Source: Corynebacterium haematomassiliense (GTDB lineage: Bacteria > Actinomycetota > Actinomycetes > Mycobacteriales > Mycobacteriaceae). From it: a DNA stretch of 64,000 nucleotides. The notes below the pieces were generated by a model that worked only from the letters and a program-made list of their open reading frames with translations, searched no databases and was not told the DNA's origin. The translations under genes and the position numbers were made by a program. Position 1 is the stretch's first letter, and the number at the start of each line of letters is the position of its first letter. Positions 1-64,000 of the stretch are shown in pieces. The stretch spans positions 1,178,001-1,242,000 of the forward strand of contig NZ_JACDTZ010000001.1 in assembly GCF_013978595.1 (NCBI RefSeq), read 5' to 3'.

Positions 1-590
1 TGGTCGATGATCCCGTACTCTACAGCCTCGGAGGCGGTGAGGATCTTGTCGCGGTCCGTGTCAATGCGGACCTGCTCCGACGTGCGGCCCGTGTGGTGCG
101 CGAGCGTGTCCTCCATGAGGCGGCGCATCCGCTCGATCTCCGCGGCCTGAATCTCCAGGTCGGACACCTGGCCCTGGGTGCCCTGGGTCGCCGGCTGGTG
201 GATCAGCACGCGCGAGTTCGGCAGCGCGGCGCGCTTGCCCGGCGCACCCGCGGCGAGGATCACCGCGGCGGCCGACGCGGCCTGGCCGAGGCAGACAGTC
301 TGCACATCCGGGCGGACGTACTGCATCGTGTCGTAGATAGCCATCAGCGCGGTAAACGAGCCGCCCGGGGAGTTGATGTACATGGTGATGTCGCGGTCCG
401 GGTCCTGGGACTCCAGCACCAGAAGCTGCGCCATAATGTCGTTCGCCGACGTGTCATCCACCTGGGTGCCCAGGAAGACGATGCGCTCTTCGAAGAGCTT
501 GCCGTACGGGTCGATCTGCTTCGTGCCGAAGCTCGTTTCCTCCAAAAACTGCGGCAGCACGTAGCGGGAGTTGGGCATCTGGAAAGTCAT
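1..590 (-). CDS. clpP2: ATP-dependent Clp protease proteolytic subunit 2 (partial)
   Basis: Serine peptidase subunit that forms the proteolytic chamber of the Clp protease with ClpP1 and is fed by ClpX or ClpC. The gene starts at ATG 590 and runs off the left edge, so the C-terminus is missing. Visible family motifs are the catalytic serine in GQAASAAA and the histidine in [12 protein letters not shown], after the oligomerisation segment MYINSPGGS. It lies 30 bp downstream of clpP1 on the same strand with a GGAG ribosome site, so the two form an operon. Actinobacteria carry this clpP1-clpP2 pair and need both subunits for an active protease; assignment as clpP2 rests on order and on the N-terminus [14 protein letters not shown]. 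Confidence 0.95.
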
Positions 591-620
591 AATGGGTGTC
601 TCCTTAATTCCTCGTGTGCC

Positions 621-1217
621 TTAGTTCTCGCCGATGGAGTGCTCGCCGGCCTGGGCCGCATTCTCAATGACGTGGTCCACAATGCCGTACTCCTTCGCCT
701 GCATAGCGTTGAACCAGCGGTCGCGGTCCGAATCCTTCGTGATCTGCTCAAAGGTCTGGCCCGTGTGCTCCGCGATGAGCTGCGCCATCTCGCGCTTCGT
801 CTCCGCGAACTGCTCCGCCTGAATAGCGATGTCGGCTGCCGTGCCGCCGACGCCCGCGGACGGCTGGTGCATCATAATCCGCGCGTGCGGCAGGGCGTAA
901 CGCTTGCCCTTCGTGCCGCCCGAGAGCAGGAACTGGCCCATCGACGCCGCCAGGCCCATGCCGTAGGTGGCGATGTCGCACGGGGAGTACTTCATCGTGT
1001 CGTAAATCGCCATACCGGCGGTGACGGAGCCGCCTGGCGAGTTGATGTAGAGGTTGATGTCGCGCGTCGGATCCTCCGCCGACAGCAGCAGAATCTGGGC
1101 GCAGAGCTTATTGGCGATCTCGTCGTCCACCTGCTGGCCCAGGAAAATAATGCGCTCCCGGAGGAGACGCTCATAAACGGAGTCTCCCAGGTTCATGCCT
1201 TGGGTCGGGGAAGTCAT
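621..1217 (-). CDS. clpP1: ATP-dependent Clp protease proteolytic subunit 1
   Basis: First gene of the clpP1-clpP2 operon; 198 residues, the usual length. Serine peptidase of family S14: catalytic Ser92 in GLAASMGQF, His117 in [11 protein letters not shown] and an Asp near 166 in KDSDRDRWF are all present. The start at ATG 1217 follows an AAAGGAG ribosome site; an internal ATG at 1196 (MNLGDS) is a possible alternative. It degrades proteins unfolded by Clp ATPases in the cytoplasm. A ClgR-like operator and a TAGGGT -10 candidate lie upstream, in line with ClgR control of clpP genes in corynebacteria. Confidence 0.96.
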
Positions 1218-1288
1218 AACAGACGCTCCTTTGCTAGTTCATCCGGTAACGCCACTACCCTACTCGGGTGATTCTGTAACTCCGAGCC

Positions 1289-1306
1289 TGTTCGCTACCG
1301 GCGTAC
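1289..1306 (-). promoter_or_regulatory. ClgR-like operator upstream of clpP1P2
   Basis: The 18 bases match the published corynebacterial ClgR consensus (CGC-Y-N-A-N-R-GCG core with flanking A/T) at all but one or two fixed positions, depending on strand; the core reads CGCTACCGGCG. It lies about 70 bp upstream of the clpP1 start. A TAGGGT -10 candidate lies between it and the gene (minus strand, near 1258). ClgR is known to activate clpP1P2 and clpC in Corynebacterium; that this copy is bound is inferred. Confidence 0.4.
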
Positions 1307-1361
1307 GGGTCGGAAGTTTGGGGCCGGTTCGGACCGGTTTTGGGGTGGCCGGCGGCCGGTT

Positions 1362-1584
1362 CCTGACAGATTACGGCGGGCGTTTGCGGCGACCTGGGGC
1401 GATCGGGGCAGCCTGACAGATTCTGCCGCGAAGCGTCTTGGCGCGGGTGGTTGTGCGGGATAGTTCACCGGCGGATGAACCATCTTGCATCGGGGTCACG
1501 CGCGACCTGGGCCAAGTGAACTATTTGCCCGTCCAGTGCCTACAAGTTCACGAAACCGGCCCGGCCGAGTGAACAATCCTGCAG
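1362..1584. repeat. Cluster of short intergenic repeats between tig and clpP1
   Basis: The 420-bp gap between clpP1 and tig holds no convincing gene. It contains two exact copies of CCTGACAGATT (1362 and 1412) and about five copies, in both orientations, of a motif close to GTGAACNATYYYGC (rc 1455-1470, 1474-1489, rc near 1535-1550, 1515-1530, 1568-1582). A further GTGAACCATCCGC copy with a nearby CTGTCA lies at 56584-56606. They may be binding sites or remnants of an intergenic repeat family; function unknown. Confidence 0.5.
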
Positions 1585-1585
1585 G

Positions 1586-1625
1586 AATGACAAAAGCGGC
1601 CGGGGCACCAACGCGCCCCGGCCGC
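1586..1625 (-). terminator. Rho-independent terminator of tig
   Basis: An 11-bp perfect GC stem (GCGGCCGGGGC, 1596-1606, paired with 1615-1625) with an 8-nt loop lies just after the tig stop codon and is followed on the minus strand by TTTTG. Confidence 0.85.
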
Positions 1626-1637
1626 TAAGAGAACGGC

Positions 1638-2993
1638 TTAGTTCTCCTCGGACTCCTCAGCCTCGTCCTCTTCGATCTCGCCGAAGTACTCGTTCGGGTC
1701 GACCTTGTTGCCGGCCTCGTCCTCGACCTGGGTGCGGGAGATGGCGATGGCCAGAGCCTTGCCACGGCGCACGTCGGAGAACAGGTTGGCAATCTGGCCG
1801 GACTGCTGCAGCTGGGCCACGAACTGGTTCGGGTCCATGCCGTAGGACTGCGCGGTGAACAGGATGTGGTCGGTCAGCTCCTGCTGGGAGACCTCCGGCT
1901 GCTCCTGCTCGGCCACAGCGTCGAGGAACAGCTGGGTGCGCACGGACTCTTCGGCCTGCTCGCGGGACTGCTTGTCAAACTCCTCGCGGGTCGTGCCCTG
2001 CGCCTCGAGCAGCTGGGCGAACGCGTTCTCGTCGTGGGCCATCTGGCCCAGCAGCTGGTGGAGCTGGTTGTGCACCTGCTCGTCCACCACGGACTCCGGC
2101 AGGGCGAACGTGGACTCTGCCAGGGCGACCTTGAGCACCTCGTCGCGGATGTCCGCGGCCTGCTTGGCCTTGGCGTTCTCCTCAACCTGCTCGCGGGTGG
2201 AGTTGCGCAGCTCCTCGACGGTGTCGAACTCGGACGCCATCTGCGCGAAGTCGTCGTCGAGCTCCGGCAGCTTGCGCTCCTTGGTCTGCTGGACGGTGAC
2301 CTTCACGGTGGCCTTCTCGCCCTTGTGCTCGCCGTACTGGATCTCGGACTCGAACTCTGCGTCCTCGCCGGTTTTCAGACCGCGCAGCGCGGTGTCCAGG
2401 CCCTTCATCAGGTCGTCGGCGCCGACGCGGTAGGTCAGGCCCTCGGCGGAAGCATCGTCGAGCTTCTCGCCGTCGACGGTGGCCTCGAGGTCGATGATGG
2501 CGTAGTCGTCGGTCTTCAGCTTGCGCTTGGTGTCCTTGAGCTCACCAAAGCGTTCACGGAGGGTGTCCAGCTCGGCGTCGACTGCTTCGTCGTCAAGCTT
2601 GAGCTCCGGAACCTTCACGGAGATCTTGGAGAAGTCCGGCACCTCGATCTCCGGGCGCACGTCGACCTCGGCGGTGAACTCGACGACGTCGTTGTCCTCG
2701 ATCTTGGTGATCTCGATCTCCGGCTGGCCGAGCGGGTTGATCTCGTTTTCCGCCAGGGCCTGCTCGTAGCGGGTCGGCAGCATGTCGTTGACGACCTGCT
2801 CCAGGATCGGGCCGCGGCCGAAGCGAGCGTCGATGAGCTGGCGCGGAGCCTTGCCACGACGGAAGCCCGGGATGTTGACCTGCTGGGCGATGGCCTTGTA
2901 GGCCTGGTCAATTTCCTTGCCCAGCTCGTCGAACGGCACGCTGACGTTGAGCTTCACGCGGGTGTCGCTGAGCTTGTCGACGGAAGTCTTCAC
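1638..2993 (-). CDS. tig: Trigger factor, ribosome-associated chaperone and prolyl isomerase
   Basis: Binds the ribosome exit tunnel and shields nascent chains. The 451 residues contain the N-terminal ribosome-binding domain with the signature GFRRGKAP near residues 44-51, the central FKBP-type isomerase domain (about 160-250) and the helical C-terminal domain, ending in a very acidic tail ([13 protein letters not shown]) that is common in actinobacterial trigger factors. The start is GTG 2993 behind an AGGAGA ribosome site. It stands upstream of clpP1P2 in the usual tig-clpP order, but a strong terminator and a 420-bp gap separate them, so they are probably transcribed independently. Confidence 0.97.
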
Positions 2994-3043
2994 GGATTTC
3001 TCCTGTACTAGATCGAAACAACGTTTGTCAGATGTTTATATGT

Positions 3044-3072
3044 GGCGGGCCCGCGGAAATCACGGGCCCGCC
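3044..3072 (-). terminator. Probable terminator downstream of tRNA-Pro
   Basis: A 10-bp perfect GC stem (GGCGGGCCCG, 3044-3053, paired with 3063-3072) around a 9-nt loop lies 1 nt past the tRNA CCA end. It lacks a T-run on the minus strand, so termination is inferred. Confidence 0.5.
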
Positions 3073-3073
3073 T

Positions 3074-3150
3074 TGGTCGGGGCGACAGGATTTGAACCTG
3101 CGACCCCCTGCTCCCAAAGCAGGTGCGCTACCAAGCTGCGCCACGCCCCG
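3074..3150 (-). tRNA. tRNA-Pro (anticodon TGG)
   Basis: Cloverleaf on the minus strand: acceptor CGGGGCG paired with CGCCCCG, anticodon stem CCTGC/GCAGG around TTTGGGA, T-arm GGTTCAAATCC, and an encoded CCA 3' end. 77 nt including CCA. Confidence 0.96.
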
Positions 3151-3250
3151 TTGCGGTAAAACCGCACGGTATGAACCACATTCGTTGAACGTGTGTAGTT
3201 CAGGACAGTCATTGTAGCGGTGCTTCAATCACCGTCCGCATTGAGGGCAC

Positions 3251-3282
3251 AAAAACACCGGCCCCGCAACCGGAACCGGTGT
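3251..3282 (-). terminator. Terminator downstream of tRNA-Gly
   Basis: The 7-bp stem ACACCGG/CCGGTGT (3255-3261 with 3276-3282) is followed on the minus strand by TTTTT and lies just after the tRNA-Gly gene. Confidence 0.6.
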
Positions 3283-3288
3283 CTTGTG

Positions 3289-3363
3289 TGGAGGGAATGA
3301 CGGGAATCGAACCCGCGTCTTCAGCTTGGAAGGCTGAGGTATTAGCCACTATACGACATTCCC
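3289..3363 (-). tRNA. tRNA-Gly (anticodon TCC)
   Basis: Minus-strand cloverleaf: acceptor GGGAATG/CATTCCC, anticodon loop CTTCCAA giving TCC, T-arm GGTTCGATTCC, encoded CCA end. 75 nt including CCA. Confidence 0.96.
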
Positions 3364-3448
3364 AGGCGCCGAAATCTGCAGCGCTGTGCGGAACTTTAGC
3401 GCAGGCGTATGCGTTGAACCAAACACGAACGAAATTTTAGGAGGAGTC

Positions 3449-4246
3449 ATGTTCACCCTGTTGCTCATTTTCTTGATGGTCGGCGCGTTGGTGATGTTGC
3501 CGAGCATGAGCGGGCAGCGGCAGATGCCCCAGTCGCGGCGCCAGGTGGCAAGGCAGCAGCAGCTGTCTTTCGACGACGCGTACGCCGACGCCAAACGGTG
3601 GACCGACCGTTTGGGCTCGCAGGTGCTGAACCTCTCCGGCAACGACACCGCCTCCCAGCAGGCGATGGCCGACGCCTCCGAGCGCTTCAACGCGGCATCC
3701 GCCGGGCTGAGCGAGGCACGCTCCGTCAAGCAGGCGATGCTCGCGCGCGAGTCCGCGCTGGAGGGCCTGCACTACGTCAACGCGGCCCGCGAGATCATGG
3801 GGCTTCCCGCCGGCCCGCAGCTGCCGGAGCTGGAGGGCCAGCGCCAGGCAGGTCGTGTGACCGAGCAGCGCACCGTCACGCAGGAGGACGGCACGCCGGT
3901 CATGGCGTCGCCGCACGCCACCGCGCAGACGCCGCACTACTACCCCGGCGGCGCCGTCGCGGGCCGCCCGGTGCCGGCCGGCTGGTACTCCACCGCGTGG
4001 TGGGGCCCGGCGATGATGACCGGCGTGTGGGCCGCAAGCTCCATGATGTTCTACTCCGCGATGTTCGCGGGGATGTCCGGCGTGGCGTCTGCAGAGGCGT
4101 TTGAGGCCGGCGGGCTTGGCGACGGCATGGACGGCGCCGGCGAGATGGGTGACATGGGTGACATGGGCGATGCCGGCGGCGACTTCGGGGGCTTCGGCGG
4201 GTTCGGCGACGGCGGCGGCTTCGACTTCGGGGGATTCGACTTTTAG
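3449..4246 (+). CDS. Membrane-anchored protein with Gly/Asp-rich C-terminus, function unknown
   Basis: 265 residues. The start at ATG 3449 is chosen because an exact AGGAGG-type site sits 5-7 nt before it; an upstream in-frame ATG at 3386 has none and overlaps the divergent tRNA region. The protein begins with a hydrophobic segment (MFTLLLIFLMVGALVMLP), then a charged helical, probably coiled region (residues 25-120), a Pro/His/Tyr-rich stretch, a second hydrophobic segment (WWGPAMMTGVWAASSMMFYSAMF) and a tail of Gly, Asp, Met and Phe (GEMGDMGDMG, GGFDFGGFDF). I do not recognise a domain. It lies just upstream of etfBA in the same direction, but with a gap, so a shared role is uncertain. Confidence 0.75.
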   Translation: MFTLLLIFLMVGALVMLPSMSGQRQMPQSRRQVARQQQLSFDDAYADAKRWTDRLGSQVLNLSGNDTASQQAMADASERFNAASAGLSEARSVKQAMLARESALEGLHYVNAAREIMGLPAGPQLPELEGQRQAGRVTEQRTVTQEDGTPVMASPHATAQTPHYYPGGAVAGRPVPAGWYSTAWWGPAMMTGVWAASSMMFYSAMFAGMSGVASAEAFEAGGLGDGMDGAGEMGDMGDMGDAGGDFGGFGGFGDGGGFDFGGFDF

Positions 4247-4306
4247 CCGTGCGTTACACTGCACAGCGATCGCGAACCCCAGAGAGCTCAAGAGCAAGGA
4301 GTGGCC

Positions 4307-5080
4307 GTGCGCATTGCTGTGCTGCTGAAAGAAGTGCCGGACACGTACAGTGACCGCGAAATGAACCTGGAGACGGGTTTGACGGACCGCTCCGGCGACG
4401 TCGTCGCCGACGAGGTCAGCGAGCGCGCCGTCGAGGCCGCGCTGCGCATCGCCGAAGCCGGCGAAAACATCGAGGTCGAGATCTTAAGCGTCGGCCCGGA
4501 GTCCTCCGCCGATTCGGTGCGCCGCGGCATCGCCATGGGCGCGAGCGAGGCCTACATCGTCTCGGACGACGCGCTCACCGGCGCGGATGCGACGTTGACT
4601 GGTGAGGTGTTGGCGAAGCTCGTCGAGAAGCAGGGCTACGACCTCGTCATCGCGGGCGCCGAATCGTCCGACGGCGGCACCGGTGTCATCGCCCCCTTCA
4701 TGGCCGAGCTGTTGGACTGGCCGGTGCTGACCAACCTCACCGAGCTCACGCTCGACGGCGGGACCGTGCGCGCCACCCAGGCCTCCGACGCCGCCACCGC
4801 CCAGCTCGAAGCGCAGCTGCCGGCCGTGGTGTCCGTCGCCGACGAATTCGCGGACCCGCGCTACCCCAACTTTAAGGGTCTGATGGCCGCGAAGAAGAAG
4901 GAACTGCGCACCGTCACCCTCGCCGAGCTCCGCGTGGACCCGGCGGACTTCACGCACCCGCGCGCCATCATGACCAGCATCGAGCGCCGCCCGGAGCGCG
5001 AGCGCGGCGAGATCATCGACGCGAGCTCCACCGCCGCGGCCCGCCTGGTGGACTTCCTCGAATCCAAGAACCTCATTTAA
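4307..5080 (+). CDS. etfB: Electron transfer flavoprotein subunit beta
   Basis: Beta subunit of the ETF heterodimer, which takes electrons from acyl-CoA and related dehydrogenases; it binds the AMP moiety. The N-terminus MRIAVLLKEVPDTYS, the region SVGPESSADSVRRGIAMGA and the C-terminal RYPNFKGLMAAKKKE are typical of the family, and 257 residues is the normal length. GTG 4307 is preferred because AAGGAG ends 5 nt before it; GTG 4301 is in frame but overlaps that site. etfA follows after 9 bp, so the two are co-transcribed. Confidence 0.94.
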   Translation: MRIAVLLKEVPDTYSDREMNLETGLTDRSGDVVADEVSERAVEAALRIAEAGENIEVEILSVGPESSADSVRRGIAMGASEAYIVSDDALTGADATLTGEVLAKLVEKQGYDLVIAGAESSDGGTGVIAPFMAELLDWPVLTNLTELTLDGGTVRATQASDAATAQLEAQLPAVVSVADEFADPRYPNFKGLMAAKKKELRTVTLAELRVDPADFTHPRAIMTSIERRPERERGEIIDASSTAAARLVDFLESKNLI

Positions 5081-5089
5081 GGAGCAGCC

Positions 5090-6019
5090 ATGACCCAGAT
5101 TCTTGTTGTCCCGGACCGCTCCTTCGACGGCTCGGTCAGCCCCGTTGCGGCCGAGCTCATCGGCGCCGCGTCCGCCATCGGCACCCCGGTGGTGCTGGCG
5201 CAGGACACCGCGCACGCAGAGGAGCTGGGTGCGCTCGGCGCCGCGGTGGTGCTGGTGTCCAACGCCCCGCTTATCGACGCAGCTGCCGCCGCGTTCGACG
5301 ACCTCTTCCCTGCCGCCGTCCTGTTCGCCCACACCGTGCGCGGGCGCGAAGCCGCCGGCCGGTTCGCCGCACGCACAGGCAAGGCGCTGCTCACCGACGC
5401 GGTGTCTGTGAGCCGCGACGACCAGGGCATCGTCACCGAGCACCAGAACTTCGGCGGGGTCTACACCGCTTCTGCCGCTGCGACGCACTCCGCGCCGGTG
5501 ATTACTCTGCGCAAGGGTGCGGTGGAAACGCGTACCGAGGCGGCCACGCCTGAGGTGCGCGAGTTGGAGGTGGCGCCGTCGGGACGTCGAGAGGCAGAAG
5601 TGCTCTCCGTGACTCCTGTGGAGCGCACCTCCGACCGCCCCGACCTGCTCACCGCCGACAAGGTGGTCGCAGGCGGCGTGTCCTTGGGCGACGAGGACAT
5701 GTTCGAAGACCTCGTCGGCGGACTTGCCGACGCGTTGGGTGCCGCCGTCGGCGCCACCCGCTCCGCCGTCGACGAAGGCCAGGTGCCCTACGAGGCGCAG
5801 ATCGGCCAAACCGGTGTGATGGTCAGCCCGAAGCTCTACATCGGCGTCGGCATCTCCGGCGCGGTGCAGCACCTGGTGGGCATGCAGACTGCCGACACCA
5901 TCGTGGCGATCAACTCCGACGAGGACGCCCCGATCTTCGACATCGCCGACTTCGGCATCATCGGCGACCTGTTCGACCTGGTGCCGGACATCATCTCCGA
6001 GATCGAGGCGCGTAAGTAA
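5090..6019 (+). CDS. etfA: Electron transfer flavoprotein subunit alpha
   Basis: FAD-binding partner of EtfB. The C-terminal FAD domain is clear: YIGVGISGAVQHLVGMQ followed by ADTIVAINSDEDAPIFDIAD and the closing GIIGDLFDLVPDI. 309 residues, slightly shorter than the typical 315-325. GGAGCAGCC ribosome site before ATG 5090. Its stop codon overlaps the ATG of the next gene (TAATG), so the downstream membrane protein is translationally coupled. Confidence 0.95.
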   Translation: MTQILVVPDRSFDGSVSPVAAELIGAASAIGTPVVLAQDTAHAEELGALGAAVVLVSNAPLIDAAAAAFDDLFPAAVLFAHTVRGREAAGRFAARTGKALLTDAVSVSRDDQGIVTEHQNFGGVYTASAAATHSAPVITLRKGAVETRTEAATPEVRELEVAPSGRREAEVLSVTPVERTSDRPDLLTADKVVAGGVSLGDEDMFEDLVGGLADALGAAVGATRSAVDEGQVPYEAQIGQTGVMVSPKLYIGVGISGAVQHLVGMQTADTIVAINSDEDAPIFDIADFGIIGDLFDLVPDIISEIEARK

Positions 6020-7428
6020 TGCAGGTAGAACTCCGCCGAGGACTGCCCCGCGTGCCGGGCGGCGAGCCGTGGCCGCCGGCCGGCACCGTCGACGTCGCCG
6101 ACGCGCCGACCGAGGACACTGCGGCTGACGTTGCACCCGTTGCCGACGCGGCCGAGACCGCAGAGGTGGCGCTGCGCCGCGGCCTGCCGCGCGTGCCGGG
6201 CGGCGAGCCGTGGCCGCCGGCCGGGTCGGTGCGCGTCGCGGTGCCCGCTGCCGCTGGTGCTTCCGCCGCGGCCGCCGACGTTGCCGACGTTGCCGAGCCG
6301 GCGCACACCGTCGAGGTGCCGCTGCGCCAGGGCCTGCCCCGCGTCGAGGGCGGCGAACCGTGGCCGCCCGCCGGCACCGTGCGCGTCGCCGCGCCGGAGC
6401 CGGAAGCCGAGCCGGAGCCACAGCCCGAGACCGCGGCGCCTGTGGCGGCGACGGTGGTGGACGATGCTGTCGCCAAGACGGCCCCCGAGCCAGCCCCGAA
6501 ACCGGCTCCGAAACCAGCCCCGCAGCCGGCACCCGCGTCGGCGACGGCGGGGAAACCGGAGGGCGTCGTAAGGCAATGGCTCCCATGGGCGATCGGTGCG
6601 CTGCTGCTGCTCGCCGCGGCCGTGTTCGGCGCGCGCTGGTACGTGGGCACCGAGGCCGGCGCCGACTTCATCGCCCGCTACAACGGCATCCAGCCGCTGC
6701 CGGACAACGCCCCCACCGGGCTGCCCGGCTGGCTGAACTGGGCGCACTTCTTCAACATGTTCCTGATGGCGCTGATCATCAAAACAGGCATTGACGTGCG
6801 CCGCGAGAAACGCCCCGCCGCCTACTGGCAGCCGAAGAAGGGCGGCAAAAAGATCTCGGTGACGCTCTGGCTGCACCAGCTTCTCGACGTCGCGTGGGTC
6901 GTCCTCGGCGTGGTGTTCTTCGTGCTTCTGTTCACCACCGGCCAATGGATGCGCATCGTGCCCACCAGCTGGGACGCGATCCCGCACGCGGTGTCGGCGG
7001 GCCTGCAGTACCTGTCGCTGGACTGGCCGACGGAAAACCCCTGGCTGTACTACAACGCGCTGCAGGAGCTGTCGTACTTCGTCACCGTGTTTATCGCCTC
7101 GCCGCTGGCCATCGTGTCTGGTTTCCGCATGAGCAGCATGTGGCCGGCGTCGTGGAAGGCGGTGCCGGTGTCGTGGGCGCGCGCGGTGCACTTCCCCACC
7201 ATGATTTACTTCGTGGCGTTTGTGGTGGTGCACGTGTTCCTCGTGCTCACCACCGGCCTGCGCGGCAACATGAACGCGATGTTCGCCGCGCGCGAGGACG
7301 CCACCAGCTGGATCGGTGTGGTGTTGTTCCTGGTCGCGGCGGGTGTGACGGCGTTGGGCTGGTTCTTCGCGCGCGCCTCGGTGGTCGCGCCTGTGGCGGG
7401 CAAGACCGGCAAGGTGTCCAAGCGCTAA
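6019..7428 (+). CDS. Cytochrome b/b6-like membrane protein with three GLPRV-GGEPWPP repeats
   Basis: 469 residues. The N-terminal ~180 residues are Ala/Pro-rich and contain three copies of a motif: LRRGLPRVPGGEPWPPAG at residues 3-20 and about 52-69, and LRQGLPRVEGGEPWPPAG at about 103-120. A Pro-rich linker follows, then five or so membrane segments from residue 190 onward with several histidines in or near them (for example NWAHFFNMFLMALI, LHQLLDVAWVVLG, HFPTMIYFVAFVVVHVF), a pattern suggesting a di-heme cytochrome b561/b6-type core. The start overlaps the etfA stop. I infer a membrane redox partner or quinone link for ETF, with the repeats as a possible docking motif. The heme ligands are not proven. 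Confidence 0.75.
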   Translation: MQVELRRGLPRVPGGEPWPPAGTVDVADAPTEDTAADVAPVADAAETAEVALRRGLPRVPGGEPWPPAGSVRVAVPAAAGASAAAADVADVAEPAHTVEVPLRQGLPRVEGGEPWPPAGTVRVAAPEPEAEPEPQPETAAPVAATVVDDAVAKTAPEPAPKPAPKPAPQPAPASATAGKPEGVVRQWLPWAIGALLLLAAAVFGARWYVGTEAGADFIARYNGIQPLPDNAPTGLPGWLNWAHFFNMFLMALIIKTGIDVRREKRPAAYWQPKKGGKKISVTLWLHQLLDVAWVVLGVVFFVLLFTTGQWMRIVPTSWDAIPHAVSAGLQYLSLDWPTENPWLYYNALQELSYFVTVFIASPLAIVSGFRMSSMWPASWKAVPVSWARAVHFPTMIYFVAFVVVHVFLVLTTGLRGNMNAMFAAREDATSWIGVVLFLVAAGVTALGWFFARASVVAPVAGKTGKVSKR

Positions 7429-7445
7429 AACTTTGCAACGTATAC

Positions 7446-7475
7446 CGCGGTGGCGTGCTTGCGCCACCGCGTTTT
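7446..7475 (+). terminator. Terminator of the etfBA operon
   Basis: Perfect 10-bp stem CGCGGTGGCG/CGCCACCGCG with a 6-nt loop, followed by TTTT, 18 bp after the membrane protein stop codon. Confidence 0.85.
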
Positions 7476-7583
7476 GCGTTTCTGTGGACAACTGTGTTGC
7501 GGCGTCAACAACCGGCGGGGGTTATCCACAGATTTTGATTTGGGTCTTGTTTGGTGTTGTGTGGCCGCCATAGCTTTCAGGCC

Positions 7584-8621
7584 ATGAACTTCACCGACTT
7601 TGTTTCCGCAGGCGTTTCCGTCCTCGCCGACTTCGACCGCGATGTAGCCATGGCCGCCGGCCTGTCGTCTGGCCGGGTCCGCGACTTGGCGCGGGTGCAC
7701 CACACCTACTTTGGTCCGACCCAATTCACCCGCAAACAACGCGACGCACTCGAAGCAGCGCACGGTCTGCCGGTCGACCAGCTCGTGCACATCGAGAAAA
7801 AACTCCTCGCCGTCGAAGGCGCCGCCGAACGCTGGCGCATCCGACTCGACCTGGTGCGCCACCGCGGCTCCTACCGGGCGTTGACCAAGCGGATCAAACG
7901 GCTGATCAAACAACCCGTCAAACCCGCCCCACCCTCGTGCAAGTTTTCCCGCTCCAAGGCCGGCATGCGCACCATGATCCTCACCTACAACGAGCGCGAC
8001 CTCGCCGATCTTGAGCACCTGCTGCGCAAACTCATCGACGCAGACGACCCCGCCGCCGCCCAAATGGCCCACACCCTTATCGGGATCCTGCGCGACGGCA
8101 AAGGCATACCGAAGGCGAACTTCCGGCCGATCATCCTGGTGCCGATCGCCGACTGGGCCCGCATCCAATCAGGCCACGCCGACGAAGTCACGTTGATCTG
8201 CACCGACGGCACCACCATGACCGGTGCCGAGTACATGGAGCACGAATTCGGCGACATACTCGAAGTCGCCGCGTTCCACCCCCAAGAAGGCCCGGTCAAC
8301 CTGTACTACGCCGAGCGCTGCGCCAACGCGAAGCAGAAGGTCATGTCGAAGCTGCTCTGCCCGGCCTGCGCGTTTCCCGACTGCAAACACTCGGCAGAGA
8401 CCACCCAAACCCACCACATCAACGCGTGGCGCTACGGGGGAATGACCAACATGGACAACCTCGCCGAACTGTGCCCCTTCCACAACGGGGTCAACGCCGA
8501 CAACAGGCAAGGCCCGTTCGGCTACATCGACAACCCCAACGCCCGCATCCACTGGGTCGCACCCAACGGCACACGCGTCCCCATGACCACCCCGGGCGCG
8601 ATGGAGCTGCTCTTCGACTAA
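7584..8621 (+). CDS. HNH endonuclease-family protein
   Basis: 345 residues. The C-terminus holds an HNH motif: a Cys pair (LLCPACAFPDCKHS), HHINAWRYGG, NLAELCPFHN. The helical N-terminus resembles the DUF222 / 13E12-type proteins common as multi-copy genes in actinobacteria. ATG 7584 is chosen over an upstream GTG at 7551 because the alternative adds only a non-conserved leader. The cellular target is unknown; such genes may belong to mobile elements. No partner gene of a restriction or defence system is adjacent. Confidence 0.8.
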   Translation: MNFTDFVSAGVSVLADFDRDVAMAAGLSSGRVRDLARVHHTYFGPTQFTRKQRDALEAAHGLPVDQLVHIEKKLLAVEGAAERWRIRLDLVRHRGSYRALTKRIKRLIKQPVKPAPPSCKFSRSKAGMRTMILTYNERDLADLEHLLRKLIDADDPAAAQMAHTLIGILRDGKGIPKANFRPIILVPIADWARIQSGHADEVTLICTDGTTMTGAEYMEHEFGDILEVAAFHPQEGPVNLYYAERCANAKQKVMSKLLCPACAFPDCKHSAETTQTHHINAWRYGGMTNMDNLAELCPFHNGVNADNRQGPFGYIDNPNARIHWVAPNGTRVPMTTPGAMELLFD

Positions 8622-8630
8622 CCACACACC

Positions 8631-8654
8631 GAAAACCCGCCCCGAAAGGGCGGG
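8631..8654 (-). terminator. Terminator of the leftward glycosyltransferase operon
   Basis: Stem CCCGCCC/GGGCGGG (8636-8642 with 8648-8654) followed on the minus strand by TTTTC, 25 bp past the stop of the N-formylglutamate amidohydrolase-like gene; may also serve the convergent HNH gene. Confidence 0.7.
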
Positions 8655-8679
8655 CACATCGGCATGCCCAAAAACGGCG

Positions 8680-9474
8680 CTACAGCGGGCGGCCCATGTC
8701 GGTGCGGGAAATCTCCACGGCCTTGCAGATCACCTCGGCCAGCGCGGCTTCGACGCGCACGCGCGACTCGTCGTTTTCCAGCAGGTCTTTGCGCACCTCG
8801 AACATCACGGCCAAAACGGAGGTGTTTTTGTCGTAGTCCACCGGCACGTACGCCCCGGCGAACGGGGTGTTGCGTTCGACGTTGAAGCCGGCGGCGGTGA
8901 AGGTGCGGGCGGCTTCGTCGGCAAGCACGGCGGGTGTGTGCACGGAGTGGGTGCCGATGCACACGTCCGGCAGGAGTTTGCCGGGGTGGATGCGGTACTC
9001 GTCGGGCTGGTTGTTGTACGAGTGCACGTCCACGATCACGGCGCAGCCGCAGTCCTGGATGCGGCCAGAGACCAGCTTCGATACGGCGTCGGCGTACGGG
9101 AAGTAGTACTCGGCTTTCAGGTCTGCGACGTCCATGTCCAAAGGCCGCAGCGGGTTGCCGTCGCCAAGCTTGAGGAAGATGGCGCCGCGCCCGGTCGAGT
9201 CCATGGATTCGCGTTCGTTGGAGAACCGCCCCGGGTCCGCGACCAGGCGCGAGAGGTTGTTCACGATCATCCACGGCGCGCACCCGGACTGCTCGGCGGC
9301 GGCCGCGGCGAGGGTGTCGGTGTGGTCGTCGGTGACGCGGTCGAGCTCGCGCGCAATCTGGTCGTCGGTGGCGATGAAATCAGCAGCAACCTCGGCCGGG
9401 ATCTCGCGCGACGCGTGCGGCACGTGCACGATCACCGGGCAGTCAGTGCTTCCCTCGTGGATGGTGAAGTTCAT
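8680..9474 (-). CDS. N-formylglutamate amidohydrolase-family protein
   Basis: 264 residues from ATG 9474. Family signatures include IVHVPHASREIP at the N-terminus, DDHTDTLAAAAA, VNNLSRLVADPGRF, VIVDVHSYNNQP and an IGTHSVHTP segment, all typical of the zinc-dependent N-formylglutamate amidohydrolase (HutG-like) fold. The gene is the last of a four-gene operon and overlaps the upstream glycosyltransferase by 32 bp. No other histidine-degradation gene is nearby, so I infer a different substrate, perhaps an N-acyl group on a sugar or small molecule made by the neighbouring glycosyltransferases. Confidence 0.88.
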   Translation of the reverse strand: MNFTIHEGSTDCPVIVHVPHASREIPAEVAADFIATDDQIARELDRVTDDHTDTLAAAAAEQSGCAPWMIVNNLSRLVADPGRFSNERESMDSTGRGAIFLKLGDGNPLRPLDMDVADLKAEYYFPYADAVSKLVSGRIQDCGCAVIVDVHSYNNQPDEYRIHPGKLLPDVCIGTHSVHTPAVLADEAARTFTAAGFNVERNTPFAGAYVPVDYDKNTSVLAVMFEVRKDLLENDESRVRVEAALAEVICKAVEISRTDMGRPL

Positions 9475-11218
9475 GGTTCCGCAGGATATAGCGCTTCGGG
9501 GCTTCTTGCTTCTCGACGGCACCTTCGGCCTCGAACGCCTCCAACCAACCTTCCATGGGGAAGGTTCCCCATTTGTCGTGGAACCGGTTGGCGTTGGCGA
9601 CGATGTCCTCGATGTGTTCCCACGGCGGCGAGGACACGGGGTGCCACTGGTGGTAGGCGTGGGCCCCGCCGACCCAGACGAGCGGGGTGCGGTGGCGCTC
9701 AAGTTCGCGGGCGAAGTCGGTGTCTTCCCCGCCGTAGCCCTCGAAGGTGGGGTCGAAGCCGCCGAAGTCGTGCTCGATGCGCTCCCACGTTGTTGCGGTC
9801 AGCGCGAAGGACAGGGACCAGAACAGGTTGTAGTTGTCGGCGTCGACGAGCTCGCCGTCGTCCGGATTGGGGCGGGCGGGGTGCGGCTCGGGGTCGGTGA
9901 CGCGCAGCTCGCCCTGCTTCATGTAGGTCACCGGACCTGCGGCGACGGCCTCGGGGCGCCGCGTGAGCGCCGCGACGTAGCGCGGCACGAGCGCGTCGGA
10001 GGCGAGGCAGTCCGCGTCCAGGAACACGAGCACCTCAGCGCCGCGTTCGATGGCCACCTTCGCGCCCAGGTTGCGGGCGGCAGCGAGGTTGCGCGGTCCT
10101 TCGACCACGTGGCTTTTCGGCACCGCTTTGGCCAGCTCGTCCACATCATTCAGTGCGACTGTGACGTGATCGACGCCCATCGGCATGAGGTTGACCTGGT
10201 GAGTCAGGTGGTCGCGCCGGTTCGCGTCGGCGAGCGTGATCACGCAGGTCGCGGGCTGGCCGGGGTTCTCCGCCACGCTGGCGATGACTTCGGCGGCTCG
10301 GCGCGCCGAACCGTCTGTCTGCCAGCGCGCCCAGTCGGTGTCGCGGCGGCGCAGCAGTTCGGGCCATTCGTCGGGGGCGGGGAAGGCGTTTCGTACCGTC
10401 GCCAAGCTTTCGAGTGCTTTCGCGCCCGCCTTTTGCTCGGTGAAGGGGCGCGGCTGCGGCAGGATCACCGCCGGGGTGTAAGTGGCGGCGAGGTCCGCCA
10501 CGGAGTTCTGCCCGCCGGCGGTGACGGCGATGCCCGCGGACTGCAGCAGCTCCGTCGGGTCGTCGACGTGGTTGTCGCCGCCCAAAAACGTGAAACGGTA
10601 CTCGGGGCAGGCGGCCTGCACCGCTTCCCAGTCGGCAGGCGACCACGTCGAACCGCCCAGGCCCGCCATCACCACCACGTGGTTCGGGTCGCGCTCGACA
10701 CCCTCGCGCGGGGTCAGCCGCGAGATCCCGCCGACAGCGTGCAGCCGGTCGGCGTGCGCGCGCAGGTGCTCGGGCACCTCGACCCAGTCCGGCCACGCCG
10801 CCACGATCGCTTCGGCCTGCGCGTAGGCGAGCTGGTGCGGGGCATCGCCGCGGTAGCCGGGCATCGCGTGCACCACCACCGGCACACCCATCAGCCGCAC
10901 GAACGCGGCGACCTCGTTGGACACGTCCACGTAGAACGCCTCCGGCTGGTTCTCGGCCACCCAGTCGGCGATCTGCGCGAACCTTGATGCGATCTGCGGC
11001 GCCCCGTACGGCGCGTAATGCAGCGTGCCCCCGGCGGTCATCGCGCGCCCGCTGCGCAGTTCGCGTGGGCCGGCGCTGGCGTCGTCGAGAAGCGCAACGT
11101 CCCCGCCCGTCGTGGACAAAATCTGCGCCTCGCGGCCCATCGCGCGCAGCTCGCGCTGGATGGCGCGGCAGCGGTGCAGGTGCCCGGAGCCGTGGTGGTG
11201 GGCGTAGATCCCGATCAT
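9443..11218 (-). CDS. Two-domain glycosyltransferase (GT-B N-terminus, GT-A C-terminus)
   Basis: 591 residues from ATG 11218, which overlaps the upstream stop as ATGA. Residues 1 to about 310 look like a GT-B, MurG-like fold (IGIYAHHHGSGHLHR at the start; MAGLGGSTWSPADW; VTAGGQNSVADLAAT near the nucleotide site). From about residue 325 a GT-A, family-2-like domain follows (ITLADANRRDHL, GPRNLAAARNLGAK, the DXD-like FLDADCLAS, GGFDPTFEGYGGEDTDF). Two catalytic domains in one chain suggest two consecutive sugar additions. Sugar and acceptor are unknown. The last 32 bp overlap the downstream amidohydrolase-like gene. Confidence 0.88.
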   Translation of the reverse strand: MIGIYAHHHGSGHLHRCRAIQRELRAMGREAQILSTTGGDVALLDDASAGPRELRSGRAMTAGGTLHYAPYGAPQIASRFAQIADWVAENQPEAFYVDVSNEVAAFVRLMGVPVVVHAMPGYRGDAPHQLAYAQAEAIVAAWPDWVEVPEHLRAHADRLHAVGGISRLTPREGVERDPNHVVVMAGLGGSTWSPADWEAVQAACPEYRFTFLGGDNHVDDPTELLQSAGIAVTAGGQNSVADLAATYTPAVILPQPRPFTEQKAGAKALESLATVRNAFPAPDEWPELLRRRDTDWARWQTDGSARRAAEVIASVAENPGQPATCVITLADANRRDHLTHQVNLMPMGVDHVTVALNDVDELAKAVPKSHVVEGPRNLAAARNLGAKVAIERGAEVLVFLDADCLASDALVPRYVAALTRRPEAVAAGPVTYMKQGELRVTDPEPHPARPNPDDGELVDADNYNLFWSLSFALTATTWERIEHDFGGFDPTFEGYGGEDTDFARELERHRTPLVWVGGAHAYHQWHPVSSPPWEHIEDIVANANRFHDKWGTFPMEGWLEAFEAEGAVEKQEAPKRYILRNHELHHPRGKH

Positions 11219-12330
11219 TGTCCTACCTTTCCAAACGCCGCCACCTGGCGGAAGATGTCGGTGTAATGCTTCGCGGTTTGGGAAAGCGAATGCCTCTCGA
11301 CGACCCAACGGCGCACCACGTCCCTCTCAATCCCCCGCGCCTGGGTGATCGCGGCGGCGAGCGCGTCGACGTCGTCGGCGGGGGCGAGGGCGGCGGGGGC
11401 GTCGCGAAGCAGCTCGCCCATGCCGCCGCGGCGAAACGCCGCAACGGGGGTGCCGCACGCCATCGCCTCGAACGCGACGAGCCCGAACGGTTCCTCCCAC
11501 CGCGGGCTGACCACGGCGACGCCGCACCCGGCGACCAGGCGCCGCAGCTCGGCGTGGGAAAGCTCGCCGATCCACTGCGCGTCGTGCCCGAGGCGCGGCT
11601 CGATTTCGTCGCGGAAGTAGTGGTGGTCGCCGTTACGCCCCGCCAGGACGAGGGGAACGTTGGCGACGCGGGAGGCGTCGATAGCCAAATGCGCGCCCTT
11701 TTCCGGCACGAGGCGGCCAAACCACACCGCGGTCCCGCCGCCGCTGCCCGGCCGCCAGAGGTCCACGTTGACGCCGTTGGGGATGATCACCGGCTCACTG
11801 GGCAGGCGCCAGTCGCGCGCGGTGGTGCGGCTGACGGCGGCGAAACGCCCGGCGCGCAGGCCGGCGGCAGTGATGGCGGCCTGGATCTCCTCGACCATCG
11901 GCGTGTGCAGCGTGGTCAGCATCGGCAACGGCTCCGGCGACGCGGCCGAGGGAAAGATGTACGGGTTGAGGCTGTTGTTGTGCACCACGTCGTATCCGCG
12001 GGCGACCAGCAGGCGGCGCAGCTGCACAAACGCGGCGTTTTCCCGCTCGCGCCCGCCTTCCGGGTAGGTGGTGTCGGTGGCCTCGGCGGCGTGGGAGCCC
12101 CAGTCCACCCCGGGCAGTTCGAGTGTTTTGTCGTTGCCGTCGGAGCCTTCGGCGGCGAAGAAGTCCACGTCGTGACCGAGCTCGCGCAGCGCGGCCACCA
12201 TGGTGTGGCAGAACGCCTCCAGCCCGCCGGCGTACGGCTCACGCACCGGGTAGCGCGCGGGCCCGACCAGCGCGATGCGGAGCTTGCCGGTGCGCGGGGC
12301 GCGCGGCGCGGGTTTCGCGGCAACGGTCAC
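11215..12330 (-). CDS. GT4-family glycosyltransferase
   Basis: 371 residues, GT-B fold. The N-terminal acceptor domain carries YAGGLEAFCHTMVAALRELGHD; the C-terminal nucleotide-sugar site has VWFGRLVPEKGAHLAID and the EX7E signature EEPFGLVAFEAMACGTPV. A Lys/Pro/Arg-rich start (MTVAAKPAPRAPRTGK) precedes the Rossmann strand LRIALVGPA. Start and stop overlap the neighbouring genes by 4 bp, so translation is coupled along the operon. The sequence does not show which sugar is transferred. Confidence 0.92.
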   Translation of the reverse strand: MTVAAKPAPRAPRTGKLRIALVGPARYPVREPYAGGLEAFCHTMVAALRELGHDVDFFAAEGSDGNDKTLELPGVDWGSHAAEATDTTYPEGGRERENAAFVQLRRLLVARGYDVVHNNSLNPYIFPSAASPEPLPMLTTLHTPMVEEIQAAITAAGLRAGRFAAVSRTTARDWRLPSEPVIIPNGVNVDLWRPGSGGGTAVWFGRLVPEKGAHLAIDASRVANVPLVLAGRNGDHHYFRDEIEPRLGHDAQWIGELSHAELRRLVAGCGVAVVSPRWEEPFGLVAFEAMACGTPVAAFRRGGMGELLRDAPAALAPADDVDALAAAITQARGIERDVVRRWVVERHSLSQTAKHYTDIFRQVAAFGKVGQ

Positions 12331-13247
12331 TCGCTCACCACTTTCCTGTAGATCTCCTCGTGCGCCCTGCGCACCTCGTCCAGCTGGCGCACGCGGTCGC
12401 CGGCGTACGGCACCGGCCCGCGCGCAAGCAGCCGCGCCGCAGCCTCACCGGCTGCGCGCCCGTCGCCGGTCCGGTACACCTCCACCGCCGCAACCGTGTC
12501 TGCTTGCCCGGCGTAGCAGCCGCAGTCCGGCACCGCCACTGGCACGCCCAGGTCGCGGCACATTTCCAGCCACCCCGAGTGCGTCCCGCGCGTATACGGC
12601 AAAATGCACACCCCGGCGTGACCGACGGCTGCGTGCAGCTCGTCGTCAGTCATGGGCTCGTGCACCACAGTGCCTATCGACGCAAGCTCCGCTCCCCCAT
12701 GCACATACACATCCAACGGCACCCGCGCCGCGATATCGCGGTAGAACTGCGCGTCCGCGACCACGTTCGAGCGCACCGACTTCAGAAACACCGCCGCGCG
12801 ATCCCCCCGTTCTACCGCCACCGGTTCCTCCACAATCCGCGGGTGCGGCACCACCCGCACGTCCGTCGCGCCGAAGTCGCGGGTAAGAATCTCGGCGGCT
12901 TGGTCGGTGAGGGTGATCAGGGCGGATGCTTCGTCGATAAGCAATTGCAAGCGCTCGTGGTGCTCGGTCTGGTCGACGAGGTGCGGGTTGTCCAGGTCGT
13001 GGACGGTGAGCACCAGCGGCACCGGCAGCGCGCGGCAAAGCTCCGCGATCTGCGCGGGCGAGCGGTGCTCGAAGCCGAAGTGGATGTGCACGAGGTCCAC
13101 GGCGGGCGGGTCGCGCCAAAACTCGGCGTTGAGGGCGGGGTGCGGCCACCAGTTGCCGCCGATGTCCGGGTCCGGCAAGAACTCCACGCCAGCAGGGCGG
13201 ATAGCCTGCGTGTACGGGTGGCCGGAGGGGATAGACAGAACGCGCAC
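12327..13247 (-). CDS. Glycosyltransferase, GT-B (GT1/GT4-like)
   Basis: 306 residues from GTG 13247, first gene of the leftward operon. The chosen start lies exactly 6 nt after a TATATT -10 box, so the mRNA is probably leaderless; longer upstream reading frames cross the divergent promoter and gene and are rejected. Motifs: LVHIHFGFEHRSPAQIAEL, LVLTVHDLDNPHLVDQ, ALITLTDQAAEIL, and the C-terminal YTRGTHSGWLEMCRDLG. It is shorter than most GT4 enzymes. Product unknown; probably part of the same glycan or glycoside pathway as the six neighbours. Confidence 0.85.
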   Translation of the reverse strand: MRVLSIPSGHPYTQAIRPAGVEFLPDPDIGGNWWPHPALNAEFWRDPPAVDLVHIHFGFEHRSPAQIAELCRALPVPLVLTVHDLDNPHLVDQTEHHERLQLLIDEASALITLTDQAAEILTRDFGATDVRVVPHPRIVEEPVAVERGDRAAVFLKSVRSNVVADAQFYRDIAARVPLDVYVHGGAELASIGTVVHEPMTDDELHAAVGHAGVCILPYTRGTHSGWLEMCRDLGVPVAVPDCGCYAGQADTVAAVEVYRTGDGRAAGEAAARLLARGPVPYAGDRVRQLDEVRRAHEEIYRKVVSE

Positions 13248-13253
13248 CCCACT

Positions 13254-13277
13254 AATATAAACGTTTTCGCATACTGT
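13254..13277. promoter_or_regulatory. Back-to-back leaderless promoters of the glycosyltransferase cluster
   Basis: Within 36 bp between two divergent starts there are two -10 boxes: TATATT (minus, 13259-13254) six bases before GTG 13247, and TACTGT (plus, 13272-13277) six bases before ATG 13284. Neither gene has a ribosome site. Both halves of the cluster therefore appear to fire from one compact divergent promoter. Confidence 0.7.
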
Positions 13278-13283
13278 GTTGGC

Positions 13284-14108
13284 ATGCTGCTTGTTGTCGT
13301 CGGTAACTGCCAAGCGGAGTCCACCCGAAAGCTTTTGATGTCCACCGGGCACTTCACCGGCGAGCGCATCGCCCCTGTCCACGAGCTTGAAGCGGCGGAC
13401 ATGGGGTGGTTTTTGGACCTCGTGGCCCGCGCCGACGTGCTGGTGACCCAGCCGATCCGCGACAACTACCGCGGCCTGCCCGTGGGCACCCGGCAACTTC
13501 GTACGTCGGCGCGGCGCGTGGTCGTGCCGGTGCTGCGTTTCGACGGGCTCATGCCCCACCAGGCCATCATCCGCGACCCGGATGACCCGTCGTTGAACCC
13601 GCCGGTGGTGCCGTACCACGACCTGCGCACCTTGGCCGTGGCCGCGGGGTATGCCCCGGCCGCGCCGCCTCCGCCGGATGCGTTGCGCCGCGCAGCCGCG
13701 ATGTCCGTCGAGCAGATGCGGGTGCGCGAGCGCGCCCACGGCGCGGTTGTCGTCTCGGACTACCTGGAGACAAACCCGGTGTGGCACACCGTCAACCACC
13801 CCGACAACGCCACCCTTGCGTTCATGGCATCGCGGGTGCTGGAGGAGCTGGGGCTTTCCGACGCCCCGACCGCCCCCGACTACGAAATGCTCGGCGGGCT
13901 GGACGCACCCATCGACGCCGCGGCCGCCGACGCCCTCGGCGTGTCAGTTTCGGGCCGCGATGAGTGGCGCGAGCGCGGCGCCGGGGCCATCGACGCCGAC
14001 GAGATCCGCGCCGCGCAACTGGAGTTCTACCGTGAGCGCCCGGCGCTGGTCGCCCACGGGTTGCAGCGCCACGCGGAGCGCTTGGCGAATCTAGGGTTGG
14101 TGCAATGA
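13284..14108 (+). CDS. WcbI-type polysaccharide biosynthesis protein (putative acyltransferase)
   Basis: 274 residues from ATG 13284. The N-terminus MLLVVVGNCQAESTRKLL is the signature of the WcbI fold, a putative acetyltransferase domain named from a Burkholderia capsule gene; LVTQPIRDNYRGLPVGTRQ and VPVLRFDGLMPHQ are also typical. A TACTGT -10 box lies six bases upstream with no ribosome site, so the transcript is probably leaderless. The stop overlaps the next start (ATGA). Role in capsule, surface glycan or glycoconjugate decoration is inferred from the family and the neighbours. Confidence 0.85.
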   Translation: MLLVVVGNCQAESTRKLLMSTGHFTGERIAPVHELEAADMGWFLDLVARADVLVTQPIRDNYRGLPVGTRQLRTSARRVVVPVLRFDGLMPHQAIIRDPDDPSLNPPVVPYHDLRTLAVAAGYAPAAPPPPDALRRAAAMSVEQMRVRERAHGAVVVSDYLETNPVWHTVNHPDNATLAFMASRVLEELGLSDAPTAPDYEMLGGLDAPIDAAAADALGVSVSGRDEWRERGAGAIDADEIRAAQLEFYRERPALVAHGLQRHAERLANLGLVQ

Positions 14109-14968
14109 AACATCTCATCGTCGGCCCCGCGGGCCATGGGGTGACCGAGTACGCCCTCGGGCTCGCCCGCGCCACGGGCGCCGAGGTCATACGGGAGGAG
14201 ACGTTCGGCGATACCCCGCTCGCCGGCCCCGTCCACGTCACCTTCACCGACCACCTTTTCGGCGACACGGCCGAGCGCCTTTTGGCGCGCATCGACGGCC
14301 CGCTGTCCGTGAGCCTGCACGACATCCCCCAGCCCGAGGAAGGCGCCGAGCGCTACGCCCGCCGCGCACGCGTCTACCGCGAGCTGGTCGAAAGGGCGGA
14401 CGTCGCGGTGGTCAACTCCAACCACGAGGCCTCCTTTTTCGACGCCGCGACAACCGTGATCCGCCTGCCCATCCCGGTCATCGACTCGCCCTTCGACCCC
14501 GAGCCGGGCAGCGTCGGCGTGCTGGGGTTCCTCTACCCCGGCAAGGGCCACGAGGACCTCATCGCAGCACTGCCGGACCGCCGCCTGCGCTTCCTCGGCG
14601 CGGTCTCACACGGCCACGAAACATGGGCCGAAAACCTCGACGCCGAGATCACGGGCTGGCTTTCCGACGCCCAACTCGCCCACGAAATGGGCCGCATCGC
14701 GGTGCCGGTGTGCCCGCACCGCCACTTCTCCGCCTCCGGCTCGCTGATGGCCTGGCTGGGCGCGGGCCGCACCGTGCTGGTGCGCGACTCCGCCTACGCC
14801 CGCGAGATCGACGCGTGGCTGCCCGGGCGCGTGACGCTGGTGGCTGACGGCGGGTGGCGGGAGGCCGTCGATAAGCATGTGCCCAAACAGATGGAACCGC
14901 CGCGCTACGGCTGGGCCGAGGTCGCGCAACTGTGGGAGGAAACATGGCGTTTAGCTGGCCTGATGTGA
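14105..14968 (+). CDS. Putative glycosyltransferase (GT-B half-like)
   Basis: 287 residues. It starts LIVGPAGHGVTEYALGLARAT, like the acceptor half of GT-B enzymes, followed by LSVSLHDIPQPEEG, DVAVVNSNHEASFF and, near residue 140, VGVLGFLYPGKGHEDLI, which resembles the nucleotide-binding start of GT4 enzymes. The C-terminal ASGSLMAWLGAGRTVLV occupies the position of the EX7E region, though the second Glu is not obvious. It overlaps the WcbI gene by 4 bp and the GT2 gene by 25 bp. Sugar specificity unknown. Confidence 0.75.
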   Translation: MKHLIVGPAGHGVTEYALGLARATGAEVIREETFGDTPLAGPVHVTFTDHLFGDTAERLLARIDGPLSVSLHDIPQPEEGAERYARRARVYRELVERADVAVVNSNHEASFFDAATTVIRLPIPVIDSPFDPEPGSVGVLGFLYPGKGHEDLIAALPDRRLRFLGAVSHGHETWAENLDAEITGWLSDAQLAHEMGRIAVPVCPHRHFSASGSLMAWLGAGRTVLVRDSAYAREIDAWLPGRVTLVADGGWREAVDKHVPKQMEPPRYGWAEVAQLWEETWRLAGLM

Positions 14969-16050
14969 GCGTTGTCATCCCGCATTACAACGACGCGGAA
15001 GCGCTCGAGCGGGTCGTCGCGGCAGTGGGCGCGCAGGACTACGCGGGCGAAGTGGAGATCATCGTGGCCGACGACGGCTCCGCCGAACCACCCGCGATCG
15101 AGGGGGTGCGCGTGGTGCGTCAGGAGGACAAGGGCTTCCGGGCGGCCGCGGCGCGCAACCTCGGCGCGGATGCGGCGCGCGGCGAGGTGCTGGCGTTTCT
15201 CGACGCCGACACCGTGCCCGAGCCCGGCTACCTCTCCGCGGTCGTGCCGCACGTCGTGGGGGACGCGCGGGCGGTAGTCGTCGGCGCGCGCCGCACCGGC
15301 GCCGAGGACAAAGAGCCGCAATGGCTTATCGACGCCTGGTCCGCCACCGCCAACCTCCGCAACGCCGACCACAGCTCATGGCGCTACATCATCTCGGCGG
15401 TGCTGACGTGCTCGCGCGAGTTCTTCGACGAGGTCGGCGGCTTCGACGGCACGCTCGTCGGCTACGGCGGCGAGGACTGGGAGTTCGGCTTCCGCGCCTG
15501 GAACGCCGGTGCGAGCTTCGTGCACGAGCCGGCGGCCGTCGCGCACCACGCGGAGGAGGACTTCGGGCAGCGTTACGACGACCCCGCCGCCGCCACCGCC
15601 GTCAAAAACGCCGAGTCGCTGGCCCTGGCCCGGCGCGTGACGCACCCGCTGGCGCGGCCGGACGGGGTCATCTTCGACACCTTCGACATGCAGGTGGAGG
15701 TCCCGGAGCTCGACGGCGAGGGGGTGCGCGACTTCGTCATCGCGGAGTGGCTGAAGGTCGGCGCGTACGTGCGCGTCGCGGAGGTGCCGGCGCTGTTCGC
15801 GCACGACCCGCGGGTGGGCACCGACGAGGTTGACGCGCGGGTGAACATCGCCGTCGGCGCGGGCTGGGCGCCGCAGGATATGGCCGCGCTTTTGGCGGTG
15901 GAGTACGTGCTCTGCCCCGACGGCACGGTGGTGCGCACGAAGCGCGCCGCCGCGCTGGAAATGGAGCCGGTCACCGCGAACCCCGAGGACATCGGGATGA
16001 CCCCGGTTGCGGGCCCGCTGCAGCTGGAGCGCTACTTCGCGGGCTGGTGA
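14944..16050 (+). CDS. GT2-family glycosyltransferase
   Basis: 368 residues from ATG 14944, chosen because a GGAGGA site lies 3 nt upstream; a GTG at 14932 is in frame. GT-A fold: VSVVIPHYNDAEALERVV, IIVADDGSAEPP, RAAAARNLGADAARG, the metal-binding FLDADTVPEPGYL and the acceptor motif GTLVGYGGEDWEFGFR near residue 175. The GYGGED motif is shared with the C-terminal domain of the fusion glycosyltransferase at 9443-11218. Last gene of the rightward arm of the cluster; cytoplasmic, no membrane segments. Confidence 0.92.
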   Translation: MAFSWPDVSVVIPHYNDAEALERVVAAVGAQDYAGEVEIIVADDGSAEPPAIEGVRVVRQEDKGFRAAAARNLGADAARGEVLAFLDADTVPEPGYLSAVVPHVVGDARAVVVGARRTGAEDKEPQWLIDAWSATANLRNADHSSWRYIISAVLTCSREFFDEVGGFDGTLVGYGGEDWEFGFRAWNAGASFVHEPAAVAHHAEEDFGQRYDDPAAATAVKNAESLALARRVTHPLARPDGVIFDTFDMQVEVPELDGEGVRDFVIAEWLKVGAYVRVAEVPALFAHDPRVGTDEVDARVNIAVGAGWAPQDMAALLAVEYVLCPDGTVVRTKRAAALEMEPVTANPEDIGMTPVAGPLQLERYFAGW

Positions 16051-16056
16051 CGCAGC

Positions 16057-16524
16057 TTACGGCAGCTCGGGCGCGACGCCGGTGCGCTCGTACTCGGCGA
16101 GGATGTCGATGCGGCGCTGGTGGCGTTCCTCTTCGCTCCACGGCTGGGACACGAAGGCGTCGACAATTGCGAGCGCCTCTTCCTCGGTGTGCATGCGGCC
16201 GCCGATGCCGATGAGCTGTGCGTTGTTGTGCTCGCGGGCGAGCTTCGCGGTCTCTTCCGACCACGCCAGGGCGCAGCGCGCGCCCTTGACCTTGTTCGCG
16301 GCGATCTGCTCGCCGTTGCCGGAGCCGCCGAGCACGATGCCCAGCGCACCCGGGTCCGCCACCACGGCCTCAGCGGCGGCGATGCAGAACGCCGGGTAGT
16401 CGTCCAAGGCGTCGTACTCGTGGGCGCCGCAGTCGGTCACCTCGTGGCCCTGGGCCTCAAGGTGGGCCTTGATCTGGTTCTTGCGCTCGAATCCGGCGTG
16501 GTCTGCTCCAAGGTAAATACGCAT
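16057..16524 (-). CDS. rpiB: Ribose-5-phosphate isomerase B
   Basis: 155 residues, RpiB/LacAB family. It interconverts ribose 5-phosphate and ribulose 5-phosphate in the pentose phosphate pathway. MRIYLGADHAGFERK, VLGGSGNGEQIAANK and CALAWSEETAKLAREHNNAQ are family hallmarks. The usual catalytic Cys of the CGSGxG motif is replaced here by the serine/glycine version (GGSGNG) found in mycobacterial RpiB. A TACGCT box seven bases before ATG 16524 suggests a leaderless mRNA, although the DsbA-like gene ends only 5 bp upstream. Confidence 0.94.
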   Translation of the reverse strand: MRIYLGADHAGFERKNQIKAHLEAQGHEVTDCGAHEYDALDDYPAFCIAAAEAVVADPGALGIVLGGSGNGEQIAANKVKGARCALAWSEETAKLAREHNNAQLIGIGGRMHTEEEALAIVDAFVSQPWSEEERHQRRIDILAEYERTGVAPELP

Positions 16525-16529
16525 GGCGT

Positions 16530-17147
16530 TTAGCGTACCTGGGGCATCTCCGTGCGGGTGCGCTTGAGTTCGAAGAAGTACGGGAACTCCGCCAACCCAA
16601 CCGCGTGATCGAACAATGCGCCGGCCTCTTCGCCTTCCGGCACGCGGGTGATCACGGGCCCGAAGAACGCGTTGTCGCCGAGCTTGACCACCGGGGTGCC
16701 CACGTCGTCGCCGACGGCGTCCATGGCGGTGGCGTGGAAGCCGCGCAGCAAATCGTCGCAGTCGGACGTGTTGGCCACCTCAGCGAAATTTTCCGGCAGG
16801 CCCACCTCCGCCAGCGCCTTCGCGATGATCTCGTCGTAGGCGCCGTCGCCCTTCTTGCCGCCTTCGCCGCCGGCGTGGATCATCGTGCCCATCGTGGTGT
16901 ACAGCTCGTCGACCTTCTCGGGCTGCTCCTCCTTGACCTTCGCGAACACGCGCGCCGGACCCCAGTTCGCTTCCATCATGGCGGCGTAGTCTTCGGGGAT
17001 GTCGCGGCCGTCGTTAAGCACTGCGAGCGACATGGGCACCCATTCGACCTCGATGTCGCGGACCTTCTCCACCTCTTTGATCCAGCGGGAGGTCTGCCAT
17101 GCGAACGGGCAGGATACGTCAAACCAAAATTTCACTTGTTCCGTCAT
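16530..17147 (-). CDS. DsbA-family / mycothiol-dependent nitroreductase-like protein
   Basis: 205 residues from ATG 17147. Thioredoxin-fold protein with an inserted helical domain: FWFDVSCPFAWQTSRWI carries the first active-site Cys, but the second Cys of a CXXC pair is Ala (CPFA). This resembles the mycobacterial Rv2466c group (mycothiol-dependent reductases); exact substrate unknown. TATCGT lies seven bases before the start with no ribosome site, indicating a leaderless transcript, divergent from pepN. A much longer upstream frame antisense to pepN is a shadow. Confidence 0.85.
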   Translation of the reverse strand: MTEQVKFWFDVSCPFAWQTSRWIKEVEKVRDIEVEWVPMSLAVLNDGRDIPEDYAAMMEANWGPARVFAKVKEEQPEKVDELYTTMGTMIHAGGEGGKKGDGAYDEIIAKALAEVGLPENFAEVANTSDCDDLLRGFHATAMDAVGDDVGTPVVKLGDNAFFGPVITRVPEGEEAGALFDHAVGLAEFPYFFELKRTRTEMPQVR

Positions 17148-17153
17148 GGCGCC

Positions 17154-17173
17154 CACGATAGCGCGTGTAGGCT
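17154..17173. promoter_or_regulatory. Divergent leaderless promoters between the DsbA-like gene and pepN
   Basis: The 33-bp gap holds TATCGT on the minus strand seven bases before ATG 17147 and TAGGCT on the plus strand (17168-17173) seven bases before ATG 17181. No Shine-Dalgarno sequence is present for either gene. Confidence 0.6.
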
Positions 17174-17180
17174 GCGGCAG

Positions 17181-19574
17181 ATGAAGACTAATTTGACTCG
17201 CAAGGACGCGCAGGCGCGCGCCGAACTGATTTCCAACGTCCGCTACGACATCGCCGTGGACATCACCGGGGCGGAAGAGTTCACCACGGTGAGCACCGTG
17301 AACTTCGATTCGAAGGCGGGCACCACCCACTTCGACCTGGTGGCGGCAGGCTTCGAGGCCACCCTCGACGGCGATGAGACAGGCCGGGAGCTTTCGCTTA
17401 GCGACGGCGCCCACACGCTGGTCGTCACCTCCCACGACGCGTACAACCGCACCGGCGAGGGCCTGCACAAGTTCACCGACCCGGTGGACGGCAAGGACTA
17501 CCTGTACACCCAGTTCGAGCCGGCGATGGCGATGAAGGTGTTCGCCGGCTTCGACCAGCCGGACCTGAAGGCCACCTACACCGTCAGCGTCAAGGCGCCG
17601 GAGCGCTACACCGTGATCCTCAACGAGGCGGTCGAACGCACCGATAACGGCGACGGCACCTCCACCTGGACCACCACGATCGACTACCCGCTGTCGACCT
17701 ACCTCATCGCGATCTGCGCCGGCGAGTTTGAGCGCATCTCCGACACCTACGACGCCGGCGACGGCCGCACCATCGAGCTCGGCCTGTACGCCCGCGCATC
17801 GCTGATCCCCCACATGGATTCGGAGCGCATCTTCCGCCAGACCAAGGAGGGCTTCGACTTCTACCACGCCAACTTCGGCCGCACTTACCCGTTCGGCGAC
17901 AAGTACGACCAGGTGTTTTGCCCGGAGTACAACATGGGCGCGATGGAGCACGTCGGCTGCGTGACGTACCGCGACGAGTACATCTTCACCTCCGAGCCCA
18001 CCCCGTACCGCCTGGAGCGCCGCAACGACACCATCCTGCACGAGATGGCGCACATGTGGTTCGGCGATTTGGTCACGATGCAGTGGTGGGACGATTTGTG
18101 GCTCAACGAGTCCTTCGCCACCTGGTCCGCGGCCACCGCGCAGACGGCGATCGGCGAGTACGCGGATGCGTGGACCACGTTCGCGTCCGTGGAGAAGGCG
18201 TGGGCGTACCAGCAGGACCAGCTGCCGTCCACGCACCCGATCGCCGCGGACGCCCCGGACATCGAGACCGCGGAGCAGAACTTCGACGGCATCACCTACG
18301 CCAAGGGCGCGTCGGTGCTGAAGCAGCTGCAGGCGTACGTGGGCTACGAGGAGTTCTTCGCCGGCGTGCGCAAGCACTTCGACAACCACGCCTACTCCAA
18401 CGCCACCTTCGCGGACCTGCTCGGCGCGCTCGAGGAGGCGTCGGGCCGCGACCTTTCGGGCTGGGCCGAAAAGTGGCTGCGCACCACGGGCCCGTCGACG
18501 CTGCGCCCGGAGATCGGCGAGCGCTTCGCGGTGCTGCAGGAGGATCCGCGCCCGCACCGTGTGCGCGTGGGGCTCTACAAGCTTGTCGACGGCTCCGTTA
18601 CCCGCGTCAAGCAGATCGAGACCGACATCGACGGCGAACGCACCGAGATCCCCGAGCTCGCCGGCATCGAGCACGACCTGGCGATCGTCAACGACGACGA
18701 TCTGACCTACGCCAAGATGCGCCTGACCCCGGAGCACCAAAAGTTCGCGTTGGAGCACATCGGCGAGATCGAGGATTCCCTGGCGCGCACCCTGATCTGG
18801 TCGTCGCTGTGGGAGTCGGTGCGCGACGGCGAGCTGGCCGCCCGCGAGTTTGTGAAGCTGGTCGCCGCCCACGCCGCCGCCGAAACCCACCCGAGCGTGC
18901 AGGAGCGCCTGCTGGCACAGGCCACGCAGGCGGTGCGCCAGTACGTCGACCCCGCCTGGGAGGGCGAGGGCATGGACCTGCTCAACGCCGCCTTCCGCGG
19001 CGCGGAACCGGCCGCCATCTTCGACCGCGCACTGGCCCGCCTGACGCCGACCGAGGAGACGATCGCCTACTTCAAGGAGCTGCTCCAGCATTCCGACAAC
19101 CAGGAGGTGCGCTGGCTGGCCATCACGAACCTCATCGCCGCCGGCGCCCTGCCGCTGGAGGCGGCGGAGAAGGAGCAGGACAACACGTCGGAGGGCGCGA
19201 TTTCGCGTCTGCGGGCGAGAGCTGTCGTCGATAAGCGATGGGCTTGGCAGAAGCTTGTGGAAGACGACCTGACCAACCTCGAAGCCCGCTACCTCATGGA
19301 CGGGCTGACGTTCACCTACGACGGGCTCGAGGGGCTGACCGACGAGTACTTCCGCGCCGCGCCCGCGCTGTGGGAGCGGCTGACCAACGAGATGGCGCAG
19401 CGCACCCTCGAGGGCATGTACCCGCGCTGGGATGTCACCGCCGGCGCCGTTGACAAGGCGAACGCGCTGCTGGGCGGCGACGCCCCGGCCGGGCTGAAGC
19501 GCGTCATCGCCGAGGGCCAGGACCGCATCGCCCGTGCGGTGCGCAACCGCGAGGTCGACGCTACAGCTGAGTAA
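17181..19574 (+). CDS. pepN: Aminopeptidase N (M1 zinc metallopeptidase)
   Basis: 797 residues, somewhat shorter than the usual 840-870. Removes N-terminal residues from peptides in the cytoplasm. Zinc site HEMAHMWFGD with the downstream Glu in LWLNESFATW is intact. The exopeptidase motif that is GAMEN in most members reads GAMEH (YNMGAMEHVGC). The ERAP1-like C-terminal helical domain follows. Start ATG 17181 lies seven bases after a TAGGCT box, pointing to a leaderless transcript. Converges with metB, overlapping its 3' end by 14 bp. Confidence 0.95.
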   Translation: MKTNLTRKDAQARAELISNVRYDIAVDITGAEEFTTVSTVNFDSKAGTTHFDLVAAGFEATLDGDETGRELSLSDGAHTLVVTSHDAYNRTGEGLHKFTDPVDGKDYLYTQFEPAMAMKVFAGFDQPDLKATYTVSVKAPERYTVILNEAVERTDNGDGTSTWTTTIDYPLSTYLIAICAGEFERISDTYDAGDGRTIELGLYARASLIPHMDSERIFRQTKEGFDFYHANFGRTYPFGDKYDQVFCPEYNMGAMEHVGCVTYRDEYIFTSEPTPYRLERRNDTILHEMAHMWFGDLVTMQWWDDLWLNESFATWSAATAQTAIGEYADAWTTFASVEKAWAYQQDQLPSTHPIAADAPDIETAEQNFDGITYAKGASVLKQLQAYVGYEEFFAGVRKHFDNHAYSNATFADLLGALEEASGRDLSGWAEKWLRTTGPSTLRPEIGERFAVLQEDPRPHRVRVGLYKLVDGSVTRVKQIETDIDGERTEIPELAGIEHDLAIVNDDDLTYAKMRLTPEHQKFALEHIGEIEDSLARTLIWSSLWESVRDGELAAREFVKLVAAHAAAETHPSVQERLLAQATQAVRQYVDPAWEGEGMDLLNAAFRGAEPAAIFDRALARLTPTEETIAYFKELLQHSDNQEVRWLAITNLIAAGALPLEAAEKEQDNTSEGAISRLRARAVVDKRWAWQKLVEDDLTNLEARYLMDGLTFTYDGLEGLTDEYFRAAPALWERLTNEMAQRTLEGMYPRWDVTAGAVDKANALLGGDAPAGLKRVIAEGQDRIARAVRNREVDATAE

Positions 19575-20703
19575 GCGCCTGCTCGAGGTCGGCGATGAGG
19601 TCGGCCTCTTCCTCGATGCCCACCGAGATGCGCACGAGCTCGCCCGGCACCTCGAGCGCGGAGCCGGCGACGGAAACGTGCGTCATGGTGGCGGGGTGCT
19701 CGAGCAGGCTCTCCACGCCGCCTAGGGACTCCGCCAGGCAGAACAGCTTGGTGGACTTGCAGAAGGTTTTGGCCTGCTCGGTGGTCTGGAACAGCACGGA
19801 GACCATACCGCCGAAGCGGGTCATCTGCTTGCTTGCGGTTTCGTGGCCCGGGTGGGTCTCCAGGCCCGGGTAACACACGCGCGCGACCTGGGGCTGGGCA
19901 TCCAAGAACTTTGCGACGGCTTCCGCATTGTCGCAGTGCTTGTCCATGCGCACGGAAAGCGTCTTCAGGCCGCGGCCGGTGAGGTACGTGTCGAACGGGG
20001 ACGGGTTCGCGCCGACCCAGCCGAAGAAGAAGCGCAGCTGCTCGTGGAAGCCGGGGACGCGGGAATCGTCGCCGCAGACGATGCCGCCGACCACGTCCGA
20101 GTGGCCGCCGATGTACTTCGTGGTGGAGTGCACCACCACGTCCGCGCCGAGGTCGAACGGCTTTTGCAGGTACGGCGAAGCGAAGGTGTTGTCCACCACC
20201 AGCGTCGCCTGCTGCTTCACGGCCGCGATCGCCTCGATGTCCACGATGTCCAGCATCGGGTTCGTCGGCGTTTCCACCCAGATGGCCTTGGTGTTGTCTT
20301 TGACCGCGGCGGCGACTTCTGCCGGGTTGGCCATGTCCACCACGGTGTTTTCCACGCCCCACTGCGTGAACACCTGCTGGATCAGGCGGTAGGTGCCGCC
20401 GTAGGCGTCGTTGGACACGACGATGTGGTCGCCGGGTTTGAGCAGGATGCGCAGGATGACGTCGATAGCCGCCATGCCCGAGGAGTACGCGACGGCGTAC
20501 TCGGCACCCTCCAAAGCGGCGACCGCCTTCTCCAGCGCGGTGACGGTGGGGTTGCCCACGCGGGTGTACTCGTAGCCGCCGCGCAGCTCCGCCAGCCCGT
20601 CTTGGGCGAAGGTGGTGGAGGCGTAGATCGGCGTGTTGATCGGCCCGTACAGGCTGTCGGGTTCGTAGCCGGCGTGAATGGCGTCGGTAGCAAATCCAGT
20701 CAT
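19561..20703 (-). CDS. metB: Cystathionine gamma-synthase (trans-sulfuration, PLP-dependent)
   Basis: 380 residues of the Cys/Met-metabolism PLP family. VAYSSGMAAIDVIL, the PLP-lysine motif VVHSTTKYIGGHSDVVGG and SLGGVESLLEHPATMTH are diagnostic. It condenses an activated homoserine with cysteine to cystathionine in methionine synthesis; cystathionine gamma-lyase is so similar that the assignment rests on corynebacterial precedent. ATG 20703 is preferred to GTG 20709; TACTGT eight bases before it suggests leaderless initiation, divergent from the MscS-like gene. Confidence 0.88.
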   Translation of the reverse strand: MTGFATDAIHAGYEPDSLYGPINTPIYASTTFAQDGLAELRGGYEYTRVGNPTVTALEKAVAALEGAEYAVAYSSGMAAIDVILRILLKPGDHIVVSNDAYGGTYRLIQQVFTQWGVENTVVDMANPAEVAAAVKDNTKAIWVETPTNPMLDIVDIEAIAAVKQQATLVVDNTFASPYLQKPFDLGADVVVHSTTKYIGGHSDVVGGIVCGDDSRVPGFHEQLRFFFGWVGANPSPFDTYLTGRGLKTLSVRMDKHCDNAEAVAKFLDAQPQVARVCYPGLETHPGHETASKQMTRFGGMVSVLFQTTEQAKTFCKSTKLFCLAESLGGVESLLEHPATMTHVSVAGSALEVPGELVRISVGIEEEADLIADLEQALTQL

Positions 20704-20767
20704 GCCCACAGACAGTAGACCAAGCGGTTCATTCCGCGGGCATTTTTATGCACTAGACTCGCTCCCG

Positions 20768-21724
20768 ATGAAAGCGCAAACAGATACTGCAGAAAAGGTC
20801 GACGAGGCCGTCGACGGCGTCACCAACTGGTGGAACGACCCAGCCACCCACGAACTCGTGGTGGAACGCCCCGTGAAGATCCTGCTGATCATCGTGGTCG
20901 CGCTGGTGCTGAGCTGGCTGGCGCGCAAGGTGATCAACCGCGCCACCCGTCACGGCATCGAGCGCACCCCGTTCATCGCCCCCACCGTGGAGGACACCCC
21001 GCAGTACCGGGCGCAGGAGGCCCGCCGCCAGCAGCGCATGAAGACGCTGGGCAACGTGGGCCGGTCCGTCGCCGCGATTGTGATTTGGACGTGGGCGGCG
21101 CTCGCCGTGCTGGACCAGCTTGGCGTGAACGTCGCGCCGTTGATCGCGTCCGCCGGTGTGGTCGGCGTGGCCATCGGTTTCGGCGCGCAGTCGCTGGTGA
21201 AGGATTTCTTCTCCGGCATGTTCATCCTCATTGAGAACCAGTTCGGCGTGGGCGACACCATCCAGGTCGGCGACATTGTCGGCGAGGTGGAGGAGATGTC
21301 GCTGCGCATCACTACGCTGCGCGACATCGACGGCGCCCTGTGGCACATCCGCAACGGCGATATCGAGCAGGTGGGCAACCACTCTGCGCGTTTCTCCACG
21401 GCGCGTCTGCAGATCCCGGTGTCGGTCATGGCCAACCCGGACAAGGTCTCGCGCGTCATCGAGGAAACCGCAGTCGCGGCGTGCGAGGACCCGGAGATCC
21501 GCGATCTGGTCATGGGCACGCCGACGATGCTGGGTCCCAGCGAGTTCAACCCGACCTACGTGTCGTTCCGCCTGAGCGTGACCACGATGCCGGGCGAGCA
21601 GTGGGGCGTGGCCCGCCACCTGAACCACCGCATCCTGGCGGCGCTGCACGAGCAGGACGTGGTGCTCACGGCGATGGATTCTGTGCTTGTAGAGATGAAG
21701 GAGAGCAATGGAGATCGGTCCTAA
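20768..21724 (+). CDS. MscS-family mechanosensitive ion channel
   Basis: 318 residues from ATG 20768. A soluble N-terminus (about 35 residues) precedes transmembrane segments ILLIIVVALVLSWLA and SVAAIVIWTWAALAVL, then the pore-lining helix APLIASAGVVGVAIGFGAQSLVKDFFSGMF and the beta domain IENQFGVGDTIQVGDIVGEV, all MscS hallmarks. It releases solutes on hypo-osmotic shock. TAGACT lies eight bases before the start, without a ribosome site. The 3' end overlaps glbO by 17 bp, which suggests co-transcription. Confidence 0.93.
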   Translation: MKAQTDTAEKVDEAVDGVTNWWNDPATHELVVERPVKILLIIVVALVLSWLARKVINRATRHGIERTPFIAPTVEDTPQYRAQEARRQQRMKTLGNVGRSVAAIVIWTWAALAVLDQLGVNVAPLIASAGVVGVAIGFGAQSLVKDFFSGMFILIENQFGVGDTIQVGDIVGEVEEMSLRITTLRDIDGALWHIRNGDIEQVGNHSARFSTARLQIPVSVMANPDKVSRVIEETAVAACEDPEIRDLVMGTPTMLGPSEFNPTYVSFRLSVTTMPGEQWGVARHLNHRILAALHEQDVVLTAMDSVLVEMKESNGDRS

Positions 21725-22121
21725 GCAGGAGCAGACGCTTTACGACGCCGTCGGTGGCGACGCGTTCTTCCACCGCCTCGTCGAGGGCTTTTACACGCAG
21801 GTCAAGAAGGACGACCTCATCGGCCCGATGTACCCGGACCAGGATTGGGACGGCGCGCAGGACCGCCTGCGCTGGTTTTTGGTGCAGTACTGGGGCGGCC
21901 CGCGCACCTTCCAGGAAAAGCGCGGCAACCCGATGCTGCGCAAGCGCCACTTGCCCTTCGCCATCGGTGAGGCGGAGGCGGACCGCTGGTTGGAGCTCAT
22001 GGGCAATTCCATGGAGCAGTTTACTGACGACGAGCTGCCGCCCGCCTACCGCGCCCAAATGTGGAACCACATGCAGCGCGTGGCCTACATGATGATCAAC
22101 CAGGGCCCGCGCGCATACTAA
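21708..22121 (+). CDS. glbO: Group 2 truncated hemoglobin
   Basis: 137 residues, GlbO type. LYDAVGGDAFFHRLVEGFYTQV, FLVQYWGGPRTFQEKRGNP and LRKRHLPFAIGEAEADRW carry the expected helix pattern, including the conserved Tyr-Gly-Gly region and the proximal His (RHLPF). It binds oxygen or ligands of oxidative or nitrosative stress. A GGAG site inside the end of the MscS-like gene precedes ATG 21708. Convergent with the next gene by a 4-bp overlap. Confidence 0.94.
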   Translation: MEIGPKQEQTLYDAVGGDAFFHRLVEGFYTQVKKDDLIGPMYPDQDWDGAQDRLRWFLVQYWGGPRTFQEKRGNPMLRKRHLPFAIGEAEADRWLELMGNSMEQFTDDELPPAYRAQMWNHMQRVAYMMINQGPRAY

Positions 22122-22744
22122 AACAGCAGGTTCGGCCGGGTGCTGCGGTAGACGGAGCCGAACGGCGCGTCAAGGCGCACCCAGCTGCCGGAGGTGGCAA
22201 CGCGCAGGTGGCGCGGGATTTCGGCGGGGGCCTCGAAGCCGGGGATCAGCCCGAGCGAGGTGCAGGCGAAGATCATCCGCATGGGGATCTCCACGGGGGT
22301 GTCGCTGTCGGCGTCGGCGGTGAGCACTACCCCGTCGAGAAGCGAGCGCGGCGGGCCGGCCGGGCCGGAGAACTGGCGCGCCAGGTTGCGGCCCTCGTCC
22401 GCCAGGCGGCGGGCGACGCCGATGGGCACTTCCTCGCGGGCGATGAAGCCGCTCGCCGGCGGCAGGGCCCCGGGCCAGGCGGCGTCGCGGGCGGGGCCTA
22501 CCTCGGTCGCGCCGGACTGCAGCGCGTCGAGCAAATCGCGAGCGCTGACGGTGGCGCCGGGGTCGGTGGTGGTGCCGGAGGTGCGTCGAGAAGCAATGGC
22601 ATCAAACGGCGTGGTCACAAACACGTCGAGCTGGCCCTCGCCCACCTCCTGAATGCGGGCGGACGCCTGGGCGTCCAGCGCGAGCGCACGCGAAAGCAAC
22701 GCGGTGAGCCCGCGCGCGCCGCGCTCGATGTGCAGCTCGACCAC
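22118..22744 (-). CDS. Conserved hypothetical protein
   Basis: 208 residues from GTG 22744, whose first base follows directly on the thioesterase stop codon. Alpha/beta mix with segments VELHIERGARGLTALLSRAL, EGQLDVFVTTPFDAIASR and IPMRMIFACTSLGLIPGFEAP; no membrane segment or signal peptide. I recognise no domain. The tight junction with the thioesterase and ettA suggests an operon of three genes; homologues in this position are annotated as hypothetical in related bacteria, to my knowledge. Confidence 0.7.
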   Translation of the reverse strand: MVELHIERGARGLTALLSRALALDAQASARIQEVGEGQLDVFVTTPFDAIASRRTSGTTTDPGATVSARDLLDALQSGATEVGPARDAAWPGALPPASGFIAREEVPIGVARRLADEGRNLARQFSGPAGPPRSLLDGVVLTADADSDTPVEIPMRMIFACTSLGLIPGFEAPAEIPRHLRVATSGSWVRLDAPFGSVYRSTRPNLLF

Positions 22745-23149
22745 TTAGGCCCCGGCCGTTTGTGAGAGGATGCCGATCTCCTTCTGCGTGATCTCGCGCG
22801 GCGAGGTCGTGGTGGTATCCACCGTGACCTGCACGCAGTCGATGACGCAGCAGACCTTGCCCTGCGCATCCTTGATTTCCTGGCGGGTGGTGAACGACGT
22901 GTTGCCCACGTTGGACACCTGCGTCTCCACCGTCACCTCGGTGGTGTTAGGCAGGATCGGGCGGACGTAATCCACCTCGAGGCGGCGCACGAACACCACG
23001 AACTCGTGGCCCTGGGAGAAGAAGAACTCCTGCGCGAACGCCAGGCGCGCCTCCTGGGCGAGCTCGATGTAGGCGGAGTTGGTCACGTGCCCGTAGCGGT
23101 CGAAGTCGCTCCAGCGCACCGGGATGGTGTGGACGTGGATTTCAGCCAT
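22745..23149 (-). CDS. Acyl-CoA thioesterase (hotdog fold)
   Basis: 134 residues, 4-hydroxybenzoyl-CoA thioesterase-like. VRWSDFDRYGHVTNSAYIEL contains the conserved Asp and the Gly-His-Val-Asn-type loop; RRLEVDYVRPILPNTTEVTVE forms the central strands. Hydrolyses acyl-CoA esters; substrate unknown. An AGGAGC site precedes ATG 23149, and the ettA stop lies 9 bp upstream, so it is in an operon with ettA. Confidence 0.9.
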   Translation of the reverse strand: MAEIHVHTIPVRWSDFDRYGHVTNSAYIELAQEARLAFAQEFFFSQGHEFVVFVRRLEVDYVRPILPNTTEVTVETQVSNVGNTSFTTRQEIKDAQGKVCCVIDCVQVTVDTTTTSPREITQKEIGILSQTAGA

Positions 23150-23158
23150 GACGTGCTC

Positions 23159-24829
23159 CTAGCGGGTGAGCTTGCGGTGGGTGACGCGCGACGGCTTCGC
23201 GGCCTCTTCGCCGAGGCGCTCGACCTTGTTGGCCTCGTAGTCGCCGAAGTTGCCCTCGAACCAGAACCACTTGCCCTCTTCCACGTTGCCTTCCCAGGCC
23301 AGGATGTGGGTGCAGGTGCGGTCCAGGAACCAGCGGTCGTGCGAGATCACCACGGCGCAGCCCGGGAAGGCCTGCAGCGCGTTTTCCAGCGAGCCGAGCG
23401 TTTCGACGTCGAGGTCGTTGGTCGGCTCGTCCAGCAGGATCAGGTTGCCGCCCTGCTTCAGCGTCAGTGCCAGGTTCAGGCGGTTGCGCTCGCCGCCGGA
23501 GAGCACCTTGGACGGCTTCTGCTGGTCCGGGCCCTTGAAGCCGAAGGCGGACAGGTAGGCGCGCGACGGCATCTCGTTTTGGCCGACGTGGATGTAGTCC
23601 AGGCCGTCGGAGACGACCTCCCAGACGGTCTGCTCCGGGTCGATGTTCTCGCGGTTCTGGTCCACGTACGAGATCTTGACGGTGTCGCCGACCTCCACGG
23701 AGCCGGAATCGGCCTCCTCCAGGCCAACGATGGTCTTGAACAGCGTGGACTTGCCCACGCCGTTGGGGCCGATCACGCCGACGATGCCGTTGCGCGGCAG
23801 GGTGAACGACAGGTCCTTGATCAGCACGCGGCCGTCGAAGCCCTTGTTCAGGTCCTCCACCTCGACAACCTTGTTGCCCAGGCGCGGCGGGGTCGGGATC
23901 TGGATTTCTTCGAAGTCGAGCTTGCGGTACTGCTCGGCTTCTGCCGCCATCTCCTCGTAGCGCTCGAGACGGGCCTTGTTCTTGGCCTGGCGGGCCTTCG
24001 GGGAGGAGCGGACCCAGTCCAGCTCCTTCTTCAGGCGCTTCTGCAGCTTCTGGTCCTTCTTGCCGGCGACCTCGAGGCGCTCGGCCTTCTTCTCCAGGTA
24101 GGTGGAGTAGTTACCCTCGTAGGGGTAGAGCTTGCCGCGGTCGACCTCGCAGATCCACTCGGCGACGTTGTCCAGGAAGTAGCGGTCGTGGGTAATCGCC
24201 AGCACAGCACCCGGGTAGGTCTGCAGGTGCTTCTCCAGCCACAGGACGGATTCCGCGTCGAGGTGGTTGGTGGGCTCGTCGAGAAGCAGCAGGTCCGGCT
24301 CGCTCAGCAGCAGTTTCGCAAGTGCTACTCGACGGCGCTCGCCACCGGACAGGTTGGTCACCGGTGCGTCGGAAGGCGGGCAGCGCAGTGCCTCCATGGC
24401 CTGCTCGATCTTGGAGTCGATCTCCCACGCGTCGGCCGCGTCGAGCTCTTCCTGCAGCTTGCCCATTTCTTCCATGAGCTCGTCGGAGTAGTTCGTCGCC
24501 ATCTCCTCGGCGATTTCCTCGAAGCGCTGCTTCTTCTCAAACAGTTCGCCGAGGCCCTCCTCGACGTTGCCGCGCACGGTCTTTTCCTCGTTCAGCGGCG
24601 GCTCCTGTAGCAGGATGCCCACGGACGCGCCCGGCTGGAGGAACGCCTCGCCGTTGTTCGGCTGGTCGATGCCGGCCATGATCTTGAGCAGCGACGACTT
24701 ACCGGCGCCGTTCGGGCCCACGACGCCGATTTTGGCGCCCGGGTAAAACGCCATGGTGACGTTGTCCAGGATGACCTTCTCGCCGATGGCTCGGCGGACG
24801 TTTTTCATCGTGTAGATGAACTCAGCCAC
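23159..24829 (-). CDS. ettA: Energy-dependent translational throttle protein EttA (ABC-F ATPase)
   Basis: 556 residues. Two ABC domains: Walker A GPNGAGKSSLLK and GPNGVGKSTLFK, signatures LSGGERRRVALA and LSGGERNRLNLA, Walker B LLLLDEPTNHLDAES and LILLDEPTNDLDVET. The linker between the domains is rich in Lys and Glu, as expected for the tRNA-interaction region of ABC-F factors. It gates ribosomal initiation according to ATP/ADP ratio. Starts at GTG 24829 after a GGGGA site. First gene of an operon with the thioesterase. Confidence 0.95.
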   Translation of the reverse strand: MAEFIYTMKNVRRAIGEKVILDNVTMAFYPGAKIGVVGPNGAGKSSLLKIMAGIDQPNNGEAFLQPGASVGILLQEPPLNEEKTVRGNVEEGLGELFEKKQRFEEIAEEMATNYSDELMEEMGKLQEELDAADAWEIDSKIEQAMEALRCPPSDAPVTNLSGGERRRVALAKLLLSEPDLLLLDEPTNHLDAESVLWLEKHLQTYPGAVLAITHDRYFLDNVAEWICEVDRGKLYPYEGNYSTYLEKKAERLEVAGKKDQKLQKRLKKELDWVRSSPKARQAKNKARLERYEEMAAEAEQYRKLDFEEIQIPTPPRLGNKVVEVEDLNKGFDGRVLIKDLSFTLPRNGIVGVIGPNGVGKSTLFKTIVGLEEADSGSVEVGDTVKISYVDQNRENIDPEQTVWEVVSDGLDYIHVGQNEMPSRAYLSAFGFKGPDQQKPSKVLSGGERNRLNLALTLKQGGNLILLDEPTNDLDVETLGSLENALQAFPGCAVVISHDRWFLDRTCTHILAWEGNVEEGKWFWFEGNFGDYEANKVERLGEEAAKPSRVTHRKLTR

Positions 24830-24944
24830 TACGAATCCCCTTTGTTAGTGCGGAGGTAAATACCGCACTTAGGGTACATGACGCACACGCGCGCCCCACC
24901 GCTTCCAAGGCGCGTTAGAAGCGGCGGGGCGAAGGCTGCAAAAA

Positions 24945-25601
24945 CTAGAACGGGGCGCCGCCGGTTGCGGCGAGCTCCTCCCCTGCTCTGTCTGTGTCGG
25001 TGTCGGTGTCGGCATCGGTGCGGGTGACCCCGTCGACGTCCTCGGCGCTGACGCGGCGCTCCTCCACCTCCGGCCTGTCCGCGAAGCTGCCCCAGCCGCC
25101 CTTGGGCTCGGTGTTGTCGGCGGTGTCGCCCTCGGCGTCCTCGCCGTTGAGCTTCTTGTTCAGCGCCTTGGCGTCCATCGCCTTGGGCATCTCGTGGCCG
25201 TCGAGCGTGTTGCCGGAGACGGACGTGCGCACCGAGTTGACCTGGTAGCGCGCGAGGTCGAACGCGACGTGGCGCGCCTTGAGCGTGGTCTTGGAACGCA
25301 GCGCCGGCTCCCCCTTGTCGTCCTTGCCCTCCCAGTACTCGTGGACCAGCTTGCCGATGACAATCACCGGGAAGCCCTTGCGCAGCGACGCGCCCGCGTT
25401 GACCGCGAGCTGGCCCCAGCACTCGACGTCGACGTAGAACTGGTTGTAGTCGCGCCAGACGTCGTCGCCGTTGTCGTTCTTTTCTTTCTTCACGTCCGAG
25501 GTGGCCACGCGGAAGCGCAGCACTGCGTTGCCCGAGTTGAAGGTTTTGAAGTACGGCTCGGCGATCAGGTTGCCGAGCAGCGTGTAGTCGATGTTGGCCA
25601 T
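24945..25601 (-). CDS. Single-stranded DNA-binding protein (paralogue without acidic tip)
   Basis: 218 residues from ATG 25601. OB-fold of the SSB family: MANIDYTLLGNLIAEPYFK, VLRFRVATSDVKK, FYVDVECWGQLAVNAGASLRKG, VIVIGKLVHEYWE. The C-terminal third is acidic and Thr/Asp-rich, but the end reads ATGGAPF rather than the DDDIPF-type tip by which the main SSB recruits partners. I therefore take it to be a second SSB, possibly for recombination or competence, rather than the replicative one. It follows a GGGGCC-type ribosome site. Confidence 0.85.
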   Translation of the reverse strand: MANIDYTLLGNLIAEPYFKTFNSGNAVLRFRVATSDVKKEKNDNGDDVWRDYNQFYVDVECWGQLAVNAGASLRKGFPVIVIGKLVHEYWEGKDDKGEPALRSKTTLKARHVAFDLARYQVNSVRTSVSGNTLDGHEMPKAMDAKALNKKLNGEDAEGDTADNTEPKGGWGSFADRPEVEERRVSAEDVDGVTRTDADTDTDTDRAGEELAATGGAPF

Positions 25602-25768
25602 TTCAAGGCCCCTTTCTGCATGCGTGCGGATGGTGTGCGGTTGCGGGGGCGGGGAGCTCGTCGATAAGCAATTGCCCCCTGCGCGAGCAGAGTCGCACGA
25701 AACGCAAGGCAGAAAAAGGGGTCGGCCAAATTGTGGATAACTTAACCTGAGAAATTCACAATCCGCAG

Positions 25769-27751
25769 CTAGCGGCCATGAATTTGGGAAAGCATCTCGT
25801 TGTAGCGGCGCCATTCCTCGTCGTCGGTCTCCTCCGCGCGACGGTCCGACTCGGCCGTTTCCGCCTTATCCTCGCGCCACCAACGGAGGAACAGCTCGCC
25901 GAAGACGATCACCAGCGGGAAAGAGCCGGACGCCCACGCGATGCCGCCGCCGTCCTTCTGCACGGCGAGCAGGTCCGGGTTCCACGGCAGCTCCAGCGAG
26001 CGGTAGAACTCCTCGCCCATCACGGAACCGAGCTGCATGAGGTACACGCCCATGAACAGGTGGAACGGCATGGACACCCACAGCCACAACAGGCGCACCT
26101 TCGCGGTGGGGCGGCCCTCGATCTCGTCGGGGCCGATGAGCTCCCAGAAGTAGAGGTAGCCGGAGATAAGGAACGCGGCGTTCATGATGACGTGGCCGGC
26201 GTGCTCGGAGATCATGAGCTCGTAGAACGGCTGGATCACGTACATGGCGTAGAACACCACCAAAAACTGGATGGTGGACACCGGCGAGAACGTCACCGCG
26301 CGCAGGAACTTCGAGCTCTGGAAGCTTTCCGCCCACAGGCGCGGATTGAACTCGCCGGCCGGGTACGCCTCGCGCACGAGCGTCAGCGGCGCACCGAGCA
26401 CCAGGAACACCGGCACGCCCATGGACAGGATCATGTGCACCGTCATGTGCGCGGAGTAGGAGGCGGGCATGTGCATGCCCATGCCGGAGCTCAGCGTGAC
26501 GATGACCATCGCGCAACCGGCCAGCCACCACAGCGTGCGCGCGACCGGCCAGCCGTCCACCCTGCGAACCAGGTGCAGGTAGTACGCCGCCAGCAGGATC
26601 GCAATGACGCTGAACAGCAGCTCCGGGCGCCAGGTAGTCAGCCAGTTCGTCCAGGTCAACGGCTCGGTGAGGTTGTAGCCCATCTGGATCTGCATGCGGG
26701 TCAGATTCGGGTCCAGCGGCGGCGGGGGCGGGGGGCGCCCGAGCGGGACGGCCAGGCCGGCAATCGCCGCCATGATGAGCACCTCGCCCGCGGCAAGGCG
26801 GGTGAACGCCCTGGGCTGGGTGTCGAGCTGTGGGATGGTCCGCTCGCGGTGCACGTAGCCGATCATGCCGAGGACGACAATGCCGACAGTCTTGATGATC
26901 AGCACCCAGCCGTAGCTGTACTGCGTCAGGTCCTCCAGACGCACCCGTACCAGCGCGTTGACCACACCGGAGACGGCCATGGCCATGATGGAAAACAGCG
27001 CGATGCGGGAGTAACGCTGGGTGGCGGCGGTGAGGCCGGGGCCTCGTCGTAAAGCATGTGCGACAAGCGCCATCAGCCCGCCGACCCAGAGCAGCATGGC
27101 TACCAGGTGCCAGATCAGCGAGTTGGTGCCGAAGTCGTGCGCGCCGCCGGTGGCCGAGTGGCCCGTCAGCGCGATCGGCATGACCACCACGATCGCGCCG
27201 ACGAACAGCCAGACCTGGGACCACCAGCTGGTCGCGGTGTAGGCAAACGCCGCGACGACGGCGGCGAAGACGGCGACGATGAGCCACACGCGCGCGTCCG
27301 CCACCTGGTCCAGCGCCTGCGACCATGCGGCTGCCTCGAACAGGACGGTTTTGAGCGGCTGGCCGGAGACGTCCGAAAGCACCAGCGGGATCATGGCGAG
27401 CCCGATCAGCGCGATGCCCGCGCTGGCGTGGGCGCCGGTCCGCGAGGCGAGGTGGCCGTCGACGGTCAGGCGGGCGCCGTTGAGGTCTTCTTGGGTCTGC
27501 TTCGGCGGGATGAGGAAGGCAGAGAGCAAAAACGAGCCCGTGGCCAGCGCCATGAGCAGCCACGCGACGCCACGCAGCGCCGGCAGCCCGACCGTGGTGG
27601 CCGCGCCCGGATCCGGGATGCCCAGTTCCGCGAGCGAGCCGCCCGAGAACGCCTCCCCCACCGCGCCCGCGACAACGGCCGCGATGGCGAACGCGGCCAG
27701 ATACAGCGGCCAAGCGGGGGCGACGGTGCGAGTGCGGGCGGGTGCAGTCAT
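25769..27751 (-). CDS. Copper-resistance CopD / cytochrome c oxidase assembly CtaG fusion
   Basis: 660 residues from ATG 27751, with about 15 membrane segments. The N-terminal half is CopD-like (GSFLLSAFLIPP, LIVAVFAAVVAAFAY, HLVAMLLWVGGLMALVAH); the C-terminal half is a caa3-type CtaG domain (GMGMHMPASYSAHMTVHMIL with Met/His clusters, EHAGHVIMNAAFLISGYLYFWELIG). This bifunctional arrangement is usual in actinobacteria and is thought to handle copper for the heme-copper oxidase. TAGGGT lies seven bases before the start, indicating a leaderless mRNA. Confidence 0.92.
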   Translation of the reverse strand: MTAPARTRTVAPAWPLYLAAFAIAAVVAGAVGEAFSGGSLAELGIPDPGAATTVGLPALRGVAWLLMALATGSFLLSAFLIPPKQTQEDLNGARLTVDGHLASRTGAHASAGIALIGLAMIPLVLSDVSGQPLKTVLFEAAAWSQALDQVADARVWLIVAVFAAVVAAFAYTATSWWSQVWLFVGAIVVVMPIALTGHSATGGAHDFGTNSLIWHLVAMLLWVGGLMALVAHALRRGPGLTAATQRYSRIALFSIMAMAVSGVVNALVRVRLEDLTQYSYGWVLIIKTVGIVVLGMIGYVHRERTIPQLDTQPRAFTRLAAGEVLIMAAIAGLAVPLGRPPPPPPLDPNLTRMQIQMGYNLTEPLTWTNWLTTWRPELLFSVIAILLAAYYLHLVRRVDGWPVARTLWWLAGCAMVIVTLSSGMGMHMPASYSAHMTVHMILSMGVPVFLVLGAPLTLVREAYPAGEFNPRLWAESFQSSKFLRAVTFSPVSTIQFLVVFYAMYVIQPFYELMISEHAGHVIMNAAFLISGYLYFWELIGPDEIEGRPTAKVRLLWLWVSMPFHLFMGVYLMQLGSVMGEEFYRSLELPWNPDLLAVQKDGGGIAWASGSFPLVIVFGELFLRWWREDKAETAESDRRAEETDDEEWRRYNEMLSQIHGR

Positions 27752-27806
27752 GCCGCATACCCTACTTTCGCGTGTGCCTGAGCCATAACTACAATCAGCC
27801 GGTGTT

Positions 27807-27880
27807 GCCCCCATAGCTCAGTGGATTAGAGCATCCGGTTTCTACCCGGCTGGTCGCGGGTTCGAATCCTGCTGGGGGCG
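27807..27880 (+). tRNA. tRNA-Arg (anticodon TCT)
   Basis: Acceptor GCCCCCA/TGGGGGC, anticodon loop TTTCTAC giving TCT, T-arm GGTTCGAATCC; no encoded CCA. The DNA immediately after it turns into IS3 debris, so the locus may be an insertion hot spot. Confidence 0.95.
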
Positions 27881-27893
27881 CAAATTGCTGCAC

Positions 27894-28085
27894 TTAATAT
27901 CGTGGGTAGATAGCCCACTGCAATAAGTAGACAATAACCATGGGCGCCCCGCAGAGACCGGCAATCACGTAAATAGTCCTAACCGTGTTGGCGGAGGTTC
28001 CGTATGTTTCAGCTACTCCAGCACAGACCCCTGCTATGAGCTTGCCGTCCTCGACTCGGTGCCATTTTTCTCGCTGGGGCGCTAT
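27894..28085 (-). pseudogene. PspC-domain membrane protein, possibly starting at ATA or broken at its start
   Basis: An open frame of 63 codons without ATG, GTG or TTG reads APQREKWHRVEDGK, then LIAGVCAGVAETYGTSANTV, RTIYVIAGLCGAPMVIVYLL and QWAIYPRY. This is a full-length PspC domain: the basic start, GVCAGVAE motif, and the single membrane segment ending in a Trp-x-x-x-Pro. A GGAGG site lies 3 nt before an ATA codon at 28085, where ATG is expected. Either initiation is at AUA or a point change has silenced the gene. A stop codon lies not far upstream in frame. Confidence 0.55.
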
Positions 28086-28218
28086 GAACCTCCGTACTCA
28101 AATGTCGAGACGCCGCTACTACTGCTTGCCACGTTTGTGTTCACAACGATTCTGAGACACATTCCGTGGCGGTGTGCTCGAGCTGCATCGTGACCCAGCT
28201 TTCCCGCATAGGCTAAGA

Positions 28219-28782
<564 letters not shown>

Positions 28783-28800
<18 letters not shown>

Positions 28801-29091
28801 TTCCGACGCGACAAACCCCGAAGCGGCCTGCAACAACTCGTTGGTGTCGTGCAGCTGTTGATTTTCTCGATGCAGCTTCGCCCCTGACACAAGGTCCTCG
28901 GGCATTGATTCCACAACACGTCCTTCGCGACGAGCGGCTTGCGCCCATCGCCTCGCTGTGTGGCACGAGACGCCCAGCTTTGGTGCCACGATCTTGCATG
29001 CTTCCTGCGTCGAAATATTCTCCGCCAGAATACGATCTCCAACAAGGCGAACGTCACGGTCCTTCGCACCCTGATCAAACTTCTTCGGCAT
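28783..29091 (-). CDS. IS3-family transposase orfA
   Basis: 102 residues: MPKKFDQGAKDRDVRLVGDR followed by a helix-turn-helix (ISTQEACKIVAPKLGVSCHT) and a C-terminal leucine-zipper-like helix (LHRENQQLHDTNELLQAA). This is the DNA-binding OrfA that normally fuses with OrfB by programmed frameshifting. The frame itself is intact, but without a working orfB the element cannot transpose by itself. Confidence 0.85.
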
Positions 29092-29306
29092 GTTCGAAGA
29101 TTTTCCCAGCTACTCAAACGGAACAAAACCTAGGGCACTTCATACTTTTTGTCTGAGGTTTGGCAATTTGCAGGGTCTTTGATACCGGTTCAATAACAAT
29201 TCTCGGGTTTGGTGCAGAAGTGCTTGAAATGTGATGTGGGTTACTGGTTGGGTTTGAAGTGTTCCCACCAATCAACACCGCAAGGATGCGGAGATAGGTG
29301 AGTACC

Positions 29307-29402
29307 ATGAAAATGAAGAAGATCATTTCGTCAGCGATGGCTACTTCACTTTTGGCGACAGGTCTTATTGGGGCAGGGGAAGCATCGCCGGCATTCGCGT
29401 AA
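29307..29402 (+). CDS. 31-residue ORF consisting of a complete signal peptide
   Basis: The ORF encodes MKMKKIISSAMATSLLATG then LIGAGEASPAFA and stops. It has a charged n-region, hydrophobic h-region and an AxA-type cleavage site exactly at the stop codon. Nothing would remain after signal peptidase action. A GATAGGTGAG stretch precedes ATG 29307. Either it is the leftover of a secreted protein whose mature part is lost, or a genuine small peptide. It is followed by a tiny membrane protein gene; both sit between IS3 remnants in DNA richer in A/T than the surroundings. Confidence 0.4.
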   Translation: MKMKKIISSAMATSLLATGLIGAGEASPAFA

Positions 29403-29445
29403 CAGGTTGCTCTTCTCAGTAGATTCATCGGAGGAGATTCTAAAG

Positions 29446-29637
29446 ATGAAAAACGCAAAAAAAATTACAGCTGCACTGATATTCTTTGCTCTCGGAGTTC
29501 TCTTAATCGTTCTTAAACGGCTAGGAATCATGGAAGACAACGCTGTTAGCTGGATAATAGCCGGTTTAATTCTTGCATCGACAGGAACCGGAATTTATCT
29601 TGCCTCGCGCGAGCATAACGCACAGATAAATCCTTAA
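29446..29637 (+). CDS. Small two-TM membrane protein, function unknown
   Basis: 63 residues from ATG 29446: ITAALIFFALGVLLIVL and SWIIAGLILASTGTGIYLA are two membrane helices flanked by Lys/Arg and a polar tail (REHNAQINP). A GGAGGAG site lies about 10 nt upstream. An ATG at 29368 would add 26 unlikely residues. Two-helix proteins of this size include immunity, holin-like and regulatory peptides; none can be assigned. A strong terminator follows at 29651. Confidence 0.6.
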   Translation: MKNAKKITAALIFFALGVLLIVLKRLGIMEDNAVSWIIAGLILASTGTGIYLASREHNAQINP

Positions 29638-29650
29638 ATCATAGAGACAT

Positions 29651-29694
29651 AAAAGCGGGTGGAAAGTCTGCAAGTAGGCTTTCCACCCGCTTTT
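29651..29694. terminator. Strong bidirectional terminator
   Basis: A perfect 16-bp stem (AAAAGCGGGTGGAAAG, 29651-29666, paired with 29679-29694) around a 12-nt loop, with T-runs on both strands. It closes the small membrane protein gene. Confidence 0.9.
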
Positions 29695-29774
29695 ACACGT
29701 TAGATATGTAAGCTAAGAAGCAGATTTAAATAAAAAGAACCGGCAGGGGTGCAAACCTACCGGTTCGAAAAGTC

Positions 29775-29936
29775 TGAAGTGCCCCGAGTTTTGTTCCTAG
29801 GCTTTTGCCTTGGTTTCCATTATTTCTTGACTGGGTGGTGTTTCCAAAATTCGGCTTCGGCTTCAGCCGGGGTGCGGTAGTCCAGGCTTTGGTGGAGCCG
29901 TGATTCGTTCCACCAATCCGCAATGTACGGGCGCTT
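29775..29936 (-). pseudogene. IS3-family transposase orfB, C-terminal fragment with 3' inverted repeat
   Basis: The minus strand reads YIADWWNESRLHQSLDYRTP, AEAEAEFWKHHPVKK and stop, the characteristic end of IS3 transposases. Beyond the stop lies the 3' inverted repeat at 29775 (TGAAGTGCCCCGAGTTTTG on the plus strand), nearly identical to the 5' repeat of the other IS3 remnant at 29121-29142. Everything upstream of about 29936 is gone. Confidence 0.8.
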
Positions 29937-29939
29937 CGA

Positions 29940-30380
29940 TTCTGGAGACTACTACTTAAAGCTCGTTCGCGCAGTAGGATTATCTACGGTGCCTCGAGAT
30001 TTTCTGATTCGGTGCGCCCCGGGGTGGGGTTTTAAGGTTGCTTCCGAGGTGGGGTGTTGCGGTATGGGCCGTTGTGGCGTTGCTTCGCGGCCTGAGCAAA
30101 GCGCAGGCAGGGGGGTGCGGAACGATGCCGCCGAACCAGACACTGCCGGGGTGCGCTTTTCGTTTGTGTGGTTCGGGGGTCGCTGACGCAAATGGGCTCT
30201 GGCGACCGAGCACTGCCGATTTTCGCAAGATTTTACATAAGACGTTGGCAATAAGTCTGTAACCTGCGCGTTCACTTTCGTCCGCGAACCGCGATTGTCA
30301 ACTTTTACGAGAACGCCCTTCGCTTAACGACGTCACTCCGCCCACCAACCGCTAACTTGAGACCAACTTCTCACAGTGTG
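29940..30380. other. Intergenic stretch without a convincing gene
   Basis: About 440 bp between IS3 debris and the promoter of the MHS transporter. Open frames on both strands have no start signals and no recognisable product. Several G-runs occur on the plus strand between 30018 and 30120. I see no RNA gene. Confidence 0.4.
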
Positions 30381-30381
30381 A

Positions 30382-30416
30382 TACATTCTCAATCATTCAA
30401 TGAGATCTGGATCTCA
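30382..30416 (+). promoter_or_regulatory. Promoter and operator-like palindrome of the MHS transporter
   Basis: A TACATT -10 candidate (30382-30387) is followed, where the transcript would start, by the quasi-palindrome TGAGATCTGGATCTCA (30401-30416). A repressor of GntR/FadR or TetR type could bind there; the regulator is not in the window. Confidence 0.35.
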
Positions 30417-30440
30417 CACAGTGGAACGAAAGGACGGGCG

Positions 30441-31823
30441 ATGACCACCAGCGTCGAACACCACCCCACTCCCCAACCAGCGGCACCCGCTGCGCTCCGG
30501 GAGACCACCCCGGAGGAGCGCCGCCGCGTCCGACTCGCCTCCACCATCGGCACGACGATCGAGTTCTACGACTTCTACGCGTACGCCACCGCCGCCGTGG
30601 CGGTGTTTCCGTTCCTGTTCTTCCCCAAGTCGGAGTCCAGCACGGTCGCGCTGCTGTCCTCGTTTGCCACCTTCGGCCTGGCGTTCATCGCCCGCCCGCT
30701 CGGCTCGGTGCTGTTCGGCCACTTCGGCGACAAGATCGGCCGCAAGGCCACCCTGGTCGGCGCGCTGCTGACCATGGGCATCGCCACCTTTATCATCGGC
30801 CTGTTGCCCACCTACGCGCAGGCCGGCATTTGGGCGCCGGCGCTGCTGGCCCTGATGCGCTTCTGCCAGGGCCTGGGCCTCGGCGGTGAGTGGTCCGGTG
30901 CGGCTCTGCTGTCCACAGAAACAGCTGCTAAGGGACGCCGCGCGTGGGCCGGCATGTGGCCCCAACTCGGCGCGCCGTTCGGGTTCCTGCTGGCCAACGG
31001 CCTGTTCCTGATCCTGGTGACGGTCCTGGGACACACGTCCGGCGACTTCGAGGACGCGTTCATGGCCTGGGGCTGGCGCGTGCCATTCCTGCTGTCCATC
31101 GTGATGGTCATCATCGGACTGTGGGTGCGCCTGCAGGTTGAGGAAACCCCGGTGTTCCAGCAGGTGGAGCAAAACGACCAGAAGGCCGCCTCCCCGCTGG
31201 CCGAGGTGTTCAAGACCGCCTGGAAGCCGCTGATCCAGGGCACGTTCATCATGGTCGGCTGCTACACGCTGTTCTACATCGTGACCACCTGGTTCCTCTC
31301 CTACGGCATCGGCTCCGCCGAGGAGGGCGTGGGCCTGGGCATCGCATACCCGACGTTTTTGAAGCTGCAGCTGGTGTGCATCTTCGGGTTCATGCTGGGC
31401 ATCCCGGTCGCGGCGCACCTGGCCGACACGTACGGACGACGCCCGACGCTGGGTCTGACGTCCGTGGCCATCATCGTCTACGGCCTGTGCTTCAAGTGGC
31501 TGCTCAACCCGGAGACGTTCACGATGGTCTCCCTGGGCATCTTCCTGTTCATCGGCATGATCCTGATGGGCTTCATCTTCGGCCCGATGTCCGCAATCCT
31601 GCCGGAGCTGTTCCCCTCCAACGTGCGCTACACCGGCTCGGGCATCGCCTACAACGTATCCTCCATCCTCGGTGCTGCGATCGCCCCGTTCATCGCCACG
31701 GCGCTGAGCTCCAACTACGGCCCGAAGGCGGTGGGCTACTACCTGGTGGTCGTCACCGCGATCTCGTTGGTGGCCATCCTCACCGCACCTGAGACCAAGG
31801 ACCAGGAGATGCACGAAATCTAA
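30441..31823 (+). CDS. MFS transporter, metabolite:H+ symporter (MHS) family
   Basis: 460 residues from ATG 30441, behind an AAGGAC site. Twelve membrane segments. The MHS signature is clear: RLASTIGTTIEFYDFYAYAT at helix 1, ARPLGSVLFGHFGDKIGRKA in loop 2-3 and LMRFCQGLGLGGEWSGAAL in helix 4. The family includes ProP, ShiA and dicarboxylate carriers, so a proton-coupled uptake role is likely, but the substrate cannot be read from sequence. Single-gene unit closed by a UUCG terminator. Confidence 0.92.
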   Translation: MTTSVEHHPTPQPAAPAALRETTPEERRRVRLASTIGTTIEFYDFYAYATAAVAVFPFLFFPKSESSTVALLSSFATFGLAFIARPLGSVLFGHFGDKIGRKATLVGALLTMGIATFIIGLLPTYAQAGIWAPALLALMRFCQGLGLGGEWSGAALLSTETAAKGRRAWAGMWPQLGAPFGFLLANGLFLILVTVLGHTSGDFEDAFMAWGWRVPFLLSIVMVIIGLWVRLQVEETPVFQQVEQNDQKAASPLAEVFKTAWKPLIQGTFIMVGCYTLFYIVTTWFLSYGIGSAEEGVGLGIAYPTFLKLQLVCIFGFMLGIPVAAHLADTYGRRPTLGLTSVAIIVYGLCFKWLLNPETFTMVSLGIFLFIGMILMGFIFGPMSAILPELFPSNVRYTGSGIAYNVSSILGAAIAPFIATALSSNYGPKAVGYYLVVVTAISLVAILTAPETKDQEMHEI

Positions 31824-31845
31824 CGCGTCGTACAAAACCTGAACT

Positions 31846-31870
31846 CGGGCGGCTTCGGCCGCCCGTTTTT
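31846..31870 (+). terminator. UUCG-loop terminator of the MHS transporter gene
   Basis: 8-bp stem CGGGCGGC/GCCGCCCG closed by a TTCG tetraloop and followed by TTTTT. It is itself bracketed by an inverted repeat, AAAACCTGAACTC (31834-31846) and its complement at 31899-31911. Confidence 0.92.
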
Positions 31871-31990
31871 CACGCCACCACCCCGTCAAACGCCCCCTGA
31901 GTTCAGGTTTTCACCGAGGCCACCAAACGCGCACACCTCCAACACCCGAAGCCCTTGCTTTCCACTCCGGAAAGTGACACACTTGCAGAC

Positions 31991-32431
31991 ATGGAAAGCA
32001 ACAAGCCGCCGCAAACGCAGATCTCCCGCGAAGAAGCCCGCGCCGCCCTCGAGCAGATCGACGGGATCGAGCGCGGAACACAACGCAAACACACACCGCC
32101 GTGGGCTTACGCCATCCTCGGCACCAGTTTCGGCATCACGATCGCCGGCACGATCATCGGCTGGAAGTACTGGTGGGTGCTGTTCGTGCTCATCGCCATC
32201 GCCTGCATCGCGCTCGCTGTCTGGGACAACAACCGCAACGTGCGCCCGAGCATGAAGCAGCCGATCCAGGAAGACCCGAAGACAAACTGGGCCGCCGCAC
32301 TTGCTCCAATGCTCGTCTTTCCGCTGACCTGGTTGGTCCCCGAGGGCAGTGTGGTCGGCGGGGTCATCGCCGGCGTAATCACGGCGGTCATATTCACGGC
32401 CGTCATGATCCACGAAAGCAGGAACCGATGA
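31991..32431 (+). CDS. Small four-TM membrane protein paired with a winged-helix regulator
   Basis: 146 residues from ATG 31991. A charged cytoplasmic start (ISREEARAALEQIDGIERG) precedes helices YAILGTSFGITIAGTIIG, WVLFVLIAIACIALAVW, AALAPMLVFPLTWLV and VVGGVIAGVITAVIFTAVM. The next gene starts inside its stop codon (ATGA), so the two are translated together. Membrane protein plus small winged-helix regulator is a common actinobacterial pair, but its function is unknown. Confidence 0.8.
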   Translation: MESNKPPQTQISREEARAALEQIDGIERGTQRKHTPPWAYAILGTSFGITIAGTIIGWKYWWVLFVLIAIACIALAVWDNNRNVRPSMKQPIQEDPKTNWAAALAPMLVFPLTWLVPEGSVVGGVIAGVITAVIFTAVMIHESRNR

Positions 32432-32748
32432 ACGCCCCGGCCATCGACCCCGTCATTCACCCCCTGGCCAGGTTGAAGATTTGTGCGGCGCTGTACGGGG
32501 CGGGAGCCGTCGAGAAGCAAACGTCCCGGCACGAGATGCGCTTCAGCTCCCTGCGAGACAAAACCGACCTGTCTGATTCGGCCCTGTCGAAGCAGCTGGC
32601 CACGCTGGAGGAGCACGGCTACGTCACGCGTTTCCGCGAGTACGGCTCCACTCGCGCGAAGGACACGGTGTGGGTCACGCTCACCGCAACGGGCGCGGAG
32701 GCCTTTGAAAACCACACGGCCGCGTTGCGCGAGATCGCTGGCGGGTAG
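32428..32748 (+). CDS. Winged-helix transcriptional regulator (MarR/PadR-like)
   Basis: 106 residues. Helix-turn-helix MRFSSLRDKTDLSDSALSKQ with recognition helix SALSKQLATLEEHGYV, wing RFREYGSTRAKDTVWVTLT and C-terminal helix of HTH_34-type regulators. Probably controls its own operon with the upstream membrane protein. Its TAG stop codon is part of the -10 box (TAGATT) of cmrA. Confidence 0.85.
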   Translation: MNAPAIDPVIHPLARLKICAALYGAGAVEKQTSRHEMRFSSLRDKTDLSDSALSKQLATLEEHGYVTRFREYGSTRAKDTVWVTLTATGAEAFENHTAALREIAGG

Positions 32749-32751
32749 ATT
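32746..32751 (+). promoter_or_regulatory. -10 box of leaderless cmrA-orn transcript
   Basis: TAGATT ends seven bases before ATG 32759, and no ribosome site exists. The first three bases are the stop codon of the regulator gene. Confidence 0.6.
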
Positions 32752-32758
32752 CGTCCAC

Positions 32759-33565
32759 ATGAGTTTTCCCGCACCTGCACCCGGCGCGTTCGCGCTGATC
32801 ACCGGCGCGAGCCAAGGCATCGGCGAGGCCGTCGCCCGCCAGCTCGCGGCCGAAGGCCACAATCTGATCGTCGTCGCTCGCCGTGAGGAGGTGCTGCAAA
32901 AGCTTGGCGACGAGCTCTCGCACACCCACGGCATCGATGTGGAAATCTTCGCCGGGGACCTGTCCAAAAAGCGCGACGTCGACGCGCTGCTTCAGCACAT
33001 TGCGCAGCGCACGATCCACATCTGCGTCAACTCCGCCGGCATCGCCAGCTTTGGCCCGTTCATGCGTCAGGACTGGGACTACGAGACGAACCAGTTCAAC
33101 CTGAACGCCACGGCGGTGTTCCGCATTACCAAGGCCGTGCTGGACCAGATGGTTCCGCGCGGCGAGGGCGCACTGTGCAACGTCGGCTCCGCCGCCGGCA
33201 ACCTGCCGATCCCGAACAACGCCACCTACGTGTTCACCAAAGCCGGCGTGAATATGTTCACCGAGGCACTGCACTACGAGCTGAAGGACTCCGGCGTGCA
33301 CGTCACGCTGCTCGCCCCGGGGCCAGTGCGCGAGGCCTACATCCCGGAAGAAGAGCAGTCCATCGTGGACAAGGTCGTGCCGGACTTTTTGTGGACCACC
33401 TACGAGTCCTGCGCCGCCGACACCATCGCCGCCATGCGCAAGAACCGCCGCCGCATCGTGCCGGGCCCGCTTTCGAAGGCCATGGATGTGGTCTCCAACT
33501 ACGCGCCGCGCGGCGTACTGCCACCGATTATGGGCAAGTTCTACGCCCAGATGGGAGAGGAATAG
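32759..33565 (+). CDS. cmrA: Mycolate reductase CmrA-like short-chain dehydrogenase
   Basis: 268 residues from ATG 32759. SDR fold: ALITGASQGIGEAVARQLAA (NADPH motif), ICVNSAGIASFG, catalytic Ser in NVGSAAGNLP and the YVFTK motif (Tyr-x-x-x-Lys). The C-terminal region FLWTTYESCAADTIAAMRKN and its position directly before orn match CmrA of Corynebacterium and Rv2509 of M. tuberculosis, which reduce the beta-keto intermediate to mature mycolic acid. Orthology is inferred from similarity by eye and from synteny with orn, which follows without a gap. Confidence 0.85.
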   Translation: MSFPAPAPGAFALITGASQGIGEAVARQLAAEGHNLIVVARREEVLQKLGDELSHTHGIDVEIFAGDLSKKRDVDALLQHIAQRTIHICVNSAGIASFGPFMRQDWDYETNQFNLNATAVFRITKAVLDQMVPRGEGALCNVGSAAGNLPIPNNATYVFTKAGVNMFTEALHYELKDSGVHVTLLAPGPVREAYIPEEEQSIVDKVVPDFLWTTYESCAADTIAAMRKNRRRIVPGPLSKAMDVVSNYAPRGVLPPIMGKFYAQMGEE

Positions 33566-34195
33566 ATGGACATCGCCGCCAAAGACAACCGCATCGTCTG
33601 GGTGGATCTGGAGATGACGGGGCTCGATCCCGCCCGCCACGTCATCGTTGAGGTTGCAGCGCTGGTCACGGACGCGGAGCTGAACATCATCGACGAGGGC
33701 GTGGACATGGTCGTGCACGCCACCGACGCTGAGCTCGCGGAGATGGACGACTTTGTCACCCAGATGCACTCCGAAAACGGTCTGTTGGACGACATCAAGG
33801 CGTCCGCCGTCAGTATCGAGCAGGCGGAGGATGCGGTGCTCGAGCTCGTCGAAAAGCACTGCGATCCCGCGCACCCCGCACCGCTTGCTGGCAACTCGAT
33901 CGCCACCGACCGCACGTTCATCCGCGCGCAGATGCCGCGGCTGGACACGGCGCTGCACTACCGCATGATCGACGTCTCCACGGTCAAGGAGCTGTCACGC
34001 CGCTGGTTCCCCAAGGCGTACTTCAACCAGCCGCAAAAGGGCATGGCGCACCGCGCGCTGGCGGACATCGTGGAGTCCATCCGCGAGCTGGATTACTACC
34101 GACGCGCGGTGTTCGTGCCCTCCCCCGGGCCGGATACGGAGGCTGCCGTGGGAGCGGCCGCAGGCGCAACCGACGCCTACCAGCCGTTTTTGTGA
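33566..34195 (+). CDS. orn: Oligoribonuclease
   Basis: 209 residues. DEDDh exonuclease that degrades 2-5-nt RNAs, including the pGpG-type products of signalling. [20 protein letters not shown] (Asp-Glu), [15 protein letters not shown] (Asp) and [15 protein letters not shown] (His-Asp) give the full catalytic set. It starts the base after the cmrA stop codon. Followed by tRNA-His. Confidence 0.96.
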
Positions 34196-34241
34196 AAACA
34201 CGGTGAGGGGCTAAGGTAGTTCCCGCTGCAAAAACAGCGAT

Positions 34242-34318
34242 GGTGGCTGTAGTTCAGCTGGTAGAGCACCAGGTTGTGATCCTGGGTGTCGCGGGTTCGA
34301 GTCCCGTCAGCCACCCCA
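34242..34318 (+). tRNA. tRNA-His (anticodon GTG), island integration target
   Basis: Acceptor GTGGCTG/CAGCCAC with the extra G-1 opposite C73, anticodon loop TTGTGAT giving GTG, T-arm GGTTCGAGTCC and encoded CCA. Its last 38 bases are part of a 40-bp sequence repeated exactly at 45238-45277, so the 3' half of the present gene was supplied by the integrated element. Confidence 0.97.
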
Positions 34319-34320
34319 AA
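34281..34320 (+). other. attL, left attachment site
   Basis: 40 bp, from CCTGGGTGTCGCGGG to CAGCCACCCCAAA, covering the anticodon-stem end to the CCA of tRNA-His. Identical to attR at 45238-45277. Confidence 0.93.
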
Positions 34321-34322
34321 AA

Positions 34323-34356
34323 TACCCCGTAGCCTGCATAAACAGGTTACGGGGTA
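34323..34356 (+). terminator. Terminator supplied to tRNA-His by the island
   Basis: 14-bp stem with one wobble (TACCCCGTAGCCTG, 34323-34336, with 34343-34356) around CATAAA, directly after the tRNA. Confidence 0.65.
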
Positions 34357-34372
34357 CATTGCTTTAATCGCC

Positions 34373-34397
34373 GGGTACGTTAAAGAGTACGTTATAG
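34373..34397 (+). repeat. Integrase arm-type repeats near attL
   Basis: Two copies of GTACGTTA (GGTACGTTA and AGTACGTTA) spaced 12 bp. The same octamer with the same spacing recurs near attR at 45109-45129. Confidence 0.55.
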
Positions 34398-34473
34398 ATT
34401 CTAGAAATCAGGCGCGGGTTAAGTAGCAGAAAGTGTGTCTGATTTTCGGGGTTATCACTGATCAGGCAGCATA

Positions 34474-34516
34474 AATCGGGCGTATATAAGGTGCGGAACC
34501 TTATATACGCCCGATT
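34474..34516. repeat. 19-bp perfect hairpin
   Basis: AATCGGGCGTATATAAGGT (34474-34492) is followed after GCGGA by its exact complement (34498-34516). There are no T-runs. It lies in the non-coding left part of the transposon. Confidence 0.8.
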
Positions 34517-34773
34517 CGCGTTCAATCCAGACGATCCACTCAAAATCGCCAGGCAGTGCAATTTCGGACAAGACCAACTCGCCAAAGTCAACGATCTTGC
34601 CGAAGAAGACCACAACAAAGCCAACCAAGAAACAGGACGACCAGCCTTCTACGACAACGCTATCCCAACCGAATACAACCACTCGATAGGAATCAGGAAA
34701 GGCCCCATGAAATAGCAAGCAAAGTGTCCGCCCGGCGACACGCCGAACGGACACACATTTTGCTACTTAACCC

Positions 34774-34881
34774 CTCATCGCCACCCTGGCCATCGCAGGC
34801 ATCGCGGGTCTGATCTCCTTGATTGCCCTGCTGGCACCGTTCGCTGTGGACCGTGCCCTCGGCCCGATCGCTAAGTTCTAG
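34774..34881 (+). pseudogene. 3' end of a membrane-anchored protein gene, cut by the inverted repeat
   Basis: Immediately after the internal inverted repeat the frame reads LIATLAIAGIAGLISLIALL, then APFAVDRALGPIAKF and stop: a membrane helix and short tail like the C-terminus of a surface-anchored protein. Upstream in frame there is a stop inside the repeat, so the 5' part is lost. It converges with the intact secreted-protein gene 7 bp away. Confidence 0.6.
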
Positions 34882-34887
34882 CCAGAA

Positions 34888-35607
34888 CTACATGCCCAAC
34901 ATCGGCAGTTTGATGCCGAAGTGGGGCAGCGCGAAGACGAGGCCTGCGATCACCAGCAGCGCCGCAATTACCCCACCGACAATGGCAGGCACGTTCGCGT
35001 CCGCCTTGGCGGTGGGGTATTTCACGTCCGCTCGCATGCCCTTGGTGCAGGTTTCGGCGGCGGTGGCGTCGGCGTCGTCGATAAGCATGCTCTTCGCGGC
35101 GACCTTCCCGGACGGGGTTTCCATCCACGCCTTGTACACGTCGCCATCCTTCGCGGTCAGCGGCGTCTCCATGCGCTTCGTGTCCTCCGGACCAACGCGC
35201 CACGAATTCGTGTCAATCGCCTCCAGCGTGCGATTCACCGTCGGCTCCGACTCCTTCATCGTCTTCTGCGCATCCGCATACTTTGCGACGAGACCCTCCG
35301 GCAACACCTTGCCAAACTCCGCCTTCTCACCCTTGAGCGCCTTCTCGTTCTCCGCGACAACGCCCGGGTAGACCTGCTCAATCGCCGCGATGAGGTCGCG
35401 AGCCTGCTCGTAGTCACCGATCGCCTTGGACTCGTCGAACCACGACTCGATGAAACGCTTCTCGGCCGGCGCAAGCTTCACGGCGCACACGCCGTCCTTG
35501 CCCTTTGCTGCGACGGTAGCGGCGTTCGCCGGGGTCGCGGCGACAGCGCCGAGTGCGAGCGTTGCTGCGGTTGCGTACGCGGCGATACGGGTGGTGGTGC
35601 TGGTCAT
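34888..35607 (-). CDS. Secreted protein with C-terminal membrane anchor, function unknown
   Basis: 239 residues from ATG 35607, behind a GAGGAAAA ribosome site. Signal peptide ITRIAAYATAATLALG-type with cleavage near ATPANA (residue 29), a helical, charged ectodomain with two Cys (GVCAVKL and AETCTKGM, possibly a disulfide), and a C-terminal helix AIVGGVIAALLVIAGLVFAL followed by a short tail. No LPXTG. It is cargo of the transposon. No known domain is recognised; divergent from the PLDc_N-like gene. Confidence 0.8.
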   Translation of the reverse strand: MTSTTTRIAAYATAATLALGAVAATPANAATVAAKGKDGVCAVKLAPAEKRFIESWFDESKAIGDYEQARDLIAAIEQVYPGVVAENEKALKGEKAEFGKVLPEGLVAKYADAQKTMKESEPTVNRTLEAIDTNSWRVGPEDTKRMETPLTAKDGDVYKAWMETPSGKVAAKSMLIDDADATAAETCTKGMRADVKYPTAKADANVPAIVGGVIAALLVIAGLVFALPHFGIKLPMLGM

Positions 35608-35745
35608 GATTTTCCTCCTCGGAGTGTGTGTACGGACCGTACCACCTCACTGTCCAGGAAGGCGTGTTGCGACAGCGTTAACGCGCGATGGTGGGAGGCG
35701 CTGGCCAAGTAGGATCTTGGGCGAAAACACAGTGTCAGAAGCAAT

Positions 35746-36054
35746 ATGATGAACCAGGGGTGGATGGAAATTTCACAAATGCAGTTAACCGCTTTGCAAG
35801 GCAATGGAGTTTCTCCATTAGAACCATCTCCGGTCGATTACGTTTTTATGCTGCTCACGTTGGCGGCTGTGGTGCTATTAGTTGCCAGTATCATTGTATT
35901 TTTCAGGCAACCTAACAGACGATGGTCGGATGTCTGGATCGTGCTCTTTCTGGTGTTCATACCCGTGGTAGGACCGTTGGCGTATCTACTGCATGTGCGG
36001 TCCCGCGGAAAGCGCGACAAAAGGGCCACATCTAACCCTCCGACACGCCGATAG
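35746..36054 (+). CDS. Small membrane protein resembling the PLDc_N family
   Basis: 102 residues. VFMLLTLAAVVLLVASIIVF and a second helix WIVLFLVFIPVVGPLAYLL followed by a basic tail (HVRSRGKRDKR) resemble the PLD-nuclease N-terminal (PLDc_N) domain: two helices with a Pro-x-x-Gly-Pro motif. Such stand-alone proteins include bacteriocin immunity proteins, but no function is shown here. The start is uncertain: ATG 35746, 35749 or 35764 (the last behind AGGGG). The stop lies just before the right inverted repeat of the transposon. Confidence 0.65.
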   Translation: MMNQGWMEISQMQLTALQGNGVSPLEPSPVDYVFMLLTLAAVVLLVASIIVFFRQPNRRWSDVWIVLFLVFIPVVGPLAYLLHVRSRGKRDKRATSNPPTRR

Positions 36055-36087
36055 CAGACACACTTTTTGCTACTTAACCCTCAGGCG

Positions 36088-36847
36088 CTAGTCATCGCCA
36101 CCATCTCGATCGCCTTCCCGGCAAGGCTGTTGCTGTTGCTGCTGTTGTTGTCTCCGCCGTGCCGTGGCGCGACGCAGCGCATCGAGTCGCCGCTGGTTCT
36201 CGCCGACAGTACGCAGCAGCCGATCGCGTTGACCGCCTACCGGTTTAACCAGTCGGGTGCGAGGCTTCGCGTATGCGGCGTGGTCGAGGGCGAGCGCATC
36301 ATCGTCAGCGAGCAAATGCTCGAAGTACTCAGCGTCAGTACCGTCAAACTCCGAGCGCTGGAATTGCCGAAATTCATCGTCCATCACGCGCTGTTCGAGG
36401 AAATCAAAATCGACCTGCCGCATATTCTCTACCGAGCTGTCGGGCGACCACGACGCGGGCGCACCGACTTGTTGGGGCGAGGACGACCCCGCTGAGGCCG
36501 CGCTGCTTCGCGCAGTGGGTTGCTGTTGTCGGCCCCAGCCTGCTGCGCATCTCGTTGTGCTTCGCTTCGGCTTCGGCCAACTGACGCTTCATCTTCTCGT
36601 CGTGGCCGTCCTTGTCGAAGATCTCGTTCATTCTCGCCGGGACGACCTACTCTATCTCGCTCTCCTTCATGCCCAACAGCTCGTCCTGCTCCGCTGTCGT
36701 GAACAGTGTCGGCAGTTGTTTCCGCGGCGGCGGGGGCGGTGTCGTTGTCGGTGTCGGCTTCGTCGGGGCTGTCGAGGTAGCGCCGTAGCGATTCGGCTCC
36801 GTTGGCACCTGCGATACCGACGGCTTGATCTGCTGGTGCGGGCGCAC
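36088..36847 (-). pseudogene. Degraded ORF with Pro-rich N-terminus and coiled coil
   Basis: The minus strand has MRPHQQIKPSVSQVP, a Pro/Thr-rich stretch and TTAEQDELLGMKESEIE, then an in-frame amber codon at 36647, continuing in the same frame with MNEIFDKDGHDEKMKRQLAE and AEAKHNEMRS; after a +1 shift near 36430 it continues with VDFDFLEQRVMDDEFRQF, ending in eight Gln. Product unknown. The 5' end overlaps the truncated integrase in antisense. Confidence 0.35.
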
Positions 36848-37593
36848 TCGTCCGCGATGGAGTCATTGCGGGCAACCCCATACGCGGGGCCAGGCTAGAC
36901 ATTCGAGCACAGGGGAAAGACGAAGTAGACGATCGTAGAACACTCACGAGCGAGGAATACGACACGGTTGTCAAGCACCTGCTCACGCGCGATATAAGCG
37001 GGCCGCTGGTGCAGCCGAAGAAAGGCGGGGCGCGGCAGTCAACAATCAACGCGCACGCCCGAGTTACGCGGCTGACGCTGCTACAGGCGGTAACAGGACT
37101 GCGCATCTCCGAAGCCAACCGCCTGCGCTGGGCACACGTCGAGGACAACGGCGAGAACATCATCATCAACGCGACCAAGGACATCGTCAAAGGTCGCAAG
37201 GGCAAGGAAAAGGGCCGCTACATACCAATTCTGCGTGAAGACGTAGCGGAATACCTGCGTACACACCGCGAGGACGAGGCGCACTACATCGTAGGCTCAC
37301 CGACGACGACGGCGAGGCCATGGGACGCGACCAACGCCGACGACAAAGTACCCGAGCTATACAAACAAATCGCCGACGAGACGGGTGTCGAGATTCTTCG
37401 CGACCTTCGCAGCCACTCATGGCGCGCCACACTGCACGGCGTGTACGCCGACGTGATGGACGCGAGGACACGGGCAGACATCTTCGGCCACACCGAGCAG
37501 ATCGCAGACGAGTACTACAACGACCGCGCCAACGTCGAAGCACTCATTCGAGCGACCGCGCAAGCACATACTTTCGTAGACACACCAAGGTAG
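36829..37593 (+). pseudogene. Tyrosine recombinase (integrase), N-terminally truncated
   Basis: The frame is open from 36829 (ALVRDGVIAGNPIRGARLD, then RTLTSEEYDTVVKHLL) to 37593; a TGA precedes it, and the arm-binding and most of the core-binding domain are absent. The catalytic domain looks complete: Arg in AVTGLRISEANRLRW, Lys in the beta-hairpin region (IVKGRKGKEKGRY), His-x-x-Arg in SHSWRATL, His in FGHTEQ and the nucleophile in ADEYYND. The first usable start in the remaining frame is GTG 37009. Presumed integrase of this island, probably no longer able to act alone. Confidence 0.8.
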
Positions 37594-37800
37594 ACATGCG
37601 TGCGCTGCAGTAAGTTGAACTAGCGAGCTGACACCAAGCTCGCAGCACCTTCTCCAAGCATCGATAGAGCTAACACGATAGAAATCGAGCCTGTGCCCAT
37701 ATCGACGAAGTGGCCGTATTGACTGATGCGAGTGGTCGGGTGTGATGTAGACTTCCCGCATGGCACGGGTGTGCGGTTGTAGTGGTATGAGCTGGGGTTA

Positions 37801-37959
37801 ATGCGCACGCGCATGGCCTTTTACTACGACTACGGCTATTTCCCGCTCGAGGAGTACGCCCGTATCGTGGCGGATTTACCCAATCATGATCTGGCTTACG
37901 CTAATGGCCTGGTGCGGGCGTTTGTTGCGTACTGCGCTCGTGAATCAGCCAAACAATGA
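37801..37959 (+). CDS. Short ORF, probably a gene remnant
   Basis: 52 codons: MRTRMAFYYDYGYFPLEEYA, RIVADLPNHDLAYANGLV, RAFVAYCARESAKQ. Amino-acid composition looks coding, but its last 59 bases overlap the 3' end of the TDT transporter gene and I recognise no family. The 200 bp upstream hold no gene that I can support. Confidence 0.35.
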   Translation: MRTRMAFYYDYGYFPLEEYARIVADLPNHDLAYANGLVRAFVAYCARESAKQ

Positions 37960-38893
37960 AGCGAACCGCGCACACCATCCAGTGCAGTGCCAAAACAACA
38001 AGCAGCATCTGACTGACGCCGTTTAGCCAGACAGCACCAGTAGTTTGGGACATGAAGTGCGTTCCGAGGCTCAGCGTGCCAACGGGAAATGTTGACCCCC
38101 ACCAACCTGGCGTGTAGGCCGCCCACCGGCTCACGGTGCGTGAGAAGTGCCGGGCCGCATACATCATCGGGCCGATTCCAAGAATGATCATCGTAGCCCC
38201 ATATGCGGCACCGACTTGTTCGCTGAACAGCAGCTGTGCTGCTGCCGTTGATTGCCCGACAATACCCAGCGGAATCCATGCCGTTCCACCCATCGTCGGC
38301 GGGATGGAGAGATGTCTTCGCGCAGCGGCTACATAACACCGCGCAAAGATGGGCAGAGCGGTGACAAGCGCGAGAATGAACGAGGCAGTTCCAGCTGCGT
38401 GGAACAGACCCGCGGCGAACGTGCTGTGAGCCTCAACGTAGCTAGCGAGCTGAGCTGCGCTTGTGGCCGCCACCATAGGCGACACAAGGGCCAGGCCCCA
38501 CTGGAAGGTGGGGGCGCCTGAAAACTTCTGTAGTTGTTTTATGCACACCACCCAGCTAAGCGGCGCCCCGATCCACCACGAAGCGAGTTGCCAATGCACT
38601 GCTCCGCTGATCCCGGTTGCGGCAGAACCCAGCGCCAGAATTCCCATGGACGTCATTCCCCACTGCGGCATCGACTGCGAGCTAAACCCAGGTTCACGAT
38701 AGTGCCACCACCCCGCCACCAGAGTGCACAGTATCCCGACACCGAGTACCAAGAGCAGCGGCGAAACAATCGGCACTCCATGCATATTGCTTAACGTGGC
38801 AAGAATTGAGGTGCCCATCAGTGACCCAGCCCACGCAGGACCCGGTGAAGGCAGATTCGAACTTGGCTGTGTCTGGGGACGCGTACTTGTCAT
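37901..38893 (-). CDS. TDT-family (SLAC1/TehA-type) transporter
   Basis: 330 residues from ATG 38893, with about ten membrane helices. PAWAGSLMGTSILATLSNMH at helix 1, SMPQWGMTSMGILALGSAAT and STFPVGTLSLGTHFMSQTTG carry the Gly-rich Phe-gate patterns of the tellurite-resistance/dicarboxylate transporter family. Substrate may be a C4-dicarboxylate, sulfite or another anion. A TAGCGT box seven bases before the start suggests a leaderless mRNA. Divergent from the LysR regulator gene, its likely controller. Confidence 0.85.
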   Translation of the reverse strand: MTSTRPQTQPSSNLPSPGPAWAGSLMGTSILATLSNMHGVPIVSPLLLVLGVGILCTLVAGWWHYREPGFSSQSMPQWGMTSMGILALGSAATGISGAVHWQLASWWIGAPLSWVVCIKQLQKFSGAPTFQWGLALVSPMVAATSAAQLASYVEAHSTFAAGLFHAAGTASFILALVTALPIFARCYVAAARRHLSIPPTMGGTAWIPLGIVGQSTAAAQLLFSEQVGAAYGATMIILGIGPMMYAARHFSRTVSRWAAYTPGWWGSTFPVGTLSLGTHFMSQTTGAVWLNGVSQMLLVVLALHWMVCAVRFIVWLIHERSTQQTPAPGH

Positions 38894-38964
38894 GCACCTC
38901 ACGCTAACTCTGCAGGATGTGAAACCAAGATGACGAGAGTGCATGTGCGGGTTACCATGCTCAC

Positions 38965-39861
38965 ATGTACCCAAAACTACCTGCGATAACAGATCTTGAG
39001 GCGCTCCTCGCTGTATCGCGCGCGGGATCCATCTCCCGCGCCGCTAGGGACATGGGAATGAACCAGCAGACACTGTCAACTAGGGTCTCTCGCGCTGAGC
39101 AGGTGCTTGGAGTCACCGTTTTCGAGCGCTCCCCATATGGGATCAAGGCCACCAAGAGTGGCGAGGTGGTACTCGAGGCGGTACCTGCACTGCTGACAGC
39201 GTGCGCTGATTTTGCTCACAATGTTGAGCAGGCACGCGCTGACAACCTCGCACGACACCTGACTGTGGCCGTGTCCAACACAGTGGCGGAGATCCACTAC
39301 CCGGTATGGGCAGCCGCGTTTCGTGATGCGCATCCCAAGGTCAAACTCACTATGGTCCATGGGAATTCCCAAGACGTTCGCGAACTCGTTGCTACCGGTA
39401 TCGCTGAGCTTGGGATCGTAGAGGGTGGTACGCCCCGACATGATCTCATCGAGACGGTGCTGTGCCCAGACGAGCTAGTGCTTGCGGTCCCCGCGCATTA
39501 CCTGTGGGCCAACAGAGAGTCGGTGAGCAGAGAAGAATTGCGCGCAACCCCACTCATAGTTCGAGAACCGGGGTCAGGAACGCGCCGGGTGATCGAAGAG
39601 GAGTTGGGCGAACTCGCCGACCCAGCCGGCGAGTTCGGCTCTTTGTCTGCGCAACGCGCGGGGATGATCGCCCTCGGAGCACCCGCGATCATTCCCCGGA
39701 GCGCCGTGCTGGATCAGGTTGCTTTGGGGGCGGCGGCGATCGTAGCCACAGAAGTCGCGTTCGAGCGCAGCATCTCCGCAGTCGTTCGCCGCGGTGCGAC
39801 GGTGCCCAAAGACGCGACAGCGTTTACCCGGCTTGCCAAATCTTTCGGAGCGCTCAGTTAA
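38965..39861 (+). CDS. LysR-family transcriptional regulator
   Basis: 298 residues. N-terminal winged helix (DLEALLAVSRAGSISRAARD, MNQQTLSTRVSRAEQVLGV, VFERSPYGIKATKSGEVVLE) followed by a periplasmic-binding-like effector domain (HLTVAVSNTVAEIHYPVW, GIAELGIVEGG, ELVLAVPAHYLWA). TACCAT lies six bases before ATG 38965. Divergent from the TDT transporter, so a substrate-responsive activator of that gene is likely. The pair is the only apparently intact physiological cargo of the island besides the transposon genes. Confidence 0.92.
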   Translation: MYPKLPAITDLEALLAVSRAGSISRAARDMGMNQQTLSTRVSRAEQVLGVTVFERSPYGIKATKSGEVVLEAVPALLTACADFAHNVEQARADNLARHLTVAVSNTVAEIHYPVWAAAFRDAHPKVKLTMVHGNSQDVRELVATGIAELGIVEGGTPRHDLIETVLCPDELVLAVPAHYLWANRESVSREELRATPLIVREPGSGTRRVIEEELGELADPAGEFGSLSAQRAGMIALGAPAIIPRSAVLDQVALGAAAIVATEVAFERSISAVVRRGATVPKDATAFTRLAKSFGALS

Positions 39862-40140
39862 ATCTTGGGGACGTCGTCGCCGTCATCGAACTCAAATCGG
39901 TTTGGCTGGAGCAGGTCCTCGCGGTTCACGACCTCCACGATCACCTCGGCAACAAGCTCGCGGGAGGTGGTGGATTCGGGGTTGCGGGGGGCGTCGAGAA
40001 GTGAAATGCCCTTGGAAGGCTCATCGGTGAGGCGGGTGAGACCGAGAATGGTGACCGGCAGTTCGGAGGCGTAAAGACGCTGGTCAACCGCCTACTTGGA
40101 CTCGACGTAGGCGTGCCACGAGCCCGCCCCGGTGCACGGG
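39858..40140 (-). pseudogene. C-terminal remnant of an NAD(P)-binding atypical SDR
   Basis: Reads FLNPCTGAGSWHAYVESK, then a TAG stop, then AVDQRLYASELPVTILGLTR, LTDEPSKGISLLDAPRNPES, TTSRELVAEVIVEVVNREDL and the stop at 39858. The pattern (Tyr-x-x-Ser-Lys, then a Leu-x-x-Leu-Thr loop and STSR-x-x-VA) fits the C-terminal half of NAD(P)H-binding, NmrA/SDR-type reductases. In-frame amber and a missing Rossmann half show decay. Overlaps the LysR stop by 4 bp. Confidence 0.65.
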
Positions 40141-40148
40141 TTCAGGAA

Positions 40149-40274
40149 CTAACGCTTTTTGCCGATGAGGAAGTAGCCGACCCAACCCAGCGTGTTCACC
40201 GCGCCGATGATCGGGGTCCAAAGCCACTTTGGACCCCGAATCTGCTTCGAGTTGGTGCGGGCTAGGTCCCGCAC
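40149..40274 (-). pseudogene. C-terminal fragment of a PLDc_N-like membrane protein
   Basis: VRDLARTNSKQIRGPKWLWT followed by PIIGAVNTLGWVGYFLIGKK resembles the second helix of PLDc_N proteins (Pro-x-x-Gly-x motif, then Gly-x-x-x-x-Phe-x-x-Gly-Lys). Upstream no start or first helix is visible. The stretch encoding RGPKWLWTP is itself a 12-bp perfect hairpin (40211-40237). Confidence 0.45.
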
Positions 40275-40276
40275 CG

Positions 40277-40426
40277 AATAACCGGAAACCAATCCCGAAA
40301 GTCGCCTACGCGCCCATGCTCGGTATGGAGACGTACGTGCGGGCCCGTGTGGACAAGGATTACTCGCATCTCGTGCAGCTGCGGGCCTCTGCAATCAACC
40401 AGTGCACATACTGCCTTGCTATGCAC
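40277..40426 (+). pseudogene. AhpD/carboxymuconolactone decarboxylase-like gene, 5' part
   Basis: NRKPIPKVAYAPMLGMETYV, RARVDKDYSHLVQLRASAIN and QCTYCLAMH match the active-site region of AhpD-like peroxidase/decarboxylase proteins, with the Cys-x-x-Cys motif (CTYC). The frame is cut by the IS21-family element at 40427; the duplicated target CTATGCAC (40419-40426) is the last of the gene here. It continues at 44531. Confidence 0.75.
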
Positions 40427-40520
40427 TGTTTAGAAGATCGAAATGGAAGCGGTGTGGTGAGTTTGTGGTAGCGCTTGAGTGGGGATCCGGTAGCGGGTCC
40501 CTGCTCAGGCGCTTTGTGTG

Positions 40521-41288
40521 TTACTGGTTAGCTTCCAGTCTCATGTTTGGTCCTTCGAGGGTGATGATTTCGGCGCCGGCGATGAGTCGGTTGAGGATGG
40601 ACTCGGCGATGACGGCGTCCGGGATGGATCTGTACCAGTCTTGCGGGGTGAACTGTGAGGTCACGATTGTTGATCGGTTGCCTTCTCGTTCGGAGAGAAT
40701 GTTGAAGAGCAGGTGCGCGGTGGCGGCGTCGACTGGGGTGGTGAGGAAGTCGTCGAGGACTAACACGTCGACGCTGATCAACTCGCGGGTGAGTTTGAGC
40801 CGGGCTGGGTCGTCGAGTGGCATTACTGCGAAGTGCGCGGCGAGCATGTCGGTGCGGTAGAACCTGGCGGAGTAGTCGTTGCGGCATGCTGCGGTGATCA
40901 GTGCTTGGGCGAGGTAGGTCTTGCCGACTGAGGATTTGCCCAAGATGACAATGTTTTGGCCCAGGTGGCACCATTGTCCGTGAGCGAGTCGGCTGACTTG
41001 TTCTGGGTTGATGTTGCGGTCAGGTGCGTAGGCGACGTCTTCGAGGCAGGCATCGGGGTTTGGCGATCGTGATGCCTTGAGCAGTTTGTTGATGCGGCGT
41101 TCGCGTCTGGCCGCGACTTCTTTGTCGAGTGCGTAGAGCACCTTTTGGGAGAAGGTCCACGTGTCGAAGGCTGGGTCGTTGGCGATGTCGATGACGCTTT
41201 TGCCGAAGGCTGTCATGCGCATCGCTGTGAAGTCCGCGAGGACGGATTCGTCGAGGAAGCGCTCTTGCGGCGGGGTCGGTGGGGTCAT
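40521..41288 (-). CDS. istB: IS21-family IstB ATPase
   Basis: 255 residues. AAA+ helper of IS21 transposition: Walker A ILGKSSVGKTYLAQAL, Walker B DVLVLDDFLTTP, sensor region RSTIVTSQFTPQDWY and the C-terminal VIAESILNRLIAGAEIITLEGP are typical of IstB/DnaC-like ATPases. It loads on DNA and regulates the IstA transposase. Start overlaps the istA stop (ATGA). Frame intact. Confidence 0.93.
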   Translation of the reverse strand: MTPPTPPQERFLDESVLADFTAMRMTAFGKSVIDIANDPAFDTWTFSQKVLYALDKEVAARRERRINKLLKASRSPNPDACLEDVAYAPDRNINPEQVSRLAHGQWCHLGQNIVILGKSSVGKTYLAQALITAACRNDYSARFYRTDMLAAHFAVMPLDDPARLKLTRELISVDVLVLDDFLTTPVDAATAHLLFNILSEREGNRSTIVTSQFTPQDWYRSIPDAVIAESILNRLIAGAEIITLEGPNMRLEANQ

Positions 41289-42371
41289 GGCGTTGTGGTT
41301 CCTTTCTTGATGAGGTTGTCCAGGCTGAACTGTGCTGCGCCACCGAGGTAGGCGCCGCTGGTGTCGCGTGTGGCAGCGGCGGGTGCGTGGGCCCGATGCC
41401 CAGGTGTGGCCGGTGCCGGTTGGTCGAAGCCGTGTGGTCGGGTTGCGGCTTCTTTGCGTACGGCGGCCATCATGTTTTTGACCGCGGTGTAGGACACCGC
41501 CCGGCGGGTCCCGTCGGAGGAGACCAAGCGCTTACATGCTTCTTCCAACACGAGCTTGTTGGCGTGTTTGCCCATTGACAGCACGTTCCTGCACGATTGG
41601 TACGCCTGGGCCGGGATTGCTTTCGCCGTGATCATTTCCTCGATGACGGTGCGTGTCGCCGGCCCGATCTTTTGGGCTTCGCGCAGGAAGTAATCGCTCG
41701 TCCACAGTCCCTGGGCGTGATCCATATTCGCCGGGATGTGGCCGGCATCGGTGACATACGCCCCGCGGGTGCGGGCAAGCGTGGGGGTTGTAACGGCACG
41801 GCCACCATCGAAGACCGTGAGCACTTGCCCGGTGATGCGCACATCGACAGTGCGGCCAACGAGCTGGGTCCGCACGGAGTACCACACGCTAGCTACGGTG
41901 ATGCGGCAATCTGGGGCGACCTTGGCGCGTTTCCATTCGTTGCGCTGCCACGGGGTATCGGGAAGCGCTGTCAACAGGTGCCTTTCATGCGCATCGAAAA
42001 TGTCTTTGCGGCTTGACTGCTGGTGACGAAACGGCACCGCCTGGTTGATCTGGTCAACCAGCTGCTGAATTCGCGAGTTGAGCTCGTCAAGGTCGACGCA
42101 CTGGTGGCCATCGAGTGCGTGGATGACCTTGTGCGTGACGATCTTGACTGCGGCTTCGACATTCGCTTTGTCTTTCGGCCGTTTCGCCCTCGTGGGCAGT
42201 GCTGCGGTGTTGTAATGCTCCAAAAACTGCTCGTAGGTGTCGTTGACCTTGCGGTTTCGATCCGCCGCGCTGATCGCGTTCGACGCAGTCGAGGCATTAT
42301 CCGGCACCACAACCTCAGGCACGCCCCCGAAGTAGGCGAACGCGTGGTGGTGGGCATCAAGCCAGGAATGC
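41285..42371 (-). pseudogene. istA: IS21-family transposase IstA, C-terminal part
   Basis: Continuation of istA after the IS256 insertion. It contains the rest of the rve/DDE domain, VPEVVVPDNASTASNAISAA with the second Asp, then AALPTRAKRPKDKANVEAAV with the catalytic Glu, followed by the beta-barrel and C-terminal domain to the stop at 41285. Separated from its N-terminal part by 1,441 bp, so no functional IstA is made. Confidence 0.9.
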
Positions 42372-43812
42372 GAGGGTGTCAGGAAGTTTGTGTGTGAGGC
42401 TCTGATCTAGAAGGAGTTTCACCGATAATGACTACGGTGTCACCGAAGAAAAACCATGACCCGGCAAAGGTCAATGAGATCAGCGAGAAGCTGATGGAAA
42501 ATCCTGAGCTCGCCAGCTTGATCAGCGAGCTGTCGGCTTCCGCTGATGATGCAAGCGAGCTGGTCAAAGGCCTGCTGCAGGCATCGATCAACGCTGGTCT
42601 GCAGGCGGAGATGGATGCGCATTTGGGCTATAGCCATTCTGACCGCAAGACGAAAGCCCAAGTCGAATCCGCACAGGGCAACAATCACCGCAATGGGTCG
42701 TACACCAAGACCGTCAATTCTGGCTACGGCGCGTTGGACGTGACCGTGCCCAGGGATCGTGCCGGCACGTTTACTCCCCGGATGGTGCCCAAGGGTGCAC
42801 GCCGGCTCACAGAACTCGACGACATGATCGTCTCGCTATACGCCGGCGGGATGACAGTGCGCGATATCCAGCATCACCTCGTGACCACGCTCGGGGTGGA
42901 TATGAGTCCGGATACGATCAGCACCATTACCGATGCGGTGTTAGACGAGGTCATGATCTGGCAAAACCGTCAGCTCGACGAGTTTTACCCGGTGATCTTC
43001 CTCGACGCGCTACGCGTCAAGATCCGTGACGGGCACCGCGTGGTCAACAAGTCCTGCTATATGGCGGTTGGTGTCGACATGGACGGCATCAAGCACATCC
43101 TGGGATTGTGGATCGCTGAAAATGAAGGTGCCGCATTCTGGGCATCGGTGTGCGCGGATCTGGCCAACCGCGGTGTCCAGGACGTGTTCATTGTCTGCTG
43201 CGACGGGCTCAAAGGCTTGCCGGAAGCCGTGGAAGCCACCTGGCCGAATTCCATGGTGCAGACCTGTATCGTGCACCTGATTCGGGCTGCGAACCGGTGG
43301 GTGTCGTATCAGGACCGCAAAGGTGTCTCCCGGGCGCTGCGTGAGGTCTACACGGCCACAAACGAGGACACCGCCCGTGCCAGCTTGGATGCGTTCGAGG
43401 CCAGTGAACTGGGCCGGAAATACCCGCAGTCGGTCAAAGTTTGGCGCGACGCTTGGGAGCGGTTCGTGCCGTTTTTACAGTTTCCGCCGGCGGCACGCCG
43501 GGTGCTCTACACCACGAATTCGATCGAGTCGCTGAATGCTGAACTGCGGAAAGCTACCCGTAACCGCGGGCAATTCCCGAACGATACCGCGGCGCTGAAG
43601 ACGCTTTGGTTGATGATCTGCAACATCGAAGACAAGCGCGCTGCGCAGCGAGCCAAGAAAGCGAAGCGCGACGTTGAGTGCAACGGCTATATTGAAGGAG
43701 CGAAAGCCACCGGGTGGAAACAAGCCATCAACCAACTAGCCGTGGCTTACCCCGACCGATTCGCGGACTACTTGTAAACCAAACCCCCGCACACAAAGAA
43801 TCGGACACCCTC
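42372..43812 (+). mobile_element. IS256-family insertion sequence, intact
   Basis: 1,441 bp. Ends GAGGGTGTC at both termini, with further imperfect repeat (GTTTGTGTG / CTTTGTGTG). The 8-bp direct repeat AGGAATGC flanks it (42364-42371, 43813-43820). It carries one full-length transposase gene on the plus strand, opposite to istA. The intact TSD and ORF suggest a recent insertion. Confidence 0.95.
42428..43777 (+). CDS. IS256-family (mutator-type) transposase
   Basis: 449 residues, full length. DDE catalytic residues: Asp in PVIFLDALRVKI, Asp in FIVCCDGLKGLP, Glu in TTNSIESLNAELRKATR, with the mutator signature HLIRAANRWVSYQDRK and NRGQFPNDTAALKTLWL. It moves the surrounding element by a copy-out mechanism with 8-bp target duplication. 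Ribosome site AAGGAG 12 nt upstream of ATG 42428. Confidence 0.96.
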   Translation: MTTVSPKKNHDPAKVNEISEKLMENPELASLISELSASADDASELVKGLLQASINAGLQAEMDAHLGYSHSDRKTKAQVESAQGNNHRNGSYTKTVNSGYGALDVTVPRDRAGTFTPRMVPKGARRLTELDDMIVSLYAGGMTVRDIQHHLVTTLGVDMSPDTISTITDAVLDEVMIWQNRQLDEFYPVIFLDALRVKIRDGHRVVNKSCYMAVGVDMDGIKHILGLWIAENEGAAFWASVCADLANRGVQDVFIVCCDGLKGLPEAVEATWPNSMVQTCIVHLIRAANRWVSYQDRKGVSRALREVYTATNEDTARASLDAFEASELGRKYPQSVKVWRDAWERFVPFLQFPPAARRVLYTTNSIESLNAELRKATRNRGQFPNDTAALKTLWLMICNIEDKRAAQRAKKAKRDVECNGYIEGAKATGWKQAINQLAVAYPDRFADYL

Positions 43813-44377
43813 AGGAATGCTGGCGCTCATCCGGACATGCGAGGGCAAAAATCATCCCGGAATACGGCATTGAGGCAACAAATACGCTGACCTTCACCCC
43901 CGGTGCGCCATAAGGGTCGAACAGGCGCATCTTGGTGCCTGCCCAATCCACCTGCATGGTGTGCCCCGGTGTATGGGTGATGCGTGCGGTCAAACCGGCC
44001 GCATCGACATGAGACGCCACCAACTGTCGAAACCGGTCGTAGCTGTAATGGAGCTGGCCGGGTAAAGCAGGTGTGGTGGTGTAGCGCGCCCACAGCACTT
44101 GCAGTGTCTGCTTGTTACGCCCCGTGCGGGCTTTGACCACCGCATCAAAATCGATAGGGACGAAATCGCCCTGGCCGGTACTGCGCCCATCTACGAATAA
44201 CTCGTCGAGCTCATCATCCGTCAACGCCAAAACCTGGTCGATAGTGCGAATCCCAAGGGATCGAAGCACCTGATTCGACCGGGAAATCGCGCGGTGCGAG
44301 CACCCGAGCTGTTGTTCAATCTGGCGGTACGAACGCTGCTGCACAAGCAGCTTCATCACCGCCCGGTAATCCGTCAT
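43813..44377 (-). pseudogene. istA: IS21-family transposase IstA, N-terminal part
   Basis: Starts ATG 44377 with MTDYRAVMKLLVQQRSYRQI and helix-turn-helix QQLGCSHRAISRSNQVLRSL, then the beginning of the rve domain with HTMQVDWAGTKMRLFDPYGA (first catalytic Asp) up to YSGMIFALACPDERQHS. The IS256-family element interrupts it at 43812. The part resumes at 42371. Confidence 0.9.
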
Positions 44378-44530
44378 CAGCGGACTCCTTCCGGTAACCG
44401 GCTACACCCCTGTGGTGCAACCACCCGAAAGCATCACCCGCCACCGCCAACCCCGCTACCGGAAACCCACTGAACCGCTACCCGAAAGTCACCACACCGC
44501 TACCAACTAGCCGGTCGCAACACTATGCAC

Positions 44531-44846
44531 CGCCGCGATGCTAGGAAAGACGGCTGGACGGAAGAGAAAATCGGCCGTGTGGAGAACTGGACGGAAACTC
44601 CCGATGTCTTCTCCGATGAAAAGCACGCGGCACTAGAGCTCACCGATGCGGTGACGAAGATCCACGGCGAAGAATCCGTGCCAGATGAGCTCTGGAACCG
44701 CGTTGAGCGCCTTCACGGGAAAAGGGCGCACGCAATCTGCTGATGGCGATTGTCACGATCAACGCGTGGAACAGGATCGGCATCACCACGCGGCTCGATC
44801 CGAACAGCCTTTCCGGTGTCACGCCTTTCAATCTCGGGCAGAACTA
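44531..44846 (+). pseudogene. AhpD-like gene, 3' part, frameshifted
   Basis: Continues after the IS21 target duplication with DARKDGWTEEKIGRVENWTE, TPDVFSDEKHAALELTDAVT and KIHGEESVPDELWNRVERLH, the usual sequence after the Cys-x-x-x-His motif. A frameshift near 44725 separates the last part, NLLMAIVTINAWNRIGITTR ending at 44846. So the gene carries two independent lesions. Confidence 0.75.
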
Positions 44847-44913
44847 GCGTTCGCCAGTTGCCCTGTGATTTCAGTTTCTCCTGGCGAAGATGTTGGAACT
44901 AGGCTGCATTGCA

Positions 44914-44972
44914 GGGTCCTTGTTGAGTTCGGATTGGCTTGAACACCTAAATCCTTAACTCAGCAAGGACCC
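44914..44972. repeat. 16-bp inverted repeat
   Basis: GGGTCCTTGTTGAGTT (44914-44929) and AACTCAGCAAGGACCC (44957-44972) pair with one mismatch around a 27-nt spacer. The arms look like terminal repeats of a miniature element or the joined ends of a lost insertion sequence. No duplication was found around it. Confidence 0.6.
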
Positions 44973-45104
44973 CCACATCTTGTGCCACACCCAAGCACCC
45001 AGAAACCGACCTACGCACTCCCAAACGCGAAGAGTCTCTTTAGTGAGCAATCGTGTCTTCCCTGCAAAATCGTGCGATTCAAATAGAGGAATCGGAGGGG
45101 TACG

Positions 45105-45152
45105 GAGAAGTACGTTAAAAAGTACGTTAAGCGATTCAGTAACAGTACGTAA
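45105..45152 (+). repeat. Integrase arm-type repeats near attR
   Basis: AGTACGTTAAAAAGTACGTTA and a further AGTACGTAA at 45143, matching the octamers near attL. Downstream, a frame reading SLTTTYAHI (about 45178-45204) looks like the tail of a tyrosine recombinase, but is too short to call. Confidence 0.5.
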
Positions 45153-45237
45153 CCGGCAGTGGCCCACAGTAGATAAAACATCGCTGACCACTACCTACGC
45201 CCACATACGTACAGGTACTGACGTTGCCCGTCAAGAC

Positions 45238-45277
45238 CCTGGGTGTCGCGGGTTCGAGTCCCGTCAGCCACCCCAAA
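45238..45277 (+). other. attR, right attachment site (displaced tRNA-His 3' end)
   Basis: 40 bp identical to the 3' half of tRNA-His at 34281-34320. It is followed by the original tRNA terminator. Not a functional tRNA. Confidence 0.93.
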
Positions 45278-45281
45278 GTTC

Positions 45282-45315
45282 AAGGCCTGGCCTGCGGATT
45301 CGTGGGCCAGGCCTT
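45282..45315 (+). terminator. Original terminator of tRNA-His
   Basis: 11-bp perfect stem AAGGCCTGGCC/GGCCAGGCCTT with a 12-nt loop, directly beyond attR. It was separated from its gene by the island. Confidence 0.75.
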
Positions 45316-45384
45316 CGTCGTTGGTGCCTGGATGGGCCCTGGTTTGGTCGCCCGGGTTTTCGGCCGCGGGTATCCCGTTTTCGC

Positions 45385-45408
45385 AATGTGGCAAATATTT
45401 GCCACATT
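45385..45408. repeat. 24-bp perfect palindrome
   Basis: AATGTGGCAAAT followed directly by ATTTGCCACATT, with no loop. It lies 17 bp after the stop of the L,D-transpeptidase gene. It could end that transcript or bind a dimeric protein. Confidence 0.7.
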
Positions 45409-45425
45409 CCAAAACCAGCACACCC

Positions 45426-46622
45426 CTACTCGTACAGCGGCTCACCGGAACCGCCGGAGCGCTGCTCCCAATCGAGGTTCCAGTACCCCAGGCCGTCGTA
45501 AGGCGTGAGCGTGCCGCCAGCGGTGTTCTTCACCACCACCGGGTCGCCGCGCTTGACAAAGTTCTGGAACCACTGCGCGTTGTCGTAGGAGGCGTTGATG
45601 CAGCCGTGGGACTGGTTGTAGCTACCCAGCGCGCCGAGCGCCCACGGGGCGGAGTGCACGTAGATGCCGGAGTAGGAAAGCTGCGTGGCGTAGTCCACCG
45701 GCGTGACGTAGCCGCCGGCGTCCAGCGCGAGACCGTAGGTGCGCGAGTCCATGGTCAGCTTCTCGTGCTCGTCGCCGACCACATACACACCGTTCGGGGT
45801 GTCGTGGACGTTGTCGGTGCCCAGCGAGATCGGGAACTCCTTGACCAGCTCGCCGCCCGAGTAGACGCGCATCATCTTGTCGGCGTTGTCCACCACGGCC
45901 TCCACGTTGTCGCCGATGGTGAAGTTGGTCTCGCTGTCCTCGCCGCCGTAGACGCCCTTGCTCAGCTTCTGGCCGTAGATGTCTACCTTCACGCTGACCT
46001 CGGTGCCGGGCTCCCAGTAGTCCTTGGGGCGCCAGCGCACCTCGTACGGGTCCAGCCAGAAAAACGCGCCTTCGGTGTCGTTGGAGGTCTCCACATCGAT
46101 GTGCTCCTCCATCGCCTTCGTGTCCTGGACGGGACTGTCGAAGCGGATGGTCACGGCCTGCGCCACGCCAACGGTCGCGCCGTCCAAGGGGCCGACGTAG
46201 GCGTTGACCGTCGCGTCCGGGGTCAGCGTGGTAAACGAGGACACCACCTTCTGGCCTTCTTTGTCGCGCGCCTCCACGGTGTAGGTGCGGCCGTAGCCGA
46301 GCGGCTCGGCGACGGACCACTCAGACTTGTCCTCGCCGAACTCGCCCTCGATCTCCTTGCCGGCCTCGTTGGTCATGGTCACCGAGGACAGCCCCGCGGC
46401 GGCGGTCACCGTGATCAGATCCAGTGGCGCGACACCGGTCTCCCCGTTTGCCACGCTGACCTTCGGCGGGCGCGGCGAGGCCTTTTCGGTGGTCTTTTCC
46501 ACCAGGGAGGCGTCGGAGGTGTGCGCGGCCGGCTCCAGCTTGCCTGCGTCCCCGATGGTGCACGACGCCAGCGTCGCTGCTGCAGCCACCAGCGCACATA
46601 CGCTCACCACTCGACGGACCAC
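45426..46622 (-). CDS. L,D-transpeptidase lipoprotein
   Basis: 398 residues from GTG 46622, preferred over GTG 46640 because GAGGGG lies six bases before it. Lipoprotein signal with lipobox TLASC (Cys near residue 20). Two Ig-like domains follow (VSVANGETGVAPLDLITVTA; DATVNAYVGPLDGATVGVAQ), then the YkuD catalytic domain with HDTPNGVYVVGDEHE, GIYVHSAPWALG and the active site SYNQSHGCINAS. It forms 3-3 peptidoglycan cross-links outside the membrane, the LdtMt2-type architecture of Corynebacteriales. Confidence 0.94.
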   Translation of the reverse strand: MVRRVVSVCALVAAAATLASCTIGDAGKLEPAAHTSDASLVEKTTEKASPRPPKVSVANGETGVAPLDLITVTAAAGLSSVTMTNEAGKEIEGEFGEDKSEWSVAEPLGYGRTYTVEARDKEGQKVVSSFTTLTPDATVNAYVGPLDGATVGVAQAVTIRFDSPVQDTKAMEEHIDVETSNDTEGAFFWLDPYEVRWRPKDYWEPGTEVSVKVDIYGQKLSKGVYGGEDSETNFTIGDNVEAVVDNADKMMRVYSGGELVKEFPISLGTDNVHDTPNGVYVVGDEHEKLTMDSRTYGLALDAGGYVTPVDYATQLSYSGIYVHSAPWALGALGSYNQSHGCINASYDNAQWFQNFVKRGDPVVVKNTAGGTLTPYDGLGYWNLDWEQRSGGSGEPLYE

Positions 46623-46822
46623 GGCAAACCCCTCACACAACTACTGTTTATCAATCCCCCATACTCTATCCCCTCACCAGCCAAAGTCCACTATTCTCAT
46701 AGGTGTGTTTACGCACATTGCCTATCGACGATTTCTCGCCCCTGACCAGCCGATTTCACGCTGAGCAGAGTGGGTGCTACAGTTTCTTTTCGTTGCCGAG
46801 AGCAACGGAGAAAACAAAATAC

Positions 46823-46895
<73 letters not shown>

Positions 46896-46998
46896 CAATG
46901 TGCGGCGAGGCCAGCAGGAATTCTACCTGCTGGCCTCGTTTTGTTCTGCATTTGCCCATTGCGCCCGCTGCCCGCCCCCTGAGAGTAGGCTTAAGCCC

Positions 46999-47565
46999 AT
47001 GAAGACAGCATTAGTGATCGTGGACGTGCAGAACGACTTCTGCCCCGGCGGCGCGCTGGCCACCGCCCGCGGCGACGAGGTGGCGTCCAAAATCGCCGAA
47101 CTGATCTCCACCGCGGACAGCCGCACCCATGACTACGACTGCATTGTTGCCACCCAGGACTGGCACATCGACCCGGGCGCGCACTTCTCGGACGCGCCCG
47201 ACTTCGTGGATTCGTGGCCGCCGCACTGCCGGGCCGACTCCTACGGCGCGCAGATCCGCGGCCCGGTGAACACCGAACTGATCGACCAGTTCTTCAAGAA
47301 GGGCCACTACACCGCCGCTTACTCCGGCTTCGAGGGCGTCAACGACAACGACGAGTTGCTGGCAGACTGGCTGCGCGCGCAGGGCGTTTCCCACCTGGAT
47401 GTTTGCGGCATCGCCACCGACCACTGCGTGCGCGCAACCGTCCTCGACGCGTTGAAGGAAGGCTTCAAGGTCCGGGTGCTGCGGGCAATGTGCTCGCCTG
47501 TCGACGACAAGCGCGGCGCCGACGCCCTCCAGGAGATGATCGACGCCGGCGCGGAACTGGTCTAG
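46999..47565 (+). CDS. pncA: Nicotinamidase
   Basis: 188 residues from ATG 46999, isochorismatase fold. MKTALVIVDVQNDFCPGGAL has the catalytic Asp, FKKGHYTAAYSGFEG the Lys, and DVCGIATDHCVRATVLDAL the Cys; the metal-binding DWHIDPGAHF is also present. Converts nicotinamide to nicotinate in NAD salvage, feeding the PncB encoded at the window end. TAGGCT seven bases before the start points to a leaderless mRNA. Converges with the DUF305 gene with a 2-bp gap. Confidence 0.94.
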   Translation: MKTALVIVDVQNDFCPGGALATARGDEVASKIAELISTADSRTHDYDCIVATQDWHIDPGAHFSDAPDFVDSWPPHCRADSYGAQIRGPVNTELIDQFFKKGHYTAAYSGFEGVNDNDELLADWLRAQGVSHLDVCGIATDHCVRATVLDALKEGFKVRVLRAMCSPVDDKRGADALQEMIDAGAELV

Positions 47566-47567
47566 CG

Positions 47568-48215
47568 CTAGTTCGGCGTGTAGCCGAGCATCTCCTCCAT
47601 CTCGCCCATCTCGGCGGTTTGGACGTCGACCATCTGCTGCGCCATCTCACGCAGCGGGCCGTAGCCGCCCCGGTCGATCTCGTCCTGCGTCATGTCGATG
47701 ACGTGGGCGTGGTGGAAGTGCATCATCTCCAAAAACGCGGTGCGCAGCTCGTCGCCGGTTTTTGATTCGAACTCTGCGATCTGCTCCGGGTGGAACATGC
47801 CGTTGGCGATGTGTTTGGAGTGGTGCTCCATGTCGTCCTGGATGCCCCACTCGTCAGCCCAGGCTCGCATCTGCTCGTTCTCGCGCTCCTGGCCGTCCTT
47901 GATGCGCTGCGCGAGGTCGCGAACTTGAGCGTCGTCCACATCCGAGGCCAGCAGGACGTCCGACATGTCAATGGCCTGCTCGTGGTGCGGCACCATCATC
48001 CCGAGGAAGTGGACGTCCACGTCGTTGTAGCCCGCCTCCCCGTCGGCGGAGGTTGTGGTCTCAGGCGAAAACGCGGCGCGTATCGACGGCCCCGCGAACG
48101 TCAGCACCAGCGCCAGCGCCGCAATCAGCGCCACCGCGATCCACAGCGGCTTCTTGCTGGGCCGCATCTGTTCGAGTTCCGGATCGTGCGTAGTCTGCGC
48201 GTGCTCATTCGTCAT
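47568..48215 (-). CDS. DUF305 membrane-anchored protein
   Basis: 215 residues. Short cytoplasmic start, one membrane helix (LWIAVALIAALALVLTFAG), then an extracellular DUF305 domain, a ferritin-like four-helix bundle rich in His and Met: DVHFLGMMVPHHEQAIDMS, MEHHSKHIANGMFH, FLEMMHFHHAHVIDMTQDEI. These His/Met clusters suggest metal binding; relatives are often linked to copper handling, which is an inference here. AAAGGGCAT ribosome site precedes ATG 48215. Confidence 0.92.
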   Translation of the reverse strand: MTNEHAQTTHDPELEQMRPSKKPLWIAVALIAALALVLTFAGPSIRAAFSPETTTSADGEAGYNDVDVHFLGMMVPHHEQAIDMSDVLLASDVDDAQVRDLAQRIKDGQERENEQMRAWADEWGIQDDMEHHSKHIANGMFHPEQIAEFESKTGDELRTAFLEMMHFHHAHVIDMTQDEIDRGGYGPLREMAQQMVDVQTAEMGEMEEMLGYTPN

Positions 48216-48250
48216 TGATATGCCCTTTCTGGTTCTGTTTGAGCGTAACC

Positions 48251-48298
48251 CAAAAACCGCGCCGACACACTGCGTTTCGTGCAGCGCATCGGCGCGGT
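48251..48298 (-). terminator. Terminator of the class F sortase gene
   Basis: 10-bp perfect stem ACCGCGCCGA/TCGGCGCGGT (48256-48265 with 48289-48298), with a smaller hairpin in the loop, and TTTTT following on the minus strand; 17 bp past the sortase stop. Confidence 0.8.
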
Positions 48299-48315
48299 AG
48301 GAATGAGAACTCGGG

Positions 48316-49188
48316 CTAGACCGCAGGCGGTGCCGGCGGCGCCGACGGCGCGACCGGCTCCGCGATGGTGATGATGTTGTCGGCGTACCCCAGGGCCCCG
48401 CCGACGAACTGGCCGCCGCAGGTGATCAGCACCAGGCGGTTCGGGCCGGTGGCGTCGTTGACCTCCGGCGGGAAGTCCGAGCCCTTCGGCAGCCGGTACG
48501 GCGCCTGGGTGACGCGGAAGGTGCGCGGCGTGCCGTCGATGAGCACGTCGAACTCCTGGCCCACCGCCATGTTGGCGAAGCGGGCGGCGTACCCGGTGCC
48601 CTGGCCCTGGTAGTTAATGTGGCCGGTGATCACCGACGAACCCACGGCACCCTCTGCCCCCGGCACGGCCGAGGCGGAGTACCAGCCCAGGCGTGAGACG
48701 TCCGCCGGCGGGATCAGCGCGCCAGCTTCCGTCAGCTGCACCGGGTCCACCGCGGCGATGTCCCCGCCGACACTCAAGGCCATCCCCTCGATGCCGTCGA
48801 ACTGGCCCGGCGCAGCCTCGTACTGCATCTCCTGCTCGCCCTCAGGGTCGACGTAGCCGCCCTCCGTGGGCACAGGGGACTCCTCGCCCGGCTCCTGCTC
48901 CGTCGCGCCCTCAGGGGCCTCGCCTGCCGACGGCGCCGCACTCTCCCCCACCGGCACCTCACTGGCGGCGTCGGTGCCGGCAGGCTCGTCGTCGTTGTTG
49001 CGGAACGCGAAGATCGCAAGCTGCAGCAGCACCAGCGCGATCGCGATGATGGCCACGATCGGCCACCACTTGCGGCGCTGTTGTGTTTCCTCGCCGTCGC
49101 TCAGGCCGTCAAGCCTGTCGTCCTGGTCTTCGAGCCGGTGCTTTCCGCGGCCCGGTTCGGGGGTGCTGCCAGAGATGGAGGTGGACAT
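48316..49188 (-). CDS. Class F sortase
   Basis: 290 residues. Cytoplasmic Arg/Asp-rich start, one membrane helix (WWPIVAIIAIALVLLQLAIF), a long acidic Pro/Glu linker (65-125), then the sortase beta-barrel. Catalytic His in SSVITGHINYQG and Cys in RLVLITCGGQF; a basic residue is expected before the end. Class F sortases of actinobacteria act on LPXTG-like proteins, but no substrate with a clear sorting signal is encoded in this window, including the large VaFE-repeat protein. Confidence 0.88.
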   Translation of the reverse strand: MSTSISGSTPEPGRGKHRLEDQDDRLDGLSDGEETQQRRKWWPIVAIIAIALVLLQLAIFAFRNNDDEPAGTDAASEVPVGESAAPSAGEAPEGATEQEPGEESPVPTEGGYVDPEGEQEMQYEAAPGQFDGIEGMALSVGGDIAAVDPVQLTEAGALIPPADVSRLGWYSASAVPGAEGAVGSSVITGHINYQGQGTGYAARFANMAVGQEFDVLIDGTPRTFRVTQAPYRLPKGSDFPPEVNDATGPNRLVLITCGGQFVGGALGYADNIITIAEPVAPSAPPAPPAV

Positions 49189-49215
49189 GTGCGGGGGTTA
49201 CCTTTGGTGCGTCGA

Positions 49216-49491
49216 TTAGCGGTTGGCCAGGAGCTTCTGCAGTTCCTTGAGCTCGCTCTTGCGCTTGCGGCCGTTGTAGGCCTTGATGCTGATCAGGACT
49301 GCGATACCGGCAACAACGCCGCCGATGACCTTCTGCACCGTCTCGTCCTGCAGCCAGTTGGCGGCCTCGGACTTGGCGTTGCCGGCCAGGGTCTTCGGGT
49401 TGGTTCGGTCCGCGAGCTCGTCCAGGGTGCTGGCGAGCTGGTTGCGGGTGCGCTCGAGGTCGCGTTCGATGTCGTGGATGTCACGTGCCAT
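49216..49491 (-). CDS. DUF3618 domain protein
   Basis: 91 residues: MARDIHDIERDLERTRNQLA then STLDELADRTNPKTLAGNAK, the DUF3618 signature, a membrane helix VIGGVVAGIAVLISI and a basic tail KAYNGRKRKSELKELQKLLA. Predicted single-pass membrane protein with a cytoplasmic coiled helix; function unknown. A GAGCAATTTCCC context gives a GGAG ribosome site before ATG 49491. It lies 27 bp upstream of the sortase gene in the same direction. Confidence 0.88.
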   Translation of the reverse strand: MARDIHDIERDLERTRNQLASTLDELADRTNPKTLAGNAKSEAANWLQDETVQKVIGGVVAGIAVLISIKAYNGRKRKSELKELQKLLANR

Positions 49492-49576
49492 GGGAAATTG
49501 CTCCTCAGATTGTTAAAAGTTTTGTCGTTCGGCGTTTCCGCCGCCGAGGTATCAGCTTAGTGTAAAACGGGGTGGT

Positions 49577-50062
49577 ATGACTGACTGCATCCGCCTAGAT
49601 ACCGGCGACACCGCCCCCGATTTTGCACTGTCCAACGACCGCGGCGAGACCGTCTCCCTGAAGGACTTCGCCGGCTCCCGCGTGATCGTGTACTTCTACC
49701 CGCGCGCCAACACCCCGGGCTGCACCACCGAGGCGTGCGATTTCACCGAGAACTTCAGCCAGTTCGACGACGCCGGGGTGAAGGTCCTCGGCATCAGCCC
49801 TGACACACCGGAGGCGCTGGCGAAATTCCGCGCGGACCACGACCTTTCCGTCGAGCTGCTGTCGGACCCGTCGAAGGAGACCCTGGAGGCCTACGGCGCG
49901 TTCGGCGAGAAAAAGAACTACGGCAAGGTGGTCCAGGGCGTCATCCGCTCCACCTTCCTGGTATCTGTGGACGACGCCGGCAAGGGCACCATCGAGACGG
50001 CCCAGTACAACGTGAAGGCCACCGGCCACGTGGGCCGCATCCTGCGCGACTGGAGCATCTAA
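49577..50062 (+). CDS. bcp: Thioredoxin-dependent thiol peroxidase (Bcp/PrxQ)
   Basis: 161 residues. Peroxiredoxin: DTGDTAPDFALSNDRGE, active site FYPRANTPGCTTEACDFTEN with the peroxidatic Cys and the resolving Cys five residues later, VKVLGISPDTPEALAKFRAD, LLSDPSKETLEAYGAFGEK. Reduces hydroperoxides in the cytoplasm. Start ATG 49577 with a nearby TAAAACGGGGTGGT context and no strong ribosome site. Monocistronic, closed by the stem at 50078. Confidence 0.95.
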   Translation: MTDCIRLDTGDTAPDFALSNDRGETVSLKDFAGSRVIVYFYPRANTPGCTTEACDFTENFSQFDDAGVKVLGISPDTPEALAKFRADHDLSVELLSDPSKETLEAYGAFGEKKNYGKVVQGVIRSTFLVSVDDAGKGTIETAQYNVKATGHVGRILRDWSI

Positions 50063-50077
50063 GCTTTTCGACGACCA

Positions 50078-50113
50078 AAGGCCCCGCACGCCCATTCGGG
50101 TGTGCGGGGCCTT
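50078..50113. terminator. Terminator between bcp and the VaFE-repeat gene
   Basis: 12-bp perfect stem AAGGCCCCGCAC/GTGCGGGGCCTT around a 12-nt loop. It lies between the converging ends of bcp and the large surface-protein gene and may serve both. Confidence 0.75.
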
Positions 50114-50174
50114 GTCGGTTATGGCCTGCGGGCTATGCCCGGCGCCGCCCTGGTGTGGGCGGCGCCGTCAGCGC

Positions 50175-53100
50175 CTAGATGTAGGCCGGCATGTCCTTTT
50201 CGAGGACGGTGCCGCCGGACGGGATCTGCTTGATCTCGCCACGCGGGCTGTCAGCCGGGACCGGCTGGCCCACCGGCGCAGGCGCCGGCTGGCTGGACGG
50301 TGCCGGAGCAGGCTTGCTCTCCTGCGGTGCCGGGGCCGGCTTCGGCGCCGGCTTGGACGAGCCGTTGCCGCCACCGAGCACTGCCGGGATCATGCCCAGG
50401 CCCGGGATGAGCAGCAGCCACCACAGCTTCTTCTTGTCGAAGTCAGAGCTGCCCTCCTCACCCGGAGCCGTGGTCGGCGCCGGGGTGGAGGAAGCCGGGG
50501 TGGTCTCCTCAGCCGGTGCGCCCGGGGTGGTCGTCGACGGCGTGGTCGTTGCCGGGGTGGTCTTCTCGGCCGGCGGGGTGTCGCCCTCGCTGGTCTCGAC
50601 CGTCTGGTAGCCGTCGTTGATGTCCTTGTGCTCAGCGATCGGGTTGTCGTCGGTGACGTCGTCCGGGGTGTTGCCACCCTTCGGGTTCTCGTCGCCGTTG
50701 CGGTCAACCTCGGTGGAGGTCAGGGTCTCGAACGCCACGGCTGCCGGGACGGCACCCTCAGCGTTGGTCACCGGGATCTCCACCACAATCTCGCCGTAGG
50801 CAGCCTCCGGGGTGAAGGTCACGGACTGGGTACCCAGTACGCGGCCCTCGGTGTACGGAGCGGACTCGCCGAGGCGTTCCATCAGCTGTGCGGTTGCGGT
50901 GTAGGTCGCGCCCGGGACCAGGCCCCAGTACTTGACCACATCGCGCACCACGGCACCGTTGACAACTTCAGCGCCCTTGGAGAAGTCAGCGTTGGTGGAC
51001 ACACCCGGCTCACCCGGGATGTCACGGCCTTCGCTGGTACCCGGGGTGATCACCGTCTGTGCGGCATCGTTGATGTCGCGGTGCTCGGCGATCTGCTGCG
51101 GCACGCGGTTGCCTGCCGGCTGCTCGTTGCCCTGCGCGTCCACCTCGACAGAGGTGAGGCGCTCGAAGGCCACTGCAGCGTAGACCGGGTTGGTCACCCA
51201 GGAGGCGACGGTGATGTCGACGTTGACAGAACCGTAGCCAGCCTCGGATGCGACGAACTGCTTCTCGCCCTGGCCGATGATGGCGCCGCTGCGCTTGGCA
51301 ACGAGGTCCGCGGTCAGGGTGTAGGTCTTGCCCGGAACCAGGCCGGTGTAGCGGACGGTGTCCACCACAGTGGCGCCAGCCACAACCTCGGTGGCACCCT
51401 CAGCGAAGTTCGCGTTGGTGCCGATGAACGGCTCGGAGTTCTCCGGGACGTTCGGGCTGCGAACCGTCTGGTTCTGATCGTTGATGTTCTTATGCTCAGC
51501 GATCGGGTTGTCGTCCGAGACGTCGTTCGGTGTCTCGCCGCCCTGCGGGTTGTCGTTGCCCTCGCGGTCGACCTCGGTGGAGGTCAGCGTCTCGAAGGCG
51601 ACAGCCGCACGGACCGGGGTGTCGATGCCGTCTACAACCGGGATCTCCACAACCACGGAGCCGTTACCGGTCTCCGACGCGGTGAAGGTCTTGGTGCCGG
51701 TGCCGATGATGGCGTCGCCGTAGGCGTCGCGGTTCACCAGCTCGTTGTAGACGTCCTTGCTCACCAGCTCAGCGGTCAGCGTGTAGGTCTTGCCCGGGAC
51801 CAGGCCCTGGTACTTGACCGTGTCGTTGACCACGGTGCCGGAGACAACTTCCTTCGCACCGTTGGCGAAGTCAGCAGTCGTACCGATCTGCGGGTTCGGG
51901 AACCACACCACCGGCGGCACAACCGGAGTGGTCGTGTTCGACGGAACCACCGGAGTGGTCGGCTTCGTCGGCTGCTCGGAGGTGGTCACCTTCGTCGGCT
52001 CGGTCGTCTGCTCAGTCGTCTTCTCGGACGTGCCCGGCTGTGCCGGGACCGTCGTCGTGGACTCATCAGAGGTCTCCGGGGTCGGTTCCTCCTCAGTGGT
52101 GGAAACGCAAGTCTCCGGAACCGTGGTCACCTCGGTCGTGGACTCCTTGACCGTGGTACCCGGGACAGTGGTGTCCGGACCGGTGGTGCCCGGTACCGTG
52201 GTCCCCGGCTCGGTCGTACCCGGCTCGGTGGTGCCCGGAACGGTGCTGGTCGACGTGACCGGCTTGCACACGTCCGTGGTCGGAGCGGTCGTCTCGGTGG
52301 ACGGGATCAGCTGAATCGTCGTCGACGGCACAGGTTCCTCGGAGGTCTCCCCGGACGGGACTGGGACGATCGGGGTCTCCTCGGTGGCCTCGCCCGGCGC
52401 AGACGGATCAGTACTCGGAATCAGCTGGATCGTCGTGGTCGGAGTCGGCTCCTCGGAGGTGGTCTCCTTCGGAGTGGTCTCCTCCGTGGTGGTGGACGGC
52501 TCCGTCGTCGGCGTGTTCACCGGACCCTCGACGGTCTGCTTGTCGTCGTTGATGTCCTTGTGCTCAGCGATCTTGTTCGCACCCGGAGCGTCCGGGGTGT
52601 CGTTGCCGTTGCGGTCGACCTCGGTGGAGGTCAGCTCCTCGAAGGCAACAGCGGCAGCAACCTGCTCGCCCTCGTTCAGGCCCTCGACGGTGATGCGGAC
52701 ATCGACCTTGCCGTTCTCAGCTTCAGCCGTGAAGGTCTCGGTACCAGTGCCGATCGTGCGGCCCTCACGGAACGGAGCAGCCTCGCCGAGGCGCTCCTTC
52801 AGTTCAGCGGTCAGGGTGTAGGTCTTGTCCTTCACCAGCCCGGAGTACTCAACGGTGTCCACAACGACAGTGCCGTTCTCAACCTGCTTCGCACCATCCG
52901 CGAAGTTCGCGTTGGTCGCGATGCGCGGGCTGCGCACGGTCTGATCCTTGTCGTTGATGTCCTTGTGCTCAGCAATCGGGTTGTCGTCAGACGTCTCCGG
53001 AGTGTCGCCACCCTTCGGGTTGTCCTTGCCAGTGCGGTCAACCTGCGTAGAGGTCAGCGTCTCGAAGGCAACAGCAGCGGTGACAGTCTCGCCCTCCGGC

Positions 53101-56100
53101 GCGTTGCTGACAACGATGGTCACGTCCTCCGAACCATTCGGCGCAGACGGGATAAACGTCTTGTTGCCGGAACCGAGAACGGTCTTGCCGTCTGCCTTAT
53201 TAATAAGGTCAGCGGTCAGGGTGTACACCTTGCCCGGCACGAGGCCTTCGTAGGTGACGGTGTCAACCACAGCAACGCCGTTCTTGACTTCCTGGGCACC
53301 GTTGGCGAAGTTCGCGTTCGTGGAGATCTTCGGGTTACGGACCGTCTGGTCCTCATCGTCGATCTCCTTGTGCTCAGCAATCGGGTTGTCGTCAGACGTC
53401 TCCGGGGTGTCGCCACCCTTCGGGTTGTCGTTGCCGGTCTTATCAACCTCAGTGGAGGTCAGCTCCTCGAAAGCAACAGCGGCGGTAACGACACGGCCTT
53501 CCGGAGCATTATCCACAGTGATCTTCACATCGACAGAGCCGTTGGCTTCCTTCGGGGTGAAGGTCTTCTTGCCGGTGCCCAGAACGGTCTTGCCGTCAGC
53601 CTTATCGATCAGCTGCGCGGTGAGGGTGTACTCCTTGCCCGGCACGAGACCGGCGTAGGTGACAGTGTCCACAACCACAGCACCGTTGATCACCTCGGAC
53701 GAACCCTTTTCAAAGTTCGCGTTGGTGGAGATGTGCGGCGCACCAACAGTCTGGTTAGCGTCGTTGATGTCCTTGTGCTCAGCGATCGGGTTGTCGTCGG
53801 ACGTTTCCGGGGTGTCCCCACCCTTCGGGTTGTCCTGACCAGCCTTGTCAACAACCGTGGAGGTCAGATCCTCGAAAGCAACAGCGGCATCAACCGGCTT
53901 GGTCACATCGTCGTTGACCTTGATTTCGACCTCGACGGAACCGTCGGTGGTCTCCGGGGTGAAGGTCGTGGTGCCGGTGCCCAGAACGTTGCCCTCCTGG
54001 TACGGCGCCTGGTCACCGATACGCTCCATCAGCTTCGCAGACAGGGTGTATTCCTTGCCCGGAACCAGGCCCTTGTAATCGACAGTGTCGATGACGGTGT
54101 TGCCAGCAGCAATCTCAGTCGAGCCATCCTTGAATTTCGCGTTGGTCGCGATGCTCGGCTCAAACACGGTGCGGACCGTCTGGTCCTCATCAGCGATGTC
54201 CTCGTGGTCGGCGATCGGGTTCGACTTCTTACCGTCGGTTTCCTCGCCTGCCTTGTTGACATCCTTGGAAGTCAGACGCTCGAACGCAACCGCAGCCTGA
54301 ACCGGGTTCGGGGCGTTGGTCACGGCGATTTCGACCTTGACGTTGCCGTTTGCCAGCTCACCCTCGGTGCCCGGGACCACAAAGGTCACAGCACCGGTAC
54401 CGAGGACGTTATTCGCATCCTGCTTATCGACGAGCTTCGCATCCAACGTGTAGCTCTTACCCGCAACCAGACCGGAGTAGTACACGGTGTCCACAACTGT
54501 GCTGCCGTTCTGAACAACGTTCACTCCGTCCTTGAACTCCGCAACGGTGCGGATCTCCGGGTTCGGTTTGAAGCCCTGCTTCACCGTAGTAGTAACGGTT
54601 TCATTCGGATTCGTCGTAGTCACTGTCGGAGTTTCAGTCACCGTGACGGCCGGAGCCGTGCTGGTGACTGTCGTACCAGGCTGCGTCGTGGTGACATCCG
54701 GCTCAGTGGTGACAACCCTGTTACCCGGCTGCGTCGTCGTGACATCCGGCTCGGTCGTGACAACCGTGTTACCCGGCTGCGTCGTGGTCACATCCGGCTC
54801 AGTGGTGACAACCGTGTTACCCGGCTGCGTCGTCGTGACATCCGGCTCAGTGGTGACAACCGTGTTACCCGGCTGCGTCGTGGTCACATCCGGCTCGGTC
54901 GTAACAACCGTGTTCCCCGGCTGCGTTGTGGTCACATCAGGCTGGGTCTCAGTCGTCGTCTTACCCGGCTGCGTCGTCGTGACATCCGGCTCAGTGGTGA
55001 CAACCGTGTTACCCGGCTGCGTCGTGGTCACATCCGGCTCGGTCGTAACAACCGTGTTCCCCGGCTGCGTTGTGGTCACATCAGGCTGGGTCTCAGTCGT
55101 CGTCTTACCCGGCTGCGTCGTAGTCACATCCGGCTCGGTCGTAACAACCGTCTTACCCGGCTGCGTCGTCGTCACTGCAGGAGCAGTCTCGGTAACAGTC
55201 GGCGTCACCGTCGTAGTCTCCTCAGTCGCTGGCGTCGGTGGGACTACCGGGTTCGAAGTGCCCGGAGAATCTGGTGATGTCTGAGAAGTCGGCGTCTCTG
55301 TCCAGTACGGTTTTACGATTTGGCTTTCGTCATTCGGATCTTCATGTGCAGCGATTAGATGATTGCCAACTTGGGGTAGGCCATCAGCGGTGATGCCATT
55401 CGCCGTGAGGCGTTCATAGACGACCCCAACCTCGCCCTTCTCGATATCTTCGGCATCGCTGAGTCGAACCACGATCGTTCCGGAAACAGTGCCATCTGCG
55501 TTTTCGCTAGTAACCGTGAATTTAGGATCCGATGTCTTGAACGACTCCGTGGAAACGTCTTCCGACCTGAGTTTACCGTTCGCATCCTTCCGGAAGAGTT
55601 CGCCACGCAGCGTGTACTCATACCCCGGGTAGATATTTTCAATGTTAACGGTGTCCCACACGTAGTCTGTCGGTGCCTGACCCGGGGAGGTTTTAACCAG
55701 TTCGCTTTCAGAGAACGACGCGGTGGTAGAAATCTTTGGCTTCGGTGCGTTCCTCGGAGGGACAAGGACCACGTCCTGGGCGTCAGACTGGATAAACTTA
55801 CCCGAGTACTCCGAGTCCATCGGCAACGGCTTCACGTTGTTCATCAAATAGTCGAAGATGGCCAACTGGCCATCTTCCAGTTCGCTGCGGTCGATAGTGG
55901 CGTCAGCCGAAATAACCCACACTGCTGCGGCTGTCGCCGGCACGATGTCAGGAATCGTTGCGTTAGGGAACCCCATCTCTGCAGGCGATAGATGTGGGTA
56001 AGAGTTACTGACAATCCAGTTTATCTTTTCCGCACGTTCCTTAGCCTCCGGATTAGTAGAACCTAGCTTATTCTCACCGCCGGTGTACTGGGCAGAATCG

Positions 56101-56435
56101 ACAACCTTACCCGACCAGGTACCACCCTCGTTGCCGAGAGCCACACTCGGTTCAATGCAGTACGCCCAGAATGATTCACTGCGCCCGTCGTATTGAACCG
56201 TCCAAGGGAAGAGTGAAGCACTCTGCACATTGGCGCCAGTATTCCCTTCAAAATCAAACTCGATATCGGGACCACTCTGGAGGGCAACATTGCTATTGTA
56301 CTGCGCTTGCGCGCCCACTATCTGGGCCTTAGCCGTCGCAGGTACGGTAAACGAACCGAACAATAGCGCCAGCACAGACATCAATACAACGAACACCCCC
56401 CACCGCGATCTAGTGCTTGCTGGACTATTTAACAC
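50175..56435 (-). CDS. Giant VaFE-repeat surface protein with thioester-like domain
   Basis: 2,086 residues from GTG 56435 (AAGGCGG ribosome site). Signal peptide to about residue 37. Residues 45-215 resemble a thioester domain: Cys93 in FWAYCIEPSV, but the Gln that should precede the AVW motif is Ala (PATAAAVWVI). Nine VaFE-type Ig-like domains begin near residues 235, 625, 757, 900, 1034, 1169, 1514, 1667 and 1811, each with the pattern DTV-Y-GLVPGK-YTL and ending AAVAFE-LTS, expected to form Lys-Asn isopeptide bonds. Two Thr/Pro-rich stalks (400-620; 1310-1510). A membrane helix (LWWLLLIPGLGMIPAVLG, about 2005) is followed by an 65-residue Pro/Ala tail; there is no LPXTG signal. Adhesin or stalk on the cell surface, inferred. 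Confidence 0.9.
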   Translation of the reverse strand: MLNSPASTRSRWGVFVVLMSVLALLFGSFTVPATAKAQIVGAQAQYNSNVALQSGPDIEFDFEGNTGANVQSASLFPWTVQYDGRSESFWAYCIEPSVALGNEGGTWSGKVVDSAQYTGGENKLGSTNPEAKERAEKINWIVSNSYPHLSPAEMGFPNATIPDIVPATAAAVWVISADATIDRSELEDGQLAIFDYLMNNVKPLPMDSEYSGKFIQSDAQDVVLVPPRNAPKPKISTTASFSESELVKTSPGQAPTDYVWDTVNIENIYPGYEYTLRGELFRKDANGKLRSEDVSTESFKTSDPKFTVTSENADGTVSGTIVVRLSDAEDIEKGEVGVVYERLTANGITADGLPQVGNHLIAAHEDPNDESQIVKPYWTETPTSQTSPDSPGTSNPVVPPTPATEETTTVTPTVTETAPAVTTTQPGKTVVTTEPDVTTTQPGKTTTETQPDVTTTQPGNTVVTTEPDVTTTQPGNTVVTTEPDVTTTQPGKTTTETQPDVTTTQPGNTVVTTEPDVTTTQPGNTVVTTEPDVTTTQPGNTVVTTEPDVTTTQPGNTVVTTEPDVTTTQPGNRVVTTEPDVTTTQPGTTVTSTAPAVTVTETPTVTTTNPNETVTTTVKQGFKPNPEIRTVAEFKDGVNVVQNGSTVVDTVYYSGLVAGKSYTLDAKLVDKQDANNVLGTGAVTFVVPGTEGELANGNVKVEIAVTNAPNPVQAAVAFERLTSKDVNKAGEETDGKKSNPIADHEDIADEDQTVRTVFEPSIATNAKFKDGSTEIAAGNTVIDTVDYKGLVPGKEYTLSAKLMERIGDQAPYQEGNVLGTGTTTFTPETTDGSVEVEIKVNDDVTKPVDAAVAFEDLTSTVVDKAGQDNPKGGDTPETSDDNPIAEHKDINDANQTVGAPHISTNANFEKGSSEVINGAVVVDTVTYAGLVPGKEYTLTAQLIDKADGKTVLGTGKKTFTPKEANGSVDVKITVDNAPEGRVVTAAVAFEELTSTEVDKTGNDNPKGGDTPETSDDNPIAEHKEIDDEDQTVRNPKISTNANFANGAQEVKNGVAVVDTVTYEGLVPGKVYTLTADLINKADGKTVLGSGNKTFIPSAPNGSEDVTIVVSNAPEGETVTAAVAFETLTSTQVDRTGKDNPKGGDTPETSDDNPIAEHKDINDKDQTVRSPRIATNANFADGAKQVENGTVVVDTVEYSGLVKDKTYTLTAELKERLGEAAPFREGRTIGTGTETFTAEAENGKVDVRITVEGLNEGEQVAAAVAFEELTSTEVDRNGNDTPDAPGANKIAEHKDINDDKQTVEGPVNTPTTEPSTTTEETTPKETTSEEPTPTTTIQLIPSTDPSAPGEATEETPIVPVPSGETSEEPVPSTTIQLIPSTETTAPTTDVCKPVTSTSTVPGTTEPGTTEPGTTVPGTTGPDTTVPGTTVKESTTEVTTVPETCVSTTEEEPTPETSDESTTTVPAQPGTSEKTTEQTTEPTKVTTSEQPTKPTTPVVPSNTTTPVVPPVVWFPNPQIGTTADFANGAKEVVSGTVVNDTVKYQGLVPGKTYTLTAELVSKDVYNELVNRDAYGDAIIGTGTKTFTASETGNGSVVVEIPVVDGIDTPVRAAVAFETLTSTEVDREGNDNPQGGETPNDVSDDNPIAEHKNINDQNQTVRSPNVPENSEPFIGTNANFAEGATEVVAGATVVDTVRYTGLVPGKTYTLTADLVAKRSGAIIGQGEKQFVASEAGYGSVNVDITVASWVTNPVYAAVAFERLTSVEVDAQGNEQPAGNRVPQQIAEHRDINDAAQTVITPGTSEGRDIPGEPGVSTNADFSKGAEVVNGAVVRDVVKYWGLVPGATYTATAQLMERLGESAPYTEGRVLGTQSVTFTPEAAYGEIVVEIPVTNAEGAVPAAVAFETLTSTEVDRNGDENPKGGNTPDDVTDDNPIAEHKDINDGYQTVETSEGDTPPAEKTTPATTTPSTTTPGAPAEETTPASSTPAPTTAPGEEGSSDFDKKKLWWLLLIPGLGMIPAVLGGGNGSSKPAPKPAPAPQESKPAPAPSSQPAPAPVGQPVPADSPRGEIKQIPSGGTVLEKDMPAYI
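54655..55182 (-). repeat. Eleven 48-bp tandem repeats encoding a Thr/Val/Pro stalk
   Basis: In-frame repeats of 16 codons, TTTQPGNTVVTTEPDV and variants (TTTQPGKTTTETQPDV twice), within the large surface-protein gene. Units are nearly identical at DNA level, so copy number may vary between strains. Confidence 0.9.
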
Positions 56436-56743
56436 AAATTCCGCCTTTCACTCGCCGAGCAGCACGTGGCCAACCCGTTTCCGACACCCCGTTCAACGGA
56501 CACACCGAAGACAGGGAAATTCCAGAGAAAACATAACCCATAGGCAGGAGAGGGGCAACGGCATATAAGCAGTTCACAGACTTCTGTCAATTAGTGAACC
56601 ATCCGCTTATCACCCTCTAAGGGTTGAAGGGGTGGACATCCCTACAACGCGCTGGGGAAACTTTCTGAAGACAATTCGAGCTGTTTAAAACACGAGAATC
56701 TCTAAGAATCCCGAATCGCCCCCACTACCCCCATAAAACTCGG
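56436..56743. other. Upstream region of the surface-protein gene
   Basis: 308 bp without a gene. Contains a CTGTCA / GTGAACCATCCGC pair (56584-56606) like the repeats upstream of clpP1, and a short CCCT-CTA-AGGG hairpin near 56614. AT content is higher than around it; a promoter is likely, but I cannot fix one. Confidence 0.4.
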
Positions 56744-56825
<82 letters not shown>

Positions 56826-56972
56826 GTCGTTGATGGATACTACACAGTGGTCCGCGGCAATCGTTAACCGGAACCCGGCCATTTGCAACGACATATAAAT
56901 AAGATGCAATTAAAAATGCGGCAGTCAAACTTTCGTTTGGCCTTTTAAGGTTGCCGGGTAGACTGACCAGCT

Positions 56973-57425
56973 GTGAGCGAAGAGAACAAGGCAGTTGAGA
57001 GCACCGAGGCGGTGCCCCAACGCGAGCGCATCCGCGTGCGCTGGTGGCACATCGTGCTGCTGATCGCAGCAGCCGTGACCTGTCTCCTGCTCGCCCGCTG
57101 GCAGTGGGAGCGCTACCAGTCCGGCTCGGGAACGTTCCAAAACCTGGGCTACGCCCTGCAATGGCCGTGCTTCGCGGCGTTTTTCGTCTACGCCTACCGC
57201 GTGGGTATGCGCATGGAGAACGAGAAAATCGACGCCGAAAACGCCGGCTTGACCATGGACGACCTCTACGAGGCCGACCTTGCCAAGTACGGCGAGATGA
57301 AGGAACCCACGGCGATCGACGAGGACTTCCTCCCCTCTCGCCCCGAGCTGGGCGTGGAGGAATACAACAAGCTCGTGGCCCCGCGCCGAAACACGAACAT
57401 TGAAGGTAAAGGTGAATCAGCATGA
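56973..57425 (+). CDS. Actinobacterial membrane protein, function unknown
   Basis: 150 residues from GTG 56973, eight bases after a TAGACT box and without a ribosome site (leaderless). Two membrane helices (WWHIVLLIAAAVTCLLLA; ALQWPCFAAFFVYAYRVG) linked by the segment RWQWERYQSGSGTFQNLGYA, a motif I associate with a conserved family in actinobacteria, and a cytoplasmic tail with RNTNIEGKGESA. The next gene overlaps its stop by 4 bp, so the two proteins probably work together. Confidence 0.8.
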   Translation: MSEENKAVESTEAVPQRERIRVRWWHIVLLIAAAVTCLLLARWQWERYQSGSGTFQNLGYALQWPCFAAFFVYAYRVGMRMENEKIDAENAGLTMDDLYEADLAKYGEMKEPTAIDEDFLPSRPELGVEEYNKLVAPRRNTNIEGKGESA

Positions 57426-57790
57426 CGCAGCCGACCCCGCAAACTCAGCCCGCGCGCATCCACCCGGAACGCCAGCGTCGCGTGAAGCAGGCGCTCACGT
57501 TTTTCACTATCACCGCGTGGATCACTGGTGTGCTGTTCCTCCTGCTTATTACCCGCATGATCATGCAGTACGGCTTTGACATGAACGTCGATTACTTGTC
57601 CTGGGTGGCCCGCGTGCACGGCTTCGCGTTTGTGGCTTTTCTGATGGCGTCGCTGAACCTTGGGTCCAAGGCCCGCTGGTCCGCGGGCACCTGGATTACC
57701 ACCGCTCTGTCCGGAGTTGTGCCGTTCATGTCGTTTATCGTGGAAGCCAAACGTCGCAAGGAAGTCACGGAGAAGTTCCAGCTCCCCTAA
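57422..57790 (+). CDS. DUF3817 membrane protein
   Basis: 122 residues. Three membrane helices: FFTITAWITGVLFLLLITRM, then VHGFAFVAFLMASLNLGS and TTALSGVVPFMSFIVEAKRR; the pattern Ala-Trp-x-Thr-Gly-x-x and Val-His-Gly-x-x-Phe is the DUF3817 signature. Function unknown. Coupled with the upstream gene (ATGA) and closed by a strong bidirectional terminator. Confidence 0.9.
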   Translation: MTQPTPQTQPARIHPERQRRVKQALTFFTITAWITGVLFLLLITRMIMQYGFDMNVDYLSWVARVHGFAFVAFLMASLNLGSKARWSAGTWITTALSGVVPFMSFIVEAKRRKEVTEKFQLP

Positions 57791-57793
57791 GCA

Positions 57794-57836
57794 CAAGACA
57801 AAACCCGGCAGGGAAAACCTGCCGGGTTTTGTCTTG
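57794..57836. terminator. Strong bidirectional terminator
   Basis: 19-bp perfect stem (CAAGACAAAACCCGGCAGG, 57794-57812, with 57818-57836) around GAAAA, with TTTTG on the plus strand. It separates the DUF3817 gene from the converging lipoprotein gene. Confidence 0.92.
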
Positions 57837-57847
57837 TCAGAGCCGGT

Positions 57848-58222
57848 TTACTTTTCGGTGGTCTTGGTCAGCACCATCACGCCGACCTTTTCTGCCTGAT
57901 CGTTCTGCGGGCTCAGGGTGAGGGTGTCGCCGCTGCGCTCGGCGTCGTACTTCAGGTCCTGGTGGGTCAGCGGATCCTCGAGCTTGAACTCCTTGTCGTC
58001 GCGCAGGCAGTTCGCCTCGTTGGTTTCACCGTCGGTCTCGGTCATCTGCCAGTCGCAGTCCTTGCCGTCGATAGTGATGGTGGCGTGGCCGCCGCCTTTG
58101 CCTTCCTGGGTCGCGGTGATGTCGCCGGTCCATTCGCCGTCGAAGTCACCCTTCTGGCCGCAGCCGGTCAAAAGCGCGCCGGAGGCGAGAACAGTTCCTA
58201 CAAGTGCAATCGTTTTCTTCAT
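57848..58222 (-). CDS. Small lipoprotein
   Basis: 124 residues from ATG 58222; TACAGT lies six bases upstream, so leaderless initiation is likely, and GTG 58228 is the alternative. Lipoprotein signal MKKTIALVGTVLASGALLTG with Cys22 as the lipid site. The mature part has GEWTGDITATQEGKGGGHAT and two further Cys (DGKDCDWQM, EANCLRDD) that may pair. It looks like a small beta-barrel binding protein; no family recognised. Attached to the outer face of the membrane. Confidence 0.85.
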   Translation of the reverse strand: MKKTIALVGTVLASGALLTGCGQKGDFDGEWTGDITATQEGKGGGHATITIDGKDCDWQMTETDGETNEANCLRDDKEFKLEDPLTHQDLKYDAERSGDTLTLSPQNDQAEKVGVMVLTKTTEK

Positions 58223-58244
58223 AAGCACACTGTAACGAATTGCG

Positions 58245-58844
58245 TCACTTCAGCGCCGCTATGTGCGGGGCGAGCGCGCGTAGCGCCTTGCCGCGGTGGG
58301 AGCGCGCATTCTTCTCCTCAGGCGTCAGCTCTGCGGAGGAGCGGCCGTCGGCATCGGCGGGTGCAAACAGCGGGTCGTAGCCGAAGCCGTTCTCGCCGCG
58401 GGGCTCGCGCAGCAGCTCGCCCTCCCAGCGGCCCTCGGCTGTGAACTCCTGCCCGTCCGGGGAGGCCAGGGCGCAGCAGGACACAAACGCGGCGGCGCGC
58501 TCGTTGATGTCCGCCATCTGGGCGAGCAGCAGGTCGTTGTTGGCCTGGTCGTCGCCGTGGTTGCCGGACCAGCGGGCGGACAGTATGCCCGGCATGCCGT
58601 TGAGCGCCTTGATGGTCAGGCCAGAGTCGTCGGCCACGCACGGCAGGCCCGTGGCCTTTGCCCCGGCGCGGGCCTTGAGCAGGGCGTTGTCCACGAAAGT
58701 GAGGCCGTCTTCGACGGGGTCGGGGTACGACGGAGCGTCGTGAAGCGAAACAAGCTCCACCCCCTCGATGGCGAGCTCGCGCAACACCTGCTCAAGCTCA
58801 CGCACCTTGCCTTGGTTCCTGGAAGCGACGAGGACCTTTACCAT
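58245..58844 (-). CDS. rdgB: Non-canonical purine NTP pyrophosphatase (RdgB/HAM1)
   Basis: 199 residues. Hydrolyses dITP, XTP and ITP to prevent their incorporation. [38 protein letters not shown] and [20 protein letters not shown] with [16 protein letters not shown] form the substrate and metal site. ATG 58844 lies inside the end of rph (7-bp overlap); longer upstream reading is a shadow. Operon rph-rdgB as in other Corynebacteriales. Confidence 0.95.
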
Positions 58845-59566
58845 CCCAGCGCCGCCTTCTGCGCCGCGATGAGCTCCTCGCAGCCCTTGGCCGCGACATC
58901 CAGCATCTCGCCGAGCTGCTCGCGGCCGAACAGGCCATGCTCGCCGGTGCCCTGGATCTCCACGAAGTTGCCGCCCTCCTGCATGACCACGTTGAGGTCC
59001 ACCTCGGCGCGGGAGTCCTCCTCGTAGGGCAGGTCCAGGCACACGTGGCCGTCGATGATGCCGGCGGATACGGCGGCAATCGGCTTGAGCAGCGGCTCGC
59101 CCGGGACCACGCCGCGCTCCTTGAGCACCGCGATGGCGTCCGCAAGCGCGACGTACGCGCCGGTAATCGAGGCGGTGCGGGTGCCGCCGTCGGCCTGGAG
59201 GACGTCGCAGTCGAGCTGGATGGTGTTCTCGCCGAGCTGGCTCAGATCCACCGCGGCGCGCAGGGAGCGGCCCACCAAGCGCGAGATCTCATGGGTGCGG
59301 CCCTTGACCTTGCCCTTCATGGACTCGCGCGGCATGCGCTCGTGGGTGGCGGACGGGAGCATGGCATATTCGGCGGTGAGCCAGCCCTCGCCGGAATCCT
59401 TCTTGAAGCGCGGCACGCCCTCCTCCACGGAGGCGGTGCACATGACGCGGGTGTTGCCGAACTCCACGAGCACACTGCCCGCCGGGTTGGAAGTGAAGCC
59501 GCGGGTGATGCGCACAGGGCGCAGTTGGTCGAAGGCGCGGCCGTCCAGGCGCGAAAAATCAGTCAT
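58838..59566 (-). CDS. rph: Ribonuclease PH
   Basis: 242 residues, phosphorolytic 3'-5' exoribonuclease that trims tRNA 3' ends. [60 protein letters not shown] and [19 protein letters not shown] are typical. ATG 59566 lies seven bases after TACCCT with no ribosome site, so the rph-rdgB mRNA is probably leaderless. Confidence 0.96.
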
Positions 59567-59599
59567 GCGTCCAAGGGTAACGCAGTTCGGCAATGTCGA

Positions 59600-59784
59600 T
59601 TCGTCGGATTGCTACGCTCAAAGCGTTTGATTGATCACGTTCGGAGGGCACCCATGTAGCTCCCCGAAATTTAGAAAACCGGCCCTGGACTGACCACCTG
59701 AAGTAGACGAGCGGAACCGGTCATTGTGCTGGTTAACTTAACACATTAAGTTGCCCTCACTGCCACTGCGCGCAACGCAGGCGG
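59600..59784 (+). other. Intergenic region with a start-stop codon pair
   Basis: Between the rph start and the 3' end of the metallo-hydrolase gene. Plus strand: TACGCT (59613) as a -10 candidate, then GGAGG (59643) 6 bp before ATG-TAG (59654-59659), and a small hairpin AACTTAA/TTAAGTT at 59735-59752. No longer ORF follows. It might be a small RNA or a decayed leader. Confidence 0.3.
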
Positions 59785-60552
59785 TTACGGCTCGAAGGTG
59801 GCGCCGGCCTTGCCCAGGATGATCTCGCCGTCAAACTCGGTGCGGGCAGCGGCGAGGACCTCCTCCGGGTCCGTCCACGGCTGGATGTGCACCAGCACCA
59901 GGGTCTTCACCCCTGCTTCGCGAGCGATGCGGCCAGCTTCCTTACCGGACAGGTGCATGCCCTCCGCCTTGCCTTCGGAGGTTGCGCCCCAGGCGGCTTC
60001 GCAGAGGAAGTAGTCGGCGTTGCGTGCGGCGTCGATGAGCGTTGGCGTGTACCCGGAGTCGCCGGAGAACGTGATGACCTTGCCGGCGGCGTCCTCGATG
60101 CGCAGCGCATGCGACTCTTGTGCCGGGTGGATCACGTCGAACGGCGTGATGGTCAGACCGCTGAGTTGCTCCGGCTGCCCGGCGCGCCAGGTGGTGAACT
60201 CGAAGGTGTCCGTAAAGTCGTCCTGCTCCCCCGGCGCGTCCGCGCTCATCCGCCCCAAGTGCTCCGGCGCGTACGAGGGGCCGATCAGCCGGTGGCGCTG
60301 CTGCGCCGGGGCCGAGGGGTGGTAACGGCGCCACACAAGCAGCGACGGGAAGTCCGAGCAGTGGTCGGCGTGAAGATGGCTGAAGATGACGTGCGCCGCA
60401 GACGGGTCGAACCGCTCCTGCATGGCGGCGAGCGCTCCCGGACCGAAGTCCATCACCACATCCGTTTCACCAGGCACGGAGATGACGTAGGAGGAAGCTG
60501 GGTTACCGGGCGCGGCCAGGCTCCCGGAGCACCCGAGGATGGTCAACTGCAT
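59785..60552 (-). CDS. Metallo-beta-lactamase-fold hydrolase (Rv1339-like)
   Basis: 255 residues from ATG 60552. MBL fold with the metal motif IFSHLHADHCSDFPSL, DVIHPAQESHALRIED, TFSGDSGYTPTLID and the final VLVHIQPW. Position between murI and rph equals that of M. tuberculosis Rv1339, reported as an atypical cyclic-nucleotide phosphodiesterase; that function here is inferred from synteny. 182 bp separate it from murI; that gap has no gene. Confidence 0.88.
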   Translation of the reverse strand: MQLTILGCSGSLAAPGNPASSYVISVPGETDVVMDFGPGALAAMQERFDPSAAHVIFSHLHADHCSDFPSLLVWRRYHPSAPAQQRHRLIGPSYAPEHLGRMSADAPGEQDDFTDTFEFTTWRAGQPEQLSGLTITPFDVIHPAQESHALRIEDAAGKVITFSGDSGYTPTLIDAARNADYFLCEAAWGATSEGKAEGMHLSGKEAGRIAREAGVKTLVLVHIQPWTDPEEVLAAARTEFDGEIILGKAGATFEP

Positions 60553-60734
60553 GGAATCACTCTGCCATGAATGGGGCACATTTTCCTAGTGAATCCTTAA
60601 ATTCTCCTAGTTGTGTGGCTGACCGAGCCTCATCCCCCAATTAGAGATCCAGCCCACTCAACCAGCATTACAGCTGGAAGGCGGGCTGAACTATTACCCC
60701 TGATCAAAACCGCACTCTGACCGGCTGTCAAGCC

Positions 60735-61544
60735 CTAATCGCGGCCCACGGCGTGCACCGGCGGGGCGAGGAAGCGCCGGGCGAGCGCGTCGAAGGTGTC
60801 GGGGTCGCCGGTGGATTCGAAGATGTGGGTGGGGGCGGCAGTGGCGCTATTAAGCATGTCGCCCTCCGTGAGCACCCGCAGCACATCCTTCGAGGTCTCC
60901 TCGGCGGAGGAGACGAGCGCGACCTCGTCGCCGATGGCCAGCTGGATCACGCCGGAGAGCAGCGGGTAGTGGGTGCAGCCGAGCACGAGCGTGTCCACGT
61001 CCGCGTCGCGCAGCGGCGCCAAATAGCCCCGGGCTACCTCGAGGACTTCCTTGCCGGAGGTCTTGCCCTGCTCCACAAACGGCACGAACTCCGGGCAGGC
61101 CTGGGCGGTGACCTCAAGGCCCGGGTGGATGGAAAACAGGTCCTGGTACGCGCCGGACTTCACGGTGCCTTCGGTGCCGATCACGCCGATTTTGTTGTTG
61201 CGCGTGGTGGCGATTGCGCGGCGCACGGCGGGCTGGATCACCTCGATGACGGGGATGTCGTAGCGCTCGCGGGCGTCGTGAAGGAACGCGGCGGTGGCGG
61301 TGTTGCAGGCGATGACCAGCATCTTGCAGCCGCGTTCCACCAGCTCGTCGGCGATGCGCTGCGAGTGCGCGCGCACGTCCGCGATCGGCTGCGGGCCATA
61401 GGGTCCGTGGGCGGTGTCGCCGATGTAGATCAGGGATTCGCCCGGCAGCTGGTCCATCACCGCGCGGGCGACGGTCAGGCCGCCGACGCCGGAATCGAAA
61501 AGTCCGATCGGTGCTGAGTTTGGGTTGCCGGCGAAAGTGTTCAC
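60735..61544 (-). CDS. murI: Glutamate racemase
   Basis: 269 residues. Supplies D-glutamate for peptidoglycan. [20 protein letters not shown], catalytic Cys in [12 protein letters not shown] and second Cys in [12 protein letters not shown], with [15 protein letters not shown] 61544 lies seven bases after TAGGAT, whose TAG is the stop codon of the rhomboid gene; leaderless initiation is likely. Lies in the conserved rhomboid-murI-hydrolase-rph order. Confidence 0.96.
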
Positions 61545-61554
61545 GCCGGCAATC

Positions 61555-62406
61555 CTATCGCTGGCCAGGATTTTGCAACGAACGCGCTTTGGCCTCGCGC
61601 TTTGCCACCAGCTCTGGCGGGTCGTCGGAGGTGATCACCATGCCTGCGACCAGGCCGCCGATCGTGCCGAACAGGTGCGCCTGCCAGCTCACGCCCTCCG
61701 TGCCCGGAAGCAGCCCGAAGATCAGGCCGGAGTAGAAGAAGCCGAGGATAAGGCCGGTGATGATCTGGCTGATGGAGCGGTTGAAGAAGCCACGGATGAT
61801 CAGATACGCAAGCCACCCGTACACCAGCCCGGAGGCGCCGATGTGGTTCGTGCCCACACCGCCGAGCAGCCAGGTGCCTAAGCCCCCGATGATCACCACG
61901 AACGTGGTGACCTCCCAGAACACACGCTTGCCGGAGTAGCCCACCAAGAACGCGAAGATCGCGCCCGGGATCGAGTTGGAAATGATGTGCTCCAGATTCG
62001 CGTGGAGCAGCGGAGAGGTGAAAATGAACGGCAGGGAGGACACGTCCAACGGGTGAATGCCAAACGCCTGCAGCCACGGGAACACCAGCTCCAGGATGAA
62101 CACGACCCAGATGGTGGCGAGGAAGCCGCCGGCGAGCTTCAGGCCCGTTTGGCGCTGCGCCTTTCGCTTCGACACCCGTTTGGTTCCGGGGGTTTGGTTG
62201 TACTGGGGTTGGCCGAACTGGACTGGTTGGCCGTACTGTCCCTGCTGCTGCGGGGTCGCGTACGGGTTGTACGGCTGTGCAGGCTCGCCAAACGCCGGCT
62301 GCTGGCGCTCCGGGTGCGAGAACGGTCGCTGGAACGGCTTGCCGTAGCCCGGCTGCCCGGTCTGGCCGTAGCCCCAGCCCTCGGGGGTGTGGTTGTGTTC
62401 GCTCAT
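61555..62406 (-). CDS. Rhomboid-family intramembrane serine protease
   Basis: 283 residues. A Pro/Gln/Tyr-rich cytoplasmic start of about 95 residues ([16 protein letters not shown]) precedes six membrane helices. Catalytic Ser in [16 protein letters not shown] (GASG) and His in [15 protein letters not shown]. The loop [17 protein letters not shown] is the usual His-Asn region before helix 2. Cleaves single-pass membrane proteins in the bilayer; substrate unknown. Probably co-transcribed with murI. Confidence 0.93.
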
Positions 62407-62499
62407 CGTGGTTGGAGTCTAGCGGGTTCGCCGGATCCGGGCCGGGTGCGGCTGAGCGGTGGCGGACCGGAGGTCGTCGTAAAGCTGCGGGCGAAACCC

Positions 62500-63039
62500 C
62501 TAGCCCATGAGGGCTTCGAGGAGGGAGTCCTGGCAGAACGCGAGCCAGTCGATGAGGCGCTGGCGGTCCTCGCGCGCGGCCTCGCTGCCGGAGTCGTCCG
62601 CGGAGGCGTAGAGGCGCATGTCGTTGAGCGCGGCGATGAACTGGTGGGCCTCGTCCTCTTCGATGGTCACCTCGACGCCGCCGGTGGGACCGAGCGCGGT
62701 GTTGACCACCTGCAGGTTGATCAGCTTGGCCTTGATGATGTCGTTTTCGTGCAGGCTGCGAAGCAGGCCGTTGTCGCCGTCGAACTCCTCGTCGCCCTCG
62801 CGCTCGAAATTGGGCAAAAGGCGCGCCAGGCGCGGGTCCTCGGGTGCCTCGGTGTGGCCGGTAGCGACGCCGAGCATCTCCGCGAACTCGTCCTTCGGCG
62901 CGGACTGGGCACGCGCGATCAGCGCCTCGGACACGGTGGCGGTCAGGTCGCCGATGACCTCGCGCTCCATCGGGCCGAAAACGGTGGTGTATTTCGGCGT
63001 CGAGCGCATCAGTCCCTTCTTCTTACGCCACGGCTGCAT
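62500..63039 (-). CDS. DUF2017 family protein
   Basis: 179 residues. MQPWRKKKGLMRSTPKYTTV, FGPMEREVIGDLTATVSEAL and TEAPEDPRLARLLPNFERE are typical of this actinobacterial family, which regularly follows clpS. Helical, soluble, acidic in the middle. GGGGAGA ribosome site before ATG 63039, 10 bp after the clpS stop, so clpS-DUF2017 form an operon and a role with Clp adaptor function is conceivable but not shown. Confidence 0.92.
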   Translation of the reverse strand: MQPWRKKKGLMRSTPKYTTVFGPMEREVIGDLTATVSEALIARAQSAPKDEFAEMLGVATGHTEAPEDPRLARLLPNFEREGDEEFDGDNGLLRSLHENDIIKAKLINLQVVNTALGPTGGVEVTIEEDEAHQFIAALNDMRLYASADDSGSEAAREDRQRLIDWLAFCQDSLLEALMG

Positions 63040-63049
63040 CGATTCTCCC

Positions 63050-63394
63050 CTACCCTGCCTGCTGCATTGTGGCCCAAAGCCCCGCGGTATGCAGCTTCTT
63101 CACGTCGGTTTCCACCTTGTCCTTCTCGCCCGAGGAGACCACGGCTTTGCCCTCGGTGTGGACCTGCATCATCAGCTCTTGGGCGCGCTTGCGGTCGTAG
63201 CCCAGCACGGTCTGGAACACGTAGGTGACATAGCTCATCAGGTTGACCGGGTCGTCCCACACGATGCACAGCCAGGGCAGGTTCTCGCTCGTGGCCACGT
63301 CCACGTCGATGGCCTCGTCCAACTCCGGGGTTGCCAGCGGCGAACCCATGCGCTCCGCGCGGCTGGCCGCAGGAAAATCGGCTGAGGAAAACAT
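63050..63394 (-). CDS. clpS: ATP-dependent Clp protease adaptor ClpS
   Basis: 114 residues from ATG 63394, seven bases after TAAGGT (leaderless). [20 protein letters not shown] binds N-degrons, with [20 protein letters not shown] and [20 protein letters not shown] completing the domain. It delivers N-end-rule substrates to the Clp ATPase, connecting to clpP1P2 at the other end of the window. Longer upstream frame rejected because it crosses the promoter. Confidence 0.95.
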
Positions 63395-63400
63395 GTGCAC

Positions 63401-63432
63401 CACCTTACCTTCTCGTACCAGCAGGGTACGCT
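63401..63432. promoter_or_regulatory. Divergent leaderless promoters of clpS and pncB
   Basis: TAAGGT on the minus strand lies seven bases before ATG 63394, and TACGCT on the plus strand (63427-63432) eight bases before ATG 63441. The 46-bp gap has no ribosome site on either side. Confidence 0.6.
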
Positions 63433-63440
63433 GTCTCACC

Positions 63441-64000
63441 ATGAACGACACTCCCACCCACTCCACCGGCACGCGCGGCTCCACCGCGTTTTTCACGGAC
63501 ATGTACGAGCTGACCATGCTCGACGCCGCGATCAAGGACGGCACCGCGCAGCGCGACTGCGTCTTCGAGGTCTTCGGCCGCCGCATGCCCAACGAGCGCC
63601 GCTACGGCGTGGTCGCAGGCACTGAGCGGGTGCTCGACGCGATCACCAAGTTCCGCTTCACCCAAGACCAGCTGGATTCCGCGGACTTCCTCTCCCCTGA
63701 GGCGCGCGAGTACCTGGAAAACTACAGATTCTCCGGGCAGATCGACGGCTACCGCGAAGGCGAGCTGTACTTCCCGTACTCGCCGATTATGACGGTGCGC
63801 GGCACGTTCGCGGAGTGCGTGATCTTGGAGACGGTCCTTTTATCCATCCTCAACTCCGATTCCGCCGTGGCCTCGGCCGCGTCGCGCATGGTCTCGGCCG
63901 CGGACGGCCGCCCGATCATCGAGATGGGCTCGCGCCGCACCAACGAGCAGGCCGCCGTCTCCGCCGCGCGCGCGACCTACATCGCCGGCTTCAACGCCAC
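63441..64000 (+). CDS. pncB: Nicotinate phosphoribosyltransferase (partial)
   Basis: The first 186 codons; the gene runs off the right edge. [60 protein letters not shown] and [20 protein letters not shown] are typical of PncB. It converts nicotinate and PRPP to NaMN in NAD salvage, downstream of the nicotinamidase at 46999. A TACGCT box eight bases before ATG 63441 suggests leaderless initiation. Confidence 0.95.

Follow-up and report, generated by a model that had tools for sequence, protein, structure and literature searches.

A repeat-bounded unit downstream of tRNA-His

The window, a 64,000-nucleotide stretch of Corynebacterium haematomassiliense (contig NZ_JACDTZ010000001.1, positions 1,178,001 to 1,242,000), contains a unit of 1665 bp at 34416-36080 that lies past a tRNA-His gene (Table 1). 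Its 26-nt terminal inverted repeats (TIRs) match at 25 of 26 positions (96% complementary), and the whole is bracketed by two perfect copies of the octamer TCAGGCGC, an 8/8 agreement expected by chance alone at ~1.5e-5 (4 to the power -8). Both features had been reported in a preliminary description of this DNA and were confirmed here, as was a third, internal copy of the right-end repeat. The 13-mer GGGTTAAGTAGCA, at ≤1 mismatch, occurs at three places only in the 2.58-Mb host genome, and these are the three TIRs of the unit. The hairpin directly past tRNA-His is likely a terminator. Genomes and loci are denoted below by our own handles (G and L numbers), G000 being the host.

Table 1. Features of the unit and its surroundings, in window coordinates
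Feature	Position	Strand	Remarks
tRNA-His (gtg)	34243..34318	+	ARAGORN; neighbour of the target; last base 98 bp before the element start
Hairpin directly past tRNA-His	34323..34356	+	Inverted repeat, 14 nt, 93%
8-bp target duplication TCAGGCGC, left copy	34408..34415	n/a	
Left TIR (5' end of left IS)	34416..34441	+	
Left IS1249-family copy, internally deleted	34416..34773	+	Alignment to G038 IS
19-bp perfect inverted repeat, IS left end	34474..34516	n/a	
74-codon ORF over transposase C-terminus	34491..34715	+	Match to G038 transposase
Internal TIR (right end of left IS)	34750..34773	-	24 nt
Alkaline phosphatase gene, 3' end	34774..34881	+	Residues 719-756 of G189 protein, then stop
239-aa protein gene	34888..35607	-	Secreted, with C-terminal membrane anchor, by eye
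102-aa small membrane protein gene	35746..36054	+	Weak PLDc_N-like match, below cut-off
Right IS stump, last 63 bp of second IS1249-family copy	36018..36080	+	89% to G189 IS
Right TIR	36055..36080	-	
8-bp target duplication TCAGGCGC, right copy	36081..36088	n/a	
Tyrosine recombinase C-terminal part (Phage_integrase)	37009..37593	+	Outside the unit, context

The internal TIR sets off a 358-bp left part that had been described as a non-coding miniature unit. It represents an internally deleted IS; codons for a transposase C-terminus lie at 34503-34712, so it is not non-coding by origin. We rejected a free-standing MITE because this part lacks a duplication of its own (TCAGGCGC on the left, CCTCATCG on the right) and showed no dispersed copies among the matches listed, where its 334-bp TIR spacing was found once each in G000, G215 and G217. 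The proposal of a small composite transposon without a transposase was borne out, the 74-codon C-terminal ORF being all that is left of the enzyme.

Beyond the right duplication, 36089-37600 is a broken-looking stretch that includes the C-terminal part of a tyrosine recombinase. Parts of it recur near tRNA-His in G130 and G149, and therefore this tRNA may also have served an integrative element. Further along, a full-length classical IS256-family transposase (459-aa frame) occupies 42428-43774; the host genome has five copies of this kind.

Ancestry of the ends, the cargo and the target site

We searched 201 genomes of the genus, 116 of which gave some match, and aligned the hits locally. Unit positions 1-114 aligned to the left end of a 1411-bp IS in G038 at 85% identity, and positions 112-358 to its right end at 95%; the left IS is a ~111-114 bp left end joined to a ~247 bp right end, with the ~1.05 kb middle gone. 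A search for microhomology at this join revealed none that was clear. The 406-aa G038 transposase scored 508 bits against the NCBIfam IS1249 model NF033544 (cut-off 300), and window 34503-34712 matched its residues 338-406 at 87%, placing the left end in the IS1249 family through this full-length relative. The G038 IS also has a palindrome related to the 19-bp inverted repeat near the left end of the unit. The right stump is the 3' end of a G189-type IS, starting inside the last transposase codons, and the last residues of the 102-aa membrane protein are read out of it. The third TIR closes the left IS on its inner side, and the unit is bounded on the right by the stump of a second IS.

The repeat family, which had gone unrecognised, is identifiable as IS1249 (IS256/Mutator superfamily), and the alignments show that both ends of the unit descend from it. 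IS1249 itself, as carried by the Corynebacterium striatum plasmid pTP10, ends in GGGTTAAGGGTCA..GTGTGTC and is flanked by a duplication of 8 bp; the window unit, with ends GGGTTAAG..GTGTGTC and its own 8-bp duplication, is of the same kind. Within 36018-36080 the right end is a hybrid, with a GTAGCA-subtype tip outside and G189-type sequence inside. This hybrid was absent from every full-length IS that we fetched and was found only in the window unit.

The search for an autonomous partner, which the preliminary description had called for, succeeded in part: full-length ISs with the GTAGCA tip of the unit exist in G038 and other genomes, but the complete copy in the host has another tip. We do not consider that host copy (G000:C1:605503-606702) cognate because its tip is GGGTTAAGGGTCA, the tip of IS1249 itself, its identity to the G038 transposase is 60%, and it has no matching duplication. 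The host also carries a partial IS1249-type copy at 601763 and small fragments. A plasmid search returned six records, five of which matched from query position 228 onwards (the right-end part of the IS), and the sixth (H6) matched only query 1719-1781, the right IS stump. On plasmid pB85766, IS3503, which itself has IS1249-type ends, is inserted exactly at an IS1249 right end, and its duplication is made from the IS1249 tip (L355, 2729-4108).

The cargo block is 93% identical to the chromosome of G189, where the phosphatase end and the rest of the block lie 5.3 kb apart; G195, G104 and G022 align across that join at 64-69%. The cargo is a chromosomal segment in G189, G016, G195, G104 and G022, and in G189 it is followed downstream by an IS1249-type copy. 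The G189 phosphatase matches the PRK10518 model. No Pfam or NCBIfam match was obtained for the 239-aa secreted protein, and a scan of genome contigs confirmed no named relative for it. On contig C3 the host keeps its own phoA, 88% identical to that of G189, together with a roughly 50% identical paralogue of the secreted protein. Since the cargo is ~93% identical to G189 and diverged copies native to the host are retained elsewhere, the cargo is probably foreign, and we infer a relative of G189 as its source. The dN/dS of the secreted-protein gene was 0.17 between the window and G189, 0.27 against G215, and 0.48 against G217, the last on 5 differences only.

An empty site with a single TCAGGCGC, suggested earlier as a check, was found in G110. 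Past tRNA-His this genome reads ..GATTCTAGAAATCAGGCGCTAGTCAT.., the left flank of the window followed by its right flank, with one octamer at the join (..AAATCAGGCGCTAGTCAT..). G144 has the same arrangement, its octamer differing by one substitution (TCCGGCGC). The 1665 bp therefore entered as one unit, with the secreted protein and the small membrane protein as its cargo, as had been proposed. In G110 and G144 a different IS1249-type copy lies a few bp beyond, with its own duplication CTAGTCAT. G149 carries an IS at nearly the same place past tRNA-His (duplication AAGATTCT), and G130 an IS-end-like remnant there. Taken together, these insertions mean that the same ~30-bp stretch has been struck repeatedly.

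The unit with its three TIRs is also present in G215 and G217, at the identical site and with the identical TCAGGCGC. G217 matches the window locus at 99% over 4.2 kb; in G215 the left 2.1 kb match at 95% and the right 412 bp at 99.5%, and the membrane-protein gene has since been broken by a classical IS256-type element. Shared descent or transfer of the locus would each account for the same insertion in these three genomes. A further single TIR lies at 49179 in G215; otherwise, among the matches listed, there is one unit per carrier.

A composite transposon and its decay

Two IS remnants in direct orientation, a single duplication around the whole and a unit-free site in relatives are the marks of a composite transposon, here with the 74-codon ORF in place of a functional transposase. 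We conclude that the unit is very probably a decayed composite built on the plan of Tn5432, which moved as one block and landed according to a rule of its family, past tRNA genes. In this scenario, two direct-orientation IS1249-family copies would have flanked the cargo in a relative of G189. A single transposition acting on the outer IS ends would have brought the block to a point 98 bp past tRNA-His, making the TCAGGCGC duplication. The left IS would have lost its ~1.05 kb middle, and only 63 bp of the right IS would have remained, leaving no transposase. Except for the hybrid tip on the right, the anatomy of the unit is accounted for. The genomes searched yielded no donor composite in which both ISs are intact.

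Tn5432 has the structure IS1249-erm(X)-IS1249 and occurs, for example, on C. striatum pTP10. Like Tn5432 as presented in PMC10383950 and PMC8304765, the window unit has two IS1249-family copies, with transposases on one strand, bounding a cargo. The window unit differs from Tn5432 in that both ISs are deleted and belong to two subtypes, the cargo is chromosomal and carries no resistance, and the location is the chromosome past tRNA-His.

The two internal deletions are common to the host, G215 and G217, all at one site, and because of this the loss of transposase may precede or follow the jump. A history that we regard as possible, if somewhat doubtful, is that the transposases were already gone and that a full-length IS1249-type enzyme encoded elsewhere moved the block by its ends, which is the trans-mobilisation put forward in the preliminary description. 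Mobile insertion cassettes (MICs) of the IS231 type have passenger genes between IS ends, without transposase. The window unit has this layout too, but without dispersed copies among the matches listed. Mobilisation in trans would fit with outer ends kept at 25/26 that share the GTAGCA tip, as though suited to a single transposase, despite the different subtype of the right IS further in, and with the presence of full-length ISs bearing that tip in other genomes. IS1249-ended units that have a duplication but lack an intact IS1249-type transposase also occur elsewhere (G214, 815 bp; G016, 4489 bp; G149, 6747 bp). However, the three carriers each have one unit among the matches listed, at the same site, so that no movement after decay was seen, and the tip of the host's complete IS1249-type copy is a different one, GGGTTAAGGGTCA. 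We slightly favour loss of the transposase after the jump over mobilisation in trans. Two independent IS insertions around a resident segment, with a coincidental outer duplication, are very improbable: the cargo is chromosomal in relatives, with an IS1249-type copy lying downstream in G189, but this reading is already contradicted by the cargo-free site in G110 and G144, as well as by the 8/8 duplication round the whole, the phoA locus that the host keeps elsewhere and a left unit that has no duplication when taken alone.

We thus retain a composite that jumped as a block as the preferred reading, and it makes the window element a clean case of a Tn5432-type composite that moved ordinary chromosomal genes between species and then decayed. 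Pack-MULEs, which are listed among eukaryotic elements, are non-autonomous Mutator-like elements with cellular gene fragments (PMC3942029); compared with that account, the window unit has complete genes as well in its cargo, and its origin is a composite of two ISs.

Insertion of IS1249-type elements past tRNA genes

We investigated where IS1249-type elements land by fetching 100 regions around their transposases, mostly full-length, in list order and regardless of position. The sample was drawn from the matches listed, with partial places passed over, as well as L029, L042 and L043, which had been selected on other grounds. It comprised 107 places (L152-L251), of which 85 had both ends delimited (22 undelimited places were dropped) and 71 had a perfect 8-bp duplication (14 more dropped). 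We observed that 35 of the 85 delimited copies lay ≤250 bp 3' of a tRNA gene, against a chance value of ~0.5% (52 tRNAs in the 2,578,128 bp of the host); on the 5' side there was 1/85, and 50/85 were not within 250 bp on the 3' side. The 3' copies were 11-204 bp from the tRNA, 31/35 of them at 41-143 bp; the neighbouring tRNAs represent 14 amino acids, and 19 of 26 genomes have such a copy. By end subtype, the fraction was 16/26 for GTAGCA, 7/15 for GTGACA, 7/21 for ACGACA, 5/22 for GGGTCA and 0/1 for GCGACA. The right end of the IS faced the tRNA in 30/35 (two-sided p = 2e-5); in the window unit it is the left end that points to tRNA-His, as in the minority of copies (5/35).

As a control we used the classical 449-aa IS256-family transposase of the genus (70 places, 4 duplicates dropped, 66 distinct), 40 of the 70 places coming from seven genomes that also gave IS1249-type places. 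We had considered an IS3503-like identity for this control and rejected it, given that IS3503 has IS1249-type ends. None of the 66 control places lay 3' of a tRNA at a distance of ≤250 bp from the transposase match. For a shared criterion we measured from the transposase match in both families, with a looser length limit that gives 108 IS1249-type places. At 300 bp, 41/108 IS1249-type places qualified versus 1/66 of the control (Fisher p = 2.5e-9), and at 500 bp 41/108 versus 2/66; on the 5' side within 300 bp the counts were 2/108 and 0/66.

All these data concern standing insertions, none of them fresh, and the tRNA excess might reflect the survival of harmless insertions in place of targeting. 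We consider this unlikely, and survival alone does not explain the excess well: the control family gave 1/66 against 41/108, and neither the orientation bias (30/35) nor the 3'-side bias (35 versus 1) follows from neutrality.

Outside the genus, a class-wide search gave matches in 7 of 394 genomes, two of them belonging to the genus. Among the 6 places in the 5 non-genus genomes, one right end lies 70 bp past tRNA-Val (L345) and one place whose ends were not found is separated from tRNA-Val by 204 bp, measured from the transposase match (L347); at the other 4 the locus contains no tRNA.

We then examined hairpins around the insertion sites. At tRNA sites, the strongest hairpin lay 20-60 bp before the insertion, with mean minima of -18.7 versus ~-11 kcal/mol on the other side. 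A hairpin of ≤-12 kcal/mol within 80 bp was present at 28/31 tRNA sites versus 2-9/31 at far offsets, and a hairpin with a T-rich tail pointing to the site at 17/31 versus 2-3. The signal was weaker at the 40 non-tRNA sites with perfect duplications (21/40 versus 10-13/40 at far offsets), where the right-end flank differed from far offsets at one-sided p = 0.017, the left-end flank did not differ significantly from them, and right versus left flank gave p = 0.11.

An Rfam run on 58 loci (IS1249-type places, most of which lack a tRNA close by, plus some larger units, L029 and L065) identified tmRNA at two loci and 5S rRNA at two more. IS1249-ended elements with perfect 8-bp duplications lie 22 bp (L260, G069, 1832-4656) and 72 bp (L258, G016, 1748-6236) 3' of tmRNA. 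The 5S rRNA matches were at 129 bp (L217, an IS past the gene) and 302 bp (L229). The remaining matches were the tRNA on the 5' side of L209 and two leaders distant from the IS; for most non-tRNA sites among the 58 loci the run gave no stable-RNA explanation. A Corynebacteriaceae leader RNA at a locus of the same genus, like the plasmid matches, points to Corynebacterium as the genus.

Our best guess from these sequence patterns is that a terminator, or terminating transcription, may be the recognition signal; IS1249-type transposition may read the terminator hairpin or the terminating RNA polymerase 3' of the tRNA. We consider it probable that IS1249 transposases direct oriented insertion ~40-145 bp 3' of tRNA, tmRNA and 5S rRNA genes, probably via the terminator or the terminating polymerase. 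This would constitute a bacterial parallel to the way Ty3 targets tRNA genes in yeast and a new specificity within the Mutator superfamily, with the window composite as one product.

Ty3 is named as an analogy in PMC3942029, which describes insertion upstream of sigma-A promoters by TnGBS, ISLre2 and some ISKra4 elements, mostly oriented, with the right end towards the target. Compared with these elements as described there, the IS1249 type shares a Mutator-superfamily transposase and a feature-directed, mostly oriented insertion, whereas its copies go 3' of tRNA genes and not upstream of sigma-A promoters (PMC3942029). The same paper calls IS256 insertion random, a judgement made on promoters and flanking motifs. 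Its main text names neither tRNA nor IS1249, and because of this IS1249-type elements may not have been among those it examined. In the openly accessible literature searched, we found no paper on tRNA- or terminator-directed insertion of IS1249 or IS256, and the part of PMC3350403 consulted contains nothing bearing on it. As far as searched, the landing rule of the IS1249 family past tRNA genes is undescribed.

The family-wide tRNA bias outweighs the element itself in importance. If true, the landing rule would explain decayed cargo units at tRNA loci without an integrase, and it would offer a second, integrase-free route by which foreign genes gather at tRNA loci. The bias also predicts the chromosomal landing places of IS1249-type transposons, perhaps including carriers of erm(X), and opens to experiment the question of how tRNA genes or the termination of transcription could be read by a DDE transposase.

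A further 20 TIR-bounded units of larger or smaller size, selected on TIR spacing, were kept outside the statistics; about half had no tRNA or tmRNA nearby. Four IS1249-ended units of 2.4-6.7 kb retain only a C-terminal remnant of an IS1249-type transposase, at one end: L254 (G149, 2006-8752), L255 (G211, 1908-6937), L256 (G177, 1947-4309) and L258, with matching duplications at L254 and L258 only. Three short units of 306-1127 bp, L263 (G214, 1388-2202), L268 (G086, 1209-2335) and L270 (G055, 1318-1623), each lie 72-170 bp 3' of a tRNA, with duplications at L263 and L268.
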